Assembly (NCBI GenBank): GCA_013141415.1
Contig: JABFQY010000001.1
Location: forward strand, 124,001 to 188,000
Reading direction: 5' to 3'
DNA from: Kiritimatiellaceae bacterium
Lineage (GTDB): Bacteria; Verrucomicrobiota; Kiritimatiellia; Kiritimatiellales; Tichowtungiaceae
Length of the DNA stretch: 64,000 nt
Below are positions 1 through 64,000 of the stretch, piece after piece. The notes under the pieces were generated by a model. It saw only the letters and a list, made by a program, of their open reading frames with translations, did not search any database and was not told where the DNA came from. The translations under genes and the position numbers were made by a program. How positions within the stretch are numbered: the first letter of the stretch is position 1; each line of letters opens with the position of its first letter.

Positions 1-2
1 AA

Positions 3-1310
3 AAAGTCAAAGCAGTGATTGAGCGGGAAAATCTGATTCCTGCCGACACGCATGTTGTCGTCGGGGTTTCCGGCGGTGCGGATTCTGTCGCGTTGCTCCA
101 CATTTTGCACCGGTTCGGATATCGGCTGACCGCCGCACACCTGAACCATTCCATTCGCGGCGCGGAAGCCGATGGCGACGAAGCATTCGTCAAAGCGCTT
201 TGCAAAAAACTCGGGATCAAGTGTGTTGCCGCCAAGACCGATGTTCCGGCGCTCGCCAAAGAAAAAGGAATCTCGCTCGAAATGGCCGCCCGAGAAGCCC
301 GCCACGAATTCTTTCGCACTTTTGCACCGGCGCGCATCGCACTGGCACATCACGCCGACGACCAACTCGAAACCTTCTTCCTGCGCGCCGCACGCGGCAC
401 CGGGCCAAGCGGACTCAGCGGAATGCGCTCTTTCCAATGTTTGGAAAACGTAGACGCGACGCCCTCGTCGCGTTTCTCAGACACTGCGGACGCGACGGGT
501 GCGTCGCGTCTACGATCCCGAACACTAACGCTCATTCGTCCAATGCTTGGAATCCGGCGGACAGAAATTATCCAGTGGCTGGAAACAGAAAAAATCGAAT
601 GGTGCGAAGACGCCACCAACACCGATGAAACCATTTCGCGCAATTTTATCCGCCGTCAGCTTCTTCCAATGTTTGGAAAACTCAATGAGCGCGCCGCCGA
701 AAATATTCTCCGCACCATGGAAATTCTGCGTGACGAAGAAGATCATCCTGAAAAAGCGGCCCGGCGGCGCGAAATCCGTGACTGGCTGATTGAGCAAGGC
801 GTAACACCAACCTTTGATGCGGTCGAACAGGTTGTTTCATTTTCCGAAAAAACAAGCGGAACGCAGTTCCTCGACCTGGAAGGACTACGATTGGTTAATG
901 AGTATGGGAAGTTGAGCGTAGACGCGACGCCCTCGTCGCGTTACATGCACGAAGAACGCGACGAGGGCGTCGCGTCTACGTTGTTCATCAAGACGGAAGA
1001 AGGCGTCGGAATTCTGCGCGGATCGTGGTGCGCCTCCGTTTCGCTCGCCAAAGTCGCAGGCAGGGAAGTCGCCGTTCGTGCCGCGCGGCCCGGCGACCGG
1101 ATGGAACCGTACGGCATGGAAGGTTCCAAAAAACTTCAGGATATTTTCACCGACCTGAAAATTCCGAAGGCTCAGCGCGAACAATGGCCCATCGTCGAAT
1201 GCGGCGGAGAAATTGTCTGGCTCCCCGGCTACCGCATTGCCCGTGGCTGGGAACTGTCATCGGATTCCGAACCAGCCCTGCATTTGTTTGTGAATGAAGA
1301 TTGGGCTTAA
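3..1310 (+). CDS. tilS: tRNA(Ile)-lysidine synthetase TilS (5' end outside window)
   Basis: Adds lysine to C34 of tRNA-Ile(CAU) so that it reads AUA; cytoplasmic and normally essential. Counting from the GTG at 15, the N-terminal PP-loop SGGADS lies at residues 19-24, and the C-terminal TilS domain with GDRMEPYGMEGSK and LPGYRIARGWE closes the protein. The reading frame is open to the window edge and the typical TilS N-terminus starts further upstream, so the true start is probably outside. The protein is interrupted in frame by two palindromic DNA elements, encoding about residues 146-167 (VDATPSSRF...) and 302-322 (VDATPSSRY...), which ordinary TilS lacks. It is followed by a small gene on the other strand and then ftsH; tilS-ftsH is a common bacterial order. 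Confidence 0.95.
   Translation, partial: KVKAVIERENLIPADTHVVVGVSGGADSVALLHILHRFGYRLTAAHLNHSIRGAEADGDEAFVKALCKKLGIKCVAAKTDVPALAKEKGISLEMAAREARHEFFRTFAPARIALAHHADDQLETFFLRAARGTGPSGLSGMRSFQCLENVDATPSSRFSDTADATGASRLRSRTLTLIRPMLGIRRTEIIQWLETEKIEWCEDATNTDETISRNFIRRQLLPMFGKLNERAAENILRTMEILRDEEDHPEKAARRREIRDWLIEQGVTPTFDAVEQVVSFSEKTSGTQFLDLEGLRLVNEYGKLSVDATPSSRYMHEERDEGVASTLFIKTEEGVGILRGSWCASVSLAKVAGREVAVRAARPGDRMEPYGMEGSKKLQDIFTDLKIPKAQREQWPIVECGGEIVWLPGYRIARGWELSSDSEPALHLFVNEDWA
432..446. repeat. Short dyad TTCCAA-TGT-TTGGAA inside tilS
   Basis: Exact copy of a 6+3+6 dyad that recurs through the window. It reads FQCLE in the tilS frame and ends three bases before the longer 449-514 palindrome. Confidence 0.85.
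449..514. repeat. 66-bp palindromic element, copy 1, in frame in tilS
   Basis: Two 25-base arms in inverted orientation flank a 16-base spacer. The left arm (449-473) is identical to that of the other two copies; the right arm (490-514) differs from a perfect complement at two bases. The length is a multiple of three, so 22 residues are added to TilS without breaking the frame. No flanking transposase. Confidence 0.93.
664..678. repeat. Short dyad TTCCAA-TGT-TTGGAA inside tilS, second copy
   Basis: Exact copy of the dyad, here read in another frame as LPMFGK within the RRQLLP region of TilS. Confidence 0.8.
917..980. repeat. 64-bp palindromic element, copy 2, in frame in tilS
   Basis: Perfect 25-base inverted arms (917-941 and 956-980) around a 14-base spacer. 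The arm sequence matches copy 1 and the intergenic copy at 61471-61536. It encodes VDATPSSRY...EGVAST within the segment linking the catalytic and C-terminal domains of TilS. Confidence 0.94.
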
Positions 1311-1344
1311 TGGTTACAAGAGCACATCGGCGTTAGCCGTAAAC

Positions 1345-1677
1345 TCAACCCGTGGTGGGCTGGTTACGTTTCAACTGCTTTATTATGAGCCAAACTATCA
1401 GGCACGACCAAATCACCGCACTTGCAATCGAGGACAGGGAATACCAGTAGTCATGCAATCTAACAATATTCCCATCTAAATACCCTACCGCGGGCATCAA
1501 GGGATTTAAGATGAAAAATATGACATGAAATGGTGCCGTAACCCAAATTGACGGGGGAGCCCCGCTGTAACCCCAAGCTACAAAAAGATCAATTAACCGA
1601 TATTGAATGAAACAGTGAGCCGTGGAGATAATCGGAACTCCGATAACCCATCCGAAGATTTTTTTGTTTTGATTCAT
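1345..1677 (-). CDS. Small hypothetical membrane protein
   Basis: I do not recognise this 110-residue protein. It has about three hydrophobic stretches (near residues 7-22, 42-65 and 80-100) and a basic C-terminus (KQLKRNQPTTG), suggesting a small inner-membrane protein. The ATG start has a purine-rich GGTAAGAGA just upstream. It lies opposite to tilS and ftsH, splitting a normally conserved neighbourhood, and its base composition is more AT-rich than its neighbours, so it may have been acquired. No partner gene is evident. Confidence 0.5.
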   Translation of the reverse strand: MNQNKKIFGWVIGVPIISTAHCFIQYRLIDLFVAWGYSGAPPSIWVTAPFHVIFFILNPLMPAVGYLDGNIVRLHDYWYSLSSIASAVIWSCLIVWLIIKQLKRNQPTTG

Positions 1678-1819
1678 TCTCTTACCGTATCCGACAGGGT
1701 GTGTTATTGGGCAAACTCAAGGTTGCTGTTTTAGAAATGGCTCTTTCTTCTGAGTCGGCAGACTAGCCGCCGTCTGAAAGGCACACAATCTAAAATAACG
1801 ACTTCATAAGGCGATGGGA
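1678..1819. other. Intergenic region before ftsH
   Basis: Part of a 340-base stretch without a gene (1678-2017). I see no convincing gene or RNA here. The ftsH promoter may lie here or in 1895-2000, but I find no clear -35/-10 pair. Confidence 0.4.
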
Positions 1820-1894
1820 TTGTAGCCGCGATCCGCGATCGCGGTCCGAGGGCACCCTTCGACGTTGCTCAGGCCGGGCGGCCCTCGGCTACAA
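1820..1894. repeat. 75-bp imperfect palindromic repeat upstream of ftsH
   Basis: Ends are inverted: TTGTAGCCG at 1820-1828 and CGGCTACAA at 1886-1894. Inside are further complementary blocks (GGTCCGAGGGC against GCGGCCCTCGG) and a CGCGATC/GATCGCG hairpin. It looks like a REP or miniature-element copy 120 bases before the ftsH start. It shares the GAGGGCACCC core with the repeat at 27272-27328. Confidence 0.65.
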
Positions 1895-2017
1895 GAAGGA
1901 ATCGGATTTCCCATGCCTTTTTGGTGTCTTTTCGCGGGTTCGGCGGCTATTCTCCCGCCCTTCAAGTTGATTTGGGCGGGGTCCGGTGTTAGGGTCTTCG
2001 CCGATAAGGATTTAATT

Positions 2018-4012
2018 ATGGAAGAAAACTCGAATATTCCCGAAACCCCTGAGAAAAAAGAGCCGCGCAAGAAGCCGCCGGTGGTGAAACCGCCGATGCC
2101 GATGAAGGGCTTTGCGATGTGGTTTCTGATGATGGCGCTGGTGCTGATGGGGCTGCAATTTTTTCAGAAGCCGGAACAGCAGGAGAAGCTGGACTATAAC
2201 CCCGGCTTTGTCCAGATGGCGAAGGAAGGCCGCATTATCAGTTGCGATATCGTGCGCGAAACCTCCGGCAATGATTACATCACCGGCGACCTGAAGGATC
2301 TGGATAGCAAAACCGGCAAGGCAAAAAAATTCCGCGTCGATGTGGTGGTCACCGAAGACCTGCTAAAGATGCTTCAGGAACAAAACGTCACCTTCAAAGT
2401 GCGCGCGGCTTCGCCGTTCTGGCAGGTGTTCTGGAACGTGGCGCCGTTTGCTGTCGGCTTTCTTCTCATCTATTTCTTCTTCTTCCGGCAGATGAAGATG
2501 GCAGGTGGACGGGCAATGAGCTTTGGCAAGAGCCGCGCCAAACTGCTTCAGCGCGACGATAAAAACCGCACGACGTTCGCCGATGTCGCCGGTGTGGACG
2601 AAGCAAAAGAAGAACTTCAGGAAGTGGTCGAGTTTTTGAAAAATCCGAAACAGTTCCAGCGGCTCGGCGGTAAAATGCCGAAAGGCGTTCTGCTGGCGGG
2701 CGCGCCCGGTACCGGTAAAACGTTGATTGCCAAAGCAGTCGCAGGCGAGGCCGAAGTGCCGTTCTTCTCGATCAGCGGTTCGGACTTCGTCGAGATGTTC
2801 GTTGGTGTCGGCGCCAGCCGTGTGCGAGATATGTTTGAGCAGGGCCGCAAGAGCGCGCCGTGTATTATTTTCGTGGATGAAATTGATGCCGTGGGTCGCA
2901 GCCGGTTTTCCGGTATGGGCGGCGGGCACGATGAACGCGAGCAGACGCTGAATGCGCTGCTGGTTGAAATGGACGGCTTCGATACTACCGAAGGCGTGAT
3001 CATCATTGCAGCCACCAACCGTCCCGATGTGCTCGACCCCGCGCTGATGCGTCCGGGCCGCTTCGACCGTCAGGTTTTTATCGATCTGCCGAACCTTAAA
3101 GGGCGCGAAGAGATTCTCAATATTCACGTCAAACGGGTGACTCTGGCCAAAGATGTTGATCTCACCAAAGTGGCGCGCGGTACGCCCGGCTTTTCCGGCG
3201 CGGATTTAATGAATCTCGTCAACGAAGCGGCGCTGCTCGCGGCGCGGCGCGGCGCGGAAGCGGTCGAGCTTCCCGACTTCGAAGAAGCGCGCGATAAAGT
3301 TTCTTGGGGTCGCGAACGCCGCAGCCACATGCTCGACACCGAAGAGAAAAAGCTGACGGCCTATCACGAAGCAGGGCATGCCATCGTGCTGGCGAAAACC
3401 GAACAGACCGAACCGTTGCATAAGGTGACGGTCATTCCGCGCGGACGCGCACTGGGCGCCACCATGCAGCTGCCGGAAAAAGACCGCTACACACAGGGAC
3501 GCAAACGGCTGATGGGTATGCTGATCGGCCTGATGGGCGGACGCGCTGCCGAAGAAATGATTTTCGGCGATGTTACCACCGGCGCTCAGAACGATATTGA
3601 ACGCGCCACCCGGATCGCCCGCGCGATGGTTTGCGAATTCGGTATGAGCGAAACGCTCGGCCCGCGCAACTATGGTTCCGGGCAGGAGCAGATGTTCCTT
3701 GGCCGTGAAATCAGCCGGAACGAAATTCACAGCGAGAAAATCACGCAACTGATCGACGTTGAAATCGATAACATCCTGAGAGAAGCGCACGAAACCGCCG
3801 CGAACATTCTGAAGGATCACCGCGACCGGCTTGAATTGATTGCCGAACTGCTCATCAAATATGAAACGCTCGACGGCGATCAGGTCATGGAAATCCTGAG
3901 CACCGGTGAAGTGCCCGAGGAGCTTCTGAAAAACGGCAACGGACACACCGCGCCCGTCGCAGCGCAAGAGGCGAAGACGGAAGAAGTTCAGCCCGCAGAA
4001 GGCGCAGAATAA
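2018..4012 (+). CDS. ftsH: ATP-dependent zinc metalloprotease FtsH
   Basis: Membrane-anchored AAA protease that degrades misfolded and regulatory membrane proteins. The chosen ATG follows AAGGA at 2005-2010 and gives 664 residues, usual for the family. There is a first transmembrane helix at about 31-49, a periplasmic region, a second helix ([13 protein letters not shown]), the Walker A GAPGTGKT at 228-235, a Walker [10 protein letters not shown], an SRH region (RPGRFDRQ) and the zinc-binding HEAGH at 450-454. A longer in-frame start at 1865 would pass through the repeat at 1820-1894 and is less likely. The last codons ([10 protein letters not shown]) overlap a dispersed repeat also found at 62885, suggesting the C-terminal tail was rewritten by repeat DNA. 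Confidence 0.97.
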
Positions 4013-4037
4013 CGCAGAAGCTTTCCAATCATTGGAA
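3986..4037. repeat. Dispersed repeat at ftsH 3' end, copy A
   Basis: The first 37 bases match 62885-62921 at 32 of 37 positions (starting GTTCAGCCCGCAGAA) and end in the dyad TTCCAATCATTGGAA at 4023-4037, which is degenerate in the other copy. It spans the last codons and stop of ftsH. Confidence 0.65.
4023..4037. repeat. Short dyad TTCCAA-TCA-TTGGAA after ftsH
   Basis: Exact intergenic copy of the recurring 6+3+6 dyad, between the ftsH stop and its terminator. Confidence 0.85.
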
Positions 4038-4039
4038 AT

Positions 4040-4070
4040 AAAAAGGCCGCCCGGAAGGACGGCCTTTTTG
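4040..4070. terminator. Bidirectional intrinsic terminator between ftsH and helicase
   Basis: AAAAAGGCCG and CGGCCTTTTT pair around a 10-base loop. The A-run and T-run on either side suit both convergent genes. Confidence 0.9.
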
Positions 4071-4094
4071 TTTAGCGGCGCGGGCCGGAACGGT

Positions 4095-5621
4095 TTACCG
4101 TGAGCGATTCGAACGGCGGGGTGGCGGGCGGCCTCCACTGCGACCACCGTCGCGAGCAGGTGGACGGCTTTCACGGTGAGGCGCTTTGCGTACCGGTGCA
4201 GGCAGGATAAGCATTTCCGGTTCGGGTTGAATGCAAGGCAGGCGTTTGCCGAGAAGTTCTTCAATGGCGGGCAGCTCGAACGATTCTTTTTCGCAGGCGA
4301 AGGTGACCGAAATTCCTTTTTTACCGGCGCGGCCGGTGCGGCCGATGCGGTGAACGTAGTCGTCGGGCTGCGCCGGGATGTTGAAGTTGATGACGTGGGT
4401 GATGTCGTCAACGTGGATGCCGCGCCCGGCGACGTCGGTGGCGACGACCAGTTTGCAACGTCCGTCTTTGAAGTCGGCGAGAATGCGCTGGCGCTTGTTC
4501 TGAGCGACGGCACCGGAGAGGATTTCACAGTCGATGCCGTAGCGGTAAAGGGCGTCGGCAAGGCGTTCGGTCTGGTCGCGGCGGTTGGTGAAGATGAGCG
4601 CGGTGCCTTCGACCACTTCTTTTTTAAGGATGTTGTAGAGCAGGGCGAATTTCTGGTCATCGGTGACGATGTAGACCTGCTGATCAATCAGCTTGGTAGC
4701 ATTTTGGTCGGGTTCGATTTCAATTTTGCCGGGATCGACCATCCAGGCAGAGGCCAGACGCATCACTTCGTCGTCGAGAGTGGCGCTAAAGAGCAGGGTC
4801 TGCCGGTTTTCTTTGGGCGGGGTTTTGTAGACGATTTTGCGGACATCCGGAATGAAGCCCATGTCGAGCATGCGGTCGGCTTCGTCGATGACGAGAACTT
4901 CGACTTCGCGCAGGTTGATGACACCCTGATTAACGAAGTCGATGAGGCGTCCGGGAGTTGCGACGATGATGTCCACGGGCTGTTCGAGCATGCGGCGCTG
5001 TTTGTCGTAGTCGATGCCGCCATAGATGGCAACGGTGTGGAAGGGGGTGTATTTGCTGAGTTTTTCAGCGTCGTCGCGGATCTGCATGGCGAGTTCGCGC
5101 GTCGGGGCGAGGATGAGTGCGCGGGGCGTTCCGGGCTTGGGAGCTTCCTGTCTATTTTTGATAAAGCGGGTGAGGATGCCGAGCAGGAAGGCGGCTGTTT
5201 TTCCGGTTCCGGTCTGCGCTTTACCGGCCATATCTTTGCCGGCCAGCGTGAGCGGCAGGATTCCGGCCTGAATCGGCGTGCAATACTGAAAGTTCAGATC
5301 GGCAATGGCGTGGAAAATATCGACCGGCAGGTTCATGTCCTGAAAGCGGGTTTTGCCTTCTTTCGGTTCGACCTGAAAGGTGGCTGGATCCCAAGGTTCC
5401 GTGGGCTTGCGGGCTGGTGCGGGCTGGTGCGGCGATTCTTGGTGATTTGCGCGTCCGCCGCGATGGGTGGTGTGTTTGCGGGGTGCTTCCGCTTTAGGCT
5501 GCTGTCTGGTCGGAGTTTTTTTTGCCTCAACAACAGGCTTGGGGGCAGCTTTGGACTGCGAGGGGCGGTAGGTTTCCTGCTTTTTGAACAGTTTTCCGAT
5601 TTTTTCGATGAAAGAAGGCAT
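4095..5621 (-). CDS. DEAD-box ATP-dependent RNA helicase (RhlB/RhlE type)
   Basis: Unwinds short RNA duplexes in ribosome assembly or mRNA turnover. Counting from the ATG at 5621 (508 residues), a basic, Pro/Lys-rich N-terminal region of about 85 residues precedes the helicase core: Q-motif region YCTPIQAG, motif I AQTGTGKT, Ia PTRELA, II DEADRMLD, III SAT and VI HRIGRTGRAG. A Gly/Arg-rich tail (RDGGRSGGRPPP) probably binds RNA. An in-frame extension to 5720 exists, but MPSFIEKIG looks like the natural beginning; no strong ribosome site is visible for either. It is convergent with ftsH. A second DEAD-box gene lies at 27476. Confidence 0.93.
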   Translation of the reverse strand: MPSFIEKIGKLFKKQETYRPSQSKAAPKPVVEAKKTPTRQQPKAEAPRKHTTHRGGRANHQESPHQPAPARKPTEPWDPATFQVEPKEGKTRFQDMNLPVDIFHAIADLNFQYCTPIQAGILPLTLAGKDMAGKAQTGTGKTAAFLLGILTRFIKNRQEAPKPGTPRALILAPTRELAMQIRDDAEKLSKYTPFHTVAIYGGIDYDKQRRMLEQPVDIIVATPGRLIDFVNQGVINLREVEVLVIDEADRMLDMGFIPDVRKIVYKTPPKENRQTLLFSATLDDEVMRLASAWMVDPGKIEIEPDQNATKLIDQQVYIVTDDQKFALLYNILKKEVVEGTALIFTNRRDQTERLADALYRYGIDCEILSGAVAQNKRQRILADFKDGRCKLVVATDVAGRGIHVDDITHVINFNIPAQPDDYVHRIGRTGRAGKKGISVTFACEKESFELPAIEELLGKRLPCIQPEPEMLILPAPVRKAPHRESRPPARDGGRSGGRPPPRRSNRSR

Positions 5622-5764
5622 AATAACTTTTGGTTTCCGATCTATGATTTGTCGCCTCAGATGGGCGTACTCTTTGAAGAGGGTCTGGATTAAAGAGGTT
5701 TCGTAGCGGTATTGCCACAAATAAATTAGAATTAAACCGAACTCAAAGGTTCGGGTTCAGCAGG

Positions 5765-7642
5765 TTATCCGTTTGCAAGCGCCCGGCACTCTTCTTCGGC
5801 TCTTTTCATAACGAGCAGATTATCAGCCAATCGCGATGGTTTGTTGCATAACAGCCAGTTGGCTTCAAACGCGGCAGAGACTTCATCGAGTTCATTGGCC
5901 AGAGAGATCCATTCGGATGGCGCAACCGGTTGTTTGGCGCGGTGGCGTTGTGCCAGAATAACTTTTTTGGCGGCGACGAGATCCATGCGGGCGGCCAGTC
6001 GCAACTCTTCGATACAGAGCTGTTGCCCGCCGGAGAGTCCGCCGGCGACAGGCAGCGCGAGGGTCTCGCTCAGTTCGCGTATGACATGGGCGCATCCCTT
6101 CGGGTCGGGCGGATCAATAAACCCGGCAAAAGGAGACCATTGCCAGCGCACGGGAGATGCGGGGTCAATGCTCCGGAATGCATCGCGCTGCGGATCAATC
6201 GGCGCAATGTAGCAATGATAGAGTTTGGCGGATGACTGCTCATTTGCGTTTCCAATCTGCCGGATCAGGCGATCCGCAAGATCGGCGGCTTGGCCGAAAA
6301 GGCTGTTTGCAAATGCGGCTGTAAAGTTTTCTTCATCAATTCCTTCTCCATGCCAGGAATGGGCCGCGCCGTAAGCGAGTCCGTGCAGAATGGCGGCGTG
6401 CGGAGTTCGCGCTCCGTTATCGCCCCAGTGCGTGTTCAAAATACCAAGGGCGTGGTGTTTGCGTGCCAGTCCGGAAAAAGCGCGGATGTTATGCATGGCG
6501 TTTGCCCGGTTTGTTCCGTGGGTATTCCAGGAGCTGATGCCGGGAGCCGCTACCCAGGAGAAGCCATACTGATCAAAAAGGGCGCAATGTTCCATGCGTC
6601 CTGGTTGGGCAGGGTCGCCGGAGTACTCCCAGTTAATCATCACAATGTCTTTGGGAATCCGACTCAGGATTTCGGGGTGCTGGAGCACAATATCGGCCCA
6701 TATCTGCATTTGCTTGCCGTGTGTTCGGGCCGCGCGATAAAGCTTCAGTAGAAAATCGAGGAAAACCTGCCCTTTGCCGCGTTCATCCGCATCGGCTTTG
6801 CTTGCGCCCTGGCCCAGTTCCCAGGGTTCGTCGCAACAGGCATTGAAGCCGGAGGCGTTGAAAAGCGGAAGAAATTCATCGTACAGTTCGTTCACCAGCC
6901 TGATGGAATCCGGGCTTCCGGGGTTTAGGGTGGTGCCGCCCGGATAGCCAAGGTGTCCGGGCAGTTCCGCCAGATGCTGATATTTAGGAATTGCCAGAAT
7001 TTTTTCAACGTGTCCGAAACTGGCCAGCGAAGGTGTGAATCGAATGTGATGTTTTTCACAGTGAGCCTGTAGATCGAGAATTTCTTCCGGCGTCAGCGGA
7101 GAGTACCCCTGTCCGATAGCTGGATGTTTCGAGAAGGTGAACACATTCTCAATATAGAGCTGGAATTCGTTGATTTTCCAGTGAGCCAGATTCTCGATGA
7201 CCTCTTTGAGAGACTCGATTGTCGGAACTTTTCCACGGGAAATGTCGAAATAGACGCCGCGTACAGCAAACTCCGGCCAATCCTCAATCCGGATGCAGGG
7301 AAGGATTTTTCCGTGTATGCGCGTGTATTCCCGCAGAGTTTGCACGCCGTAATAGGCGCCGGCTTCTGTCTGGGCTGAAATTTGAATGCCGGACGGAGTG
7401 ATATCCAGAATGTAACCCTCTTTATGGGCAACGTCGTCGGAATAGTTCATGGCCACGGTGGCTGGGATATCTCTTCCGGTTTGAATTTCTGCGTGTGTGT
7501 ACGGAGAGGCTTCATCTCGCAGAGTATCCAGCGCAACGGGGTCGCCGGAACGTTCTCCCGCAAAGACGGCCTTGGCCGGCCAGATGAATGAGCCGTCCAT
7601 CCACTTCTGTTTTTGTACGGGAATTACAAATTGAGGTCTCAT
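5765..7642 (-). CDS. GH20-type beta-N-acetylhexosaminidase
   Basis: Predicted to release terminal GlcNAc or GalNAc from glycans. The 625 residues contain an N-terminal alpha/beta domain (to about 130) with GAYYGVQTLRE, then a TIM barrel beginning RGVYFDISRGKVP. The GH20 catalytic Asp-Glu pair appears as CCDEPWE, D271-E272, where the usual motif is GGDE. No signal peptide is seen, so it acts in the cytoplasm on imported oligosaccharides. The start ATG is preceded by GGAG. It opens the sugar island continued by the GH94 and sulfatase genes and is divergent from thrH. The exact substrate cannot be told. Confidence 0.85.
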   Translation of the reverse strand: MRPQFVIPVQKQKWMDGSFIWPAKAVFAGERSGDPVALDTLRDEASPYTHAEIQTGRDIPATVAMNYSDDVAHKEGYILDITPSGIQISAQTEAGAYYGVQTLREYTRIHGKILPCIRIEDWPEFAVRGVYFDISRGKVPTIESLKEVIENLAHWKINEFQLYIENVFTFSKHPAIGQGYSPLTPEEILDLQAHCEKHHIRFTPSLASFGHVEKILAIPKYQHLAELPGHLGYPGGTTLNPGSPDSIRLVNELYDEFLPLFNASGFNACCDEPWELGQGASKADADERGKGQVFLDFLLKLYRAARTHGKQMQIWADIVLQHPEILSRIPKDIVMINWEYSGDPAQPGRMEHCALFDQYGFSWVAAPGISSWNTHGTNRANAMHNIRAFSGLARKHHALGILNTHWGDNGARTPHAAILHGLAYGAAHSWHGEGIDEENFTAAFANSLFGQAADLADRLIRQIGNANEQSSAKLYHCYIAPIDPQRDAFRSIDPASPVRWQWSPFAGFIDPPDPKGCAHVIRELSETLALPVAGGLSGGQQLCIEELRLAARMDLVAAKKVILAQRHRAKQPVAPSEWISLANELDEVSAAFEANWLLCNKPSRLADNLLVMKRAEEECRALANG

Positions 7643-7809
7643 GAAGGGGCTCCATTTATCAAAAAGGCAGCCTGATGAACCGAGGTGTGCCGGGAAGAGC
7701 GTAGCGGGATTCGGTGCTGATTCAACCGGAAAAAATGGTTTCCTTATTATTTTGCCATAACCAGATGGAAATTTAAAATGGGGCGCTTTCGAGGGTGGAA
7801 AGGATATTC

Positions 7810-8418
7810 ATGCAAATTGCCTGTTTAGATTTGGAGGGGGTGCTGGTTCCGGAAATCTGGATCAATGTGGCGGAGCGTACTGGCATCAAAGAGCTTCGCG
7901 CCACAACCCGCGATATTCCGGATTATGATGTACTGATGAAACAGCGCCTGAAAATCCTTGATCAGCATGGGCTGAAGCTCGCCGACATCCAGCAGGTGAT
8001 TTCCGGCATGGGTCCGCTGCCCGGCGCGCATGAATTCCTCAACCGGCTGCGCGAAAAGTTTCAGGTGATCATCCTGTCCGATACCTTCTACGATTTTGCC
8101 GCGCCGCTGATGAAGCAACTCGGCCATCCGACACTGCTGTGCCATCGCCTCAAAATTGACGGCGAGGGGCGCGTGGCCGATTACCACCTGCGAATGCCCG
8201 ACCAGAAACGTGAAGCGGTTAAAGCACTGCATCAGCTAAAATTCAAAGTGATCGCCGCTGGCGACTCCTACAACGACACATCGATGCTGGCCGAGGCTGA
8301 CGCGGGCATCCTTTTTTGTCCGCCGCAAAACGTAATTGAACAATTTCCGCAGTTTCCTGTCACAACATCCTACAACGATCTGTACGATGCATTCCTCGCC
8401 GCCGCCGCAAAAATTTAA
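7810..8418 (+). CDS. thrH: Phosphoserine phosphatase/homoserine phosphotransferase ThrH
   Basis: HAD-family enzyme that dephosphorylates phosphoserine and can move the phosphate to homoserine. The 202 residues match the ThrH pattern: HAD motif I CLDLEGVLVPEIW (a nucleophile Asp followed by Glu), ATTRDIPDYDVLMKQRL, motif II ILSDTFYDF and motif III/IV AAGDSYNDTSML. The ATG at 7810 is preceded by AAAGGA at 7799-7803; a GTG at 7795 is in frame but lacks that spacing. It probably shares a transcript with the next gene, 11 bases downstream. Confidence 0.93.
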   Translation: MQIACLDLEGVLVPEIWINVAERTGIKELRATTRDIPDYDVLMKQRLKILDQHGLKLADIQQVISGMGPLPGAHEFLNRLREKFQVIILSDTFYDFAAPLMKQLGHPTLLCHRLKIDGEGRVADYHLRMPDQKREAVKALHQLKFKVIAAGDSYNDTSMLAEADAGILFCPPQNVIEQFPQFPVTTSYNDLYDAFLAAAAKI

Positions 8419-8429
8419 AGGAGAAACCC

Positions 8430-9278
8430 ATGGTTCGCAAAGAAACTCACACAATCAAACACTTGATCCAGTTACAGGATCTCATCGTCGCCCGCGCCCA
8501 GCAGCAGGCGTCCATGCCGTCAGCCCGTCTTCAACAGCTCGACAAGAACGTGGCCACACTGGCCGGTGAACTGCCGGTTGATCTCAAGACGCACTTCAAC
8601 CGCCTGTTGCAGAAGAACATTGAGGCAATCGTTCCGATCACCGGAGAAAACTGTTCCGGCTGCGGTTATGCCCTGACTAAAACGATGGTTAACAGTATTC
8701 ACAGCGGCAACGAGCTCAACCGTTGCCCCAACTGCACCCGCATTCTTTATGCGCCCGATGTGCCGCTGACCCGCAACTCTCCGCGCCGCCGCTGGGGCGA
8801 TCCCGTCAAGCGCGGCATTGAGCGCTTTTCTTCGCCTGAGCTGATGATTCCGTCGCTCAAGGGAACAACCAAAGAAGAAATTCTCCTCGAGATGTGTTCC
8901 AATTTGCGCGAGCAGGGCTATGTCGAAAGCTGCGACGATCTGCATGATGCGGCGCTCCGCCGCGAAGCCATCGTCTCGACGGCGGTCGAACATGGCATTG
9001 CCTTTCCGCACGTTCGCGGAGTCGAGGGCGGCGGACTGACATTGACGCTCGGCATCAGTAAAAAGGGCGTCAAATTCGGCGCGGCGGGTGACAAACTTTC
9101 CAAAATTTTCTTCTACATGGTCATTCCGACTGCCGCCAGCGCGTTCTATCTGAAGCTGCTTTCCGGCCTGACGCAGAGCTTTTCAACCAAAGAAGCGCGC
9201 GACACTCTGCTGACAGCCAAAACACAGGAAGAACTCTGGAAGGTGCTGGTTAAGGCCACCAAGAAAACCATTCAGTAG
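8430..9278 (+). CDS. C4 zinc-ribbon protein fused to a PTS EIIA (PtsN-like) domain
   Basis: 282 residues. A helical N-terminus (1-65) leads to a zinc ribbon with C75-x2-C78 and C99-x2-C102, then an EIIA type-2 domain from about 138, with the phospho-accepting His in HGIAFPHVRG at 194. EIIA domains of the PtsN family relay phosphate in regulation rather than sugar uptake; the N-terminal part resembles the helical hairpin plus zinc ribbon of CdsZ-like proteins. A strong AAAGGAG precedes the ATG. No PTS HPr or EI gene lies in the window. It follows thrH closely, suggesting a two-gene unit. Role unknown; likely a regulatory phosphoprotein. Confidence 0.85.
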   Translation: MVRKETHTIKHLIQLQDLIVARAQQQASMPSARLQQLDKNVATLAGELPVDLKTHFNRLLQKNIEAIVPITGENCSGCGYALTKTMVNSIHSGNELNRCPNCTRILYAPDVPLTRNSPRRRWGDPVKRGIERFSSPELMIPSLKGTTKEEILLEMCSNLREQGYVESCDDLHDAALRREAIVSTAVEHGIAFPHVRGVEGGGLTLTLGISKKGVKFGAAGDKLSKIFFYMVIPTAASAFYLKLLSGLTQSFSTKEARDTLLTAKTQEELWKVLVKATKKTIQ

Positions 9279-10124
9279 TTATGCCGCGCCTGCGGCGGCG
9301 CGGTTTGTTACCCGATAGCGTCTCGGAGGCTGGCCGTACTTCTGTTTGAACAACCGGTAAAAGTAGGCGGGGTTGTCGAATCCGCAGACCGCTGCAATTT
9401 CGAGTATTCCATCTGAGGTCATACAAAGACGCCGCGCCGACTCTGTGAGGCGCGCTTCATTGATCAATTGTGTCGGTGTTTTTCCAGTGCATTTTTTCAG
9501 GACGCGCGAAACGTGTTCCGGCGACCGGCCGGCCAGTTTAACAAACGCCGGAAGTCCCTCTCTGCAAAGGTCGGCGTTTTGGATTTCCCGGCAGGCACTT
9601 GCCAGCCAGTTCGGCATTTCACCGGATTTGTTTTCAATCGAAGGAACCCGTAATTCGCGGAGCAGGTTCATCAGGAAGCAGTCGATCTCAAAACGGGTGC
9701 GCGGTGCGCGGGCCAGCAGGTCAATTCTTCCGGTCAGCCGGATTTGCACAGCCTGATCAAGTGTGAATAGAGGCGGGTTTTCTGACTGTAGATTCCACGG
9801 GGCGGATGCGGGCGGAAAATAACGCTGTTGCAGGTCGTCCACGAGGCCGATCGGGATGGCGATGTTTACAAAGACAGCGCCTTTTCCGACAGGCCGCAGT
9901 CCGTGGGTGTCCTGAGGGCGGATCAAAAGTAACGCGCCTTTTTCAAGTACGGTTTGTCTGCCATTAATGGTTTGGAGAAGACTCCCGGATTCCACGAGCA
10001 GTAATTCCATATAGTCCGCATGACCGTGTGCCACTACGCGGGAGGCCTTTTTAAGTTCAATCCGCGCAACGTGAAAAGCCTCTCCAGATTCAGCGAAATC
10101 GCGCCACTTCAGCATTTTCATCAT
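9279..10124 (-). CDS. AraC-family transcriptional regulator (divergent from glycyl radical gene)
   Basis: 281 residues from the ATG at 10124 (a TTG at 10160 is in frame but weaker). The N-terminal cupin-like sensor domain contains AHGHADYMELLLVESG. The C-terminal double helix-turn-helix ends with ICGF-type AAVCGFDNPAYFYRLFKQKYG, the AraC signature. It is divergent from the glycyl radical enzyme gene with about 70 bases between, so it probably controls that gene and its activase in response to a sugar-like ligand. It is convergent with the zinc-ribbon gene with no gap. Confidence 0.92.
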   Translation of the reverse strand: MMKMLKWRDFAESGEAFHVARIELKKASRVVAHGHADYMELLLVESGSLLQTINGRQTVLEKGALLLIRPQDTHGLRPVGKGAVFVNIAIPIGLVDDLQQRYFPPASAPWNLQSENPPLFTLDQAVQIRLTGRIDLLARAPRTRFEIDCFLMNLLRELRVPSIENKSGEMPNWLASACREIQNADLCREGLPAFVKLAGRSPEHVSRVLKKCTGKTPTQLINEARLTESARRLCMTSDGILEIAAVCGFDNPAYFYRLFKQKYGQPPRRYRVTNRAAAGAA

Positions 10125-10165
10125 ATCAATATAGTGGAATAAAAAGTCATTGGAAGGCAAGACGC

Positions 10166-10182
10166 ATCATAATGAGTATGAT
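10166..10182. promoter_or_regulatory. Inverted repeat and -10-like box between AraC and glycyl radical gene
   Basis: ATCATA-N5-TATGAT, perfect arms; the right arm TATGAT also resembles a -10 box and lies 12 bases before the enzyme's ATG. No good -35 is seen 17 bases upstream, as expected for an activator-dependent promoter. An AraC operator or a very short leader is possible. Confidence 0.45.
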
Positions 10183-10193
10183 TTAATGCATTC

Positions 10194-12503
10194 ATGAAAA
10201 CGGACTCAGAGATGCTTTTTTCGGTGGAAACCGGGTTTACAGAAACGTATCGGAAATATCGGAATGCGCACCCCGCCATTCGCGAGGCGGAATGTCTTGC
10301 GACTATGTTTCCGGCGGCACTTTCGCCGATCGAACCGGGTGACCTGCTGGCTGGCCGGTTCACCTGCGGAACCGGCACGGACAAATTCCGCGGCAACTGG
10401 AATCCTCAAACGGATAATATTCCGGCACTTGGGTTTGCGGGGCTTGTCGGCGGCGGACCAAATGGAGCCGGATATTTTTTCGATCCGGAAGTGATGAAGA
10501 AAAAAATCGACGTGCTTCAGCCTGAACCGGCGTTGCAGGCAAAACTGAGGGAGATCTCCACTTTCTGGGAAACGGAAACCTGTGCGGCCAAAGTGCGCGC
10601 CGCTTATCCGGATCGTATGAAGGCGGCCTTGCCTTACGACGATTGGGTTCACGTTGCCCATCCTGCGCATCCGCTTTACCGGATCGCCGGGCCGCACTTT
10701 GACTTCGATAAACTCGTGCAGCTTGGCATTCCCGGTTTGCGCGCCGAGGCAGCAGAAGGATTGCAGCGCGCCCGCGCCGGACATGGCGAGCCGGAACTGT
10801 TCGAAGGAATGCTTAAAGCTTTGGATGTGCTGTCCGGCGTTTGCCGGTTTTATGCCGATCAGGCGGCCGCTTTGCGGAACAAGGCGACTTCCGATGCGCG
10901 CGGTCAGGAACTGCGTGATCTGGAAAATGTTTTGCGTGCTCTGCCCGATCAGGCGCCGCAAACATTTCACGCCGCGATGCAGCTCGCCCTTTTGTATGCC
11001 GTGCTTTCGACCGCCTACTGTTTCGGAAGAATGGATATTTATCTCGGCAGTTTTCTTGTGCGCGATATCGAACACGGATTACTTACCGAAGATCGGGCGC
11101 TTTGTCTGACACAAAGCCTGTGGCGCATTATCAACGACAACGGCGCGCCTTTCGATAACCGCGTCATTATCGGCGGGAAAGGGCGTCCGAACGAGGCTCA
11201 CGCCGACCGCTTCGCACAGATTGCCATTGAGGCGACGCGCACGGTGCTCAAGCCGCTTCCGCAACTGACGCTTCGGTTTTACAAAGGGCAGAACCCTTTG
11301 CTGTACGATCTGGCCATGAAGTCGATCGGCGAAGGACGCACGCATCCGATGTTGTACAACGACGAGGTTAATATTCCTTCGGTGGCGAAAGCCATGAATG
11401 TGCCCGAGGAAGTTGCCGTAGATTATCTTCCCTACGGCTGCGGCGAATATGTTCTCTATAAAAAGAGCATCGCAACACCCAGCAGTGTCATGAATGTTCT
11501 CAAAGTGCTGGAAACCGTTTTGCGCAACGGAAGAGAAGCTGTTAACGGAAATACCGTCGGGGTTCCGATGGGTTTTCTGCGGGACTTCAAAACCTTCGCT
11601 GAGCTGTTTACCGCTTTCAAAACTAATCTGCGCTACTGGATTGAAATTCTGGCGGATCAGGAAAAGCTCGAGTACGACGTTGTCGGACGCGAATGCCGCT
11701 GTCTTTTCTGGAGCATGGTATTCGACGACTGCATGGCGCGCGGCAAGGGCGTGCTGAACGGCGGACTCTACCACCTTAGCGGAACGCTGGAAAGTTACGG
11801 GCAGATCAACGCGGCAGACGCACTGCTGGCCATCAAGCAGCTTGTCTATGACGAGAAAAAAATCGCCCCAGACGCGCTGGTCGCGGCAATGGATGCCGAC
11901 TTCGAGGGCTTTGATGAGATCCGGCAAATGCTTCTCGCTGTTCCGAAATATGGAAATGATGACCCGCAGGCTGATGCCATGGCGCAGGAAGTACACGACT
12001 TCGTCTGCGAAACGACCCGCGATCAGGCCAAACGGGTTGGTTTGGACTCTTATCTGATCGTTGTCATCAACAACTCGGCCAATACGATTCTTGGCCGGCA
12101 GACGCTGGCTTCTGCGGACGGGCGCAAGGCCTTTACATATATGGCCAACGCCAACAACCCGCAGTCCGGCGTGGATCGCAACGGCATTACGGCGTTTCTG
12201 AATTCCATATCCAAACTGCGGACGGATCACCACGCCGGCGCGGTACAGAACATGAAATTCAGTAAAGAATTTTTTACGCCGCGCATGCGTCCGAAACTTG
12301 ATGCGCTACTTAACGCCTACTGGGCGAACGGCGGAGCTCAGGCCATGATCACGGTGGTCAGTCGCGGCGATTTGGAAGCCGCGCTGCGCGAGCCGGAAAA
12401 ATATGCAGGACTCATGGTTCGTGTAGGCGGATGGAGCGCCCGTTTCGTTGAGCTGGAGCCGGATATCCAGCAGGAGCTTCTAAGCCGGACGCTAAACGAA
12501 TGA
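10194..12503 (+). CDS. Glycyl radical enzyme, pyruvate formate-lyase superfamily, function unknown
   Basis: 769 residues, the usual size. The catalytic Cys is C416 in YGCGEY, with Glu at 418 matching the C-x-E base arrangement of dehydratase/lyase members. The glycyl radical loop is RVGGWSARF with the radical expected at G746, 23 residues from the C-terminus. Both motifs differ from those I know: diol dehydratases and choline lyase have GCVEP and RVAGYS or RVSGYS, and pyruvate formate-lyase has two adjacent Cys. It overlaps the activase by ATGA. Next to GH94 and sulfatases and with no microcompartment genes, it probably acts on a sugar-derived polyol or acid under anaerobic conditions; the substrate is not assignable. 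Confidence 0.93.
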   Translation: MKTDSEMLFSVETGFTETYRKYRNAHPAIREAECLATMFPAALSPIEPGDLLAGRFTCGTGTDKFRGNWNPQTDNIPALGFAGLVGGGPNGAGYFFDPEVMKKKIDVLQPEPALQAKLREISTFWETETCAAKVRAAYPDRMKAALPYDDWVHVAHPAHPLYRIAGPHFDFDKLVQLGIPGLRAEAAEGLQRARAGHGEPELFEGMLKALDVLSGVCRFYADQAAALRNKATSDARGQELRDLENVLRALPDQAPQTFHAAMQLALLYAVLSTAYCFGRMDIYLGSFLVRDIEHGLLTEDRALCLTQSLWRIINDNGAPFDNRVIIGGKGRPNEAHADRFAQIAIEATRTVLKPLPQLTLRFYKGQNPLLYDLAMKSIGEGRTHPMLYNDEVNIPSVAKAMNVPEEVAVDYLPYGCGEYVLYKKSIATPSSVMNVLKVLETVLRNGREAVNGNTVGVPMGFLRDFKTFAELFTAFKTNLRYWIEILADQEKLEYDVVGRECRCLFWSMVFDDCMARGKGVLNGGLYHLSGTLESYGQINAADALLAIKQLVYDEKKIAPDALVAAMDADFEGFDEIRQMLLAVPKYGNDDPQADAMAQEVHDFVCETTRDQAKRVGLDSYLIVVINNSANTILGRQTLASADGRKAFTYMANANNPQSGVDRNGITAFLNSISKLRTDHHAGAVQNMKFSKEFFTPRMRPKLDALLNAYWANGGAQAMITVVSRGDLEAALREPEKYAGLMVRVGGWSARFVELEPDIQQELLSRTLNE

Positions 12504-13276
12504 AACCGGTCGGCGGCATCGTATTTGATATTCAGCGCGGCGGCATCCATGACGGGCCCGGCATACGAACCGTTGTGTTCCTGAAAGGCTGTCCGCTCCG
12601 TTGTATGTGGTGCCACAATCCGGAATCCATTTCGCCGGACATCGAGCCGGATTTGAAAACGCCGGGAAAAATGTTCGGATACAGGATGACGGTCGATGAA
12701 GTGATGGCGGTTGTTGAAAAGGATCGCGCCTATTACGAGCCGGACGGCGGAATAACTTTATCCGGCGGCGAGCCGATGTTTCAGTTTGAGTTTACCAAAG
12801 CACTGCTGATGTCAGCCAAGGCTCGCGGAATCCGAACCTGTCTGGATACATCGGGCTTCGCCGCTGCCGGACAGTTCCTTGAAGTTCTGCCGCTCACCGA
12901 TGTTTTCCATTATGATTACAAGGCAACCGATCCGCAGGATCATTTGCTGTGGACCGGTGTTCCGCCGGAGCCGATTCTTTCCAACCTTCGGACGCTCTAT
13001 GGGCGCGGCGCGAAGATTATTTTGCGCTGCCCGCTCGTTCCCGGTGTCAACGACGACGATATCCATCTGCGCGGAATCGCCGCGCTGGCCGCCGAAATGC
13101 CGAAGCTTGAAATAAACATTCTGCCGTATCACAGCATGGCGCGGGACAAATGGGCCCGTTGCGGGCTCGATAATCCGCTGCCGGGTGTGACAGATCCGTC
13201 TGCTGAAATAAAAAACGGCTGGAGAGAAAAACTGATCGCTCTTGGTGTTTCTCCCGGCCGTTTTTCTATTTCATAA
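12500..13276 (+). CDS. Glycyl radical enzyme activating protein, radical SAM
   Basis: Installs the glycyl radical in the preceding enzyme using SAM and a [4Fe-4S] cluster. 258 residues with the cluster motif C31-x3-C35-x2-C38 (GCPLRCMWCHNPE), the SAM-binding SGGEP motif and a C-terminal barrel (ILPYHSMARDKW). It lacks the ferredoxin-like double-cluster insertion found after the CxxxCxxC motif in activases of diol dehydratase and choline lyase; it is short like PflA. ATGA overlap with the enzyme gene implies translational coupling and a dedicated pair. Confidence 0.95.
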   Translation: MKPVGGIVFDIQRGGIHDGPGIRTVVFLKGCPLRCMWCHNPESISPDIEPDLKTPGKMFGYRMTVDEVMAVVEKDRAYYEPDGGITLSGGEPMFQFEFTKALLMSAKARGIRTCLDTSGFAAAGQFLEVLPLTDVFHYDYKATDPQDHLLWTGVPPEPILSNLRTLYGRGAKIILRCPLVPGVNDDDIHLRGIAALAAEMPKLEINILPYHSMARDKWARCGLDNPLPGVTDPSAEIKNGWREKLIALGVSPGRFSIS

Positions 13277-13287
13277 GAGCACGGTCG

Positions 13288-15672
13288 CTATCCGAGCGTA
13301 ACGTGTACGGTAACGGTTGATCCGGCCTTGGCGAGAGGAACCAGATTTCCCTCAACCGCTTTGCCGTCCACCGTCATGTTCTTAACGCCTTTGCAGACGC
13401 CGTTCGGATTTTCGACGGTGATGCGGTATTCCGCGTCGCGGAACTGGCGGGTCGCGCTGAATTTTTTCCAATCCTTTGGAACGCACGGATTGATCCGAAG
13501 CCCTTCGTAGTCCGGCTGAATGCCGAGAATGGCGGTTGTCATCGCGACATAGTTCCAGACGGCGGAGCCGGAAAGCCACGAAACACGGCCCGCGCCGAAA
13601 CGCGGGCTGAAGCGGCTGTGCGTGCTTTGGCAGACGACATACGGTTCTACTTCGCGGACTTCCGCGCGCTCATTGAACGAAGCCGGCATCACGTTACGCA
13701 TATATTCCCAGGCGCGGTCGCCGAGCCCCAGCTCGGCGGCAGCGAGAACAGCCCAGCCTTGCGTGTGGTTGAAGATGCCGCCGTTTTCTTTCATGCCCGG
13801 ATTCATCAGGCGGGCCAGACAGACTTTCGGATCCGTATGAACATACGGAGGCGTGCAGAGCATAATGCCGTGGTCAGTGGACAGGCGACTGTGCATGGAG
13901 TCCATGGCCTGCATCGCTTTTTTGCCGGTGGCGTGGCCGCTGAGTACGGCCCAGACCTGCGGGTTCATAAAAATGGAACCCTCATCATTTTCCTTTGAGC
14001 CGAACTTCATCCCGTCGAAACGGTAAGCGCGCAGATACCATTCGCCGTCCCAGGTATATTTCTCGAGAGCGGCATCCAGAGTTTTCAGCTGCGCCTGTGC
14101 CCACGCCGCTTCGGACGATTCGCCGAGGCGGTTGGCAATGTCAATGTACTCGCGCAATGCATAGCGTAGCTGGAAGGCGACGAAAACCGTTTCGCCTTTT
14201 TCGCCGAGGCGCAGACAGTCGTTCCAGTCGGCGGCCAGACCGCAGGGCAGTCCGTGCGCGCCAGAACGTTCGATATTAAATTCAATGGCGCGGCGCAGGT
14301 GGCCGAATACGGTGGCTTCACCTTGATCGGCAAAGGGCAGCGCCTGCCGGTAAAAACCAAAGTCGCCGGATTCTTTGACGTAGGCCGGAATCGCGTTGAA
14401 GAGCCACATGCAGTCGTCGGACCGGTAGTGTGACGGCAGCTCTTCATGTCCCGGGTTGTGTGCAAACGGTTTGACCACCGGCATGGCGCCGCCGTTGGCA
14501 TACTGTCCGGTTATAAGCAGTTTCAGGCGCTCGCCCGCTTCTTCGAGTACGATCGACGAGGCGCCGACAATATCCTGCACGGCGTCGCGGTAGCCGAGAC
14601 CGTCGCGCTCGCCGGCATAAACCATACTTGCCGTGCGCGCCCAGTAGAAAGTCATCAGGTTGTTGAAGGGCGCCCACATGTTCACCATGGAATTAAAATG
14701 CCCGTCCGGCGTTTCTGTATGCAGGCGGTTCAGGCGCGAATGCCAGTGAGCTTTCACTGCGGCCAGCGCGGCATCCAGTTTGGCTGCGTTGTCGAAGGAT
14801 TGGATAGCCGTTTGCGCTTCGGCTGTTCTGCCGACTCCGAAAACGACGGCGAAGGTGCAGCTTTGGCCCGGCGCCAGTTCAAGGTCGGTTTGCAGCGCGG
14901 CGCAGGGCATATCGCCCGTTGCGGTGGAGTCTGAGCAACCTCCATTTAACAACGCCTGCGGGGCGTCATAGCGTCCGTAGGTGCCGAGAAACTTCTTCAA
15001 GTCGCTGTCGAAGCCGGACGGGGAAGCTCCGGTCAGCGCAAAAAATGTATGCCGCTTCTGGTCTTTGTTTTGGAAGTTATCCGGATCAACCGGCATGTTG
15101 ATATTTGAGCCGAGATCGATGATGCCGTCTTTATATTCGGTGCATGCGATATACTGCGTGTACTGCAGGTTCGTGCTGTCATCAATCGCGTTCCAGTTGC
15201 ACTGCGGCTCAATGAACGGAATCGCCCGGATGGAGCGCGTCGTGCGGCCGCGATTGGTTATAGTTATTTTCCAGACTTCGTGCAGGGCGTCTTTCGGAAC
15301 AAAATATACAGCTTCGCTTTCGATGCCGCTGTAAACCGATTTAATGGCGGTATAGCCGGAGCCGTGGCGGCACTCGACGCTGAACTGATCAAGCGGCTTG
15401 GCGACCGGCATCCACGAGTTCGTCCAGAAATCCCCGCTCTTGCGATCCAGCAGATAAATGAAACGGCCCGGAAGGCCGGACGGGGATTCGTTAAAACGGA
15501 AGCGCGTCAGGCGGCCCTGTGCGGCGGAACGGTAAAACGTGTAGCCCGCCGCGTTGTTGGTGACCAGTCCGCCGAAGCTCGCACTGCCGATATAATTGCT
15601 CCACGGGGTCGGCGTGTCCGGACGCTGAATTACATATTCCCGGTTGGCATCATCAAAAATTCCGTAGCGCAT
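13288..15672 (-). CDS. GH94 family glycoside phosphorylase (chitobiose/cellobiose phosphorylase type)
   Basis: Inverting phosphorylase that splits a disaccharide with phosphate, yielding a sugar-1-phosphate without using ATP. The 794 residues begin MRYGIFDDANREYVI..RPDTPTPW..NYIG, close to N,N'-diacetylchitobiose phosphorylase. The catalytic region is ADWNDCLRLG with Asp at 482 and 485, the latter the likely general acid; the C-terminal half forms the (alpha/alpha)6 barrel. No signal peptide. Start chosen after GGGGAG. Together with the GH20 enzyme this favours GlcNAc-containing disaccharides, but cellobiose-like substrates cannot be excluded. It is convergent with the activase gene. Confidence 0.9.
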   Translation of the reverse strand: MRYGIFDDANREYVIQRPDTPTPWSNYIGSASFGGLVTNNAAGYTFYRSAAQGRLTRFRFNESPSGLPGRFIYLLDRKSGDFWTNSWMPVAKPLDQFSVECRHGSGYTAIKSVYSGIESEAVYFVPKDALHEVWKITITNRGRTTRSIRAIPFIEPQCNWNAIDDSTNLQYTQYIACTEYKDGIIDLGSNINMPVDPDNFQNKDQKRHTFFALTGASPSGFDSDLKKFLGTYGRYDAPQALLNGGCSDSTATGDMPCAALQTDLELAPGQSCTFAVVFGVGRTAEAQTAIQSFDNAAKLDAALAAVKAHWHSRLNRLHTETPDGHFNSMVNMWAPFNNLMTFYWARTASMVYAGERDGLGYRDAVQDIVGASSIVLEEAGERLKLLITGQYANGGAMPVVKPFAHNPGHEELPSHYRSDDCMWLFNAIPAYVKESGDFGFYRQALPFADQGEATVFGHLRRAIEFNIERSGAHGLPCGLAADWNDCLRLGEKGETVFVAFQLRYALREYIDIANRLGESSEAAWAQAQLKTLDAALEKYTWDGEWYLRAYRFDGMKFGSKENDEGSIFMNPQVWAVLSGHATGKKAMQAMDSMHSRLSTDHGIMLCTPPYVHTDPKVCLARLMNPGMKENGGIFNHTQGWAVLAAAELGLGDRAWEYMRNVMPASFNERAEVREVEPYVVCQSTHSRFSPRFGAGRVSWLSGSAVWNYVAMTTAILGIQPDYEGLRINPCVPKDWKKFSATRQFRDAEYRITVENPNGVCKGVKNMTVDGKAVEGNLVPLAKAGSTVTVHVTLG

Positions 15673-15781
15673 AGCGATCTCCCCTTTGTTGAAGCGGTTT
15701 CTTTTGAGTTTTTATGACGAAACAGGCAAGCCAATAGCGAAAAATTTCGGCGCCAATCTGCCGCACAGCTGGCTTGGGCCG

Positions 15782-17296
15782 TTAGGCCCACATCAGACGT
15801 TCTTTGGGTTTATCTTCGAGCATTTCGTCGGCAATCAAACGTTGCATGAGATTGCATTTAACGGACTGATAGTCCGGATGATCCCACAGGTTCTTATACT
15901 GGCAAGGATCGCTTTCCATGTCGTAAAGCTCGCCCCACTCAGTCTTGGTGTAGAGGACGAGTTTGTACTTTGCTTCAACAAACGTTTTTTGCATGAAGGA
16001 GTCTTCAGTCGGGCGAAGCTCAATAATGGCGCCGTCGCGGGCTTTAACCGCCGCATCTTTCCATGTATCACTTTGGTCGAACCCTTGGATGCCGGCGGGT
16101 CTTTCAATCCCTGCAATGGAAAGGAAGCTCGCGCCGAAATCGACCAGACTTTGGATCGCCTCCGAGCGCGCTCCTGGCGTTTTGCAGGCGGGGTCGTACA
16201 CCATGAACGGTACTTTTTGCGCGGCGTCAAAGGCGGGGAGGCCTTTCCACCAGTAGCCGTGTTCGCCCATGTAGTCGCCGTGGTCGGTGGTAAAGACGAT
16301 GATCGTGTTATCCATCAGATCTTTTTCTTCAAGATGCCGGATGATGCGACCGACCTGATCATCCATGAAGCTGACCATGCCGTAGTAAAGTGCGAGCGCC
16401 TTGCGCGTTTTGTCTTCGGGTTCCATGAAAGGAAGACGTGCGGCGGTAATCCAGTTCTTCTTAAACGGCAGGCTGGCTCCGTGGCCGTGCTCCATTGGAT
16501 TTTCGCCGAGCTTGTGATTCAGGGTGTCGTTGTAAAACGCCGGGCGGTTGTCGTGCTCGCCTTCTTTGTATTCGTAGAGCGGCATATCGGCGGGATCGTA
16601 CATGCTGGCCCACGGTTCGGGAACGAAAAGCGGATTATGCGGATCCTGAAAACTGGACCAGAGGAAGAACGGCTTATCGCTGTCGACGCCGCGGTCGATG
16701 GCTTCAATCGTTTCGTTCGCCGTCCAGGTGGAAGGGTGGAGCTTTTCCGGAATATTCCATGTTCCAATGTCTGTGTAGTGGTTGTTTCCGAAATAGTCGG
16801 CCGGATTGACGCCGTTTTCCTCGAGCCAGAGGCCGTAATGCATTTGCGGTACGCGGTCCTCGGTGGTGTGACCGATGACAAGCTTGACGTAGTCGAAGCC
16901 GTGGTAAGGCCCAGTCCAGTTTTTGAAAAAGGCCCGGTTTCCAATGTTGGGCATGTACTCAAAACTTCCCTCAAGGCAGCAGGGGTGAAAGTGCGCTTTA
17001 CCGATCAGGCTGGTGAAATAGCCGTTTTCGCCAAGTTTCTTCGGGATGGTTGGATAGTTATCGGGAAATTCAACGCCGATCGTGTAGGAGCCGTGCCGTG
17101 ATGGGTAGTGCCCCGTGAGGATGGATACGCGTGCCGGCGTACAGACCGGGCTGCAAGTGTAGGATTTTTCAAAGACAATGCCTTTTTTTGCCAGCGCATC
17201 AAGATTCGGTGTTTTAACCTGCGGATTATTAAAGCCGATGGCATCCCAGCGTTGCTGGTCTGTGGTGATCAGAAGAATATTGGGTTTCTTTTTCAT
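15782..17296 (-). CDS. Sulfatase, Cys type (C-T-P-A-R)
   Basis: Hydrolyses sulfate esters after the active-site Cys is converted to formylglycine. 504 residues; the N-terminal metal-binding stretch NILLITTDQQRWD, activation motif SPVCTPAR with C52, and the second metal site TTDHGDYMGEHG are present. There is no signal peptide, so it is cytoplasmic, unlike most secreted glycan sulfatases. GGAG lies before the ATG. No maturase is in the window. Divergent and convergent neighbours (GH94, deoC) place it in the sugar island. A phosphonate monoester hydrolase activity, known in this superfamily, is an alternative. Confidence 0.92.
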   Translation of the reverse strand: MKKKPNILLITTDQQRWDAIGFNNPQVKTPNLDALAKKGIVFEKSYTCSPVCTPARVSILTGHYPSRHGSYTIGVEFPDNYPTIPKKLGENGYFTSLIGKAHFHPCCLEGSFEYMPNIGNRAFFKNWTGPYHGFDYVKLVIGHTTEDRVPQMHYGLWLEENGVNPADYFGNNHYTDIGTWNIPEKLHPSTWTANETIEAIDRGVDSDKPFFLWSSFQDPHNPLFVPEPWASMYDPADMPLYEYKEGEHDNRPAFYNDTLNHKLGENPMEHGHGASLPFKKNWITAARLPFMEPEDKTRKALALYYGMVSFMDDQVGRIIRHLEEKDLMDNTIIVFTTDHGDYMGEHGYWWKGLPAFDAAQKVPFMVYDPACKTPGARSEAIQSLVDFGASFLSIAGIERPAGIQGFDQSDTWKDAAVKARDGAIIELRPTEDSFMQKTFVEAKYKLVLYTKTEWGELYDMESDPCQYKNLWDHPDYQSVKCNLMQRLIADEMLEDKPKERLMWA

Positions 17297-17369
17297 ATGT
17301 CTCCTTAGTTCGCAAATGGCGTCACGTTACGATTCGGCGGTTTTTGTACAAGTTTAAACACAAAGAAAT

Positions 17370-17409
17370 CCCGCTGCAGCGAACAGAGAATGTCTGTCTG
17401 CTGAGCGGG
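17370..17409 (-). terminator. Probable terminator of deoC
   Basis: A long hairpin with outer arms CCCGCT/AGCGGG, continued inward by CAGC/GCTG and ACAGA/TCTGT pairs. On the deoC strand it is followed by the T-rich ATTTCTTTG. A second small palindrome, GCGGACAGTCCGC, lies between it and the deoC stop. Confidence 0.5.
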
Positions 17410-17431
17410 GAATTAGCGGACAGTCCGCCTG

Positions 17432-18196
17432 TTAGTAGGTGCTGATGCTGGCATCCACTTTTTTGGCTGGGCCTGCGCCGTCCAGCTTTTCGCGGGCCGC
17501 TTCCATGATTTCAGCGGTGTTGCCTGCGCCGACGCGGGTCACGCCGAATTTTTCGCGGATTTCAATGACCCGTTCCAGTGTCCGGCATTTGCCGGCGGCT
17601 TTGACCTGTACGCCGGGAGCGACGTTATCGGCCATGATTTTCAGGACGCGGTCGGTGGCACCGTAATAGACGGGTGCGCCGTTCTTGTCCTGAATGTAGT
17701 TGTAGCCGGTCGAGGTTTTCACCCAGTCAGCCTTCACTTTGTTGCAGATCTGCGTGACCTTGGCGATCTGCTCGTCGTTCAGAAAGTCCACGCCGAAGAT
17801 CACCTTCAGTTTTGCGCCGTGCTTTTTGCAGACTTTGGAAACTTCGCCGAGGTCGTTTTCCACATACGCCCAGTCGCCCTGACAGATTTTGCCGATGTTG
17901 GCGACGAGGTCGATTTCCGTCGCGCCTTCTTTGATGACCGCTTCGGTTTCAATCACTTTCAGCGCGGTTGGGTTGTTGCCGTGCGGGAAGTTAACGACGG
18001 TGCAGACCAGAACGGTGGAGCCTTTCAGGCAGTCCGCGGCCAGCTTGGTGTGGTAGGGCTTCACGCAGCAGGAAGCCACGTCATATTTTTTCGCCACTTC
18101 ACAACCGGCGATCAATTGGGCGTCGGTCAGTGTCGGGTGCAGCAGGGAATGATCGATCATTTTTGCGATATCATGAGAGGTCAGTTTTTCAGCCAT
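17432..18196 (-). CDS. deoC: Deoxyribose-phosphate aldolase DeoC
   Basis: Cleaves 2-deoxyribose 5-phosphate to acetaldehyde and glyceraldehyde 3-phosphate. 254 residues, typical. Schiff-base Lys is K160 in WVKTSTGY, with D96 (EIDLVAN) and K199 (VKAAG) completing the catalytic set by alignment to the E. coli residues. The usual VKAAGGIRT phosphate loop reads VKAAGKCRT here, an odd substitution at a normally glycine position. Strong GGAG before the start. No deoA, deoB or deoD is nearby; instead it sits between a sulfatase and an AraC regulator, so it may handle an aldehyde produced in the sugar island. Confidence 0.92.
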   Translation of the reverse strand: MAEKLTSHDIAKMIDHSLLHPTLTDAQLIAGCEVAKKYDVASCCVKPYHTKLAADCLKGSTVLVCTVVNFPHGNNPTALKVIETEAVIKEGATEIDLVANIGKICQGDWAYVENDLGEVSKVCKKHGAKLKVIFGVDFLNDEQIAKVTQICNKVKADWVKTSTGYNYIQDKNGAPVYYGATDRVLKIMADNVAPGVQVKAAGKCRTLERVIEIREKFGVTRVGAGNTAEIMEAAREKLDGAGPAKKVDASISTY

Positions 18197-18327
18197 AGGA
18201 GTCTCCTTCGTTTGGTTAATTTAAAAAACGGGCACCACGATACGATGTTTTCTGCTGGCCGTCCATGACCTGGCGGGCAGACGGATATCTATTTGAGCAA
18301 CGGAATTTTCGTGGTAACGTCTCCGGC

Positions 18328-19197
18328 ATGAGAGTGGAAAAGGAAAAATATCTGCGGTCAGCGAATGAGGTTCGCAGCGGCGGGCTGCGCCCTGTATTTC
18401 AGGATTTTCATCTTCTGCGAATGAGCGGAAACCACGACTATCCGCCGCATCAGCACGCCAACTACGAAGTAATCCTCGTGGATCGCGGCCCTTACACCTG
18501 CACTCTCAACGGCGCGGAAATTTCAATCGGGCGGCACGAGGTGCTGGTGATTAAGCCGGGCGACCGGCACAGCGACCACCTTCACGACGGACAGCGGCAC
18601 TATGTGCTGCACTTTTTGCTGGCCGACGAACCGTCTCATCCGGTTTCAACCGTCCGCCTTTTCAATGAATGGGTTCTGCCGCAGGATCAGGTCTGTACCG
18701 CGCCGATGCCGAACGAGAACGCGATCTTCCATGCCTTGGAAGAAGAAGCGAAGCAGTCCGACTATTATTCGGCGGCGATTCAGGACGCGATGCTGGAAGC
18801 ATTTTTCTGGCGCATGGTGCGCCTTCTGCCCGCCGAATCGCTTTCGCCGCAGTTCCGCCGCCGCTCCGCCGAGCAGGATTTTGCCGGACGGCTGTTCCGG
18901 CTTTTCGAGCAGCATGTGAAAGAAAATCTAACCGTTGATGAACTGGCCGGGTGGATGCAGATCAGCAAGCGGTCGCTTTCCATTAAATGCCGCGCACTGC
19001 TGGGCGATTCTCCGGCGCAACTGTTCACCCGGTTCAAAGTTCGAAAAGCCGCGCAGTTACTGGCGCACACCGCCCAGCCCGTGAAAGAAATCAGCTACGA
19101 ACTGGGTTTCGAAAATCCCTACCACTTTTCGCGCGTCTTTAAACGCATCTACGGCGTTGCGCCCGCAGCGTTCCGCGCCGGTGAAGAGAGGCTATGA
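18328..19197 (+). CDS. AraC-family transcriptional regulator (sulfatase/deoC neighbourhood)
   Basis: 289 residues from the ATG at 18328; an extension to 18265 is open but has no good start signal. N-terminal cupin with PPHQHANYEVILVDRG; C-terminal AraC double helix-turn-helix with ISYELGFENPYHFSRVFKRIYG. It is divergent from deoC (about 130 bases between) and its stop overlaps that of the convergent sulfatase by six bases. It probably controls the flanking sulfatase and deoC units. Confidence 0.92.
   Translation: MRVEKEKYLRSANEVRSGGLRPVFQDFHLLRMSGNHDYPPHQHANYEVILVDRGPYTCTLNGAEISIGRHEVLVIKPGDRHSDHLHDGQRHYVLHFLLADEPSHPVSTVRLFNEWVLPQDQVCTAPMPNENAIFHALEEEAKQSDYYSAAIQDAMLEAFFWRMVRLLPAESLSPQFRRRSAEQDFAGRLFRLFEQHVKENLTVDELAGWMQISKRSLSIKCRALLGDSPAQLFTRFKVRKAAQLLAHTAQPVKEISYELGFENPYHFSRVFKRIYGVAPAAFRAGEERL
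18727..18741. repeat. Near-match of the TTCCAA-N3-TTGGAA dyad inside an AraC gene
   Basis: TTCCAT-GCC-TTGGAA matches 11 of 12 fixed positions of the recurring dyad. Confidence 0.4.
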
Positions 19198-20670
19198 GTA
19201 GCCGTCGATGTGCGCGTTGCTCCACGCCTGATCCTGAGTAATCAGATTTGCGTCGGGGTCGGCGGGAACGGTTTTCACCGGATAGGTTTTCCACGAGTCG
19301 CCGTCCAATGTGGCGGCTTCTTCGCCGGAACGCAGAATATCCATTAACTGACGGCGCGTTTCGGCCAGCGCATTTCGTTGCGCCTTGTCGTTGATGTGAT
19401 TGCGGCTTTCCTGCGGATCCGCCGTGCGATCAAAAAACCATTCGCGTTGATCCGGCGCGCTGAACGCCAGTTTGTACTGTTCCGTGATGCCCGCATACAC
19501 GCCGTTCTCCGCGCAGTTCATTTGCGAAATCACCATACTCCGGTCGCTCTTTCCGTTGGCGACATCCAGTAGATTTTCGCCGTCGAGTTGCAGTCCGCCG
19601 GTATCGATTCCAGCGGCGGCGGTGAACGTAGGGAATAGATCCACCAGACTGGCGACATGGTTGCATTGCGCTCCGGCCTTGAAGGCTCCGGGCCAGCGGG
19701 CGAGCAGGGGAATCCGCATTGCGGCGTCGTGCATGCTGCGTTTGCCGAAACTGTTGTAATCGCCGAGCAGTTCGCCGTGATCCGATGTCATGACGACCAG
19801 CGTGTTGTCCAGTTGTCCGGTTTCTTCCAGCGTCTGGAAAATCCGGCCGACCTGAAAATCAACGAACGAAATGCAGGCGTAATAGAACGCCTTCATGCAG
19901 CGTTCCAGATTCTGGTCGATTCCGCGGTCGCGGTATTTGTAGCGGTTCTGGTGATGGTTCACATGCATCAGCAGCGATTCCCATTCCGGCGGCACGAACG
20001 GCAGCGGCATTTGCGGCGCGCGGTAAAGTTTATGCCACGGCGCGGGCGGCACGAACGGCGGATGCGGATGAATGAAACTGCTGAACAGCATCCATGGCTG
20101 GTCGCTTTCTTTCTGTTCGTTCAGGAACGAGACCGACTGATCGCCGATCCACTGCGTCGGATGCAGCCGGGCTGGCATCTGTGCCAGTTGCGGCATGTAA
20201 TACATTTCGCCGCGCATGCCGTGCGGGTCGATGATGTGATCGAGCCCCTCATCCTGTCGCAGGGTGCGCATGTAGTCGTCCTTGCGCCAGTCGCTGGAAA
20301 ATTCCTCCTGAGTCGCCCGCGTCTGAAATCCGTACAGACTGTCCTCGTCGGGATAAAAATGGCATTTGCCGACGCCGTGCGTGCGGTATCCCGATTCCGT
20401 CAGCAGCTGCATGAACGTCGGGCGTCCGTCGTGCGGCATCTTGAAATTATTTTCGTAGCAACCGGTGTGGTGCGGATATTGTCCGAAGTGCATCGAACAG
20501 CGCGCCGACACACAGACCGGACTCGGCGTATAGGCGCTGGTGAACGCGGTGCCTTCGCGCACCAGCCGATCCAGATTCGGCGTTTTGATTACCGTGTTGC
20601 CCAGCGCCCGGATGGTATCGAACCGTTGCTGGTCGGTGAAGAGCAGTAGAATATTGGGTTTATGTTTCAT
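19192..20670 (-). CDS. Sulfatase, Cys type with unusual C-V-S-A-R motif
   Basis: 492 residues; NILLLFTDQQRFD metal site, activation motif SPVCVSAR with C53, and TSDHGELLGDY second metal site. The usual C-x-P/A-x-R has Ser at the third position. No signal peptide. It is the last gene of a tightly coupled operon: ogt, ferredoxin, sulfatase, joined by ATGA-type overlaps. The product is predicted to desulfate a small or imported substrate. The two sulfatases share family features but differ strongly in sequence, so they probably have different substrates. Confidence 0.9.
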   Translation of the reverse strand: MKHKPNILLLFTDQQRFDTIRALGNTVIKTPNLDRLVREGTAFTSAYTPSPVCVSARCSMHFGQYPHHTGCYENNFKMPHDGRPTFMQLLTESGYRTHGVGKCHFYPDEDSLYGFQTRATQEEFSSDWRKDDYMRTLRQDEGLDHIIDPHGMRGEMYYMPQLAQMPARLHPTQWIGDQSVSFLNEQKESDQPWMLFSSFIHPHPPFVPPAPWHKLYRAPQMPLPFVPPEWESLLMHVNHHQNRYKYRDRGIDQNLERCMKAFYYACISFVDFQVGRIFQTLEETGQLDNTLVVMTSDHGELLGDYNSFGKRSMHDAAMRIPLLARWPGAFKAGAQCNHVASLVDLFPTFTAAAGIDTGGLQLDGENLLDVANGKSDRSMVISQMNCAENGVYAGITEQYKLAFSAPDQREWFFDRTADPQESRNHINDKAQRNALAETRRQLMDILRSGEEAATLDGDSWKTYPVKTVPADPDANLITQDQAWSNAHIDGYS

Positions 20671-20963
20671 AAGGTTTTTTCCACTTCCGTGAGGATGGTG
20701 TCCAGATCATTTTCGGTGACGCTCGAAAAATGGATGCCTTGCGGATGGAGCAGAACATTCGGCCCTTGTGCGCAGAGGCCGAGGCAGCCAGCGGAAGAAA
20801 CGCGGACTCTGCCTTTCCAGCCGCGCGCATTCACCGCCGCTTTCAGTTTGCTTTTCAGCTCCGCGCCGCCTCTTGCGCCGCACCCCGGATTGGCCGGATT
20901 GTTTTCACGCACATTCGAGCAGACAAAAATATGGCAGAGATAGGGTGTCGGTTGTTTGTTCAT
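20667..20963 (-). CDS. (2Fe-2S) thioredoxin-like ferredoxin
   Basis: 98 residues carrying four Cys of the thioredoxin-like [2Fe-2S] type: C15 (IFVCSNVRE), C28 (NPGCGARGG), C60 and C64 (SAGCLGLCAQGP). Such proteins pass electrons in redox reactions; in this operon it could serve a maturase or be unrelated. The ATG at 20963 overlaps the ogt stop, and its stop overlaps the sulfatase start. A longer in-frame reading upstream only runs through ogt and is not a gene. Confidence 0.88.
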   Translation of the reverse strand: MNKQPTPYLCHIFVCSNVRENNPANPGCGARGGAELKSKLKAAVNARGWKGRVRVSSAGCLGLCAQGPNVLLHPQGIHFSSVTENDLDTILTEVEKTL

Positions 20964-21388
20964 AGCGCACCTTCCATTCGTAAAAGCAGAACTTTCCACG
21001 GCAGACCGCTGCCGAAACCGCCGAGTCCGTTTTTGGCGACGACACGGTGACACGGAATAAAAACCGGCAGCGGATTCGCGCCGCAGGCTGTGCCGACCGC
21101 GCGCACGGCTTTGGGTCGTCCGACGGCCGCCGCGATTTCGCCATAAGTACGAGTTTGTCCGCGTGGAATTTTTTTCATCTCGCGCCACACGGCTTGTTGG
21201 AATTCGGTGCCTTCGGGAATCTTTACCGGCTCGAATTTTTTCACTAATTGCGGAAAAAAGTTTGCAGGGGAGAATTCCGCGCACGGTTGCTCATCGAGGT
21301 GCGGCAGATTTACCGCAACGACTTTTCCGCCGTCGTCCAGTGATAGAGTGATGATGCCCCACGCGGTTTGAATTTTGACGGGCTTCAT
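20960..21388 (-). CDS. ogt: Methylated-DNA-protein-cysteine methyltransferase
   Basis: Suicide repair protein removing alkyl groups from O6-alkylguanine. 142 residues with the acceptor Cys C113 in IPCHRVV and the DNA-binding helix region TYGEIAAAVGRPKAVRAVG. It is the first gene of the ogt-ferredoxin-sulfatase transcript, an unexplained pairing of DNA repair with a sulfatase. Confidence 0.93.
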   Translation of the reverse strand: MKPVKIQTAWGIITLSLDDGGKVVAVNLPHLDEQPCAEFSPANFFPQLVKKFEPVKIPEGTEFQQAVWREMKKIPRGQTRTYGEIAAAVGRPKAVRAVGTACGANPLPVFIPCHRVVAKNGLGGFGSGLPWKVLLLRMEGAL

Positions 21389-21399
21389 CGCGGCTCCGG

Positions 21400-21957
21400 T
21401 TAAAAACGCCAGTTGACTAGGATCATTCCCGGGGCCAGCTCGTTCGGAAGCTGATCAAACCAGACATTTTCGGGCATCAGGTTGAGCAGTCCGATCTGCA
21501 CTCCAGGATCGGCGGTTTGTGCATAGTTGACCAGTCCGATCTGTACGCCGGACAGGCGGCCCGCATAGTTGGCTCCGCCGATCTGCAATCCGGTCATGGT
21601 GCCGCCGGTATAATTCAATATGCTGAACAGAAGTCCGAAAATCGGACCGCCCTGCCAGCCGGTGAAATCATCTACCGCAAGGTTGACCAAGCCCCAATGA
21701 ACCCCGGTATAGTTTTCCGTATAGTTCAAAAGTCCCAGAGTGAGACCAGTGCTTTGTTCAATCGATCCGTTGACGAACCCAAGCGCCAGACCGTTTTGCG
21801 GGTTCTCGCCCCACACGCTGAGGGTTACACCGTTTATCTGTTCACTCCGGTTGTGAAGGGCCCGATCCGGTGTCAGGCTGGCGTTAAACGGCAGGCTCTG
21901 AGCGGCAACTCCGTTTACAACGGCTACACCAGCCAAAATCATCAGTACTTTCTTCAC
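21400..21957 (-). CDS. Secreted repeat protein of the LA_2272 surface-protein type
   Basis: 185 residues with an N-terminal signal peptide (hydrophobic LMILAGVAVVNGVAAQ) and about eight short repeats of the type LxxGxxN (LALGFVNGS, LTLGLLNYT, VHWGLVNLA, LQIGGANYA, VQIGLVNYA). Each repeat probably forms one beta-strand turn, giving a solenoid on the cell surface or in the periplasm. The GTG at 21957 was chosen because AAGGGA lies 8 bases before it; a TTG at 21984 would add nine residues. No function can be given. Confidence 0.75.
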   Translation of the reverse strand: MKKVLMILAGVAVVNGVAAQSLPFNASLTPDRALHNRSEQINGVTLSVWGENPQNGLALGFVNGSIEQSTGLTLGLLNYTENYTGVHWGLVNLAVDDFTGWQGGPIFGLLFSILNYTGGTMTGLQIGGANYAGRLSGVQIGLVNYAQTADPGVQIGLLNLMPENVWFDQLPNELAPGMILVNWRF

Positions 21958-21984
21958 AATCGCGATCCCTTTTTTTTGGTCCAA

Positions 21985-23691
21985 TTATTCAAATGAACGT
22001 TTCTTGGTTTCATCGTCAGGCTGCGTCGGCGGACCTTTTCTGAAAAATCCTGACCTTCCGGAGTTGCCGACCACTGGCGACGCCGGAATCTGGACTCGTT
22101 CCGGGCGGACACTCCGGGTTTCGTGAACCGGGCTGGGTACAGAAATCTGCTGTGATACCGGTGCAGCAACCGGGCTTTCGCTCCTTTCAGGCGAGTGGAC
22201 GGCCTGCCTGTGTTCGGTCGACGGCAGAGTTGCGGGTTTGCGTGTTTCGATTGGCTGGACGGGTTTTTTTCGTTCGGACGGTTGCGTCAAGGTCGGTTTA
22301 TGTTCCTCGATCGGCTGGACGGTCTGCCTGTGTTCGGTCGACGGCAGAGTTGCGGGTTTGCGTGTTTCGATCGGCTGGACGGTTTTCTTTCGTTCGGACG
22401 GTTGCGTCAAGGTCGGTTTTTGTTCCTCGATCGGCTGGACGTTTTTGCGGTCTGGCACCGAGGACTCCCAATTGCGCCGCTCGTTGCTGAACGTGTGTAC
22501 TTCGGTCGCTTGTTTGGACATCTTCTGCCGTGTGCCGGGGTCGGTCCGTTCGAGCTTCATCGAGGTTTTCTGGCTGGTGACGACCGATTCCATAGGCCGG
22601 ACCAGCTGTGAAGTGTGGCGCTGCGGTTCGGGCAGTCTGGCCGTCCGGGATTCCTGTTCGCGGAACGTGTGTGCCGGACGAAGATCCTTATCGTCATGGC
22701 GGCGGCGGTACTCATCCCGCGTGTGTTCTTCCCAGCGTGGTTCGGCCCGGTTTCTCCAGCGGGCATGCTCGTAGATCGGATCGTACCAAGTGTGGTGCCG
22801 GTGGCTTTCAAACCAAGGGAAAATTCCAATGCGCAGGTAGGTACCATCGTAGTAATCACCGAAGTAGTAGTGGCTGTAGCGAGGATAGGCAAACAGACTG
22901 ACCTGTAACAGGCCCATGTCGATGACGATACCGGGAGTGAATGTGAAGCCGACCCGACCATAAACCGAAGCCGGGAAATAAACGGGTGCAAACAGCACGC
23001 CGCGGCGCTCCAGTGAATAATCCCAGTGTCCTTCGGCAAAGATGTAGCCGCGCGGTGTCGTAACATAGTGCGCCGGAACCCAAACCCAGTTCGGCTGCGC
23101 TTTTAACCAGTATCCAGCCCGCCGGATATAGTGTTCCTCGGACCAGTACATACACGGAGGTACCCAGATCATATCCGAAGATATCTGGACGCTGACCGGC
23201 TCAAGATCTTCAATCACCGGTGGCGGCGGCAGATACGCGATGTTCCGAACGCCGGCAGGCGCCCAGAATCCGGCAACCCATTCCCAGCCTCCGGACACCT
23301 GAACCCAGTATCCAGGCGTCCAGGACATGTTCGGCGGAGCCGCCCGCCAGCAAGCGCTGACCCAGATGTAGCCGAGCCGATCGGCATCCCACGCCCAGTA
23401 TCCTGGAATCCAGACAAACTGCTGGCCCTGCGGCTTCTCTGCCGACGGGATTTCTTCAATGTTGGGCGGAGGTTGCTGCGGAACGACCAGTCCGGCTTGA
23501 ATTTGCATGGTAACGGGTTCGGCAAAAGCTTCGTGTATTGGGCCGCGGCCCAGAACTTCGGGTTGCTCCTGAGCGGGGGTTGCCGGGGGAGTCGTGTCGG
23601 TATCCTGTGCGAACAGCTGGTGGCTGCACAGCGATGTCGCGGTGAGAAGAGCAAGAGTCCATGTTGAAGAACGAGAACGGTATTGACGCAT
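21985..23691 (-). CDS. Secreted YXWGXW-type repeat protein with Pro-rich tandem tail
   Basis: 568 residues; signal peptide ending near LCSHQLFAQ. The middle (about 95-250) has repeats such as VWIPGYWAW, SWTPGYWVQV and WVAGFWAP, the aromatic YXWGXW motif of secreted structural proteins. The C-terminal third is Arg/Glu/Pro-rich and contains two near-identical 40-residue units (VQPIEE.KPTLTQPSERKK then VQPIETRKPATLPSTEHRQ). ATG at 23691 has GGGAG 8 bases before it. Probably an envelope-associated structural protein; no enzyme motif is seen. Confidence 0.78.
   Translation of the reverse strand: MRQYRSRSSTWTLALLTATSLCSHQLFAQDTDTTPPATPAQEQPEVLGRGPIHEAFAEPVTMQIQAGLVVPQQPPPNIEEIPSAEKPQGQQFVWIPGYWAWDADRLGYIWVSACWRAAPPNMSWTPGYWVQVSGGWEWVAGFWAPAGVRNIAYLPPPPVIEDLEPVSVQISSDMIWVPPCMYWSEEHYIRRAGYWLKAQPNWVWVPAHYVTTPRGYIFAEGHWDYSLERRGVLFAPVYFPASVYGRVGFTFTPGIVIDMGLLQVSLFAYPRYSHYYFGDYYDGTYLRIGIFPWFESHRHHTWYDPIYEHARWRNRAEPRWEEHTRDEYRRRHDDKDLRPAHTFREQESRTARLPEPQRHTSQLVRPMESVVTSQKTSMKLERTDPGTRQKMSKQATEVHTFSNERRNWESSVPDRKNVQPIEEQKPTLTQPSERKKTVQPIETRKPATLPSTEHRQTVQPIEEHKPTLTQPSERKKPVQPIETRKPATLPSTEHRQAVHSPERSESPVAAPVSQQISVPSPVHETRSVRPERVQIPASPVVGNSGRSGFFRKGPPTQPDDETKKRSFE
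22200..22439. repeat. Two 120-bp tandem repeats in the YXWGXW protein gene
   Basis: Units 22200-22319 and 22320-22439 differ at only a few positions and encode two 40-residue copies in frame. Recent duplication or ongoing copy-number change is likely. Confidence 0.9.
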
Positions 23692-23846
23692 AATCGACGC
23701 TCCCAAGTTAATATTTCTGTCATTTCAGTGTGATGGTTCGATCAAAAAAAAGAACCCATCAAACTGCCGAGAATGTAGCTCAAAATGGGAAATATAGCGA
23801 ATATAAACGGGGCGTCGCGAAACGTGACAGCTTTGAAAAATACGTT

Positions 23847-24554
23847 TTACAGACTCGGGATGGCGAGCGTCTGACCAATCTGAATATCGGTTTCGGTTTT
23901 CATCTGCTCGCGGTTGGCCTCGTAGATTTTTTTCCACTGCGAAGCGTCGCCGTACACCGCGCCGGAAATCCGCGAAAGGGTATCGCCGGGGCGGACGGTA
24001 TAGGTGCGGGCCGGTTTCGGTGCCGGAGCTGCGACCGGCGCGGGCCGCGCTGGCGGCGGTTCGGTCAGAAGCGTTTTCACGCTGGCCGCAGGGGAGGCAC
24101 TTGCGCCGCCCGCTGTTTCAAGCTGTTTGCGAAGCATATTGTTTTCGCGCGTCAGCCGCACCAGTTCGCCAGCCACGTCGCCTCCGGCTCCGCCGACTTC
24201 TCCGGCCAGCGAAACTTTGGCCTGCTTAATCCATTCCTGAATCAGCGCGCGCTTTTCGGTGAGTGGGCGTTTTTCGAGATAGCGCTCATAATGATAAACG
24301 GCGCGGACATAATTTTTTTTCTGCTGGTGATAAATCATCGCCAGTTCCAGATCGGGGCGGCCGAGTTCCGGATTTTTCGTCAGCGCGGCATCAAACTGTT
24401 TAACGGCGTCGTCCCAGTCTTTTTGCTGAACCAGCTCGAGGCCTTTGCTGACACGCGAATCTTTTTCGTCCGCCGCGTCGAGTGTCGCTCCGCTCTTCTG
24501 GCCGCATCCGGTCAGCAACAGCGAACAGAGTATGAAGAGAAGGAACGTTTTCAT
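23847..24554 (-). CDS. LysM-domain lipoprotein with tetratricopeptide segment
   Basis: 235 residues. Lipobox LLLTGCG puts the lipid-modified Cys at residue 17; then TPR-like helices (GLELVQQKDWDDAVKQFDAAL...), a coiled-coil stretch (ELVRLTRENNMLRKQLE), a Pro/Ala linker and a C-terminal LysM (TYTVRPGDTLSRISGAVYGD..QIGQTLAIPSL) that binds peptidoglycan. It thus anchors to the cell wall. Start at 24554 is 2 bases after the epimerase stop, so the two are co-transcribed. Confidence 0.9.
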   Translation of the reverse strand: MKTFLLFILCSLLLTGCGQKSGATLDAADEKDSRVSKGLELVQQKDWDDAVKQFDAALTKNPELGRPDLELAMIYHQQKKNYVRAVYHYERYLEKRPLTEKRALIQEWIKQAKVSLAGEVGGAGGDVAGELVRLTRENNMLRKQLETAGGASASPAASVKTLLTEPPPARPAPVAAPAPKPARTYTVRPGDTLSRISGAVYGDASQWKKIYEANREQMKTETDIQIGQTLAIPSL

Positions 24555-24556
24555 AA

Positions 24557-25600
24557 TCAGAAGAACAGCTTGAAGAATTTCAGAATACCCTGACTCCACG
24601 GAACGCGGTGTGAGACGCCGCCTTTGCCTGCGAAAGTATGCAGGTTGGCGAGGTACCACTCGTAGTTGCGCACCAGTGCCTGCTTGTTGGAAAACTTCGG
24701 ATGAAAGTTCAGCTTCCGCTCAATCTTCTCTGTCGAGACAAACGAATCCTCGCAGGCGGTTTCATAAACCCACTTGTAGAGCGGCGACAGCTTGAAGAAC
24801 TCCAGAATGCGCAACGCCCAAATGATCGGCTTGGCCGGAGTCCCGATAATCTTTTTCCCGAATCCGGCGCGGTCGAGCACGGCCTGATAATCTTCCTTCA
24901 TCGTCGTGAAGTCGGTTGCGCCGATATTGAACGTGTCGTTCACCGCCGCCGCGTCTTTGATGAGGCAGAGGTAGATCGCTTCGCAGAGGTCTTCGACATC
25001 GAGCAGCTGGTATCGGTTGTTACCGCTGCCGATCATCGGAAACCGTTTGCCGTCTTTCGCCCAGTCGTAGAGCAGGGCAAACACGCCGAGCCGTTCCGGG
25101 CCGACAAACGACTTCGGACGGATGATCGGTACGCACATTCCTTTGGCGCGGGCTTCCAGACAGGCTTTTTCCGCTTCGATCTTGGCGATGCCGTACGGGC
25201 CGACGCCGATCAGCTTGTCGTCTTCGAGCAGTGGATGGTGATCCGGAATTCCGTAAACGGCTGTCGAAGAGATATGCACGAACCGCTCGACCTTTTCCTT
25301 TTCCGCTGCGGCCAGCAGAATGCGCGTACCTTCGATGTCGGTGGAAAAAATTTCTTCCTTTGTGTACAGCGGTAAAGCGGCGGCGGTATGAATGACCCAG
25401 TTCACGCCCTTCATCACTTCGCTGACGGTCTTGGCATTACGGATGTCACCGACCACGGCTTTGATTTGGTTTCTTTCTGGATAATCGAACTCGACGAGAT
25501 CCAGCACGGTGATATCGGTGACGCCCTGCCGGAGCAGATAGCGGATCGCGTTAATGCCGAGGAACCCGCTACCGCCGGTGACCAAAACCTTCTTGTTCAT
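24557..25600 (-). CDS. NAD-dependent epimerase/dehydratase (extended SDR)
   Basis: 347 residues. Rossmann motif TGGSGFLG at the N-terminus, the catalytic YGIAK (Tyr-x3-Lys) and HISSTAVYG, all typical of nucleotide-sugar or sterol-type extended SDRs. Start ATG at 25600 has GGAG spaced 7-8 bases; an extension to 25666 has no support. Divergent from thiL with 28 bases between. Substrate unknown; cell-envelope sugar biosynthesis is plausible. Confidence 0.88.
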   Translation of the reverse strand: MNKKVLVTGGSGFLGINAIRYLLRQGVTDITVLDLVEFDYPERNQIKAVVGDIRNAKTVSEVMKGVNWVIHTAAALPLYTKEEIFSTDIEGTRILLAAAEKEKVERFVHISSTAVYGIPDHHPLLEDDKLIGVGPYGIAKIEAEKACLEARAKGMCVPIIRPKSFVGPERLGVFALLYDWAKDGKRFPMIGSGNNRYQLLDVEDLCEAIYLCLIKDAAAVNDTFNIGATDFTTMKEDYQAVLDRAGFGKKIIGTPAKPIIWALRILEFFKLSPLYKWVYETACEDSFVSTEKIERKLNFHPKFSNKQALVRNYEWYLANLHTFAGKGGVSHRVPWSQGILKFFKLFF

Positions 25601-25628
25601 AAAGCGCTCCTGAACTAACCTTGAGTCG

Positions 25629-26534
25629 ATGAAAACACTGAAAGACGTCGGAGAACATAACGCCATTGCCGCGCTGACTGCAAACCTGAAAGCCGTCGGC
25701 GACGACTGCGCCGTTCTGCCGCTCGACGCGAACTATGACCTTGTCCTCACCTCCGACCCGCTCATCAGCGGTGTACACTTCACGCCCGGCACCGATCCTG
25801 AACAGATCGGCTGGAAAGCCGCCGCTCGCGTCCTGAGCGACTTTGCCGCGATGGGCGCCGACCCGCAGTACCTGCTCATCAACCTCGTCGCGCCGCCGGA
25901 ACAGGATTTCCAAACCTTGGAAAAAATTTACGCCGGCGTTTCCAAGGTTCGGAAACTGTTCGACGTTGATCTCGTCGGCGGCGACCTCGCGCAAGGGCCG
26001 GTACTCGAACTGCACGTCTTCGGCGTCGGGCGCGTCGCTAAAGGTAAAGCACTGCTCCGTTCCGGCGCGCGCCCCGGCGATGTCATCTACGTCACCGGCC
26101 CGCTCGGCGGCTCATTCGAGAGCGGCAAACACCTGACCTTTATGCCGCGTATCAAAGAAGCCAAATGGTTGCGGCAGTCCGGCTTCGTTCGCTGCATGAT
26201 GGATATCAGTGACGGCCTCGCCACCGATCTGCGCCATATTCTCAAGGCGTCAAAAGTCGGCGCGGCGCTGGATGGCGCGGCGATTCCGAAAATAAAAACG
26301 GTGGAACAGGCGCTGTTCGACGGCGAGGATTTTGAACTGCTCTTCACCGTTCGCGCTGAAGATGCCGACGATTTTGATTTCCAATGCTTGGAGAATTTAG
26401 ATCAGCAGTTTCCCGCGTCACTCGCTTGCGCGAGCAAGCGGCTGGCAAGGATTGGAACCATCACCGACCAGCCGGAAATCCTGACGCTCGACGGCATCGT
26501 TCTGGAGCGCAAGGCGTTTGAGCATTTTAGGTGA
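25629..26534 (+). CDS. thiL: Thiamine-monophosphate kinase ThiL
   Basis: Phosphorylates thiamine monophosphate to the active diphosphate. 301 residues; metal/ATP-binding GDDCAV, TSDPLISGVHF, AAARVLSDFAAMGA and MMDISDGLATDL are typical. Unusual segments FQTLEK (about residue 94) and FQCLENLDQQ (about 251) coincide with copies of the TTCCAA-N3-TTGGAA dyad. No other thiamine gene is nearby. Confidence 0.93.
   Translation: MKTLKDVGEHNAIAALTANLKAVGDDCAVLPLDANYDLVLTSDPLISGVHFTPGTDPEQIGWKAAARVLSDFAAMGADPQYLLINLVAPPEQDFQTLEKIYAGVSKVRKLFDVDLVGGDLAQGPVLELHVFGVGRVAKGKALLRSGARPGDVIYVTGPLGGSFESGKHLTFMPRIKEAKWLRQSGFVRCMMDISDGLATDLRHILKASKVGAALDGAAIPKIKTVEQALFDGEDFELLFTVRAEDADDFDFQCLENLDQQFPASLACASKRLARIGTITDQPEILTLDGIVLERKAFEHFR
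25908..25922. repeat. Short dyad TTCCAA-ACC-TTGGAA inside thiL
   Basis: Exact copy, read as FQTLE. A one-mismatch copy follows at 25940-25954 (TTCCAA-GGT-TCGGAA). Confidence 0.85.
25940..25954. repeat. Near-match dyad inside thiL
   Basis: TTCCAA-GGT-TCGGAA, 11 of 12 fixed bases, 17 bases after the exact copy. Confidence 0.5.
26379..26393. repeat. Near-match dyad inside thiL, third site
   Basis: TTCCAA-TGC-TTGGAG, 11 of 12 fixed bases, read as FQCLE exactly as in tilS. Confidence 0.55.
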
Positions 26535-26543
26535 ACGCGGTGG

Positions 26544-26957
26544 TTAGTTTTTCTTTTTATTCAGCTTCTTACAGTTGAAGTATATTGATCGGGCGCTCAG
26601 TGATGTCGCTACGCCTACAAAGACCAGTAACTCAGCTTCTCCTCTCTCATAATCAGGAGAGGCCATTACCCAGAGGCAACTGATTGATGAGAACAATGCA
26701 AGCCAGTAGATCAGTTGGTAAATGCCAAGTGTATTGGTGAAAAACCGTAACAACGCTATGCAAAAACCCATGACGTAATAAAGTAGAACTGCGCTGATTA
26801 AAAAAAATGCTCCCATAAAAACGATTTCTTTTAGCTCAACGGCGTTAAGAAACATCACAACTACCCACGCAAGAAGTATCGATGCATATGTGGCTTTACG
26901 AGCGACGCTACGCTCATGAAAGAAACTGCTCGTTATGGTCTTAATTGATTTAATCAT
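26544..26957 (-). CDS. Hypothetical membrane protein
   Basis: 137 residues from the ATG at 26957. Four hydrophobic stretches (YASILLAWVVVMFL, IVFMGAFFLISAVLLYYVMGF, YQLIYWLALFSSISCLWV and VFVGVATSL) and a Lys-rich C-terminus indicate an integral membrane protein. No recognisable motif, and no ribosome site is evident. AT-richer than the neighbours and lying between thiL and the tRNA gene, it may be acquired DNA. Confidence 0.5.
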   Translation of the reverse strand: MIKSIKTITSSFFHERSVARKATYASILLAWVVVMFLNAVELKEIVFMGAFFLISAVLLYYVMGFCIALLRFFTNTLGIYQLIYWLALFSSISCLWVMASPDYERGEAELLVFVGVATSLSARSIYFNCKKLNKKKN

Positions 26958-27126
26958 TGTGAAACTAATATTTAATGGGTGTCTGACGCATTTTCTTTGG
27001 AACAAGGCTAAGCATAGGGGTCGGTTTGTGGTGTTGGCAACATCTCTATTGCCAGATGTTGATTATGGCGACGTGCTATGCGGCATGACGCATATTCGAA
27101 ATACCGAAGAGATGAGGAGCAAAAGG
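26958..27126. other. Intergenic, no gene seen
   Basis: Part of the 518-base stretch 26958-27475 without a protein gene. The stretch holds the tRNA at 27127-27202 and a palindromic repeat at 27272-27328; I see nothing else with support. Confidence 0.5.
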
Positions 27127-27202
27127 TGGTGGAGCGAAAGGGGATCGAACCCTCGACCTCCACGTTGCGAACGTGGCGCTCTACCAATTGAGCTACCGCC
27201 CC
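27127..27202 (-). tRNA. tRNA-Ala, anticodon CGC, CCA encoded
   Basis: On the minus strand the cloverleaf folds fully: acceptor GGGGCGG with TCGCTCC, D-arm GCTC/GAGC, anticodon stem CCACG/CGTGG with loop TTCGCAA, T-arm GAGGG-TTCGATC-CCCTT, discriminator A and a genomic CCA at 27127-27129. The G3-U70 wobble pair, the identity signal for alanyl-tRNA synthetase, is present. The CGC anticodon reads GCG alanine codons, frequent in these genes. Confidence 0.95.
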
Positions 27203-27271
27203 GAAAAGAAGGCCGGAATATATCCGCGCCGCCCGTTCGCCGACAAGCGTTTAATCCTTGAAATGCTTCCG

Positions 27272-27328
27272 CCGGGTGAGGGCACCCGGCCTACAGTCCA
27301 GTTTGTAGGCCCGCTGCCCTCAGCGGGC
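27272..27328. repeat. Palindromic REP-like repeat after the tRNA
   Basis: Core GGCCTACA and TGTAGGCC are perfect inverted arms; outer GAGGGC/GCCCTC also pair. Each half forms its own hairpin (CGGGTGAGGGCACCCG and CCCGCTGCCCTCAGCGGG). Confidence 0.7.
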
Positions 27329-27475
27329 GTCTCACTCTCCATGTGAAAAAATCTCCTGAATATTTAGGTTGATCTTCGGGCGGGCGATGTCCATCCTCCG
27401 CGCTCCCTCAAATTTTGAGGCCCCGGTGTTTACTTGCAGGAATGAAGATCGGTTATTTGGGTTCCTGCAATAAAC

Positions 27476-29212
27476 ATGGGTGGTTCAATGAAGTTTACCG
27501 AATTGGGACTTAGTCCCGAAATTCTCGAAGGCATTTCACGCCTTGGGTTCGAAACCCCGACGCCGGTTCAGGCCGCCGTCATTCCTGCGATCCTTAAAAA
27601 CGGTCGCGATCTCGTCGCTCTGGCACAAACCGGTACCGGCAAAACCGCCGCGTTCGGCCTGCCGGTTCTGCAGATGCTCGACACCGACATCAAAACACCG
27701 CAGACGTTGATTCTCTGTCCGACCCGCGAGCTCTGTATGCAGATTGCCCGCGACCTTGAAAATTTTGCCGCCTGTGTGCGCGGTGTGAGAGTGCTGGCCG
27801 TTTACGGCGGAGCCGACATTAAGCCACAGTTAGCGGCGATGGTTCGCGGCGTTGATATCGTCGTTGCCACGCCGGGCCGCATGGTTGATTTGCTGCGCCG
27901 CAAGCGCGCCGACTTTTCCAAGATCAAGCGCGTGGTGCTCGACGAAGCCGACGAAATGCTGAACATGGGTTTTGAAGAAGACCTCGAAGCGATTCTTTCT
28001 GAAGTGCCGGACGGTGCGCAGACGCTGCTGTTTTCGGCGACGATGCCGCGGCAGGTGGCGTCGATTGCCAAGAAGTACATGAAGGATCCGGAAGAGATCA
28101 CGGTCGGCACGCGCAACGCCGGTGCCGAAAACGTCAGCCACGAATATCTGGTGGTTCACGCCAAAGACCGCTACCGCGCGCTCAAGCGCCTCGCCGATTT
28201 TTATCCGGACATGTACGGGATTGTTTTCTGCCGCACGCGTCAGGAGACGCAGGATATCGCCGATCACCTCGGCAAAGACGGTTATAAATCTGAATCGTTG
28301 CACGGCGATCTGACACAGCAACAGCGTGACCGCGTAATGAAACGGTTCCGCGCCCGCGAACTGCAAATGCTGGTCGCCACCGACGTCGCCGCGCGCGGTC
28401 TCGATGTGACCGATCTGACGCACGTCATCAATTACAGCCTGCCCGACGATCTCGGCAGTTACACGCACCGCAGCGGCCGTACCGGCCGCGCCGGCAAAAC
28501 CGGCGTTTCGATTGCGCTGATCAATATGCGCGAGCACAACAAGGTCAAGTTCATCGAAAAACAGCTGGGCCGCAGATTTGTACAGCGTTCCGTGCCGACC
28601 GGCGCGGATATCTGTCAGGCCCGCTTGCTCGGCTTGATGGAACGGCTGAGCCAGATGAATCCGGAGCCGGGACTGATTGACGAAATTCTACCGTCGCTCT
28701 GTGCGAGCCTCGAAGGCGTTTCGCGCGAAGAACTTTTGCGCCGTTTCGCTTCGATGGAATTGCAGCGCATGCTCGACTACTACAGCAAAGAGCCGGACAT
28801 TAACGCCGAGCCGTTGCACGAAGGCAGCCATGCCGCGCGCAAAAAACAGACCGCCGCAGGCGGACTGGTTGAGCTGTGCATGAATATCGGCAAAGCCAAC
28901 CGGCTGGCACCCAAGCAGCTGATGAATCTGGTGAATGTCGCCGACCGTGCCAGCAGTGTGGAAATCGGCCGGATCAATATCACGCATCTGCAATCATTTT
29001 TTGAAGTTCCGCGCGATGCCGCGCAGGCCGTGATCGACAGCTTCGCCAAGAGCCTGGTTGATTTTGAAGGCCGCCGCGTCAGCGTGACGCTGGCCGGTGC
29101 CGGCAATCCCGCGAAGCGCGACGAAAAACGCGCCGCCAATCCGCATCGTCCGAACCATCCGAAGAGCAACCACGCCAAAGGCGGAAAAAAGCCCGGCCAT
29201 TGGCAGAAATAG
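27476..29212 (+). CDS. DEAD-box ATP-dependent RNA helicase DeaD/CsdA type
   Basis: 578 residues: Q motif FETPTPVQAAV, motif I AQTGTGKT, PTRELC, DEADEML, SAT and HRSGRTGRAG, followed after about 370 by the C-terminal region and a DbpA/CsdA RNA-binding domain (VELCMNIGKANRLAPKQLM...ARINITHLQSF-like VEIGRINITHLQSFF) and a basic tail. Such helicases remodel structured RNA in ribosome assembly and cold response. An ATG at 27488 is an alternative start. Confidence 0.94.
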   Translation: MGGSMKFTELGLSPEILEGISRLGFETPTPVQAAVIPAILKNGRDLVALAQTGTGKTAAFGLPVLQMLDTDIKTPQTLILCPTRELCMQIARDLENFAACVRGVRVLAVYGGADIKPQLAAMVRGVDIVVATPGRMVDLLRRKRADFSKIKRVVLDEADEMLNMGFEEDLEAILSEVPDGAQTLLFSATMPRQVASIAKKYMKDPEEITVGTRNAGAENVSHEYLVVHAKDRYRALKRLADFYPDMYGIVFCRTRQETQDIADHLGKDGYKSESLHGDLTQQQRDRVMKRFRARELQMLVATDVAARGLDVTDLTHVINYSLPDDLGSYTHRSGRTGRAGKTGVSIALINMREHNKVKFIEKQLGRRFVQRSVPTGADICQARLLGLMERLSQMNPEPGLIDEILPSLCASLEGVSREELLRRFASMELQRMLDYYSKEPDINAEPLHEGSHAARKKQTAAGGLVELCMNIGKANRLAPKQLMNLVNVADRASSVEIGRINITHLQSFFEVPRDAAQAVIDSFAKSLVDFEGRRVSVTLAGAGNPAKRDEKRAANPHRPNHPKSNHAKGGKKPGHWQK

Positions 29213-29237
29213 TTTCCGGCTATCGGAACCTATTTTT
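29212..29237. terminator. Weak convergent terminator
   Basis: GTTTCCG-N5-CGGAACC stem (one G-T pair) followed by TATTTTTCC, between the helicase stop and the AsmA-like gene. Confidence 0.4.
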
Positions 29238-31710
29238 CCTTGGAGCGGCCGAGCAGGTTGGGAACTTCTGTGGGCAGGTTGACGAAGCGCCATTCCGGCT
29301 TTTCGATCGGCCCTTCGAGTTTGAATTCCAGCAACCGGAAGAATGGCGCGGTTCCTTCCCGCAATGCACCGATGGCTAAGCGCTGGAGTTGGTTGCCTTC
29401 TTTTTCTCCACCGCTTGTCTGTCGTAGCGGTTCGGCGGCGACAGTGAAGTTGAGACCTTTTTCCGGCGAATAATTTCCGCGTCCACGGGCGCTGAAGAGC
29501 GTTCCGCCAAGCTGTGCGTTGTCGCTCCAAATGGCTTTGTCGTGCAGTTCGTAGTCGGCGGAAAAGGCGGTGAGGGAGAAGAGCTTGAAGCCGGAGAACG
29601 TGGACTGAATCAGCCGTGAGAATCCGCCCAGAAACGGTACGTCGGCCAGATGTCCGTCTTTAATTTCGACCCGGCCGTTACCTCGCGCGGATTGCCAGAA
29701 TCCGGTTTTTGCATCTGCGGTGAGGTTGAGTGTGGCGGAAAGCCGGCCGTGTGTGCGGCCATAGTCGCCGGCGGAGAGTTGTTCCAGCATCTGGCCCAAA
29801 TCGATCTGATTAACTTTGGCGTTGATGCGGTAGGGCGCGGAGCCGTCCGTAAGAAGAATATCAAATTCGGCGGAGCCTTCGGCAAATCCGTCGTAGAACT
29901 GAATGGCCGAATTGGTGAAGAGAAGCTGCGTTCCGCGCGCCTCAATATCGGTATTGAAAAGAGATGCCCGCAGTTTGCTCATACTCACATCTTCGGCGTG
30001 AAATGTTCCTTTGAAGGCGTGGTTGGTCCATCCGAGGTAGTCAATCTGTCCTCGCCCGGCGGTGTAGACCGGCCCGGTAAAGCGGAACTGTTCGAGGACG
30101 GTGTGTTCTTCCGGTGCCAGCGCGCGGGCAACATCCGCCGGAGAGAAGCTGTTGGTGGCATTGAAAAAAGCGATGCCCCGATTGAAGTCCACCTGTACGC
30201 TGCCGTCGAATTGTTCCTTAGCGCGGACGGCATGAACCGGCGTCAGGTCGAGCATCTGGTTGGAGTACACCATGAACGCTTCGAGGTGTTCAATCGGCAC
30301 GCCGCCGCAGGTGAAGCGGTTGCCGGAGAGCGTTCCGGCGATGGCAACCGATTCGTCGGTTCCGGATTGCGAAATGGTCAGATCGGCTTTCGGCCATTCG
30401 GTCGGAAAATTGAACCGGAGGAGGAAGTCCCGGAGGTCTTCGTCGTAACCGCCGGCAATATTGGGATCGCATTGGGTCTGTGCATGGGCTGTCCATGCCT
30501 TGGAGTCCAGATCGAGAATGAGGCTGGCGGAAAGAGAGCCGCCATTGACGCGGGCCTGTAGATTGCTCACCTCAACCCGGCTACCGTCGCGGGTGAGGTT
30601 GAAGGCGAGCGGGTCGAGTGTGATGTCGTGGCGCTTAAGGTGAGCCTGCTGCACCTGCACCGCAACTTTTTCAGCCAGCAGGGTGTACGGGGCCGGACCG
30701 GCTGACGCGGTGAAGTCGAATCGTCCGTAGGGTTTGACTCCGGTCTGCGCGACGGCGGACTGCGCCTCGTCGGGCAGCAGATTAAACAGATCGGCGGCGG
30801 AAAGGGTGTTTTCGACGGATACCTGCGCGTTGCTGGTATTGAGATTAATTGCGCCGTGCAGAGCGAGATGCTCAATATCCGACCGGTTCAGCCGCAGTGC
30901 GGCGAGCGTCCAGACGGAATCGCGGTAGCTGAGTTCGCCGTTGAGCCGTTTGTAAACGCGGTCGCGCCAGGTGACTCCTTTGGCGGACAGAGCGGCATCC
31001 AGAAACGATTCTTCAGGCCGGATATCGTTGAAATTAAAATTCAGACTGAGCTGCGGCGGCTGTTCACATTTCAGCCGGCTCAGTGCGTCCGCCGCTTTAG
31101 CGGCACGGCGGCGGAAATCGGTGCCTTGCTGCGTTTCCAAGCCGGAGAAAATAGCGGTGCCCTGCGCGAAAATGTTGATGCCGCCCCAGTCCAGTTCGGC
31201 CTTTTCGACGCGAATCTGCCCGGGCGCGGCGGTCAGCGATGCTCTCAGCCGGCCGACGATCCGGAACGGGTGATTTTCAGGAAGTACGCTTTCCCACGGA
31301 CTGCCCAGAGAGACGCCAAGATCTTTGACATAAACTCTGACATGCCAGCCGCCTTGTCCGGGGTTTTTCCAGTCGACCGGCCAGGGCAGAAGATAAAGTT
31401 TTTTTGCGCTCAGGAGCGGTTGCAGGTCATCCGGTGACGTGCTGTAGAGCCGGACGTTTTTCAGTACCCAGCCGCGGTGCGGCGAGAGCCGGATGGACTC
31501 AACCTGTAACGGAATGCCCTCCGCCTGAACCTTTGTGATGATGCGGTGCGTCAGGCCGGGCGGCAGGCCGACAACCAGCAGCGCAAAAAGCGTCAGCAAA
31601 AGAGAAAGGCCGAGCGCAAATCCCGTCAGACGGAAAATATGCAGCCGGAGTTTTGCCGGGCGGGCTGCGCGCGGTTCAGGGCTGTTTGATTTCTTCAGCG
31701 TGTTTTTCAA
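29230..31710 (-). CDS. AsmA-like outer-membrane assembly/lipid transport protein
   Basis: 826 residues. One N-terminal transmembrane helix (about 28-48) and a long periplasmic part rich in beta-strands, ending with the AsmA C-terminal pattern (GRVEIKDGHLADVPFLGGFSRLI...FELRN-like YELHDKAIWSDNAQL). AsmA/TamB/YhdP proteins move lipid or assist outer-membrane proteins. It starts at a TTG overlapping the preceding DUF4340 gene by 35 bases, so it is translationally coupled and is the last gene of the gldAFG-DUF4340-asmA operon. Confidence 0.78.
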   Translation of the reverse strand: MKNTLKKSNSPEPRAARPAKLRLHIFRLTGFALGLSLLLTLFALLVVGLPPGLTHRIITKVQAEGIPLQVESIRLSPHRGWVLKNVRLYSTSPDDLQPLLSAKKLYLLPWPVDWKNPGQGGWHVRVYVKDLGVSLGSPWESVLPENHPFRIVGRLRASLTAAPGQIRVEKAELDWGGINIFAQGTAIFSGLETQQGTDFRRRAAKAADALSRLKCEQPPQLSLNFNFNDIRPEESFLDAALSAKGVTWRDRVYKRLNGELSYRDSVWTLAALRLNRSDIEHLALHGAINLNTSNAQVSVENTLSAADLFNLLPDEAQSAVAQTGVKPYGRFDFTASAGPAPYTLLAEKVAVQVQQAHLKRHDITLDPLAFNLTRDGSRVEVSNLQARVNGGSLSASLILDLDSKAWTAHAQTQCDPNIAGGYDEDLRDFLLRFNFPTEWPKADLTISQSGTDESVAIAGTLSGNRFTCGGVPIEHLEAFMVYSNQMLDLTPVHAVRAKEQFDGSVQVDFNRGIAFFNATNSFSPADVARALAPEEHTVLEQFRFTGPVYTAGRGQIDYLGWTNHAFKGTFHAEDVSMSKLRASLFNTDIEARGTQLLFTNSAIQFYDGFAEGSAEFDILLTDGSAPYRINAKVNQIDLGQMLEQLSAGDYGRTHGRLSATLNLTADAKTGFWQSARGNGRVEIKDGHLADVPFLGGFSRLIQSTFSGFKLFSLTAFSADYELHDKAIWSDNAQLGGTLFSARGRGNYSPEKGLNFTVAAEPLRQTSGGEKEGNQLQRLAIGALREGTAPFFRLLEFKLEGPIEKPEWRFVNLPTEVPNLLGRSKEK

Positions 31711-33460
31711 TGGGCACCGTCAGTTCACGGGTGAGAGTTTGCGCAGTTTCTTCTGAAACCACAAAGACAATGTTCTGGCCCTGGATCATGGCAAAGCGTC
31801 CGTCTCCGGTTTTTGCGCCGACCAGAACAATCCGTCCGATGACATTGGTATCGCTGAGCGCAACCGTCAGCGAAGTTTGCGGTACGTCCAGTCCGTATGG
31901 CTGGAGAGAAGACGGGTTGAAATCAACATAACGTTCGGCGCGCAGATCGTTGAGCGCCCACATGATATCGGTCAGCGCTTTGGGGCTGACCTGGCGATCC
32001 GGCTGACCGGCTGCAAAAACCCCGGTATCGGTTTTCTGAACGGATCGTTCAGTTCCGCCGGTTTGCATGGTGATTTTTTGAATCAGTGTCGGGCTGACCT
32101 CAAGCACAGTGCGGCTGCGGTAAAAGAGCGGATCGGCGAAGCTGTCCCGGATGATGCTGTCGGCGGTGGTATAAATCGCCGGCTCATCGTTGTATTGAAC
32201 CATTCGGAGTCCGTTCGTACCGGATGCGCTGATATGCAACGTATTGGTTTTGTTATCGGACGTCAGTGCGACGGTCCACGGGGCGGTCTTCATTTGCGCG
32301 GTCTGTGCGGCGGAAGGTTCGTCCACAAACGTTTCAACGGTGGCTTCGGCGAGCGCCTTCAGCAGCAGGGTGGTCTGCTCCGGATCGGCATCCCAGCGTA
32401 CGGGACGGACGACCTGCCACAGGGTATTGGTGCGGACGAGATCAACCTGCTGCTCATTGCGGGCGAGTTGTATGGCGGTGACACGGTCCGCCTGCAGACC
32501 AAGCACGCTGCGGCTGCGCAGCAGGTCGTCGTCGATTTCCAATTCTCCGGCCCATGCGGCCGGCATGGTGAAAACGGAGTCGCTTTCGACCCGCTTGGCG
32601 TAGAGTGTTTCCGGTTTTTCGGGAACCGGTTTTCCGACGAGCAGGGTCTGTGTGCGTTCATCCTGCATGAAAACCGTCAGAGCAAAGGCCGGTTTTTCGA
32701 GGCCGTAAGCCGTCAGGTCGGCTTTTTTATCGGTGACAAAATCCGTGATGCGTCCGGAAAATATTTTTTCAATCAGCGTATGCACAGCCTGTTTGTCGGC
32801 CCGGCCTGCATGCGGCTGTTGAAGGACCCAGCCGTTATTTTCCGGCTGGCGAAGCTGAAGGAATCCGCCGGTACGGCGCAGGTCAAGACCGCGCACGGCG
32901 GACGGTTCGCCGGAGAAAATCGTACGGTCGCGAATCCACGAAGGATCCTGCGGAACGAGGTTCAGCAGGGTTTGCGGCGCGGCGATAATGTCGCCGCCGC
33001 CTTCGGGCATGACATAGAGTGATTTGCCGACCGGCGCATCGCGGCCGATCAGCCAGGTGAATGTGCCGCGATTGTTTTTGAACGTGATGCGTGCCCGCGG
33101 AGCATCGAAGCCGTAGGCGGACGGCGCGAGGTTCCGTTCGCGGAGCGTTTCCGCCGTGATGAGTTCGCCGCGCTCAACGCGAACCAGACCGGCGATCATT
33201 TTTTCAACCAGACCGGAATCAAGCGGTGCGTCCGCCGGTTTGGTGAGCCGCCAGATCCCGGCGGTCTTGGTGCATTCAATTTGAACGCCGTCGCGTTCCA
33301 GCAGGATCCGCTCAATACTTTCCGGATAAACGGCAAACACAGTTTTTGTGCGCCGCATCTGCTGGTGCGAGTTTTCGCTGCCGCGTTCAAAGAGCAGAAT
33401 GAATCCGCCGAGCAGGAGCACGCCGATTAGAAGCATCCAGTTGGACATTCTGTGTTTCAT
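31676..33460 (-). CDS. DUF4340 domain membrane protein
   Basis: 594 residues. One N-terminal transmembrane helix (WMLLIGVLLLGGFILLF) and a long outside-facing region with several repeats of the DUF4340 type (IWRLTKPADAPLD, YGFDAPRARITFKN...YGLEKPAFALTVF...YGLDVPQTSLTVAL). DUF4340 proteins are usually found beside GldG-type transporters, as here (4 bases after gldG). Function not established; probably a partner of the GldFG complex. Confidence 0.85.
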   Translation of the reverse strand: MKHRMSNWMLLIGVLLLGGFILLFERGSENSHQQMRRTKTVFAVYPESIERILLERDGVQIECTKTAGIWRLTKPADAPLDSGLVEKMIAGLVRVERGELITAETLRERNLAPSAYGFDAPRARITFKNNRGTFTWLIGRDAPVGKSLYVMPEGGGDIIAAPQTLLNLVPQDPSWIRDRTIFSGEPSAVRGLDLRRTGGFLQLRQPENNGWVLQQPHAGRADKQAVHTLIEKIFSGRITDFVTDKKADLTAYGLEKPAFALTVFMQDERTQTLLVGKPVPEKPETLYAKRVESDSVFTMPAAWAGELEIDDDLLRSRSVLGLQADRVTAIQLARNEQQVDLVRTNTLWQVVRPVRWDADPEQTTLLLKALAEATVETFVDEPSAAQTAQMKTAPWTVALTSDNKTNTLHISASGTNGLRMVQYNDEPAIYTTADSIIRDSFADPLFYRSRTVLEVSPTLIQKITMQTGGTERSVQKTDTGVFAAGQPDRQVSPKALTDIMWALNDLRAERYVDFNPSSLQPYGLDVPQTSLTVALSDTNVIGRIVLVGAKTGDGRFAMIQGQNIVFVVSEETAQTLTRELTVPIEKHAEEIKQP

Positions 33461-33464
33461 GGAA

Positions 33465-34904
33465 TTATTTTCTTCTCCGGAACCAGAGTGCGGTGCCCAC
33501 CAGCGCGGCCAGTGCCGGAATGATGCCGATGGTGCTCCAGAAAAGGGTGCGGACTTTTTCGCGGGATAGCTTCAGGCGCGTATCATCCACATCCTTGGGA
33601 GTGATAGCCATCAGCTGTTCGCGGTCGAGCAGCCAGTTGAGTGAGCTCATGAAAAGGCTGGTATCGCCGCCGGTCAGGCCGCTGTTGGAAACAAAGCCGG
33701 AATCGCCGAAAACGACCAGCCGTGACGGACGGATTTTCATATCCAGCACACCGGCGGTATCGCCTTTTTCGACTGCGACGGCCAGAGAAACCGGGCCGGG
33801 CATGTCGCCGGTACCGGCATCGTATTTTGCCGGAACCTGGTCAGGCTGTGCTTCCGCCCAGCTGTTTTTTGAAGAGAGCGCCAGCGGCGTCACTTTCGGG
33901 CGGTCGGCCGAGGCGTTTTTGAGCAGAGCGTAGTCCGGCTGAACAGAGCGCGGCAGATGGAAAATAGCGGCGGTGGTGCCGAGTTTAGCGGTGATGGGAT
34001 GGCGGTTGTAGGCGGAGACGAAAACTTCGCGGCCGGTCAGCGTGCGATCCGGATCGATAACGACATCGTTGCGCAGCAGCACACCCCATTCGCGGAGCAG
34101 CTTTTCAAGCCCCGAGGTTTGTCCGGTATCCGCCAGCACCATCAAACGCCCGCTGCGGTGGAGCCAGACGGAAATCAGATCGGCTTCTGCGCCCGACATA
34201 CTTTGCGAAGCACCGGCGATCAGCAAAGCCGAGCAGTCGGCGGGAATTTGTTTTTCGGTGCTCAGCAACAGCGGTTTAACTGAAATATTGTCGCGCTCAA
34301 TCAGCTGGGCAGCGCCGGAAAATCCGGTGCGGCGGTCGAAGTCGGTGATGTCGCGCTCGCCGTGGCCGGTCAGAACGTAAACCACCGGAATCGTTTTTTG
34401 AACGACGCCCTGAATGGCGGACGAGAAGGCCAGCTCGCCTTTAAATGAGGTGATCCGGTCAATCCCGCTGGACTTGTCGATATTGGCGATTTCGTCGGCG
34501 CGGACATATTTGCTGCGGCCATCGCAGTCGAAGACCACCACGTTGGGTTCTTTTACCTGATACTTCACCGCCAGCTCCTCTGTCTGGGAGATGTCGCGGT
34601 CGGGATCCACCCATTGGATGTTCAGGCGGCTGCTGCGGAACTGGTATTCGCGGAGCAGGTTGTGGATGTCTTCGTAGAGCACATTGCCGGGCTGAAAGAA
34701 AACGGTTACTTCGACCGGTTTATCGAGACTTTCCAGCAGGCCGATTGTTTTGGATGAGAGTTTATAAAGTTGCGTCCGGCTCCAGTCCTCGCGGTAGTAG
34801 TGGCGGAAGGAAAGATAATTGACCATCAGCGTGACGACCAGCGCCAGCAGTAAAGCGGCGCCGGTGTTGAGCGTGATCCATAAACGGTGTCTGCGGTTTT
34901 TCAT
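33465..34904 (-). CDS. GldG-like ABC transport auxiliary protein
   Basis: 479 residues from the ATG at 34904 (an ATG at 34919 adds five). N-terminal transmembrane helix, then a large periplasmic domain (RTQLYKLSSKTIGLLESLDKPVEVTVFFQP...VYVLTGHGERDI...) and a C-terminal helix (TLFWSTIGIIPALAALVGTALWF). This is the GldG/ABC_transp_aux family; in Bacteroidota GldF-GldG act in gliding, but in other phyla the role is unknown. The gene sits between the ABC permease and DUF4340 genes. Confidence 0.85.
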   Translation of the reverse strand: MKNRRHRLWITLNTGAALLLALVVTLMVNYLSFRHYYREDWSRTQLYKLSSKTIGLLESLDKPVEVTVFFQPGNVLYEDIHNLLREYQFRSSRLNIQWVDPDRDISQTEELAVKYQVKEPNVVVFDCDGRSKYVRADEIANIDKSSGIDRITSFKGELAFSSAIQGVVQKTIPVVYVLTGHGERDITDFDRRTGFSGAAQLIERDNISVKPLLLSTEKQIPADCSALLIAGASQSMSGAEADLISVWLHRSGRLMVLADTGQTSGLEKLLREWGVLLRNDVVIDPDRTLTGREVFVSAYNRHPITAKLGTTAAIFHLPRSVQPDYALLKNASADRPKVTPLALSSKNSWAEAQPDQVPAKYDAGTGDMPGPVSLAVAVEKGDTAGVLDMKIRPSRLVVFGDSGFVSNSGLTGGDTSLFMSSLNWLLDREQLMAITPKDVDDTRLKLSREKVRTLFWSTIGIIPALAALVGTALWFRRRK

Positions 34905-34922
34905 GATCAAACATTCCATGCT

Positions 34923-35654
34923 TTAGCGGCGGGCTTCGACCGCCTTCACGGTTGCGAAGAGGAAAAAGATGGTCGCGCTCAGATAGAGCACCAGTGAGCG
35001 GGAATCAAACACGCCGCGCGCTGCCTCCAGCAGGTGCAGTGCGGAGGAAAGGTAGCCGCCGACCTCGCGAACCATCAGATTTTTTGAAAGGTGCGGTTCA
35101 AAGAGTCCGCCGAAAAACAGAAGACTCATCACCGAGAAGGTCGAAATGGCCGCGATGATCTGATTCGAAGTCAGCGCCGAAGCCAGCAGGCCGAGCGCGA
35201 TAAAAGCTGAGGCAATCAGGCAGACCATCAGATAACCGCCAGCAATCGGGCCGGCATCAATCAGGTGTGCGACTTCGGGGGCCAGCAGACGGACGATTAC
35301 CAGATAGAGCAGGGTCGGCGCGCACATCACGATGAAGAAGGAAAGAACGCCCGCAAACTTGGCGCCGACCACGGCGGAATCTTTCACCGGCGCGGTCATC
35401 ATCGTTTCAAACGTGCCGTTTTTGCGTTCTTCGGCAAAGGTGCGCATGGTGAGAATCGGTATCACGATCAGCATGCAGGCCCAGATCACCACCATCAGCC
35501 CTTGTACGGAGCGCATTACTTCCAGATTTTCTTTCACCAGCCAGTAGAAGCCGCAGCCGGTCACCAGCAGGAAAAACATCAGCATCACATAGGCGATTGG
35601 CGAAAGGAACATCGCCGCCAGCTCACGCCGCCAAAGTGAAAAAAAAGTCCTCAT
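34923..35654 (-). CDS. ABC-2 type permease, GldF-like
   Basis: 243 residues from the ATG at 35654, which overlaps the stop of the ATPase gene as ATGA. Six hydrophobic segments, including SPIAYVMLMFFLLVTGCGFYWL and LMVVIWACMLIVIPIL, with the ABC-2 signature region RTFAEERKNGTFETMMTAPV. It forms the membrane channel with the next two products. Confidence 0.88.
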   Translation of the reverse strand: MRTFFSLWRRELAAMFLSPIAYVMLMFFLLVTGCGFYWLVKENLEVMRSVQGLMVVIWACMLIVIPILTMRTFAEERKNGTFETMMTAPVKDSAVVGAKFAGVLSFFIVMCAPTLLYLVIVRLLAPEVAHLIDAGPIAGGYLMVCLIASAFIALGLLASALTSNQIIAAISTFSVMSLLFFGGLFEPHLSKNLMVREVGGYLSSALHLLEAARGVFDSRSLVLYLSATIFFLFATVKAVEARR

Positions 35655-36601
35655 CGTTTGGCCTCCGTCGCGGCATCGTCGCGGATGATGGATACAAAAA
35701 TATCTTCGAGCGAGCGGCTTTCCAGATGCAGTTCGCGGAGCTTCCAGCCTTTGGATGCCGCACATTCAAAAACCTGTGTGCGGATATCCGGCGATGACGA
35801 ATCAATCCGGTACCGGTTCCAGCCTTCGCCCAGCGATTCATGTTCCACCACGTCCACCGTACCGAGGCTTTTCAGTGTCGCCTCAATCACGCCGGGGTCG
35901 CCGGAAATTTCGGCGCTGATCAGAATGTCGCCTTCAAGCCGCTTTTGCAGGCTTTCTGGCGAGTCGGACGCCACGATTTTCCCTTTGTTGATAATCAGAA
36001 TCCGGCGGCAGGTCATTTCGACTTCCGGCAGAATGTGAGTTGAAAGCAGCAGCGTATGGCGTTCGGCCAGCTGGCGGATCAGTTCGCGCACTTCGCGGAT
36101 CTGGTTCGGGTCGAGACCGGCGGTCGGCTCGTCGAGAATCAGCAGATCGGGATCGTGAAGCAGACTGTCGGCGAGGCCGACGCGCTGGCGGTAGCCTTTG
36201 GAAAGCTGGCCGATAATCCGGCGACCGACTTCGGTGAGTCCGCACTGTTCTTTTACAATATCTTGCCGCCCGCGGATTTCTTTGCGCGCCACGCCCTTAA
36301 TCTGGGCGCGGAACTTCAGATATTCATCTACCCGCATTTCGGTGTAGAGCGGGCAGCTTTCCGGCATGTAACCGATGTGGCGGCGAGCCTCAATCGGATC
36401 TTCAAAAACATCGCAGCCGGCGATTTCCACCGCGCCGCGTGTCGGGTGCAGAAACCCGGTCAGCATACGCATCGTCGTAGTTTTTCCGGCGCCGTTCGGG
36501 CCGAGAAAGCCGACGATTTCGCCGCGCTTCACCTCGAACGACACATCGTCCACCGCCGTATGGCCTGCAAACTGTTTAGTCAGATTGGAAACTTTAATCA
36601 T
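35651..36601 (-). CDS. ABC transporter ATP-binding protein, GldA-like
   Basis: 316 residues; Walker A GPNGAGKTT, signature LSKGYRQRVGLA and Walker B LLILDEPTAGLD, followed by a C-terminal extension of about 90 residues. The ATG at 36601 follows GGAGCG; a TTG at 36607 is also in frame. First gene of the gldAFG-DUF4340-asmA operon. Role in gliding cannot be inferred. Confidence 0.92.
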   Translation of the reverse strand: MIKVSNLTKQFAGHTAVDDVSFEVKRGEIVGFLGPNGAGKTTTMRMLTGFLHPTRGAVEIAGCDVFEDPIEARRHIGYMPESCPLYTEMRVDEYLKFRAQIKGVARKEIRGRQDIVKEQCGLTEVGRRIIGQLSKGYRQRVGLADSLLHDPDLLILDEPTAGLDPNQIREVRELIRQLAERHTLLLSTHILPEVEMTCRRILIINKGKIVASDSPESLQKRLEGDILISAEISGDPGVIEATLKSLGTVDVVEHESLGEGWNRYRIDSSSPDIRTQVFECAASKGWKLRELHLESRSLEDIFVSIIRDDAATEAKR

Positions 36602-36687
36602 ATACAAAGCGCTCCGGAAACAACCGTGGCATTATCTATGAGAAGCCTTGGCAGTCAAGCCGCGTAACCGGTTTCGACCTTGGAAAA

Positions 36688-38658
36688 CTACTCGTAGCGC
36701 AGGGCTTCGATCGAGTCGAGTTTGGAGGCTTTCATGGCGGGCCAGAGGCCGAAGAAGATGCCAATGAAGACAGAAAAGCCGAAGGCGACGATGATGGAGA
36801 GGTTGCTGATTTCCATCGGCCAGCCCGCGCCTTTCGCCATTCCCAGACTGAGGCCGACGCCCAGCGCGAGGCCGGACAGTCCGCCGAGCAGGCTGATGGC
36901 GAGCGCTTCGATCAGAAACTGCGCCATAATATCCTGACGGCGTGCGCCGATGGCTTTGCGCAGGCCGATCTCGCGGGTACGTTCGGTGACAGAGACGAGC
37001 ATGATGTTCATGATACCGATGCCACCGACGATTAGCGAAATGCCAGCGATACTGGCGAGCAGGATGGACATGATCTTCGTGGTGGAGCCGAGCGCAGCCT
37101 GAATCTCGGCCATATTGCGGATGTCGAACGGATTTTCAGACGGATTCTTGCCGTGGCGGGTGGCCATGAGCGTCTGAATGTCGTCCTGCGCCTGCGGGAT
37201 GTTTTCGACCGTGTCGATTTCTGCATCGATATTGTCAATGTACCGTTTTCCGAGAAGCCGATACATGGCGGTGGTGATCGGAATGCGGACGGTATCATCC
37301 TGATCGCCGAATGCGCTGGAACCCCGTTCGGGCAGAACGCCGATGATTTCGTAGGATCTCCGGTTGACGCGGATGGTTTTGCCTATGGGATTTTCATTTT
37401 CGCCGAACAGGTTGCGGAGCGGTGTCATGCCGATTACGGCAACTTGTGCACGATTTAAAATGTCGTCGTCGGTGATGTATCGTCCAAGGGTCGGAACCTC
37501 GGAACGCATGGGGGCATAATCGGGCGAAACTCCGGAAACGGATGTGGCCCAGTTTTTTGAGCCGTACTGGAGCTGTACATTGCCGCGCACCGATGCCGCG
37601 GCACGTTTGACGGATGGAATTTTTTCGGCAATAGCAGAAGTGTCGCTGAGAACCATTCTTGAAACATCTCCCGCCTGCAACCGTACCCCCTGAACGCTGC
37701 GTGAAGCGGGGTGGATGTTCAGCAGATTAGACCCGAGACGGGCGAGCTGTTCTTTCACTGAAGCTTTGGCGCCGAGAGCCAGTGAAACCATCGCGATGAC
37801 TGCGGCCACACCGATCAAAATGCCCAAAGCAGAAAGGAAGGTGCGCGCTTTGTTATTCCAAAGCGCCCGCAGACTTTGCCGGGTGAGGGCGGTGCCTTCG
37901 TGCACTACGGCCAGCCAGCTTCTTCTCTGTGCACTTGCGCGGAGAAGTTCCAGTACTTCTTCTTTTGCACCTTCATGAATCACCGGCGTTTCGTTGCGGC
38001 GGTCTTCCTGAATTTCTCCGTCGCGAATGGTGATGATGCGGTCGGCGTGTTCAGCTACTTCAATATCGTGTGTGACGAGAACCACGGTGAGTCCCTGCCG
38101 GTGCAGAGCGCGGAAAAGCGACATGATGTCTTTGGAGCTTTTGGAGTCGAGGTTGCCGGTCGGCTCGTCGGCCAGAATGATGGAAGGATTGTTGACCAGA
38201 GCGCGGGCGATGGCCACGCGCTGCTGCTGTCCGCCGGACAGCTCATTCGGGCGGTGGTGCATCCGGTCGCCGAGTCCGACGCGTTCGAGCATTTTCTGTC
38301 CGCGCAGTCCTTCCGAGGTTTTTCCGGAATAGAGCAGAGGCAGGTTGACGTTTTCAAGCGCTGAGGCGCGCTGAAGCAGGTTGAACTGCTGAAAGATGAA
38401 ACCGATCGTGCGATTGCGCAACCGTGCGGTTTGCGTATCGGAAAGCTTGGTGACGTCTTGGCCGTCTATTTCGTACGTTCCGCTTTCGGGCCGGTCGAGC
38501 AGACCGATGGTGTGCATCAACGTGGATTTGCCGGAGCCGGAGGTGCCGATGATGGCAATGAATTCGCCGTGTTCAATGGTGAGCGAAACATTGCGCAGGG
38601 CGTGTACGGTGTACTCGCCCATCTGGTAGCTTTTGCAAATGCTGTTTAAGCGGAGCAT
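36688..38658 (-). CDS. macB: MacB-type ABC exporter (ATPase fused to FtsX permease)
   Basis: 656 residues. The N-terminal ATPase holds Walker A GTSGSGKST, signature LSGGQQQRVAIA and Walker B IILADEPTGNLD; after about 260 comes the MacB periplasmic core domain and three C-terminal helices (STTKIMSILLASIAGISLIVGGIGIMNIML...) of the FtsX type. Exports macrolides, peptides or lipoproteins with MacA and TolC, both of which follow; the macA stop is 5 bases upstream. Confidence 0.93.
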   Translation of the reverse strand: MLRLNSICKSYQMGEYTVHALRNVSLTIEHGEFIAIIGTSGSGKSTLMHTIGLLDRPESGTYEIDGQDVTKLSDTQTARLRNRTIGFIFQQFNLLQRASALENVNLPLLYSGKTSEGLRGQKMLERVGLGDRMHHRPNELSGGQQQRVAIARALVNNPSIILADEPTGNLDSKSSKDIMSLFRALHRQGLTVVLVTHDIEVAEHADRIITIRDGEIQEDRRNETPVIHEGAKEEVLELLRASAQRRSWLAVVHEGTALTRQSLRALWNNKARTFLSALGILIGVAAVIAMVSLALGAKASVKEQLARLGSNLLNIHPASRSVQGVRLQAGDVSRMVLSDTSAIAEKIPSVKRAAASVRGNVQLQYGSKNWATSVSGVSPDYAPMRSEVPTLGRYITDDDILNRAQVAVIGMTPLRNLFGENENPIGKTIRVNRRSYEIIGVLPERGSSAFGDQDDTVRIPITTAMYRLLGKRYIDNIDAEIDTVENIPQAQDDIQTLMATRHGKNPSENPFDIRNMAEIQAALGSTTKIMSILLASIAGISLIVGGIGIMNIMLVSVTERTREIGLRKAIGARRQDIMAQFLIEALAISLLGGLSGLALGVGLSLGMAKGAGWPMEISNLSIIVAFGFSVFIGIFFGLWPAMKASKLDSIEALRYE

Positions 38659-38663
38659 GGCGA

Positions 38664-39692
38664 TTATTGAGCTCCGGAGCGGCTGGGACTTCCCCCTTGC
38701 GAACGCGTCGGCGGTGAGCCGCCGCCTTGCGGGCGGGAGCCGGTTGATGATCCGCCGGGCATGAACGGGTTGGCCCCACTCCCTTTTTTGCGAACGACTT
38801 GCGGAATCAGAACTTCCTCGCCAGCCGCAAGGCCTTTGGTGATTTCGGTGAAAGCGTTTTGACTGAGGCCGGTTTTAACCGGACGAGACTCCGGCTCTTT
38901 GCCGTCTTTGGCGGGCAGGCGAACAAACGATTTTCCTTTTCGGTATTCAAGCGCGGCGGTCGGAACCGCCGGGACATCTTTATGTTCTTCCACCAGGAAA
39001 GTCAGCGTGGCGGTCATCCCGCTGCGGGCGAAGGCCGGCAGATTTTCCGGAGAGACGTCCACTTCGTACATCGTGACATTGCTGACCATTTTTGAATCGT
39101 AGGCGATGCGGCTGACGGAGCCTTCAAATGCGGCATCCGGATAGGCATCGAGCTGTACGTTCACATGCTGGCCGGGGAAAATCGCGCCAATATCGGTTTC
39201 GTCCACCTGTCCGACAATAATCAGCCGGTCGGCAATCACAATAACGGCATTAGCGGACGATACAGTTTGTCCGGGCTCCAGCGTGCGGACAATGACTGTG
39301 CCGCTGAGCGGGGCGACCAGCGGAGCGGCTTTGTAAACCTGCTCCCAGTATTTTACCTCGTCCTCGCCTTTGGCGCGGGCGGTGTCAAGCAGGGTGGCGC
39401 GCTCGGTTGAGCTGATCCATGCAACGATCTGACCTTTTTGAACCATGTCGCCTTCGTTCACGAGCAGTTCTTCGAGGCGGCCCGATATCGGTGATTTGAC
39501 TTCCAGCCGGTTGTCCGGACGGATCTCGCCAGTACTTTCAACGACGCGGCGAAGTGTTTTCAGTTCCACTTTGGCAGGCACAAATTTTTGTGCTTCAGCG
39601 GCGCTGGCGGCCTTTTTTTTGTGCGCTGTGTAAAACCAGAATCCGCCACCAGCCAGTGAGAGCACGATAAAAACAAAAATGGTTTTCTTCAT
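38664..39692 (-). CDS. macA: Efflux RND/MacA-type periplasmic adaptor
   Basis: 342 residues. N-terminal helix (IFVFIVLSLAGGGFWFY), biotinyl-lipoyl halves (VKSPISGRLEELLVNEGDMVQKGQIVAWI and APLSGTVIVRTLEPGQTVSS) and beta-barrel domain. Between the lipoyl halves only about 30 residues occur instead of the long coiled-coil hairpin, so the adaptor is short. Gly/Ser/Pro-rich C-terminal tail. Connects MacB to TolC in the envelope. Confidence 0.88.
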   Translation of the reverse strand: MKKTIFVFIVLSLAGGGFWFYTAHKKKAASAAEAQKFVPAKVELKTLRRVVESTGEIRPDNRLEVKSPISGRLEELLVNEGDMVQKGQIVAWISSTERATLLDTARAKGEDEVKYWEQVYKAAPLVAPLSGTVIVRTLEPGQTVSSANAVIVIADRLIIVGQVDETDIGAIFPGQHVNVQLDAYPDAAFEGSVSRIAYDSKMVSNVTMYEVDVSPENLPAFARSGMTATLTFLVEEHKDVPAVPTAALEYRKGKSFVRLPAKDGKEPESRPVKTGLSQNAFTEITKGLAAGEEVLIPQVVRKKGSGANPFMPGGSSTGSRPQGGGSPPTRSQGGSPSRSGAQ

Positions 39693-39708
39693 AATGGATC
39701 CTTGTTTT

Positions 39709-39739
39709 CAGGAGTCAGGGGTCAAGAGTCAGGAGTCAG
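39709..39739. repeat. Heptamer array, left border of the four-helix-bundle gene
   Basis: Four and a half 7-base units (CAGGAGT, CAGGGGT, CAAGAGT, CAGGAGT, CAG) in the reverse sense of the arrays at 40124 and 42097. It provides the stop codon and last codons (LTPDS) of the gene. Confidence 0.85.
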
Positions 39740-40105
39740 TAAGAATTTCTCCGGTTCCTTGATCATGGCACCAAGCATCTTTCCTATTTCATGGTTCAAC
39801 GCCGTCATGTCCGCATGTTCATCGATCGTGATATAGCCGCAATCACGGGCAAAATCCAGAGACGTGTCCGTTTCAGAATTCTCACCATCACAATCTGTAA
39901 GCTTGCTCACGAAATGTGCCGCATAGCGGCGCTTGGCCCACGCTTCTCTTAAATTCATTGGAACCGAGCGCGATGACCGGCGTCCCTGACTGATCAGCGC
40001 ATACCGCTCTTCTGCAGGAAAACGCTTGCTGACTTCAAAGAAGATCATGGCCAGCCGATAGGACTTCTTGTACACCTCCAGCTCTTTGATGTTCTGCACA
40101 GCCAT
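39722..40105 (-). CDS. Four-helix-bundle protein (S23/intervening-sequence protein family)
   Basis: 127 residues, nearly all helical. The family pattern is clear: IKELEVYKKSYRLAMIFFEVSKRFPAEERY..LISQGRRSSRSVPMNLREAWAKRRY. Family members occur in 23S rRNA intervening sequences, with the Avd subunit of diversity-generating retroelements, and in scattered repeat-bordered loci. No reverse transcriptase or rRNA is here. The gene sits inside the macA-tolC pair, bracketed by inverted CTGACYC heptamer arrays, and its final codons are made by one array. It looks like cargo of a small mobile or repeat-based unit. Confidence 0.85.
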   Translation of the reverse strand: MAVQNIKELEVYKKSYRLAMIFFEVSKRFPAEERYALISQGRRSSRSVPMNLREAWAKRRYAAHFVSKLTDCDGENSETDTSLDFARDCGYITIDEHADMTALNHEIGKMLGAMIKEPEKFLLTPDS

Positions 40106-40123
40106 GGCTTTACTTTCCAGTCT

Positions 40124-40158
40124 CTGACTCCTGACCCCTGTTACCTGATCCCTGAAAT
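40124..40158. repeat. Heptamer array, right border of the four-helix-bundle gene
   Basis: CTGACTC, CTGACCC, CTGTTAC, CTGATCC, CTGAAAT: five units, decaying toward tolC, inverted relative to 39709-39739. It also encodes the last residues (SGIR) and stop of tolC. Confidence 0.8.
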
Positions 40159-41409
40159 TCCCATCGCGTTCTGCCAGGCGGCTTCCGCCTGATCGGCCGC
40201 CCGCCGGCTCGACAGCCAGCTGCGCTGGGCCGTGATTAAAGAATTTTCAATCGTATCCCAGTCCTGAAAGCTGATCAGCCCCTGCTGGTACTGCGCTCTT
40301 GCCACCGTTGCCCGCATATCCGCCGCATCCAACTGTGCTTTCTGCACACTCAGGGCGGCGTAACGGTCGCGGTAGGTGTTGATCGCGGTCTGCAGATTAT
40401 TCAGCAGAGTCAGTATCGTATTCTCAGCATCCAGTTTTGACTGCTCGCGTTTCAGGCCGGAAATGATGATGTCCTGCGAAAGCTTTCCGCCGGTAAAGAG
40501 CGGCAGGGAAACGGCGATGCCGGTCTGCCAGCTTTTGTTTTTAATCTCCGTTTCACCGGAGCCGTTCAGGCTGGCGGAGGCCGTGACCTGCGGAAAGCGG
40601 GCGCTGCGTGTGATGATAAAGCCCTGTTCAGCGGCTTTCATGTTGGCTTCAGCTGAATGATACGACGGCGTCTGCCGCGCCAGTTCATCCAGCGACACTC
40701 CTGTCGGCGGCGGGTTTGTGCTTAACTCTCCGGCGACCGCGAAATCAGAAAACTTAGTTTGCTTCATCAGGCCTGCCAGACGGCGGCGGGCCAGTTCCAG
40801 CGCCCGCTCCGTTTCTCCGACACTGTAAAGCGCGTCCGCGAGCTGTGCCTGTTTCAGCATCAGCGAACCTTTGTTTTCGCGGCCGCCTTGATAGCGCATT
40901 TCAACCAGCCGCACACTGTCAGCGCGACGCGACGCGATATTTTTCACCAGATCGAGCAGTTCCTGTGCGTAGAGCTGATCTGAAAAAGCTTTGCGCAAGG
41001 CATACTCAACATTCGAGCGGGTTTGATCGAAGTTGGCTTTTTCGGCGTAAAGTTCCGCCTCGGTTTTAGTCACCCGGGCGCGGTTGCCGAACCCGTCAAA
41101 GATCGTATAGCTGGCGTTAAGTGAAGCCGACAGACTGTCGGTGTTGTTCCAGCCGTCGGAACTCTCCGGCTTGCTTCCGCCGACTGACCGGCCTGCTTTG
41201 GCAGTTAAGTCGGGATAATAAACCGATTGCTGCGACTTGAGCGCGGCTTCCGCCTCTTTCAGTTTTAACCGGCCGACTCCGAGATCAATATTGTTCTCCA
41301 CGGTCCGACTGAAACAGTCCTGCCAGGTCAGTGCATCATCGGCATAGAGCGCACCCGCCAGTAAAAGCAGGGCCGCTACCACAGGGAAACGATGGAACTT
41401 TGGCAACAT
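40141..41409 (-). CDS. TolC-family outer-membrane efflux protein
   Basis: 422 residues with a signal peptide (VVAALLLLAGALYADD) and two repeated halves of long amphipathic helices, the OEP family pattern. TolC forms the trans-envelope duct used with MacA-MacB, which lie on the same strand downstream. The four-helix-bundle gene and its repeats separate tolC from macA; the tolC C-terminus (GISGIR) is coded by the repeat array, so an original end may have been replaced. Confidence 0.9.
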   Translation of the reverse strand: MLPKFHRFPVVAALLLLAGALYADDALTWQDCFSRTVENNIDLGVGRLKLKEAEAALKSQQSVYYPDLTAKAGRSVGGSKPESSDGWNNTDSLSASLNASYTIFDGFGNRARVTKTEAELYAEKANFDQTRSNVEYALRKAFSDQLYAQELLDLVKNIASRRADSVRLVEMRYQGGRENKGSLMLKQAQLADALYSVGETERALELARRRLAGLMKQTKFSDFAVAGELSTNPPPTGVSLDELARQTPSYHSAEANMKAAEQGFIITRSARFPQVTASASLNGSGETEIKNKSWQTGIAVSLPLFTGGKLSQDIIISGLKREQSKLDAENTILTLLNNLQTAINTYRDRYAALSVQKAQLDAADMRATVARAQYQQGLISFQDWDTIENSLITAQRSWLSSRRAADQAEAAWQNAMGISGIR

Positions 41410-41455
41410 GGGTGCAGACTATAACGCCTGACCTTGGGGAAATACCGGAAAAATC

Positions 41456-42262
41456 TTATACTTTTTTCGGCGGGGCTTCCTTGCCGAGTTTTGTGAGGAC
41501 GGCTTTGAGGTCGGCCCACGCTTCGCCTTTTTTCCCGGGCGAGCGGAGCAGGTAGGCGGGATGGTAGGTCGGCATGAGGTCGATGCCTTCGTACCGGCAC
41601 CACGTTCCGCGGAATTTGGTGATGGCGACATCTTCCTGAAGCAGTCCCTGAACGGCGGTTTTGCCGAGCGCGACGATGATTTTTGGTTTGATGAGCGCGA
41701 TCTGCGCTTTGAGATACGGAACGCAGGCGTTCATTTCTTCCGGCAGCGGAACGCGGTTGCCGGGAGGGCGGCATTTGACGATGTTGGCGATAAAAACCTC
41801 GGAACGTTTGTAGCCCATCGCCTCAATCATTTTGTCGAGCAGCTGGCCCGCCGCGCCGACGAACGGTCGGCCTTGATCGTCTTCGTCCGCGCCGGGGCCT
41901 TCGCCGACGAACAGTATGTCGGGCCGGTTCGGGTTGCCTTCGCCGGGCACCGTATTTTTGCGCGAGGCCTGAAGCGGGCAGGCGGAGCAGACGCGGATTT
42001 GCCCGGCGATTTCGTCGAGTGTTTTTCCGGTGACGCGAAGACTGCTTTGCGGAGTTGCTGTTGCGACCGGAACGGGACGCGGCGCAGAATTCGGGACTGA
42101 CCCCTGACTCCTGTTCCCTGACTCCTGACCCCTGACCCCTGACTTCTGACTTCTGATTGCGGCCAGTGTTTCCGGCGAAACGTCCAGCGTTTGGAAGCCT
42201 TCCTCTTTTTTATATTCAAGGAAGTCCTGAAGGTTGTTCGCAAACTGTCTGATATCGGCCAT
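41456..42262 (-). CDS. Uracil-DNA glycosylase, family 4 (Fe-S)
   Basis: Removes uracil from DNA. 268 residues. [4Fe-4S] Cys pair C92-x2-C95 (CSACPL), motif GEGPGADEDDQGRPFVG and catalytic C-terminal MPTYHPAYLLR match family 4. Residues about 35-56 (the RSQKSGVRGQESG stretch) come from a CTGACYC heptamer array inserted in frame in the linker between the N-terminal helix and the catalytic domain. Only a short gap to the MenA-like gene upstream. Confidence 0.92.
   Translation of the reverse strand: MADIRQFANNLQDFLEYKKEEGFQTLDVSPETLAAIRSQKSGVRGQESGNRSQGSVPNSAPRPVPVATATPQSSLRVTGKTLDEIAGQIRVCSACPLQASRKNTVPGEGNPNRPDILFVGEGPGADEDDQGRPFVGAAGQLLDKMIEAMGYKRSEVFIANIVKCRPPGNRVPLPEEMNACVPYLKAQIALIKPKIIVALGKTAVQGLLQEDVAITKFRGTWCRYEGIDLMPTYHPAYLLRSPGKKGEAWADLKAVLTKLGKEAPPKKV
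42097..42159. repeat. In-frame CTGACYC heptamer array inside uracil-DNA glycosylase gene
   Basis: Nine 7-base units (mainly CTGACCC, CTGACTC, CTGACTT) total 63 bases, divisible by three, which keeps the gene open. Same family as the borders of the four-helix-bundle gene at 39709 and 40124. Confidence 0.92.
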
Positions 42263-42322
42263 TGCGGTTTTATGGATACCGGAATTTGTCCGGCGGCGGA
42301 AGTTTTTTGCGCGGACGTTTCT

Positions 42323-43192
42323 TCAAAGCGTCAGTCCGGCGGCGAGAAGTACGCCGAAGACCAGATAGAGCGCGGCGGTTTTTTGCGGCGCGTCGGCCAG
42401 ATCGAGATTCAGTTCTGAAGCGGTGAACACGCGGTATATCTGCTTCACCGCGAGCGGCAGACTCAGCCACGGCAGAACGGTTCCGGCGGCACTCGTTGCG
42501 CAAAAAGCGATGACGACGAAAACGACGTACAGTTTTTTTGTCCGCTCCGCACCGAGTCGCATCGGAAGCGTTTTAAACCCCGCCTGCTTATCCATCTGGA
42601 TGTCGCGCAGATTATTCACCAGCAGAATGGCGGTCACCAGACAGCCGCAGGAAAGCGCGGGCCAGAACGCGTCAGCGGTCACGGTTCCAGCGGCGGCGTA
42701 AAACGCGCCGTAGAAAAGCAACGGCCCCATCAGAATAAAAACGAACGGTTCGCCGAGTCCTTTGTATTTATAGCCTTTGCGGTGCGAATAAAACCACGCG
42801 CCCGTCAGTCCGGCGACACCCATGAACAGCAACGGCCAGCCGCATGCCGCCGCGAGCAGAAGACCCGCCGCCGCGCCGGTGAAAAGATAGAATCGGCCCC
42901 AGCGAAGCATGTATTCCGGCTTAACGACGCCTCCCGTCAGCAGTCCGCTTGAACCGCGCGCTTCAGCGGTGTCGAAGCCGAGCACGAAATCGTAGTAGTC
43001 GTTCAGCAGATTGACTCCGGCGTGCAGCAGCAGCGCGCAGTAAAGCATCAGCGGAAACATCATCCACACTACCGGCAGTCCTTGGGCGCGGGCCGACAGA
43101 AAAGCGCAGACCACCGGAATGATGGTGGCGGTAAACGAATAGGCGCGCAGTGCGCGCCACCAGATTCTAAACGTTATGCCAGTATTCGTCAT
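42323..43192 (-). CDS. UbiA-family prenyltransferase, MenA type
   Basis: 289 residues with eight or nine hydrophobic helices. First Asp-rich motif NDYYDFVLGFDT and second NNLRDIQMDKQAGFKTLP fit 1,4-dihydroxy-2-naphthoate prenyltransferase, which makes demethylmenaquinone. This suggests a menaquinone-based anaerobic or mixed respiration. No other men gene is nearby. Confidence 0.85.
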   Translation of the reverse strand: MTNTGITFRIWWRALRAYSFTATIIPVVCAFLSARAQGLPVVWMMFPLMLYCALLLHAGVNLLNDYYDFVLGFDTAEARGSSGLLTGGVVKPEYMLRWGRFYLFTGAAAGLLLAAACGWPLLFMGVAGLTGAWFYSHRKGYKYKGLGEPFVFILMGPLLFYGAFYAAAGTVTADAFWPALSCGCLVTAILLVNNLRDIQMDKQAGFKTLPMRLGAERTKKLYVVFVVIAFCATSAAGTVLPWLSLPLAVKQIYRVFTASELNLDLADAPQKTAALYLVFGVLLAAGLTL

Positions 43193-43223
43193 ACCTGCAC
43201 CTTTGCCGTGATAAAGAATGTGA

Positions 43224-43341
43224 CCAGCGAATGAATAAAATCTACGAATCAGAAAGCTGACGATGAGAACTGTTCATTCGTAGATTTCATATATTCGCTG
43301 GAGAAATCTCTTTTTCGGTTTTGTGAGTTAGCTTTCTGATT
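43224..43341. repeat. Two interlocking inverted repeats between the MenA-like and DoxX genes
   Basis: Arms 43224-43249 and 43276-43301 pair over most of 26 bases (CCAGCGAAT... with ...ATTCGCTGG); a second pair, AATCAGAAAGCT at 43247-43258 and AGCTTTCTGATT at 43330-43341, is perfect and overlaps the first. Either an old repeat element or alternative RNA structures in the untranslated region. Confidence 0.7.
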
Positions 43342-43345
43342 ACGT

Positions 43346-43756
43346 TTATTTTCTGGAAATCATAAAATCAAGCGACCAGCGTCCGGCGCCTTTCAGCAGG
43401 AACAGCAGGGCGGGGAAAAAGTAGAGCCACGCCATTTCCTGCTTGGCAAACGGCTGGCCGTGGAGCGCGCCGAAAATGGCGACGCTCATGGTGCAGAGAA
43501 TCATAAACGCCGCCGGACGGGTCAGCAGGCCGAGCGCCAGAAACGCCGCGCCGAAACTTTCCGCGAACGCGGCTAGAAACGCCATGACATGCGGCGCAGG
43601 TACGCCGAGGCTGGCGACGAATCCGGTGAATTGATCCATTCCGCCAACCAATTTTGTAATACCGTGGGTCATCATGGCCGTGCCGGTAAAGACACGCAGG
43701 AGAAAGATGCCAGCACAGGCATCTGGAGTTGTTCCGAACAGAAGCTTCTTAATCAT
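43346..43756 (-). CDS. DoxX-family membrane protein
   Basis: 136 residues, four hydrophobic helices, start (MIKKLLFG) with a strong AAGGAGG. LLRVFTGTAMMTHGITKL...LTRPAAFMILCTMSVA is the DoxX pattern; these small membrane proteins often act in redox or sulfur handling. It overlaps the end of the NDH-2 gene by 8 bases, so the two are coupled. Confidence 0.88.
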   Translation of the reverse strand: MIKKLLFGTTPDACAGIFLLRVFTGTAMMTHGITKLVGGMDQFTGFVASLGVPAPHVMAFLAAFAESFGAAFLALGLLTRPAAFMILCTMSVAIFGALHGQPFAKQEMAWLYFFPALLFLLKGAGRWSLDFMISRK

Positions 43757-44897
43757 GAGATACCTCCTTGAACAGTTTCGCGGCGATTCTGACAAATCCG
43801 GCAAAATTAGCGAGACAGGTGTTGCGGAATCCGCACATGAAATAGTGCAGGCGCAGACCGAGTTTTCCTTTAATCCAAATCCGGCTGAAGAGCTGTCCGA
43901 CACTGTCGCTATGCAACGGAATCACCCAGCCCGCATCAAACGGACGAAACGGTTTGGTTGTCTTTCCGCGGTAGTGGCGCGCGATATTTTTTCCGGCGCA
44001 CTTGCCCTCGTACCACGCAAAGTTGATCGCCTTACGCAGAATCTGACCGTTCTGTTCGACGGCGGCGGAATCCCCGGCGGCGAAAACATCCGGATAGTTC
44101 GGCAGCGAAAGATCGGGGTTTACTTTCAACCGTCCGTCGCCGAGCCGTGCGACGGTTCCTTTCAGTTCCGGTATCGCGAATGTCGAGCCGCCCGCCCAGC
44201 AGAAGAAACCATTTTCAAAGGTTTGATTTCCGGCAGTAACGTTCTGTCCGTCAAAGCCGGTTACGTGCTGACCGGGAAGAATCGTTGCGCCGGTGCGGGC
44301 GAGAAATGTTTTGATGTACTGCCGTTTTGCTTCCGGCAGGAACGGCAGAATGTCCGGCGCCGGATCAATCACTGTTACACGGCACGGTTTGTTTTCGGCT
44401 AGAGCGCGGTAATACAGGCTCATCGCCAGTTCCAGTCCGGTGTAGCCGCCGCCCGCCATCACGATATGCGGCTGTTTTGTTCGCCGCAGATAATTCACAA
44501 AGTCATTGCGGATGTGCAGGGCGGTTTCGAGCGAGTCGAGGTGATAAATCTGTTCGCGGTGCTGGTTGAATCCGCGGAAATCCGTCACCGAGCCGGCGGC
44601 GATCAATAACTTGTCGAAAGCAAATGTTTGGCCGTCTGCGGTCAGTGTTTTGGCGTTGAGATCTATAGAGCTGACCGACTTCTGAATGTGCCGGACGTTT
44701 TTCGGTAGAAGATTTGCCAGCGGAGAATACAACAGTTTTTCATCGAGCCAGCCGCCTGCCAAATCGGGCAGGGCAGGCAGCATCACCGTGGAACTGCGCG
44801 GATCGAACAGAACAATTTCTGTGTCCGCGCCGCGCAAAGCGCGGCAGGCCTGCCGTCCGGCAAAGCCGCCGCCGACAATGACCGTTTTACTGTTCAT
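43749..44897 (-). CDS. NAD(P)/FAD-dependent oxidoreductase, type-II NADH dehydrogenase family
   Basis: 382 residues. N-terminal FAD-binding VGGGFAGRQA at 8-17, second Rossmann motif MAGGGYTGLELA near 147-158, and AAGDSAAV near 294. Transfers electrons from NADH to quinone at the membrane surface without pumping protons. Followed by DoxX in the same operon. Confidence 0.88.
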   Translation of the reverse strand: MNSKTVIVGGGFAGRQACRALRGADTEIVLFDPRSSTVMLPALPDLAGGWLDEKLLYSPLANLLPKNVRHIQKSVSSIDLNAKTLTADGQTFAFDKLLIAAGSVTDFRGFNQHREQIYHLDSLETALHIRNDFVNYLRRTKQPHIVMAGGGYTGLELAMSLYYRALAENKPCRVTVIDPAPDILPFLPEAKRQYIKTFLARTGATILPGQHVTGFDGQNVTAGNQTFENGFFCWAGGSTFAIPELKGTVARLGDGRLKVNPDLSLPNYPDVFAAGDSAAVEQNGQILRKAINFAWYEGKCAGKNIARHYRGKTTKPFRPFDAGWVIPLHSDSVGQLFSRIWIKGKLGLRLHYFMCGFRNTCLANFAGFVRIAAKLFKEVSHD

Positions 44898-44904
44898 TAA
44901 AATC

Positions 44905-45603
44905 TCACGGCACTTTGATTGCGAAGTTGTCGCAACTGATTATTCCATTGCCGGGGGTTACCAGCGCGATCTTGTTCTTCGGGTATGCAATGCCTTCCGA
45001 ACAAAGTGAGCCGACCAGTTTTCCGTCGATGAATGCCTGTATCATATCGCCTTTGACTCGAACCGATACGGCGTACCATTTACCGGATTCCAGTTGCACC
45101 GGAAACGCGGCTTCTTTGGTTTTCAGCAGCGCTTCCGTGGCGGCATCGACTGTTTTGGCAATTTTCATTGCGTAAATTTCATTCTTATAACCACCCGTCC
45201 TATCGTCGTATAGAACAAGTTTTGTTGTAGAGATAACAGCCCGGCAGATTTTTCCGCCGAGCGAATTGGTGTATCCCTTTTGAGCGAACGCCAGTTCGAC
45301 CGGCCGGATTCCCGCAAACAGGAGATCGGCATTCAGCTCAACGTCGCTGGACGGCTCTATGGAGGCGGTGTGGACTGCGGGGTGGCCGCCGCCTTCTTCC
45401 TGAATACCGACTAGAATGCCGTTTGTAACGACCGACGAACATTTATACCGGCCCCACTTCCCCGACAGAACCGGGCCGGAGAAGTCGTCGGCGAAAACCT
45501 GCTGCTTATAATTTTCACCGGATATCGGCGCAATTTCTTCGGCGGTTGCCGTGCGGAATGAAACAGCCAGAAGCAGGGCAATAACAGGTTTCAGCAGGTT
45601 CAT
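44905..45603 (-). CDS. Secreted protein with concanavalin A/LamG-like fold
   Basis: 232 residues with a signal peptide (LLKPVIALLLAVSFRTATAEE). Sequence patterns DDFSG..LSGKWGRYKC, GKWYAVSVRVKGDMIQAFIDGKLVGS and NKIALVTPGNGIISCDNFAIK resemble the family-16/laminin-G type sandwich used to bind or cleave carbohydrate (DUF1080-like). No catalytic residues can be named. It ends 8 bases before the NDH-2 gene, so it may be the first gene of that operon. Confidence 0.7.
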   Translation of the reverse strand: MNLLKPVIALLLAVSFRTATAEEIAPISGENYKQQVFADDFSGPVLSGKWGRYKCSSVVTNGILVGIQEEGGGHPAVHTASIEPSSDVELNADLLFAGIRPVELAFAQKGYTNSLGGKICRAVISTTKLVLYDDRTGGYKNEIYAMKIAKTVDAATEALLKTKEAAFPVQLESGKWYAVSVRVKGDMIQAFIDGKLVGSLCSEGIAYPKNKIALVTPGNGIISCDNFAIKVP

Positions 45604-45627
45604 CTTCGTTCTCCTTCCGGATCGTGT

Positions 45628-46548
45628 TTATTTTTTATTTCCCAAACGCAACTGCGTGAGCAGGGCTTCCATATCAGCCGGAAGCGGCGCTTCAAACGTC
45701 ATCGGTTTTCCAGAGATTGGATGGTTCAGTGAAAGCTTTGCGGCGTGCAGCATCTGACGGTCAGCTTTAATCGTCGAAGCCCGTCCGCGGCCATAAACCG
45801 TGTCGCCGATCACCGGATGTTTGATATGCGCCATATGAACGCGGATCTGATGCGTCCGGCCCGTTTCAATCTTTATCTGCACCAGCGCCGCCTCGCCGAG
45901 CGGTTCCATCACTTCGAAATGGGAAACCGCCTCGCGGCCGTTACGGACATTCGCCGCCATTTTTTTGCGGTGGATCGGATGCCGCCCGATCGTCGTTTCG
46001 ACCGTACCGCGCTTGCCGTACGGAACGCCCCAGACGATCGTCAGATATTCCTTGGCCGTCTCGCGCTCCTTAAACTGCCGCGCCAGCTCGTTCATCGCCT
46101 TTTCGTTCTTGGCGACCACCATCACGCCGCTGGTGTCCTTGTCCAGCCGGTGAACAATGCCGGGGCGCTTTTCGCCGCCGATGCCGGTCAGGTCTTTGCA
46201 ATGGTGGAGCAGGGCGTTCACCAGCGTACCGGTTTCGTTGCCGACCGCCGGATGCACCACCAGCCCGGCGGGCTTGTTGATGACGATCATGTTGCGGTCT
46301 TCGTAGAGCACGTTCAGGGAAATATTTTCCGCCTGCGGTGTGGCGGCCGACGGATCGGGAACCGACCACTCCGCGCGGTCACCGGCGCGGATTTTCTGGT
46401 TCGCCTTGGACGGCGCGCCGTTGACAGTGACGCGGCCGTCTTTAATCAGTGACTGCCAGCGCGACCGCGAATGTTCGGGTACTGCTTCCGCCAGCCATGT
46501 ATCCAGCCGCGCTTCCGGTTTCTCTGCAATTTTTTCCATAAGGCGCAT
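45628..46548 (-). CDS. rluD: Ribosomal large subunit pseudouridine synthase D
   Basis: Converts uridines in helix 69 of 23S rRNA to pseudouridine. 306 residues: N-terminal S4 domain (EHSRSRWQSLIKDGRVTVNG), catalytic Asp in GIVHRLDKDTSGVMV and the IETGRTHQIRVHMAHI motif. ATG at 46548 has AGGG upstream; 46539 is also possible. Second RluA-type gene at 62993. Confidence 0.93.
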   Translation of the reverse strand: MRLMEKIAEKPEARLDTWLAEAVPEHSRSRWQSLIKDGRVTVNGAPSKANQKIRAGDRAEWSVPDPSAATPQAENISLNVLYEDRNMIVINKPAGLVVHPAVGNETGTLVNALLHHCKDLTGIGGEKRPGIVHRLDKDTSGVMVVAKNEKAMNELARQFKERETAKEYLTIVWGVPYGKRGTVETTIGRHPIHRKKMAANVRNGREAVSHFEVMEPLGEAALVQIKIETGRTHQIRVHMAHIKHPVIGDTVYGRGRASTIKADRQMLHAAKLSLNHPISGKPMTFEAPLPADMEALLTQLRLGNKK

Positions 46549-46666
46549 GTTAACCCTGAAGCCGCTAAAGAACACACATTTAAATTACCGGATTGCGGAA
46601 CGGCGCCATTTTTAGTTATCTGCCCGCAGAACTGCGGGAAGTTAAACCTTAATCGAAGGAGCGTTC

Positions 46667-47542
46667 ATGAAATCTGTCTTCGCCAAAATCTGTCTGGTTC
46701 TCTCGTTCGCCGCGCAGGCCCACGCATACCTCGCCGTTCCGGTCGTGGCCGGACATTATCCAGCGGGTGCCGAAGGCATCAAAGGCGCATCGCTTCCGCC
46801 GCCCGGCGTGTACTTCCGCGACTACAATATGTTCTATTTCGCCGACACGTTTCAGGATGGCCCGGATTTCGATATCAAAGCCTACATCAACGCTCCGCGT
46901 CTGATCTGGATGACGGATAAGAAAATTTTCGGCGCGCAGTACGGAATGGACGTGATCGTTCCTTTGGTTTCCATGGACTGGACCAGGGGCGGCGCCAGCG
47001 ACCGTTATTCGGGTATGGGCGACATCCAGATCGAACCGCTGCTTCTTTCGTGGAAGTTCAAACAGTTCGACCTTGCGGCGGGTTATGCAGTCTGGGTGCC
47101 GACCGGCGACTACGATCCCAACCGGCCGGATCTGGTCTCGAAAGGTTTCTGGTCGCACATGCTGACGCTCGGCGGCACCTGGTATCCGGACAAAGAAAAA
47201 ACCTGGGCCATGTCACTGCTCAACCGCTACGAATTCTGTCATGAGCAGAAAGATACACACACCGATCCCGGCCAGGTATTCACCACCGAATGGGGTCTCA
47301 GCAAAAGCCTGCGCCCCGGCCTCGACATCGGCTTTATCGGCTATTACCAGCAGCAGGTCACCGAAGATTCCGGACGGATGGCGACTCACGAACTGGATCG
47401 TAAAATCGGTGCCGGCCCCGAAATCTCCGCCTTCTGCCCGAAGCTCGGACTGTTTGCCTCGCTTCGCTACGCCCGTGAATTCGACGCCGTCGAACGGCCC
47501 GAAGGCGATCTGATCACGCTGACACTGACCAAGCCGTTCTGA
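46667..47542 (+). CDS. Outer-membrane transporter of the phenol-MetA family
   Basis: 291 residues with a signal peptide (KICLVLSFAAQAHAY) and beta-barrel pattern of alternating aromatic strands (FDLAAGYAVWVPTGDYDPNRPDLVSKGFWSHMLTLGGTWY), the transporter family seen next to aromatic degradation genes. AAGGAG precedes the ATG. No degradation enzymes lie nearby; substrate unknown. Confidence 0.8.
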   Translation: MKSVFAKICLVLSFAAQAHAYLAVPVVAGHYPAGAEGIKGASLPPPGVYFRDYNMFYFADTFQDGPDFDIKAYINAPRLIWMTDKKIFGAQYGMDVIVPLVSMDWTRGGASDRYSGMGDIQIEPLLLSWKFKQFDLAAGYAVWVPTGDYDPNRPDLVSKGFWSHMLTLGGTWYPDKEKTWAMSLLNRYEFCHEQKDTHTDPGQVFTTEWGLSKSLRPGLDIGFIGYYQQQVTEDSGRMATHELDRKIGAGPEISAFCPKLGLFASLRYAREFDAVERPEGDLITLTLTKPF

Positions 47543-47547
47543 GGATT

Positions 47548-47619
47548 GGGCTATAAAAAGCTTTTCTATAGCTCATAAAAATGGTCTTTTGTGGGCTATA
47601 GAAGAAAGGTTTATAGCTC
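47548..47619. promoter_or_regulatory. Two direct operator-like repeats upstream of the Fic gene
   Basis: Two copies of GGGCTATA-N11-TATAGCTC, at 47548-47574 and 47593-47619, 45 bases apart. Each is an inverted repeat, and the second ends exactly at the ATG, with CAT AAA or CATGAAATGG after it. The pattern suits an operator bound by the gene's own C-terminal winged helix. Confidence 0.7.
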
Positions 47620-48741
47620 ATGAAATGGAATTGGCAGCAAGAGAACTGGCCGGACTTTACGTTTGATTCCGCCGCGCTGACTGCGCTGGAAGCGAAGTTT
47701 CTGACTGCTTCCGGCGTTCTGCTCGGAACCTGCAAGCACCTTGATAGCGGAGAGCTGAAAGCACTGACCGTTGAGCTGATGAGCGAAGAGGCACTGAAAA
47801 CCTCCGAGATCGAGGGTGAATTTTTGAGTCGGGACAGCCTTCAGTCGTCAATCCGTCGGCAGTTCGGTTTGCAGACCGACAGTCGTAAAGTTCCTCTTGC
47901 CGAGCAGGGCATTGCTGAAATGACCGTTCAGGTTTATCAGACGTGGGCGGAACTGCTTACGGACGAAACTCTTTTCCGTTGGCACGCCATGTTGACACAA
48001 GGTCGGCGTGACCTCACCGACCTCGGATGTTACCGCACCTCCTTTGAGCAGATGCAGGTGGTTTCCGGTTCGGTTGACCGCCGGAAAGTACATTTTGAGG
48101 CTCCGCCTTCAAAAGTTGTTCCGCAGGAAATGACAGCTTTCAACGCTTGGTTTAACCGCACAGCACCCGGCGGGAAACAGCCTTTGCCTGCGCTGACCCG
48201 CGCCGGGATCGCCCATCTTTATTTCGTCAGTGTCCATCCATTTGAAGACGGCAATGGACGAATCGGGCGCGCCATCGCCGAAAAGTCGTTGGCGCAGAAT
48301 CTGCAACGTCCGACGCTGATCGCGTTGGCGCACACCATTGAAGCAAAGCGTAAGGCCTATTACTCCGCGTTGGAGCGGATTAACCAGCATCTGGAAATCA
48401 CCGACTGGCTGGTTTATTTCGCGAACACAGTTCTGGATGCACAGGAATACACGATTCGTTGCGTCGAATTCCTGATCGAAAAAGCCAGACTATACGACCG
48501 GCTGGCCGGTGCTTTGAACGAGCGACAGCAGAAAGTGCTCGCCCGTATGTTTAAAGAAGGGCTTTCCGGCTTCAAAGGCGGACTCAGCGCTGAGAACTAT
48601 ATCCGCATCACCAAAACCTCGGCATCCACAGCGACCCGCGACCTTCAAGACCTGGTCGCCAAAAGAGCTCTGCGCCGTACCGGCGAACTGAAACAAACGC
48701 GCTACCACCTGAACCTGCCGGGTCATCCCGTCGCGCCGTAG
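47620..48741 (+). CDS. Fic-domain protein with N-terminal DUF4172 and C-terminal winged helix
   Basis: 373 residues. Fic motif HPFEDGNGRIGR starts at H206, predicting AMP transfer. An inhibitory helix motif T61-S-E-I-E65-G occurs before it, so class II, self-inhibited. Residues 1-100 carry the DUF4172 helical region; the last 80 (KTSASTATRDLQDL) form a helix-turn-helix, suggesting autoregulation through the upstream repeats. It may be a toxin-like regulator without a separate antitoxin. Stands alone between unrelated genes. Confidence 0.92.
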   Translation: MKWNWQQENWPDFTFDSAALTALEAKFLTASGVLLGTCKHLDSGELKALTVELMSEEALKTSEIEGEFLSRDSLQSSIRRQFGLQTDSRKVPLAEQGIAEMTVQVYQTWAELLTDETLFRWHAMLTQGRRDLTDLGCYRTSFEQMQVVSGSVDRRKVHFEAPPSKVVPQEMTAFNAWFNRTAPGGKQPLPALTRAGIAHLYFVSVHPFEDGNGRIGRAIAEKSLAQNLQRPTLIALAHTIEAKRKAYYSALERINQHLEITDWLVYFANTVLDAQEYTIRCVEFLIEKARLYDRLAGALNERQQKVLARMFKEGLSGFKGGLSAENYIRITKTSASTATRDLQDLVAKRALRRTGELKQTRYHLNLPGHPVAP

Positions 48742-48872
48742 AATTTCGAAGGCGGATGGAAAACGGAATTGTCAAATTATCGGACCGACCCCGTTCCCGA
48801 CCCCGTTCCTGCTTGAATGCGAGACAACCTCAGTTTGGTTTTCTAAAATTCATTGGCTGACCCCTGCCCCGT
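48742..48872. other. Intergenic, GACCCCGTTCC short direct repeats
   Basis: Two or three copies of CGACCCCGTTC (48786-48815) and a related CTGACCCCTGCCCC near 48858; no gene seen. Confidence 0.5.
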
Positions 48873-50093
48873 TCATTCGGTATTTTCAATTTTGCGTAGC
48901 AGCATTCCTTCGTCCTTAAAATCACCAAGAGTTTCTATGGAAACTTTGAATGTGACGAGGACGCCCTTATTTCGGCTGATGAACAAGTTTTTGTCTGGTA
49001 CGCGGATCCACGTCTCATCCTGTTCTAGGAGGGAATTGGCCGGAATATCAAGAGATACGGAAGCTACATTTATATTGTCAGATAGTTGATCTTGGATCGC
49101 GGTGTATTCAAGAGGAGTGTGATACTTAACCCAAGCTTCTTCTGTCACCTTGTACACAAGTGGATCAGCAAGAAATTCGCGCCATTTTTCAGGTGATATG
49201 AGTTTGAATTTCCAGTTCGAGTAATCCAATTTGATCTGTAGTGATTCCTGAGGATTATGCGGAATCATGTTACGATCCCATAGGTTGGTGAACACCTCCA
49301 TTATTTTAAAAGTAGTTGTTCCGTTATTCGTCGAAAACAGATACTCATCAAGCGTTCGCGGGATCACGTCACCTGCATCGAGATTCATCTTCATTCCGAA
49401 GTGAAGTAATACTTTTGGCTTAATGAGCATCACGGGAATTTTTATGTCTTCACGCCATCTTCTAGACTGCGCGTCCTGAATGGAAGAAAGGCCGATTCCC
49501 AAAGATTCGGCCAGCGCTTTCGCCGGTCTTGTAAAGCTGGCATTACAAACAAGAACGCCTTTGGAGGCACCGCTATCGGCAAGGATTTTGGCAAACTCTA
49601 ATACCACACCCTCGTCAACCAAAGAGGAGCCCGGATAGGCATTTACTATTGTTAAAATCTCTTGGCCTGCCTGAACGGATCGAATGCTAACATCTACAAC
49701 GTGAACCGTGTCGCTGGTGAGAGATGGTATGCTTGCACGCAGTCGAATAATTGCTTGTGGATTTAAATCGCCGTATATCTTGGCGACGATGGCTTTGTAG
49801 GCCATTTCATCTTCTGGAGAAAGCGGGGTGCCCGAGTTTTCAGCACGTTGCTTAAGCGATGCCATCAAATCGTTTGTGGCCGTTTCGCTGATTACAGAGA
49901 GAGTATAGAACCCACCCCAACAAATGATTGTTATTAGGATCAGCAGGGGTTTTTTGCCGTCGGGCCACCTGAGGATGGACCAGCGATTTCTGGCGGACTT
50001 AGTGAAGCTGGTTCCGATCAACACCGTCAGGATTGTGCCTAAGAAGGCAAGAAGGTAGCGAACAGATGTTAGAATAGTATCAGGAATATTCAC
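48873..50093 (-). CDS. Membrane-anchored protein with degenerate PD-(D/E)xK nuclease-like domain
   Basis: 406 residues: two N-terminal helices (YLLAFLGTILTVLIG and LLILITIICWGGFYTL), a linker, then residues about 125-205 resembling the Mrr-type restriction endonuclease fold: VVDVSIRS with D134, a beta strand where ExK is expected but reading TIVNAY, then EFAKILADSGASKGVLVCNASFT and AKALAESLGIGL. The catalytic Glu-Lys is missing, so nuclease activity is unlikely. The last 200 residues are unrecognised. AT-richer than its neighbours. Possible stress, defence or sensor role; unproven. Confidence 0.7.
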   Translation of the reverse strand: MNIPDTILTSVRYLLAFLGTILTVLIGTSFTKSARNRWSILRWPDGKKPLLILITIICWGGFYTLSVISETATNDLMASLKQRAENSGTPLSPEDEMAYKAIVAKIYGDLNPQAIIRLRASIPSLTSDTVHVVDVSIRSVQAGQEILTIVNAYPGSSLVDEGVVLEFAKILADSGASKGVLVCNASFTRPAKALAESLGIGLSSIQDAQSRRWREDIKIPVMLIKPKVLLHFGMKMNLDAGDVIPRTLDEYLFSTNNGTTTFKIMEVFTNLWDRNMIPHNPQESLQIKLDYSNWKFKLISPEKWREFLADPLVYKVTEEAWVKYHTPLEYTAIQDQLSDNINVASVSLDIPANSLLEQDETWIRVPDKNLFISRNKGVLVTFKVSIETLGDFKDEGMLLRKIENTE

Positions 50094-50141
50094 GGGTTGT
50101 TTTTAGGCATGCATTTTTTCGCGCAAAACACACATCTCTTT

Positions 50142-51398
50142 TTATTGCCGAATCTGGCCGGAGCCGGAGATGACGTATTTGTAGGTGGTCAGTTCTTCGA
50201 GTCCCATGGGGCCGCGGGCGTGGAGTTTGTCGGTGCTGATTCCAATCTCTGCACCCATGCCGAATTCGCCGCCGTCGGTGAAGCGCGTTGAGGCGTTGAC
50301 GTACACGGTGGCGGAATCAACCTGCGCCAGAAATTTTTTCGCCGCTTTTGCGTCGGTGGTGACGATGGCGTCGGAATGCTGCGAGCCGTAGGTGTTGATG
50401 TGGTCAATGGCGGCCTTCACGTTTTTGACGATGCGGATGGAGAGAATCAGCTCCAGATATTCGGCGTACCAGTCTTCTTCGGTGGCGGGTTTAATCGCCG
50501 CGTCAAATTTCTGCACCGCTTCGTCGCCGCGCAGTTCGACGCCGAGCCGTTTGAAGCGGGCGATCATGCGGGGCAGGAAGGCGTCGGCGATATCTTTATG
50601 GACAAGCAGCGTTTCCATGGCGTTGCAGACGCCGGGGCGCTGGCACTTGGCGTTTTCGGCGATGGCGAGCGCCATGTCGATATCGGCTTTAGCGTCCACG
50701 AAGGTGTGGCAGACGCCTTTGTAGTGCTTGATGACAGGAACCCAGGCCATTTCGGTGACGGCTTTGATGAGGCTTTCGCCGCCGCGGGGCATAATCAGGT
50801 CAATCTTGCCGACCATCTGGGCCAATTCACGCACGGCGTCGCGGTCGGTGGTTTCGACCAGCTGAATCGCGTCGGCGGGCATTTTCTTTTTCTTGCCGCC
50901 GTCGCGCAGAGCTTTGGCGATCGCCGCGTTGGAATACATCGCTTCCTTGCCGCCGCGCAGGATAACGGCGTTAGCGGTTTTAAAGCAGAGCGAAGCGGCT
51001 TCGGCGGTAACGTTAGGCCGCGATTCAAAAATGATGGCGATCACGCCGATCGGCACACGGACTTTTTTAATCTGCAGTCCGTTGGGGCGCTGGATGGTGG
51101 CGAGCTTTTTGCCGACGGGATCTTTCAGGGCGGCGACTTCGCGCAGACCTTTGATCATGCCGTCGATGCGGGCATCGGTCAGCGTAAGCCGGTCGAGCAT
51201 CGCGGCGGAAAGTCCGGCTTCGCGTCCGGCGGCGAGGTCTTTGGCGTTGGCTTCCTGGATTACGCCTTTCTGCGCGCCGATCTCGTCGGCCATCGCTTCG
51301 AGAATGGCGTTTTTCTTTTTGGATGAAAGTTTCGCCAGCTCGCGCGACGCGTGAACCGCTTTGACACCCATTTCGATCATCTGGTCATGTAAGGTCAT
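50142..51398 (-). CDS. proA: Gamma-glutamyl phosphate reductase ProA
   Basis: Reduces glutamyl 5-phosphate to the semialdehyde in proline synthesis. 418 residues from the ATG at 51398, which has GAGAGGAA upstream; an in-frame extension to 51482 would run through a hairpin repeat. Catalytic Cys lies in RPGVCNAMETLL. It follows proB by 70 bases containing the hairpin repeat. Confidence 0.96.
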   Translation of the reverse strand: MTLHDQMIEMGVKAVHASRELAKLSSKKKNAILEAMADEIGAQKGVIQEANAKDLAAGREAGLSAAMLDRLTLTDARIDGMIKGLREVAALKDPVGKKLATIQRPNGLQIKKVRVPIGVIAIIFESRPNVTAEAASLCFKTANAVILRGGKEAMYSNAAIAKALRDGGKKKKMPADAIQLVETTDRDAVRELAQMVGKIDLIMPRGGESLIKAVTEMAWVPVIKHYKGVCHTFVDAKADIDMALAIAENAKCQRPGVCNAMETLLVHKDIADAFLPRMIARFKRLGVELRGDEAVQKFDAAIKPATEEDWYAEYLELILSIRIVKNVKAAIDHINTYGSQHSDAIVTTDAKAAKKFLAQVDSATVYVNASTRFTDGGEFGMGAEIGISTDKLHARGPMGLEELTTYKYVISGSGQIRQ

Positions 51399-51416
51399 CT
51401 TCGATTTCCTCTCAAC

Positions 51417-51464
51417 GTAGGACAGCCATCTTGGCTGTCCAGACAGGCTGGAAGCCTGTCCTAC
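51417..51464. repeat. 48-bp double-hairpin repeat between proB and proA
   Basis: Ends GTAGGACAG and CTGTCCTAC are inverted. Inside, GGACAGCC/GGCTGTCC and GACAGGCT/AGCCTGTC make two hairpins. The poly-T that follows on the + strand does not lie on the proB-proA strand. Looks like a REP/miniature element placed in an operon. Confidence 0.8.
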
Positions 51465-51468
51465 TTTT

Positions 51469-52248
51469 TTATCTCGAAACAATTAATGTGCCGGTATCTT
51501 TGCCGCCGAGTACGGACTGAATAATGCCGTCGGTCTGGCCGTCGGCGATAACGACAGGAATATTGGCCGCCGCCGCTTTTCCGGCGGACATGAGCTTGGA
51601 TTTCATTCCGCCGGTGGAAAGTTCGCCGTTTTTGCCTTTATCGAGCGCGAGAATGTCGTCGGAAACCTGTTCGACGAAAGGTACGCGCTGTCCGGCGTCG
51701 TCTTTGAGTCCGTCGGTGGTGGAAAGCAGGATCAGCGCGTCGGCCTTGATAAGGATAGAGACGAGCGCGGCGAGCAGGTCGTTGTCGCCGAATTTGATTT
51801 CTTCGGTGGCGACGGTGTCGTTTTCGTTGATGACGGGAACAATGCCGTACTCGATCAGCTTGAGCAGGGTGTTCTGGGCGTTGGCGCGGCGCTCCTCGTC
51901 CTGAAAAATATCGTTGGTGAGCAAAACCTGGCCGACTTTGATGTGTTTCTGACCGAAGAGGTGGCTGTAGAGACTCATCAGGCGGCCTTGTCCGACGGCG
52001 GCGGCCATTTGGAGTTCGGGCAGGTCGGTCGGACGCTTGGTCATACCGAGCGCTTCGATGCCAGCGGCGATGGCGCCGGAGGAAACGAGAATCATTTCGC
52101 ATCCGGCGTCGCGCTGGGCGGCGATTCCGGAAACCAGAGAAAAGATGCGTTCGTGGTCGGGCTTGCCGGTGGAGTCCACCAGTACACGGCTGCCGACTTT
52201 TACAACGATCCGTTTGGCCTTTTTCAGTTGGTTGCGTGTTTCTTTCAT
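51469..52248 (-). CDS. proB: Glutamate 5-kinase ProB (without PUA domain)
   Basis: First step of proline synthesis. 259 residues carry the amino-acid kinase fold (VVKVGSRVLVD, SSGAIAAG, INENDTVATEEIKFGDND, STGGMKSKLMSAGKAA) and stop without the C-terminal PUA domain that many ProB proteins have. The ATG at 52248 is chosen by homology; reading upstream runs through the rsmD region and is not plausible. Confidence 0.95.
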   Translation of the reverse strand: MKETRNQLKKAKRIVVKVGSRVLVDSTGKPDHERIFSLVSGIAAQRDAGCEMILVSSGAIAAGIEALGMTKRPTDLPELQMAAAVGQGRLMSLYSHLFGQKHIKVGQVLLTNDIFQDEERRANAQNTLLKLIEYGIVPVINENDTVATEEIKFGDNDLLAALVSILIKADALILLSTTDGLKDDAGQRVPFVEQVSDDILALDKGKNGELSTGGMKSKLMSAGKAAAANIPVVIADGQTDGIIQSVLGGKDTGTLIVSR

Positions 52249-52333
52249 AGGAAGGGACGCATTATTGCCACGCCGTGCCGGAAAAGACAAACCGGTTATT
52301 GATATTCGGTTGTTTGCTGTTACATTGCGCGCC

Positions 52334-52876
52334 GTGCGAATTAACAGCGGCATTTTAGGCAGGCGGAATTTCAATGTTCCGAAGGACGGGTTGCGTCCGA
52401 CGATGGAACAGGCGCGCGAAGGGGTCTTTTCGTCGCTGGCGGCGCGGGTTCCGGGAGCGCGGGTACTCGATCTGTTTGCCGGATCGGGCAGTCTGGGGTT
52501 GGAAGCGTGGAGTCGCGGCGCGGCCAGCGTGACAGCGGTCGAAAAAGTTTCCAAGCATTGGAAAACCCTGCAGGAAAACTTCCAAACCTTGGCTGGCGAT
52601 CCGGATCTCGGAAGCTGGCAGGCCGTTCAGGCCGATGTTTACGAATTTATGAAACGCGGCACCGGACCGTTTGACTTGATCTTCGCCGACCCGCCTTATG
52701 AGGAGGCAGATTTGGCGAAACTGCTGGAAGCACTGGCCAGCGCGCTGGCCCCGGGCGGGTTATTGGTATTTGAAATGCGCTCCCGTGATGATTATAGTGT
52801 GCCGCCTGAGTGGAATCTGATTAAGGAGAAGCGCTACGGGGGAACCAAGATGCTTTTTCTGGAGCCGTTAAAATGA
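52334..52876 (+). CDS. rsmD: 16S rRNA (guanine966-N2)-methyltransferase RsmD
   Basis: 180 residues from the GTG at 52334 (VRINSGILGRRNFNVP, LRPTMEQAREGVFSSL). SAM-binding VLDLFAGSGSLGLEAWSRGA and catalytic DPPYEE are present. The segment KVSKHWKTLQENFQTLAG is coded by the exact dyad at 52549 and a weaker copy at 52580. Overlaps coaD by ATGA, the usual rsmD-coaD pair. Confidence 0.93.
   Translation: MRINSGILGRRNFNVPKDGLRPTMEQAREGVFSSLAARVPGARVLDLFAGSGSLGLEAWSRGAASVTAVEKVSKHWKTLQENFQTLAGDPDLGSWQAVQADVYEFMKRGTGPFDLIFADPPYEEADLAKLLEALASALAPGGLLVFEMRSRDDYSVPPEWNLIKEKRYGGTKMLFLEPLK
52549..52563. repeat. Short dyad TTCCAA-GCA-TTGGAA inside rsmD
   Basis: Exact copy, read as SKHW in this frame. A weaker copy TTCCAA-ACC-TTGGCT follows at 52580-52594. 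Confidence 0.85.
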
Positions 52877-53355
52877 ATAAAAAAGCAATTTATGCCGGAA
52901 CGTTCGATCCGATGACGCTGGGCCACCTCGATGTGGTGGAGCGCGCCGCTAAGATTTTTCCGGAGTTGATCGTGGCGGTGACCGCCGTGACCGGTAAGAA
53001 CACCCTGTTTTCTCAGGAAGAGCGCGTCGAACTGGTGAAAAAGTCGGTTTCCGGGCTGGCGAATGTAAAGGTGACGCTCTTTGACGGCCTGCTGGTGGAA
53101 TATGCCCGGTCGCAGGGCGTCGGCGTATTGATCCGCGGACTGCGGGCCTTTTCGGACTTTGAATACGAATTTCAAATGGCGCTGACCAACCGTCGGCTGG
53201 CACCGGATATCGAAACGCTCTTCCTGATGCCGAAGCAGGATTACAGCTTCCTCAGTTCGACCAACGTCAAGCAGGTCGCCTCGCTCGGCGGCGATGTGTC
53301 TGAGTTTGTGCCAGCAGCCGTTTTGGCGGCTTTAACCCGTAAACTGAAACGGTAA
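52873..53355 (+). CDS. coaD: Phosphopantetheine adenylyltransferase CoaD
   Basis: Penultimate step of coenzyme A synthesis, joining ATP and phosphopantetheine. 160 residues with the nucleotidyl-transfer motif GTFDPMTLGHLD, the conserved RGLRAFSDFEYEFQMA and SSTNVKQVASLGGDVSEFVP. Supplies the cofactor for the ACP and fatty-acid genes downstream. Confidence 0.97.
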   Translation: MNKKAIYAGTFDPMTLGHLDVVERAAKIFPELIVAVTAVTGKNTLFSQEERVELVKKSVSGLANVKVTLFDGLLVEYARSQGVGVLIRGLRAFSDFEYEFQMALTNRRLAPDIETLFLMPKQDYSFLSSTNVKQVASLGGDVSEFVPAAVLAALTRKLKR

Positions 53356-53363
53356 ATCCTCCC

Positions 53364-53825
53364 ATGATCATCAACGTAGCCCATATTCCCGAGTCGGGAC
53401 GGAAGTTTCATGAAGAGGAGCCGGGAGAGATTCTCGGGCTGAGTGAAGCGGACGAGTTTTATGCGGCGGGGCCGGTGAGCTGTGACCTCTATGCTCAGGT
53501 GGTGGATGAAACGCTGATTGTCCGGGGAACCGTGTCGGTTCCGCTGAAGGCGCACTGTGCACGATGCACGCAAATTTTCTCGACAACCGCCACTGATTCC
53601 GGTTTCCTGCGCGACTTCTCCGGCATTCAAGGGACAGAGGAAGTGGATGTTACAGAGGATATCCGCGAGGCGATTCTTCTGAGTTTACCGCACTTTCCGC
53701 TTTGCGACGAAGGGTGCAAGGGGCTTTGTCCGCAGTGCGGTAAAAGCCTGAACGGCGAGCCGTGCGGATGCGGGAAGATCGAGAAGGGCGTGGCGTGGAG
53801 CGCGCTCAATAGTTTGAAATTGTAA
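53364..53825 (+). CDS. yceD: YceD family protein (DUF177)
   Basis: 153 residues; the pattern C-x2-C (CARCTQIF) followed by a second cluster CDEGCKGLCPQCGKSLNGEPCGC is typical of YceD/DUF177, which is linked to 23S rRNA and usually precedes rpmF as here. Probably zinc binding. Confidence 0.93.
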   Translation: MIINVAHIPESGRKFHEEEPGEILGLSEADEFYAAGPVSCDLYAQVVDETLIVRGTVSVPLKAHCARCTQIFSTTATDSGFLRDFSGIQGTEEVDVTEDIREAILLSLPHFPLCDEGCKGLCPQCGKSLNGEPCGCGKIEKGVAWSALNSLKL

Positions 53826-53898
53826 TGGAAAAGCAGAACGGGGCTGGGGTACTATGCCGAGCCTTTATAGAAAAGCAGTTTAGCGGGAGATTGTAGAA

Positions 53899-54084
53899 AT
53901 GGCCCTACCAAAAAGAAAATCATCGAAAAGCAGAACGAGACGCACCAAAGCCGAAAACATGAAGCGCAAGCTGAATAATGCCGGGTTTGATGCCGAAAGC
54001 GGAGCCCCCGCGCTGCCGCATCGCGTATGCCCGACCACCGGCAAATATAAAGGCCGTCAGGTTATTACCGTCTCTGACGAGTAA
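53899..54084 (+). CDS. rpmF: 50S ribosomal protein L32
   Basis: 61 residues; MALPKRKSSKSRTRRTKAE start and HRVCPTTGKYKGRQVI end are L32. Only one Cys remains of the four-Cys zinc form, so this is the zinc-free type. Between yceD and plsX, the standard order. Confidence 0.97.
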   Translation: MALPKRKSSKSRTRRTKAENMKRKLNNAGFDAESGAPALPHRVCPTTGKYKGRQVITVSDE

Positions 54085-54087
54085 GTC

Positions 54088-55104
54088 ATGCGTATCGCAA
54101 TTGATGCCATGGGCGGCGATTTCGCCCCTCGTGAGATTGTTAAAGGAGCCGTTGAGGCGGCCCGCGGTCTTTCCGGGATTGAAAAGCTGTTCCTTGTTGG
54201 CGATGAAACGGCTATTAAAGCCGAGCTCGCACTGTACGGAAAAATTCCCGCCTGCATTGAAATCCGCCACGCATCCGAAGTGGTTGAGATGGGCGACTCG
54301 CCCGCGCTGGCTTTGCGCCGCAAAAAAGACTCTTCCATCATGCGCTCCGTTGAGCTGGTTAAAGCCGGCGAGGCCGATGCGATTTATTCTGCCGGAAGCA
54401 CCGGGGCGGCTGTCGGCGCCAGCCAGCTTCGTCTGCGGACGATGGATAAAGTGGATCGTCCGGCCATTGCCACCGTTATGCCTTCTATTAAAGGGCCGTT
54501 CGTCCTGCTGGACGCCGGAGCGACGCCGGACTGCACTCCGAAAATGCTGGCCGAGTTTGCTATCATGGGCAGCATCTACGCTGAGCATATTCTGAACATC
54601 GCCAATCCGCGCGTCGGCTTGATGAGTATCGGCGAAGAGGATTCCAAGGGCAGTAAATCAACCAAAGAAGCTTTCCAAATTCTGGAGAAGACGCCGCTCA
54701 ATTTTATCGGCAACGTGGAAAGCCACGACATGTTCGAAGGCGCCGTTGATGTGGTGGTTTGCGACGGGTTTGTCGGCAATGTGGTTTTAAAAACCGCCGA
54801 AGGCGCCGCGCACGCCATGATTCAATGGATTAAAGAATCTTTTTCCGCGTCGCTGATCCGCAAAATCGGTGCCGGAATCCTGAAAGCCTCAGGAGCTTTC
54901 GCTGAACTGAAGAAAAAAACCGATTCGGAAGCCTATGGCGGCGCACCGCTGCTGGGCGTTAAAGGGATTTGTATCATCGGTCACGGCTCGTCGTCCTCTT
55001 TTGCTGTCTATAACGCCATTCGTGTGGCGGGCACGGCAATCGAACAGAAGGTAAATCAGCTGATTGAAGCGAAGATCAACGAGGTTTTCAAAGACGGTGA
55101 GTAA
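54088..55104 (+). CDS. plsX: Phosphate acyltransferase PlsX
   Basis: Makes acyl phosphate from acyl-ACP for phospholipid synthesis. 338 residues beginning with the conserved MRIAIDAMGGDFAPREIVKGA and containing the family stretches YSAGSTGAAVGA and VCDGFVGNVVLKTAEG. Three bases after rpmF; its stop overlaps the start of fabH. Confidence 0.96.
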   Translation: MRIAIDAMGGDFAPREIVKGAVEAARGLSGIEKLFLVGDETAIKAELALYGKIPACIEIRHASEVVEMGDSPALALRRKKDSSIMRSVELVKAGEADAIYSAGSTGAAVGASQLRLRTMDKVDRPAIATVMPSIKGPFVLLDAGATPDCTPKMLAEFAIMGSIYAEHILNIANPRVGLMSIGEEDSKGSKSTKEAFQILEKTPLNFIGNVESHDMFEGAVDVVVCDGFVGNVVLKTAEGAAHAMIQWIKESFSASLIRKIGAGILKASGAFAELKKKTDSEAYGGAPLLGVKGICIIGHGSSSSFAVYNAIRVAGTAIEQKVNQLIEAKINEVFKDGE

Positions 55105-56101
55105 AACAGCCAACAGTTTGCGTACGGTTTCGATTATTGGAACCGGCACCTATCTTCCGGAAAAAACGGTGACGAACCGTGATCTGGAAAAAATCGTCGA
55201 TACCAACGATGAATGGATTTATTCGCGAACCGGTATGCGCGAACGCCGGATTGCCCGGGCCGATCAGGCGACGTCCGATCTGGCAACCGAAGCCGCGAAA
55301 GCGGCGCTGGCCGATGCCGGTATCGGCGCCGACGAAGTGGATCTGCTGATCGTCGCCACGCTTTCTCCTGATATGTTTTTCCCGAGCACCGCCTGCTTCG
55401 TGCAGGATAAAATCGGTGCAAAGAACGCCTATTGCTACGACCTTGGAGCGGCCTGCTCCGGTTCACTCTATGCTCTCGAAACCGCCAAAAACCAGATCGC
55501 CTGCGGCGCGATTGAAACAGCGCTGATTATCGGCGCAGAAAAAATGAGCACGTTTGTTGACTGGAAAGACCGCAACACCTGCGTACTTTTCGGCGACGGG
55601 GCCGGCGCGTTAGTTCTTCGCGCCACCGGCGCAAAGCGCGGCATCATGAAAGGCGTGTTCGGTTCCGACGGTTCGCTGGCGCACCAGCTCTGGACTCCCG
55701 GCGGCGGATCGCGCAATCCGATGACGCACGAAATGCTCGACCGGAATGAGCAGTATTTGAAGATGGAAGGGCGCGAAGTTTATAAACACGCCGTGACCCA
55801 GATGACAAAATCCTCGCTCGACGCGCTCGAAAAGAACGGTGTCACCTCCGACGACATCAAATGTTTTATTCCGCATCAGGCCAACGCCCGCATCATCAAC
55901 GCCATCGGCTCGCGTCTCGGCGTAGAAGACCGGATGTTCCTGAATGTGGAAAAATACGCCAACACCTCGGCGGCCGCTCTGCCGATCGCCATTGATGAAG
56001 CAGTCAAATCCGGGCAGGTCGCCAAAGGCGATCTGATGCTACTGGTCGCGTTCGGCGGCGGCTTCACCTGGGGCGCTAATATTGTGGAGTGGACAAAATG
56101 A
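55097..56101 (+). CDS. fabH: 3-oxoacyl-ACP synthase III FabH
   Basis: Starts fatty-acid chains from acetyl-CoA and malonyl-ACP. 334 residues from the GTG at 55097 inside the end of plsX. Active-site Cys lies in GAACSGSLYALE, His in FIPHQANARII and Asn in EKYANTSAAALPIA. Overlaps fabD by ATGA. Confidence 0.95.
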   Translation: MSKTANSLRTVSIIGTGTYLPEKTVTNRDLEKIVDTNDEWIYSRTGMRERRIARADQATSDLATEAAKAALADAGIGADEVDLLIVATLSPDMFFPSTACFVQDKIGAKNAYCYDLGAACSGSLYALETAKNQIACGAIETALIIGAEKMSTFVDWKDRNTCVLFGDGAGALVLRATGAKRGIMKGVFGSDGSLAHQLWTPGGGSRNPMTHEMLDRNEQYLKMEGREVYKHAVTQMTKSSLDALEKNGVTSDDIKCFIPHQANARIINAIGSRLGVEDRMFLNVEKYANTSAAALPIAIDEAVKSGQVAKGDLMLLVAFGGGFTWGANIVEWTK

Positions 56102-57003
56102 AGAAAGCCATCCTTTTTCCCGGACAGGGCTCGCAGTCGGTCGGCATGGGCCGTGATTTCTACGACACGATTCCGGAGTGCAAAGCGCTTTTCGAAAAAG
56201 CCAACGAAGTCCTCGGCTACGACATTGCCGCGATCTGCTTCGACGGACCGGAAGAAGAGCTGAAAAAATCGCACAATACTCAGCCAGCGATTTTTACCGT
56301 TAGCGCCGCCGCCTTCAAAGCGATGCAGCTCAAAAAGCCGGAACTTAAATTTGATTATGCCGCCGGACACAGCCTTGGCGAGTGGGGCGCGCTTTACGCC
56401 GCCGGTGTAATTTCCTTTGAAGACACACTGCGCGTTCTCAAAGCGCGCGGAGAATTTATTCAGGCCGCCTGCATCGCCAATCCCGGTGCCATGCTGGCCG
56501 TTATCAATCTCGACCGCGCTGTGCTCGAAACGATCGCCGCCGAAACCGGCGTTACGCTGGCAAACATTAATTCGCCCGACCAGATTGTGCTTTCCGGAAC
56601 GGCGGAAGGCATCGCCAAAGCCGAAGCGCTTTGCAAAGCCGCCGGGGCCAAACGCGCTTTGCCGCTTCCGGTTGCTGGGGCGTTCCATTCTCCACTGATG
56701 AAACCCGCTGCTGACCAGCTCGCCGGATTCCTGAAAACCATTACGCTGAATGAACCGTCCATTCCGGTTCTTTCGAATGTCACTGGTAAGCCGCATGAAG
56801 GTGTTGAGGCGATTCGCGCCAATATGATTGCTCAAATTACCGGTTCGGTGCGCTGGGTTGAGTCGATGCAGTGGCTTGCCGCACAAGGCGTTACTGAAGT
56901 GCTGGAATGCGGTCCGGGTAAAGTTCTGGCCGGTCTGATGAAGCGGATTGACAAGAACGTCGCCGTCTCTAACATAGGCGCCATTTCCGATCTGGAAGCC
57001 TGA
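56098..57003 (+). CDS. fabD: Malonyl-CoA:ACP transacylase FabD
   Basis: Loads malonyl onto ACP. 301 residues from the ATG at 56098 (GGAGTGG before it). [12 protein letters not shown] and the nucleophile Ser in [10 protein letters not shown] are clear; the catalytic His lies in AGAFHSPLM. Confidence 0.96.
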
Positions 57004-57043
57004 ACCGCAAGAGAAACGAAAACAGAGAATAAGGGGATTTTTC

Positions 57044-57790
57044 ATGGGACAGTTTGATGGAAAAGTTGCATTGGTAACCGGAGCCGCCCGCGGTATCGGT
57101 CAGGCGATTGCGTTGAAGCTTGCCGCCGATGGCGCCGATCTCGCGCTTTGCGATCTCAAAGCCGAGTGGCTCGAAGAAACCGCCGGAAAAGTCAAAGCGC
57201 TTGGTCGCCGTGCGGAGTGCTACAGCGTGGACGTCAGCAGTGCCGACGGCGTGGACGCCACAGTCAAAAAAATCGAAGCCGACTTCGGCAAAGCGGTAGA
57301 TGTTCTGGTAAACAATGCGGGGATTACCAAAGATGGTCTGATCATGCGTATGAGCGAAGCCGACTGGGATGCCGTGATGAACGTGAATCTTAAAGGCGTG
57401 TTCCTCTTCACCAAAGCCGCAATGCGCGGCATGATGAAGCAGCGTTCCGGCAGTATCGTCAACATCGCCTCGATCATCGGCCTCATCGGCAACCCCGGCC
57501 AGGCCAATTATGCGGCCTCCAAGGGCGCGGTGATCTCGTTCACCAAGACCGTGGCCAAAGAACTTTCCAGCCGTAACGTCCGCTGTAACGCGGTTGCCCC
57601 CGGCTTTATCCGTACGAAAATGACGGACGCGCTTTCAGAAGAGGTGCAGCAAAAAATGCTCGCCAATATCCCGCTGGGCCGCTTCGGCGACCCTGAAGAC
57701 GTGGCCAATGTGGTCGCTTTCCTGGCGGGGGACGCCTCAGGTTATGTCACCGGACAGGTGATTTCGACTTGCGGCGGCATGGTTATGTAG
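57044..57790 (+). CDS. fabG: 3-oxoacyl-ACP reductase FabG
   Basis: NADPH-dependent SDR reducing 3-oxoacyl-ACP. 248 residues with [14 protein letters not shown], catalytic Ser-Tyr-Lys (IASIIG, NYAASKG) and the C-terminal [16 protein letters not shown] precedes the ATG. Confidence 0.97.
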
Positions 57791-57835
57791 GTTAAAGAGA
57801 CGTTCATTCAGGAGCCGAAACTAAGGAGAAATACT

Positions 57836-58075
57836 ATGGCACTTGCAGACAAAGTAAAAGATATCATCGTTGAACAGCTTGGCGTAAATGCAGATCAGGT
57901 TACCCCGGCAGCATCATTCATCGAAGACCTCGGCGCCGACTCGCTCGACACCGTCGAACTCGTGATGGCTTTCGAAGAAGAATTCGGTGCGGAAATTCCG
58001 GATGAAGATGCTGAAAAGCTCACCTCCGTCGGCGCCGTCATCGACTATCTCAAGTCAAAAGGTCTTGGAGAATAA
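57836..58075 (+). CDS. acpP: Acyl carrier protein
   Basis: 79 residues, acidic. The phosphopantetheine-bearing Ser lies in [20 protein letters not shown] precedes the ATG. Preceded by fabG and followed by a hairpin before fabF. Confidence 0.97.
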
Positions 58076-58089
58076 AGACCGCTTGTGAT

Positions 58090-58130
58090 AAAAAAACCGG
58101 GAACCTTTAAGCGGGTTCCCGGCTTTTTTG
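58090..58130. terminator. Intrinsic terminator between acpP and fabF
   Basis: CCGGGAACC and GGGTTCCCGG pair with A- and T-runs at both sides. It lies 22 bases before the fabF start, so fabF expression may depend on read-through or on its own promoter in the same stretch. Confidence 0.88.
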
Positions 58131-58151
58131 TTTAATTTTCGGAGGAGTATT

Positions 58152-59393
58152 ATGAGTCGTCGTAAAGTGGTTATTACTGGCATGGGCGCGATCACCCCGA
58201 TCGGCAACAATCTCGCCGAATTTTGGGAAGGTCTTCAGGCGGGTCGCTCCGGCGGCGCAACCATTACCAAGATCGCGAATCTGGACGGCTTCACCTCGAC
58301 GATTGCCGCCGAAATCAAAAACTTCGATCCCGAACAGTACATTTCGAAAAAAGAAGTCCGCAAAATGGATCCCTTCACCCAGTACGGGCTGATCGCCTCC
58401 ATCATGGCCATGCAGGACTCCGGCCTCGATCTCGCCAAAGAAGATCTGGAGCGGATCGGCGTCATCGTTAGCACCGGTATCGGCGGACTGCAGATCATGG
58501 AAGCCTCGCAGGACACTTACCGCGAGCGCGGAGCCTCCCGCCTGTCCCCTTTCATTATTCCCGTCATGATCACCAACATCGTCGCCGGTCATGTCGCGAT
58601 CCAGTACGGACTCAAAGGCCCTAATTTCTGCGTCACCAGCGCCTGTGCTTCAGCGACGCACTCGATCGGCGAAGCTCTGCGCATCATTCAGCACGGCGAA
58701 GCGGATGTCATGCTGGCGGGCGGAACCGAAGGTGCAATCACTCCGCTTGGCGTCGGCGGATTCTGCGCCCTGCGCGCGCTGACCACCCGTAACGACGATC
58801 CGGCCCGTGCCTCGCGTCCGTTCGATCTGAACCGCGACGGCTTCCTGATTGGCGAAGGCGCCGGTGTGATCGTCATCGAAAGCGAAGAGCATGCCAAAGC
58901 ACGCGGCGCCAGAATTTACTGTGAACTCGCCGGTTACGGCCGCACCTGCGACGGGCACCACATCACCGCGCCGGATCCGGATGCCACACAGGCTGCCCGC
59001 GGCATGCGCCTTGCCTTTGAAGATGCCGGCCTGAAAGCCGAAGACATCGACTATGTTAACGCCCACGGAACCAGCACCTCGCTCAACGATAAGGGCGAAA
59101 CGCTGGCGATCAAAAAAGCGCTCGGCGACCATGCCTATAAAGTGGCGGTCAGCTCCACCAAGTCGATGACCGGGCATCTGCTCGGAGCGGCTGGCGGCGT
59201 CGAAGCCATTATCTGTGCTTTGGCGATCAAGGAAGGTATCGTTCCGCCGACTATCAACTATGAAACGCCCGACCCGGACTGCGACCTCGACTACGTTCCG
59301 AACGTCGCCCGCAAGATGGAAGTGCGCGCCGCATTGAGCAACTCGCTCGGCTTCGGCGGACACAACGCCACGCTGTGCTTCAAAAAGGCATAA
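58152..59393 (+). CDS. fabF: 3-oxoacyl-ACP synthase II FabF
   Basis: Elongates acyl-ACP. 413 residues from the ATG at 58152 (a near-perfect GGAGGAG before it). Catalytic Cys in TSACASATHS, His in NAHGTSTSLND and His in TGHLLGAAGGVEA. Last gene of the plsX-fab cluster. Confidence 0.96.
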   Translation: MSRRKVVITGMGAITPIGNNLAEFWEGLQAGRSGGATITKIANLDGFTSTIAAEIKNFDPEQYISKKEVRKMDPFTQYGLIASIMAMQDSGLDLAKEDLERIGVIVSTGIGGLQIMEASQDTYRERGASRLSPFIIPVMITNIVAGHVAIQYGLKGPNFCVTSACASATHSIGEALRIIQHGEADVMLAGGTEGAITPLGVGGFCALRALTTRNDDPARASRPFDLNRDGFLIGEGAGVIVIESEEHAKARGARIYCELAGYGRTCDGHHITAPDPDATQAARGMRLAFEDAGLKAEDIDYVNAHGTSTSLNDKGETLAIKKALGDHAYKVAVSSTKSMTGHLLGAAGGVEAIICALAIKEGIVPPTINYETPDPDCDLDYVPNVARKMEVRAALSNSLGFGGHNATLCFKKA

Positions 59394-59411
59394 GGTTTCT
59401 TAATTCCGGAA

Positions 59412-59447
59412 ACGCAAAGGCCGCCCTGACCGGGCGGCCTTTTTTTA
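59412..59447. terminator. Intrinsic terminator between fabF and corA
   Basis: AAAGGCCGCC and GGGCGGCCTTT stem with a T-run; suits both convergent genes. Confidence 0.9.
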
Positions 59448-60530
59448 TCGCATTCGGCGGCTGTGGCTCCGGTTGAGCCAGCCTTTTTTGATAAACAGTC
59501 CGAACATTCCGATTCCGAGAAACGCCATCAGACCCAGAACGATGAAATAGCCGGCGCGGGTTTCCAGTTCGGGCATGTGTTTAAAGTTCATGCCGTACAC
59601 GCCGGCGATAAACGTCAGCGGGATGAAGATGGTGGAGATAATCGTCAGCACCTTCATGATCTCATTCATCCGGTTGCTGATGGTAGAGAGATAAAAGTCC
59701 ATCAGGCTGGAATCCAGCTCCCGGCAGGTCTCGGCCAGATCAAGCAGACGTACGGCGTGGTCCTGACAGTCGCGCAGATAAACCCGTGTCGGCTGGGTGA
59801 TTAGCGGAGAAGCTGAGTTTACCAAGGCACTGGCCATTTCGCGCACCGGCCAGAGTGTGCGGCGCAGCGTCATCAGGTCGCGCTTAACCTCAAACAGCAG
59901 GGCGACGGACGAAGAGTCCGGGTGTTTCAGAATGACCTCTTCCATGTCGTCGAGCCGCGAGTCGTAGGATTCCAGCAGCGGAAAATAGGCGTCCACGATG
60001 GCGTCAATCAGCGAGTAGAGCAGATAGTCGGCGTTCATGTTGCAGACCATTCCGCCTTTCTTGCGGATGCGCTCGCGCACCGCATCAAGACAGTCGCCTT
60101 CGTTCTCCTGAAACGTCAGCACGAAATTGGAGCCGAGAAAAAAACTGATCTGCTCCGAGAAAAGTTTGCCATCCTGCAGGTAAAGCATCCGCATGGCGGT
60201 GTAGAGATTGTTTTCGTAATCATCCACCTTGGAGCGTTGCCGCAGACTCACCACGTCTTCGAGCGCCAGCGGATGGAGTTTGAAAAGCTGGCCGAGATAA
60301 CGGAGTACGGTTTCGTCGCCCAGTCCGTCCACATTGACCCAAAGCACCTGATATTTTCCGATCAGACCGTCCAGTTCGCTGACGTCATTGATGCGCTTTT
60401 CCAGATACTGATCCGGGCTGTAGGCGATCACCTGAATCACCGGCTTCGGCCACGACGGATCAATTACCAGTGTGCCCGGCGTCAGGCCCGGCGTACGCTT
60501 CGGTCTCAGCAGATGGCTTTTTCTTTTCAT
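59445..60530 (-). CDS. corA: Magnesium/cobalt transporter CorA
   Basis: 361 residues. Cytoplasmic N-terminal funnel, then two C-terminal helices with the GMN pore motif in GVYGMNFKHMPEL. Takes up Mg2+ as a pentamer in the inner membrane. Confidence 0.95.
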   Translation of the reverse strand: MKRKSHLLRPKRTPGLTPGTLVIDPSWPKPVIQVIAYSPDQYLEKRINDVSELDGLIGKYQVLWVNVDGLGDETVLRYLGQLFKLHPLALEDVVSLRQRSKVDDYENNLYTAMRMLYLQDGKLFSEQISFFLGSNFVLTFQENEGDCLDAVRERIRKKGGMVCNMNADYLLYSLIDAIVDAYFPLLESYDSRLDDMEEVILKHPDSSSVALLFEVKRDLMTLRRTLWPVREMASALVNSASPLITQPTRVYLRDCQDHAVRLLDLAETCRELDSSLMDFYLSTISNRMNEIMKVLTIISTIFIPLTFIAGVYGMNFKHMPELETRAGYFIVLGLMAFLGIGMFGLFIKKGWLNRSHSRRMR

Positions 60531-60555
60531 AAGAACACCTTGATTTTCCGCGGTG

Positions 60556-60894
60556 TTAAATATTTAACACCAGTCTCAGTCCGGCATCCACTTCAGTCGT
60601 TTTTGACGCCGGCAGCATGGAAACTTTTTCGGTTAGACAGGCCTTATCCAGCGTAATAATTTGGGAAATATTCGCTACGGAATCTTTTGGAAGTCCTGTC
60701 CAGCGGTTTTTCAGCAGGACATTTCCGGGGGCTTCGGACAGCCGCAGATTGGAGGTCAGTGCGACGGCAATAACGGTGGAAATGCGGCTTTGATTGAAAT
60801 CGTCCTGTTGCACGATGAGAACAGGCCTGCGATATCCCGGCTCGGAACCATCAGGCGAGGGCAAATCCGCCCACCAGATTTCGCCGCGCCGCAT
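60556..60894 (-). CDS. MazF/PemK-type endoribonuclease toxin
   Basis: 112 residues with the PemK pattern: RRGEIWWADLPSPDGSEPGYRRPVLIVQQD, VANISQIITLDKACL and GLRLVL. Cuts mRNA at short sequences when free of antitoxin. Adjacent to the RHH-type antitoxin with no gap, so one operon. Confidence 0.92.
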   Translation of the reverse strand: MRRGEIWWADLPSPDGSEPGYRRPVLIVQQDDFNQSRISTVIAVALTSNLRLSEAPGNVLLKNRWTGLPKDSVANISQIITLDKACLTEKVSMLPASKTTEVDAGLRLVLNI

Positions 60895-61131
60895 TTACCA
60901 ATCCTCCTTGCCGATGGCCTGAGTTTGCAGGCGGGTAAGCACGGGATCGGGTTTAGACGGCTCGGTGGAATAAACGGCGTCCAGCTTTTCTCTGACCAGA
61001 AGGGCTTCGTGCTCTTCTACATATTCGCTCACGGCCTGCGTATAGAGTTCGCTACGGGAAAGATGCTGCCGCTTTGCAAACTGCTCGGCCAAAGTGAAAA
61101 TATCATCCGGAATGGATATCGCGGTTTTCAT
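60895..61131 (-). CDS. Ribbon-helix-helix antitoxin (MazE partner)
   Basis: 78 residues. N-terminal ribbon-helix-helix KTAISIPDDIFTLAEQFAKRQHLSRSELYTQAVSEYV binds DNA; the acidic C-terminal tail would wrap the toxin. A perfect palindrome lies 8 bases upstream of its ATG, the likely operator. Confidence 0.9.
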   Translation of the reverse strand: MKTAISIPDDIFTLAEQFAKRQHLSRSELYTQAVSEYVEEHEALLVREKLDAVYSTEPSKPDPVLTRLQTQAIGKEDW

Positions 61132-61138
61132 GCCCGAA

Positions 61139-61160
61139 GGGTATAACCGCGGTTATACCC
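61139..61160. promoter_or_regulatory. 22-bp perfect palindrome, operator of the antitoxin-toxin pair
   Basis: GGGTATAACCG joined to its exact complement. It carries TATAAC, usable as a -10, so antitoxin binding would block transcription. No clear ribosome site remains between it and the ATG. Confidence 0.82.
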
Positions 61161-61188
61161 AGTCAAACTTTTTTACAAAGTTCGGAAC

Positions 61189-61446
61189 TCACCGCTTCAT
61201 AGCCCGAATGGCGGCGGCACGCTGTTCCATCGGCTCGGCTTCCTTTTCCCGCCCCGTTTTTCGATAGAGAACCGCCATGTTCTCAAGGGTCTGGGCGACA
61301 TTGGGATGATTTAGTCCGAAAGCTTTCTCTCTGATTGCCAGCGAGCGTCTGTAGAGCGGCTCGGCTTTCGCGTACCGGTTTTGAGTGGTGTATAGCAACG
61401 CAAGGTTACTGAAGCGCAATATGCCTTTCGTCGGATGCCGAATCAA
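61189..61446 (-). pseudogene. TPR protein fragment
   Basis: 85 residues with about one and a half TPR units of the kinesin light-chain type (LALLYTTQNRYAKAEPLYRRSLAIREKAFGLNHPNVAQTLENMAVLY). Such genes normally have many repeats, and here only the last ones remain. The 5' end lies near the palindromic element at 61471, so it is probably a truncated gene. Confidence 0.6.
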
Positions 61447-61470
61447 CGGGCATTTAGAGATTTGTGATCT

Positions 61471-61536
61471 CGTAGACGCGACGCCCTCGTCGCGTTACCA
61501 GAAAACAAAAAACGCGACGAGGGCGTCGCGTCTACG
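61471..61536. repeat. 66-bp palindromic element, copy 3, intergenic
   Basis: Perfect 25-base arms (61471-61495 and 61512-61536) around a 16-base spacer. The left arm is identical to both tilS copies. It lies next to the TPR fragment. Confidence 0.94.
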
Positions 61537-61594
61537 TTTGAATATGGATTCCTCCATCCTTCCGCCAATCCAGTATTCCATCATTCCAGTCTTA

Positions 61595-62815
61595 TCAGTC
61601 GATTGTGTTGACCAGCAGTCCGTCGCGGAGTTTTGGTTCGAACCAGGTGCTCTTGGGCGGCATGAGCAGATTGGCGTCGGCGACGGCCATGAGCTGGTCA
61701 AGCGTGGTCGGGTAGAGCGAGAAGGCGACGACGGCTTCGCCGGCATCGACGCGGCGTTCGAGTTCCGGTGTTCCGTGGATGCCGCCGACGAAGTCGATCC
61801 GGTTGCTCTCGCGCGGATCGGCGATGCCGAGCAGCGGGGCCAGCACGCGATCCTGCAGTACGCTCACGTCGAGCGAAGCGACCGGATCTTTGGACAGCGC
61901 GGCTTTCGGCGTCAGCAGAAACCATTTGCGGTCGATGTACATGCAGACCGCGCCGGGCGCGGCGGGCATTTTCCGGTCGGTCGCGGTGACGGTGAACGCT
62001 TTTTCCAATCCCAGGAAAAACTCTTCCTGCGACTGGCCGTTCAGGTCGAAGACGACGCGGTTGTAAGGCAGGATTTTGAGCTGACCAGCGGGGAAGAGCA
62101 CGGTGAGGAACCAGTTGTACGGCTCGTCGCCGGTGTGCTTCGGGTTGTCTTTGCGCCGCATCTGCGCGACACGCACGGCGCTGGCCGCGCGGTGGTGGCC
62201 GTCGGCTACATAAAACGCCGGAACCACGCCGAAAGCCGATTGCACGGCGGCGGAGTCGGCGATTTTCCAGACGGTGTGGATGATACCTCCGGCGGCGGTG
62301 ACGCAATAAAGCGGTTTTTCCTGCGCGGTTTTTTGCATCAGGCCGGTGATCGCCGCATTGTCGCGGTAGGTCAGAAAGATCGGGCCGGTGTGGGCGTTGG
62401 TGCGGTCGACGTGTTTGGTGCGGTCGTCTTCTTTTGCGCGGCGGGTTTTTTCGTGAATCTTGATTTTGCCGGATTCGTAGTCAGCCACGTTACAGAGTGC
62501 GACGACGCCGTACTGGATGCGCCCGTCCATTTCCTGGCTGTAGAGATAGAGCGTCGGCTTATCTTCACGAATCAGCGAGCCACCGGTTTTCAGTTTGGCA
62601 AAATTTTCGACTGCCTTGGCGTACACGGCGTCGGAGTAGGGATCGGTGCTTTCCGGCAGATCAATTTCCGAGCGGGTCACGCGCAGGAACGAGAGCGGAT
62701 TGCCGGCGGCCATTTCGGCGGCCTGTTTCCGGTCCATCACATCGTAAGGAAGAGTCGCGATTTGTTCCGCCAGACTTTCGGCGGGCCGCCATGCTTTGAA
62801 GGGATTAATTTTCAT
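61595..62815 (-). CDS. DUF1015 family protein
   Basis: 406 residues from the ATG at 62815 (MKINPFKAWRP). DUF1015 signature AFYVADGHHRAASAV and the N-terminal LPYDVM are clear. Upstream reading to 62950 runs through a dispersed repeat and is not used. Role unknown; the family is common in bacteria, often near serine synthesis genes. Confidence 0.9.
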   Translation of the reverse strand: MKINPFKAWRPAESLAEQIATLPYDVMDRKQAAEMAAGNPLSFLRVTRSEIDLPESTDPYSDAVYAKAVENFAKLKTGGSLIREDKPTLYLYSQEMDGRIQYGVVALCNVADYESGKIKIHEKTRRAKEDDRTKHVDRTNAHTGPIFLTYRDNAAITGLMQKTAQEKPLYCVTAAGGIIHTVWKIADSAAVQSAFGVVPAFYVADGHHRAASAVRVAQMRRKDNPKHTGDEPYNWFLTVLFPAGQLKILPYNRVVFDLNGQSQEEFFLGLEKAFTVTATDRKMPAAPGAVCMYIDRKWFLLTPKAALSKDPVASLDVSVLQDRVLAPLLGIADPRESNRIDFVGGIHGTPELERRVDAGEAVVAFSLYPTTLDQLMAVADANLLMPPKSTWFEPKLRDGLLVNTID

Positions 62816-62884
62816 AATGCGGCGCAGTGTACAGAACCAGCCCGTGGAAATGAAACAGGAAAACCGGATTTTAAAAATCGGCAG

Positions 62885-62960
62885 GTTCAGCCCGCAGAAT
62901 GCACAGAGAAACACAGAAGCTAAAGGCGCGGAGGCGCAAAACGGTTCCAATGACTGGACA
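62885..62960. repeat. Dispersed repeat, copy B
   Basis: Matches 3986-4022 over 37 bases (32 identical), followed by 23 extra bases and a degenerate TTCCAA dyad. Between the DUF1015 and RluA-type genes. Confidence 0.6.
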
Positions 62961-62992
62961 ACTCAGCGACTTTGCGGCTTGGCGAGAGAGTT

Positions 62993-64000
62993 TCAAAACG
63001 ATGGTCGGGAACGGAACTCCAGCCGTTCTCCGGTATGCGGATGGGTGAAGCTGAGGAAACTGGCGTGGAGTTTAAGTTGACCCGGCGCGGTGCCGGAACC
63101 GTAAAGGCGGTCTCCGGAAATTGGAATACCGAGTCCGTGTTCCGACGCGGCGTGCACGCGGAGCTGGTGGGTTCGTCCGGTAACAGGAATAAACTCCACT
63201 CTTGTTTTTCCATTTTCGACGCCTAGCGTCTTCCAGTGCGTGATTCCGGTCTTTCCGTTCACCGGATCATAAATCTGATGCGGCCGATTATTGACGTCGA
63301 GGCGGAAGGGCAGTTTGATGGTTCCGGACTCTTCGGCGAGTTCGCCGTCGAGCAGCGCGATGTAGCGTTTTTCTGTTTCGCGATGTTCGAACTGTCGTGA
63401 CAGCTCACGATGCGCGTCAGCGGTCAGCGCGAGCACCATCAATCCGGAGGTATCCATATCGAGCCGGTGGACGGCAGGCTGCTCGATGCAGTTTGGATAA
63501 AGCGCTTTGATCCGCGCGACCACGCAGTCCTGGTTTTCTTTGCCCTTACCCGGAACCGCCAGCAGTCCGGACGGCTTTATTATAACGACAATGTCGTTAT
63601 CGGCGTGGAAAACAATTTGGAGTGCGGCAGCTTGCTGCCGCTTTGTTTCGGCGGAGCTTGCTACGCTATTTTCCGAAGCAAGCTTCGGAGTAGAAAGCGC
63701 AGGCAAGCCTGCGCACTCCATATTTAAACCGCAAAGCATGAAGCCGAGGATCGGCTGACATTTTTCGGCGCAGGCCGGATAAAACGCGCCATGCTTACGG
63801 GTTCCGGATTTGTTCTCTTTGCCCCAGTAAAACTCGCTCAGGCCGAGCGGCTTGAGCCCGTTGAGCGCGGAATAGTTCAGCAGTTTCGGGGCGCAGCATT
63901 CGCCGACACCCATGGGAATATTGCCGGGGATGATCTTCGTCAGCGGACGGGTTTCACCGCGAAAATTGGTCAGGTGATAGAGCGCATGAATCTCTTTCAT
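62993..64000 (-). CDS. RluA-family pseudouridine synthase (5' end may lie outside the window)
   Basis: At least 335 residues. Catalytic Asp in AVHRLDMDTSGLMVL and VTGRTHQLRVHAAS are RluA motifs. An N-terminal region (ECCAPKLLNYSALNGLKPLGLSEFYWG) precedes the catalytic domain. The segment of about residues 95-128 (ECAGLPALSTPKLAS) is coded by the element at 63619-63719. The Met at the window edge may be internal. Confidence 0.88.
   Translation of the reverse strand: MKEIHALYHLTNFRGETRPLTKIIPGNIPMGVGECCAPKLLNYSALNGLKPLGLSEFYWGKENKSGTRKHGAFYPACAEKCQPILGFMLCGLNMECAGLPALSTPKLASENSVASSAETKRQQAAALQIVFHADNDIVVIIKPSGLLAVPGKGKENQDCVVARIKALYPNCIEQPAVHRLDMDTSGLMVLALTADAHRELSRQFEHRETEKRYIALLDGELAEESGTIKLPFRLDVNNRPHQIYDPVNGKTGITHWKTLGVENGKTRVEFIPVTGRTHQLRVHAASEHGLGIPISGDRLYGSGTAPGQLKLHASFLSFTHPHTGERLEFRSRPSF
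63619..63719. repeat. 101-bp palindromic element, in frame in the RluA-type gene
   Basis: Ends GGAGTGCG and CGCACTCC are inverted. Inside are GCAGC/GCTGC, GGCGGAGCTTGC with GCAAGCTTCGGAG, and GCAGGC/GCCTGC hairpins. It adds about 34 residues to the linker before the catalytic domain without breaking the frame. Confidence 0.88.

Follow-up and report, generated by a model that had tools for sequence, protein, structure and literature searches.

Inverted arrays of AG heptads, most often five, border most S23 four-helix-bundle genes in what is probably a compact selfish insertion

Genes for S23-type four-helix-bundle proteins are bordered, at most of about 200 loci, by matching inverted arrays in which AG recurs every 7 nt, with a peak at five repeats; the heptads are specific to each locus, filled and empty sites both occur, and arrays without the gene are found inside other genes. 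The unit, of a kind found in 23S rRNA as an intervening sequence too, is probably a compact selfish insertion whose five-fold protein ring wraps five AG heptads. It was recognized in a 64,000-nt stretch of a Kiritimatiellaceae genome (the window), where the initial annotation had proposed a small selfish unit with one shared CTGACYC heptamer. Several findings support the selfish unit: its ends are inverted, congeners have sites that lack it, an insert in rRNA carries the same ends, and S23 genes of many lineages have arrays. A shared heptamer fails as a general rule: units differ per locus, and what the arrays share is an AG that recurs at 7-nt intervals, with five the commonest count.

The window unit occupies positions 39710–40153 (about 445 bp) and consists of an array, an S23 gene (39722..40105, minus strand, 127 aa) and an inverted array. 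The 5' array (40123..40153, minus strand) reads AGGGATC AGGTAAC AGGGGTC AGGAGTC AGA, and the 3' array (39710..39740, plus strand) reads AGGAGTC AGGGGTC AAGAGTC AGGAGTC AGT. Both are exactly 31 nt, or five units, with AG (once AA) every 7 nt, present at 5/5 positions in the 5' array and 4/5 in the 3' array. As had been claimed, the inverted borders supply the stop codon of the four-helix gene (39722–39724, inside the 3' array) and the last codons of the upstream tolC-type outer membrane efflux gene (PF02321; 40141..41409, minus strand), whose stop (40141–40143) lies inside the 5' array; a macA/HlyD-type gene (38664..39692, minus strand) follows downstream. Terminal inverted repeats of the kind that define MITEs and transposons are present in the window as the two 31-nt arrays, and at S23 loci as inverted matches. 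A third array (42096..42154, minus strand) lies in frame in the linker of a uracil-DNA glycosylase superfamily gene (PF03167; 41456..42262, minus strand), where the nine proposed units were recovered as nine AG units over 59 nt. All three arrays are real, lying within a few bases of where they were first placed: the doubled CTGACYC pattern, with at most one mismatch, has 9 matches in the window (shuffle mean 0.03; 0/100 shuffles reach 9) and 46 in the whole genome, versus 2 for the reversed control. Chance or an assembly artefact is hardly credible: the genome is a draft in 7 contigs, but besides the shuffles a similar structure recurs at most of the 200 loci surveyed, as well as in plasmids whose records are complete, and replication in the test set described below excludes this explanation. 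AG chains of at least four with one miss allowed are no rarer in scrambled DNA (7 in the window versus 7 shuffled and 13 reversed; 34 in the stretches versus 51 reversed); what marks the arrays is where they lie and how alike their heptads are, rather than AG by itself. Since the 3' array overlaps the S23 gene, the window unit falls below the automatic thresholds, with an inverted score of 12 and period-7 scores of 7 and 8; it was read by eye, with an AG chain of five.

The S23 identity of the encoded protein was confirmed by a match to PF05635 (23S_rRNA_IVP) of 92.8 bits against a curated cut-off of 33.8 (E 1.9e-26). An AF2 single-chain model (pLDDT 96.9) has four helices and was aligned by VIA-align to the S23 structures 2gsc (Z 19.8, rmsd 1.4 over 115 residues) and 2rld (Z 17.2), each solved with five chains per entry. 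The X. campestris S23 protein is called a homopentamer in PMC4990558, parts of which also describe S23 proteins, known from rRNA intervening sequences, as lacking a known function and report that the Coxiella protein is probably not made in vivo. S23 genes occur in bacteria and archaea and are present in 51/58 relatives; a phage link found no support, 50,697 phage records containing no match to the one S23 protein searched, L059.

The tolC–macA gap, which the initial annotation had proposed to compare in relatives, is empty in two genomes of the window's genus (L170, L185) and filled in two (including L171); the tolC match of G009 (L183) was left out of this comparison. The empty gap carries no array, and the sequence beside the arrays differs too much between empty and filled sites for a target-site duplication to be read. 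It could be supposed that heptamer arrays are host-wide simple repeats that seed S23 insertion where arrays already exist, as solo arrays do occur without S23 and the heptamer repeats of Beggiatoaceae, cyanobacteria and Xanthomonas have been described without it. However, the two arrays flank the gene as inverted copies rather than as a split array, the empty gap has none, and in 7 genomes of relatives without S23 the CTGACYC pair is hardly commoner than its reversed control (8 versus 6), though many S23 genomes likewise lack an excess. We regard such seeding as very improbable.

Gene-free arrays lie in frame inside other protein genes, as seen in one genus, where some form inverted pairs, and an S23 unit is likely their master copy. 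An array of the glycosylase unit type was found in none of 12 relatives examined. To see whether solo arrays share their unit type with S23 genes of the same genome, an ATTGGCG pattern was searched: it occurs at 3 places, of which two are at the S23 gene it came from and one is elsewhere, versus 0 for the control. A foreign pattern gave 1 place versus 4 for its control, and the numbers are too small in either case to bear on such sharing. The possibility that solo arrays are half-units with a hidden partner was rejected: among 17, only L043b has an inverted partner scoring 20, the others scoring at most 14.

The association of arrays with S23 genes was surveyed at 115 loci and then at 85 further loci, which served as a test set against predictions fixed beforehand. 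Rows dropped from the analysis were L088, at the contig position already taken by L059; L008, an eighth S23 match too weak to reach the cut-off; the G002 and G004 aconitase fragments; and the second G007 piece. The test-set draw omitted one row at a contig edge (G197:C85), and flanks shorter than 100 nt were excluded from counts. Arrays were found at S23 genes in many lineages, and the selfish-unit proposal therefore survives the refuting condition named in the initial annotation, S23-type genes elsewhere that lack arrays. At the 115 loci, the density of period-7 runs per 10 kb was 46.3 in the first 50 bp beside the S23 gene and fell to 13.3 at 50–100 bp and about 1.1 beyond 300 bp, and other periods (5, 6, 8–11, 13) gave at most 2.7; in the test set the density was 28.2 within 100 bp versus 1.2 at 300–500 bp. 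When the upstream flank was compared with the reverse complement of the downstream flank, 74/110 loci scored at least 16 (direct, 9/110; swapped partners, 2.9%), as did 51/85 in the test set (direct, 11; swapped, 3.1%). ParE toxin genes of the same relatives, used as a control, had an inverted match at 0/30 loci and a single array, and their AG chains never exceeded three. At S23 loci the heptad sequence differs from locus to locus, even among the S23 genes of the window genome, and the strand that leads into the unit is the one that mostly carries AG: AGG/AGT occurred in the heptad on the predicted strand in 45/61 and 53/67 arrays, versus 8 and 10 on the other strand, and in the test set in 30/78 versus 5.

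Among arrays of at least three units, five is the commonest count. The longest unbroken AG chain was five (four; six) at 19 (14; 10) of 113 5' flanks and at 26 (10; 4) of 112 3' flanks read antisense; the corresponding test-set counts, out of 85, were 16 (6; 4) and 14 (10; 3). Counting [AG]G instead gave 52 (24; 26) of 198 and 54 (30; 23) of 197. Arrays of 3, 4, 6 and up to 19–20 units also occur. By periodicity alone, test-set lengths were most often 30 nt (12/78), with 31 nt in 3 and 29–33 nt in 26/78, and only 30/78 of the arrays so called contain AGG/AGT. At the thresholds used, 38/195 loci lacked both kinds of signal, period-7 array and inverted match; plasmid locus L348 has direct arrays, and L347 has matches both ways without an AG chain. 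Period-8 arrays exist (up to 9.4 per 10 kb in the test set), and a second five-unit class among them was rejected, there being no peak at five. Stop codons in three frames as the cause of period 7 were likewise unsupported, stop trinucleotides being about as frequent on one strand as on the other (per 7 nt, 5' arrays have 0.53 and 0.42 and 3' arrays 0.48 and 0.57).

Because the five-unit peak matches a five-subunit ring, we infer that the target of the protein is the repeat or RNA made from it, as had been surmised. An S23 pentamer would wrap one AG strand, as RNA or single-stranded DNA, with one subunit per AG heptad, and therefore (AGNNNNN)4AGN would be the smallest full site. A works-like analogy, with no claim of homology, is offered by TRAP, in which an n-subunit ring meets n evenly spaced triplets (11 GAG/UAG); its RNA (GAGUU)10GAG serves 11 subunits (PMC4854314), and (AGNNNNN)4AGN would be the putative S23 counterpart for five.

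The 5' array ends a median of 21 nt before the S23 start codon, raising the possibility that it is an autoregulatory site, at which the protein binds its own leader and blocks translation as part of a host module rather than a selfish one. Rings such as TRAP act on leaders. Autoregulation would leave unexplained the inverted 3' array, the empty sites and the arrays inside unrelated protein genes, and we consider it improbable.

Alternatively, the arrays could be an RNA stem and nothing else, kept since pairing exposes the transcript to RNase III cleavage or shields the messages, with an unrelated role for S23 and heptads produced by replication slippage. The arrays are reverse-complementary in most loci, the predicted fold of the window unit RNA pairs its two arrays as a stem (z -4.5), RNase III is known to cleave intervening sequences in rRNA (PMC4990558), and orientation between co-directional neighbours is strongly biased (126 sense, 11 antisense). 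However, a stem could form without period 7, without AG at one phase across unrelated heptads and without a preference for five units, and five is also the commonest count (7/16) among the solo arrays of the window genome, most of which lack a good inverted partner (the caller required at least four AG). A stem-only explanation is unlikely. In the preferred reading, a selfish unit whose ring wraps the heptads, the transcript ends could pair into such a stem as an alternative state, the 5' array would be contested between the ring and the stem, and RNase III could cut the unit out as in rRNA intervening sequences; such removal from the RNA would therefore make insertion into operons cheap for the host.

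The window unit resembles 23S rRNA intervening sequences of the Coxiella type in having an S23 ORF within an inverted-repeat stem and in sense orientation. In Coxiella burnetii, three tandem GACAGAT heptamers and a GACAGAA precede the ORF, their count being treated as varying between strains (PMC4990558). The window unit is not itself an intervening sequence, because it lies between tolC and macA rather than in 23S rRNA; most of its relatives are likewise intergenic, with other neighbours, and the occurrence of gene-free arrays in protein genes is a further difference. In Azospirillum, an S23 insert in 23S rRNA (L352) has the same 31-nt five-heptad ends as the window unit, and therefore the insertions in rRNA and those between genes seem to be of a single kind.

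The proposed link of S23/Avd-type proteins to retroelements is not supported in the window genome. The S23 fold is that of the DGR accessory protein Avd (VIA-align Z 15.0 to 8ub7_D and 14.7 to 4dwl_D; bAvd Pfam match, E 7.6e-12). Unlike DGRs with Avd, the window genome (G000, 95.5% complete) has 0 matches to the RVT_1 profile, which leaves retro-mobility run from this genome unsupported; 21/58 relatives have a match. A literature search for Avd–RNA structures found none.

In-frame inserts in protein genes also recall, by their description, the Rickettsia palindromic elements, small palindromes in frame inside unrelated protein genes that form families of about 150 bp with a conserved peptide (PMC10969869); the inserts studied here are instead heptad arrays of changing sequence.

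A broader reading, in which S23 units form one selfish class in bacteria and archaea, with five-beat ends read by a five-fold ring, inter-beat letters that drift freely at both ends together, and gene-free copies that reach operons, rRNA and protein genes by spreading in trans, seems to us evenly balanced. If true, it would account for some or all of the heptamer-repeat excess in bacterial genomes, which has been reported without a mechanism (PMC4679880). If five-unit arrays are S23 ring sites, one purified protein and a few RNA or DNA oligomers would suffice to test both S23 function and heptamer origin, and this would be a rare case of protein symmetry that can be read from the DNA around its gene. 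Published arrays, TAACTGA in Beggiatoaceae and cyanobacteria and GGGAATC in Xanthomonas and Nostoc, are described in parts of PMC4679880 and PMC4692102 as having period 7, genome-wide spread, a few copies inside ORFs and an origin that is not known; the words S23 and four helix are absent from both main texts. GGGAATC lacks AG, unlike the S23 arrays, and TAACTGA sets carry their CT strand mostly towards start codons, opposite to the S23 5' arrays.

The initial annotation described three CTGACYC heptad arrays in the window, two bordering a 127-aa gene (39722–40105, minus strand) and a third in frame within the uracil-DNA glycosylase gene (41456–42262, minus strand), and all are present as described. 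The 127-aa product matches PF05635 (23S_rRNA_IVP) and is referred to here as S23. Read on the strand carrying AG every 7 nt, the upstream border (40123–40153) is AGGGATC AGGTAAC AGGGGTC AGGAGTC AGA, with an AG chain of five, and the inverted downstream border (39710–39740) is AGGAGTC AGGGGTC AAGAGTC AGGAGTC AGT; each is exactly 31 nt long. Stop codons lie inside the borders, that of the neighbouring tolC in the upstream array and that of the S23 gene in the downstream array. Since the 3′ array runs into the end of the gene, the unit fell below our automatic thresholds, with an inverted score of 12 and period-7 scores of 7 and 8. Elsewhere in the window, a tandem repeat of 120 bp, two copies at 96%, occupies positions 22196–22441.

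A single heptad unit shared by all S23 genes was not borne out. The genome of this bacterium (2.22 Mb in 7 contigs, 95.5% complete) contains eight PF05635 matches, seven of them over the cut-off, and by eye the seven genes carry different end repeats (for example, CCTAAAG at C2:156571, GGAGGAC at C1:24156 and ATTGGCG at C6:51455), which are more degenerate at three loci (L003, L004 and L007). On contig C1 (22286–24473), two S23 genes ∼1.6 kb apart also differ in their end repeats. The family is common in this lineage, occurring in 51 of 58 relatives, in 220 of the 288 genomes sampled from the phylum (199 of them above the cut-off) and in none of 14 control genomes, and a peptide-pattern scan of GTDB genomes returned at least 581 candidates encoding a relative.

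A first set of 115 S23 loci was assembled from the seven in this genome, the best match in each of 29 relatives and 79 named loci, the latter being the best 80 from the peptide-pattern scan minus one duplicate; by record titles, they include Bacteroidota, Clostridia, Spirochaetes, Planctomycetes, Acidobacteria, Proteobacteria, Chloroflexi and ANME-1 archaea. In the 120 nt adjoining the gene, mean autocorrelation was raised at lags 7 and 14 (0.33–0.39 at lag 7) compared with values near 0.25 some 600 nt away, and period-7 runs had a density of 46.3 per 10 kb up to 50 bp from the gene versus ∼1.1 beyond 300 bp. When the upstream flank was compared with the reverse complement of the downstream flank, 74 of 110 loci gave an inverted match (score of at least 16), whereas a direct match at the same score was obtained for 9 of 110 and swapped partners matched in 2.9%. 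Loci of the ParE toxin family from the same relatives, used as a control, gave no inverted match (0/30); their period-7 runs numbered 3.3 per 10 kb up to 50 bp from the gene, and their AG chains had at most three units. The one period-7 array in these 30 loci, a long TGAAACT heptad array, lies 34 bp from the ParE gene at L219. Overall, 157 of 195 S23 loci were positive for an inverted match, for a period-7 array on at least one side, or for both (27/35, 66/75 and 64/85), and among 125 far windows there were eight period-7 arrays and one inverted match.

The arrays have a preferred size. Called by periodicity alone, the commonest length in the first set is 31 nt, or 4 × 7 + 3, seen in 19 of 128 arrays. 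In 19 of 113 upstream flanks the longest unbroken chain of AG at 7-nt intervals had exactly five units, compared with 14 flanks with four and 10 with six; downstream, read antisense, the numbers were 26 of 112 for five, 10 for four and 4 for six. Chains in shuffled flanks seldom exceeded three. AGG or AGT was found on the predicted strand in 45/61 and 53/67 arrays. With [AG]G chains, all 200 loci gave exactly five in 52 of 198 upstream flanks (four 24, six 26) and in 54 of 197 downstream flanks (four 30, six 23).

Predictions fixed beforehand were then applied to 85 further S23 loci of the same phylum, comprising 25 loci returned earlier but uninspected and 60 list rows taken in order, skipping rows already in the first set and one at a contig edge; five of the 85 came from genomes that had also supplied a first-set locus. 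These predictions were borne out. The density of period-7 runs was 28.2 per 10 kb up to 100 bp from the gene versus 1.2 at 300–500 bp, and inverted matches were found at 51 loci versus 11 direct matches. Among AG chains of at least three, exactly five was commonest both upstream (16/85; four 6, six 4) and downstream antisense (14/85; four 10, six 3), and chains of at least four were far fewer on the opposite strands (7/85 and 5/85). The five-unit rule has weaker points. The commonest test-set length by periodicity was 30 nt (12 of 78), with three arrays at 31 nt (29–33 nt, 26; 22–26 nt, 13; 36–40 nt, 3), and AGG or AGT occurred on the predicted strand in only 30 of the 78 periodicity-called arrays (other strand, 5). 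For arrays of period 8, unit counts do not peak at five. In bulk DNA, AG chains of at least four, one miss tolerated, do not outnumber those in controls: the window gave 7 (shuffled 7, reversed 13) and the stretches 34 (reversed 51). At a minority of S23 loci (L063, L065, L101, L109, L273, L297, L307, L311 and L317), ANME-1 archaea among them, the AG chains have period 8 instead of period 7, and no unit count is preferred.

As to insertion between tolC and macA, we read 10 of 18 matching loci. Among congeners, the two genes are directly adjacent in G013 (L170) and G002 (L185); G004 (L171) has an S23 unit between them, as does the genome studied here, and in G008 (L169) macA does not follow tolC. 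All five order-level relatives read (L173–L177) have the genes directly adjacent. The TolC C-terminus is NAMGISGIR at filled sites, and NAMGLSSIQ or NTMGLSSIQ at empty ones. Between co-directional neighbours, units lie in sense orientation in 126 cases and antisense in 11, the neighbour on each side having been called from ORF length at 184 of 200 loci. Two operon gaps, assigned by eye as gltB–gltD-like and guaB–guaA-like, recur as sites of S23 units across species, with heptads that vary from one species to another (L001, L080, L082, L083, L085; L103, L115, L116, L126, L142, L164), and it therefore seems that arrays turn over while the gene persists or, alternatively, that the gap is hit repeatedly.

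Ten of 40 matching plasmid records were hand-picked: eight cyanobacterial, one from Gemmatirosa, and plasmid AZO_p2 of Azospirillum lipoferum 4B (L352). In L352 the S23 gene lies inside a 23S rRNA (LSU model over positions 1–2142, 1529 bits), and this insert has the same kind of ends as the window unit: AGAGGAC GGATGAC AGAGGAC GGAGGAC AGA at 850–880 and, antisense, AGAAGAC GGATGAC AGAAGAC AGAGGAC GGA at 1284–1314, both 31 nt. Its automatic inverted score is just 10 because the chosen start codon falls inside the 5′ array. The nearest published link that we found is the Coxiella intervening sequence, in which tandem GACAGAT heptamers are reported to precede the S23 ORF and likewise give AG every 7 nt on the sense strand (PMC4990558). 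No general link of S23 with heptad arrays appeared in titles and abstract openings among the matches listed, a scope mostly outside subscription papers, so such a link may already be published; the main text of two heptamer-repeat papers (PMC4679880, PMC4692102) mentions neither S23 nor four helix. The inverted score was at least 17 at eight of the other nine plasmid loci; at L347 the direct score equals the inverted and the AG chain is absent, and L348 has a direct match only. Three cyanobacterial plasmid units lie in CRISPR operons (L343, NC_019429.1; L348, NZ_CP112875.1; L349, NZ_CP016476.1), between cas6 and cas4 in Anabaena sp. 90 and Pseudanabaena galeata and between cas10/cmr2 and a cmr3-family gene in Picosynechococcus.

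The structure predicted for S23 consists of four helices (pLDDT 96.9) and matches 2gsc (Z 19.8), 2rld (Z 17.2) and, from a DGR ribonucleoprotein, the Avd subunit (Z 15.0). Both 2gsc and 2rld contain five chains, and PMC4990558 describes the X. campestris protein as homopentameric. The 11 subunits of the TRAP ring bind 11 GAG/UAG triplets separated by spacers of 2–3 nt, and the ring has been studied with (GAGUU)10GAG (PMC4854314). By analogy, we propose from number and spacing that an S23 ring might wrap (AGNNNNN)4AGN, one AG per subunit. In the predicted fold of the unit RNA the two arrays pair with each other, and the fold is better than those of shuffles (z −4.5), which would allow RNase III processing as in rRNA inserts. 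No RVT_1 match was found in this genome, and RVT_1 occurs in 21 of 58 relatives versus 51 of 58 for S23.

Arrays also occur without the gene. A search with the CTGACYC pattern, hence not a blind sample, listed 17 solo arrays; of the 12 tested for reading frame, 10 lie in frame in the sense direction, one is antisense to an ORF and one is outside any ORF over 150 codons. Sixteen contain four (5), five (7), six (2), seven (1) or ten (1) units, chains under four not being called. Among 13 uracil-DNA glycosylase loci read of 29 matches, the array was in none of the 12 relatives, three of which have short GC-rich period-7 runs (18–20 nt) in the same linker. In an aconitase-like gene read in eight genomes (L330–L337), housekeeping-enzyme loops at alignment columns 203–232 and 438–467 carry different heptad arrays in congeneric species. 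One loop is short in two of the genomes, G006 and G011; in the other six it holds arrays of differing units, several of them with an antisense array after a sense array. Such arrays look like gene-free, palindromic derivatives, comparable to the Rickettsia palindromic elements as described in PMC10969869.
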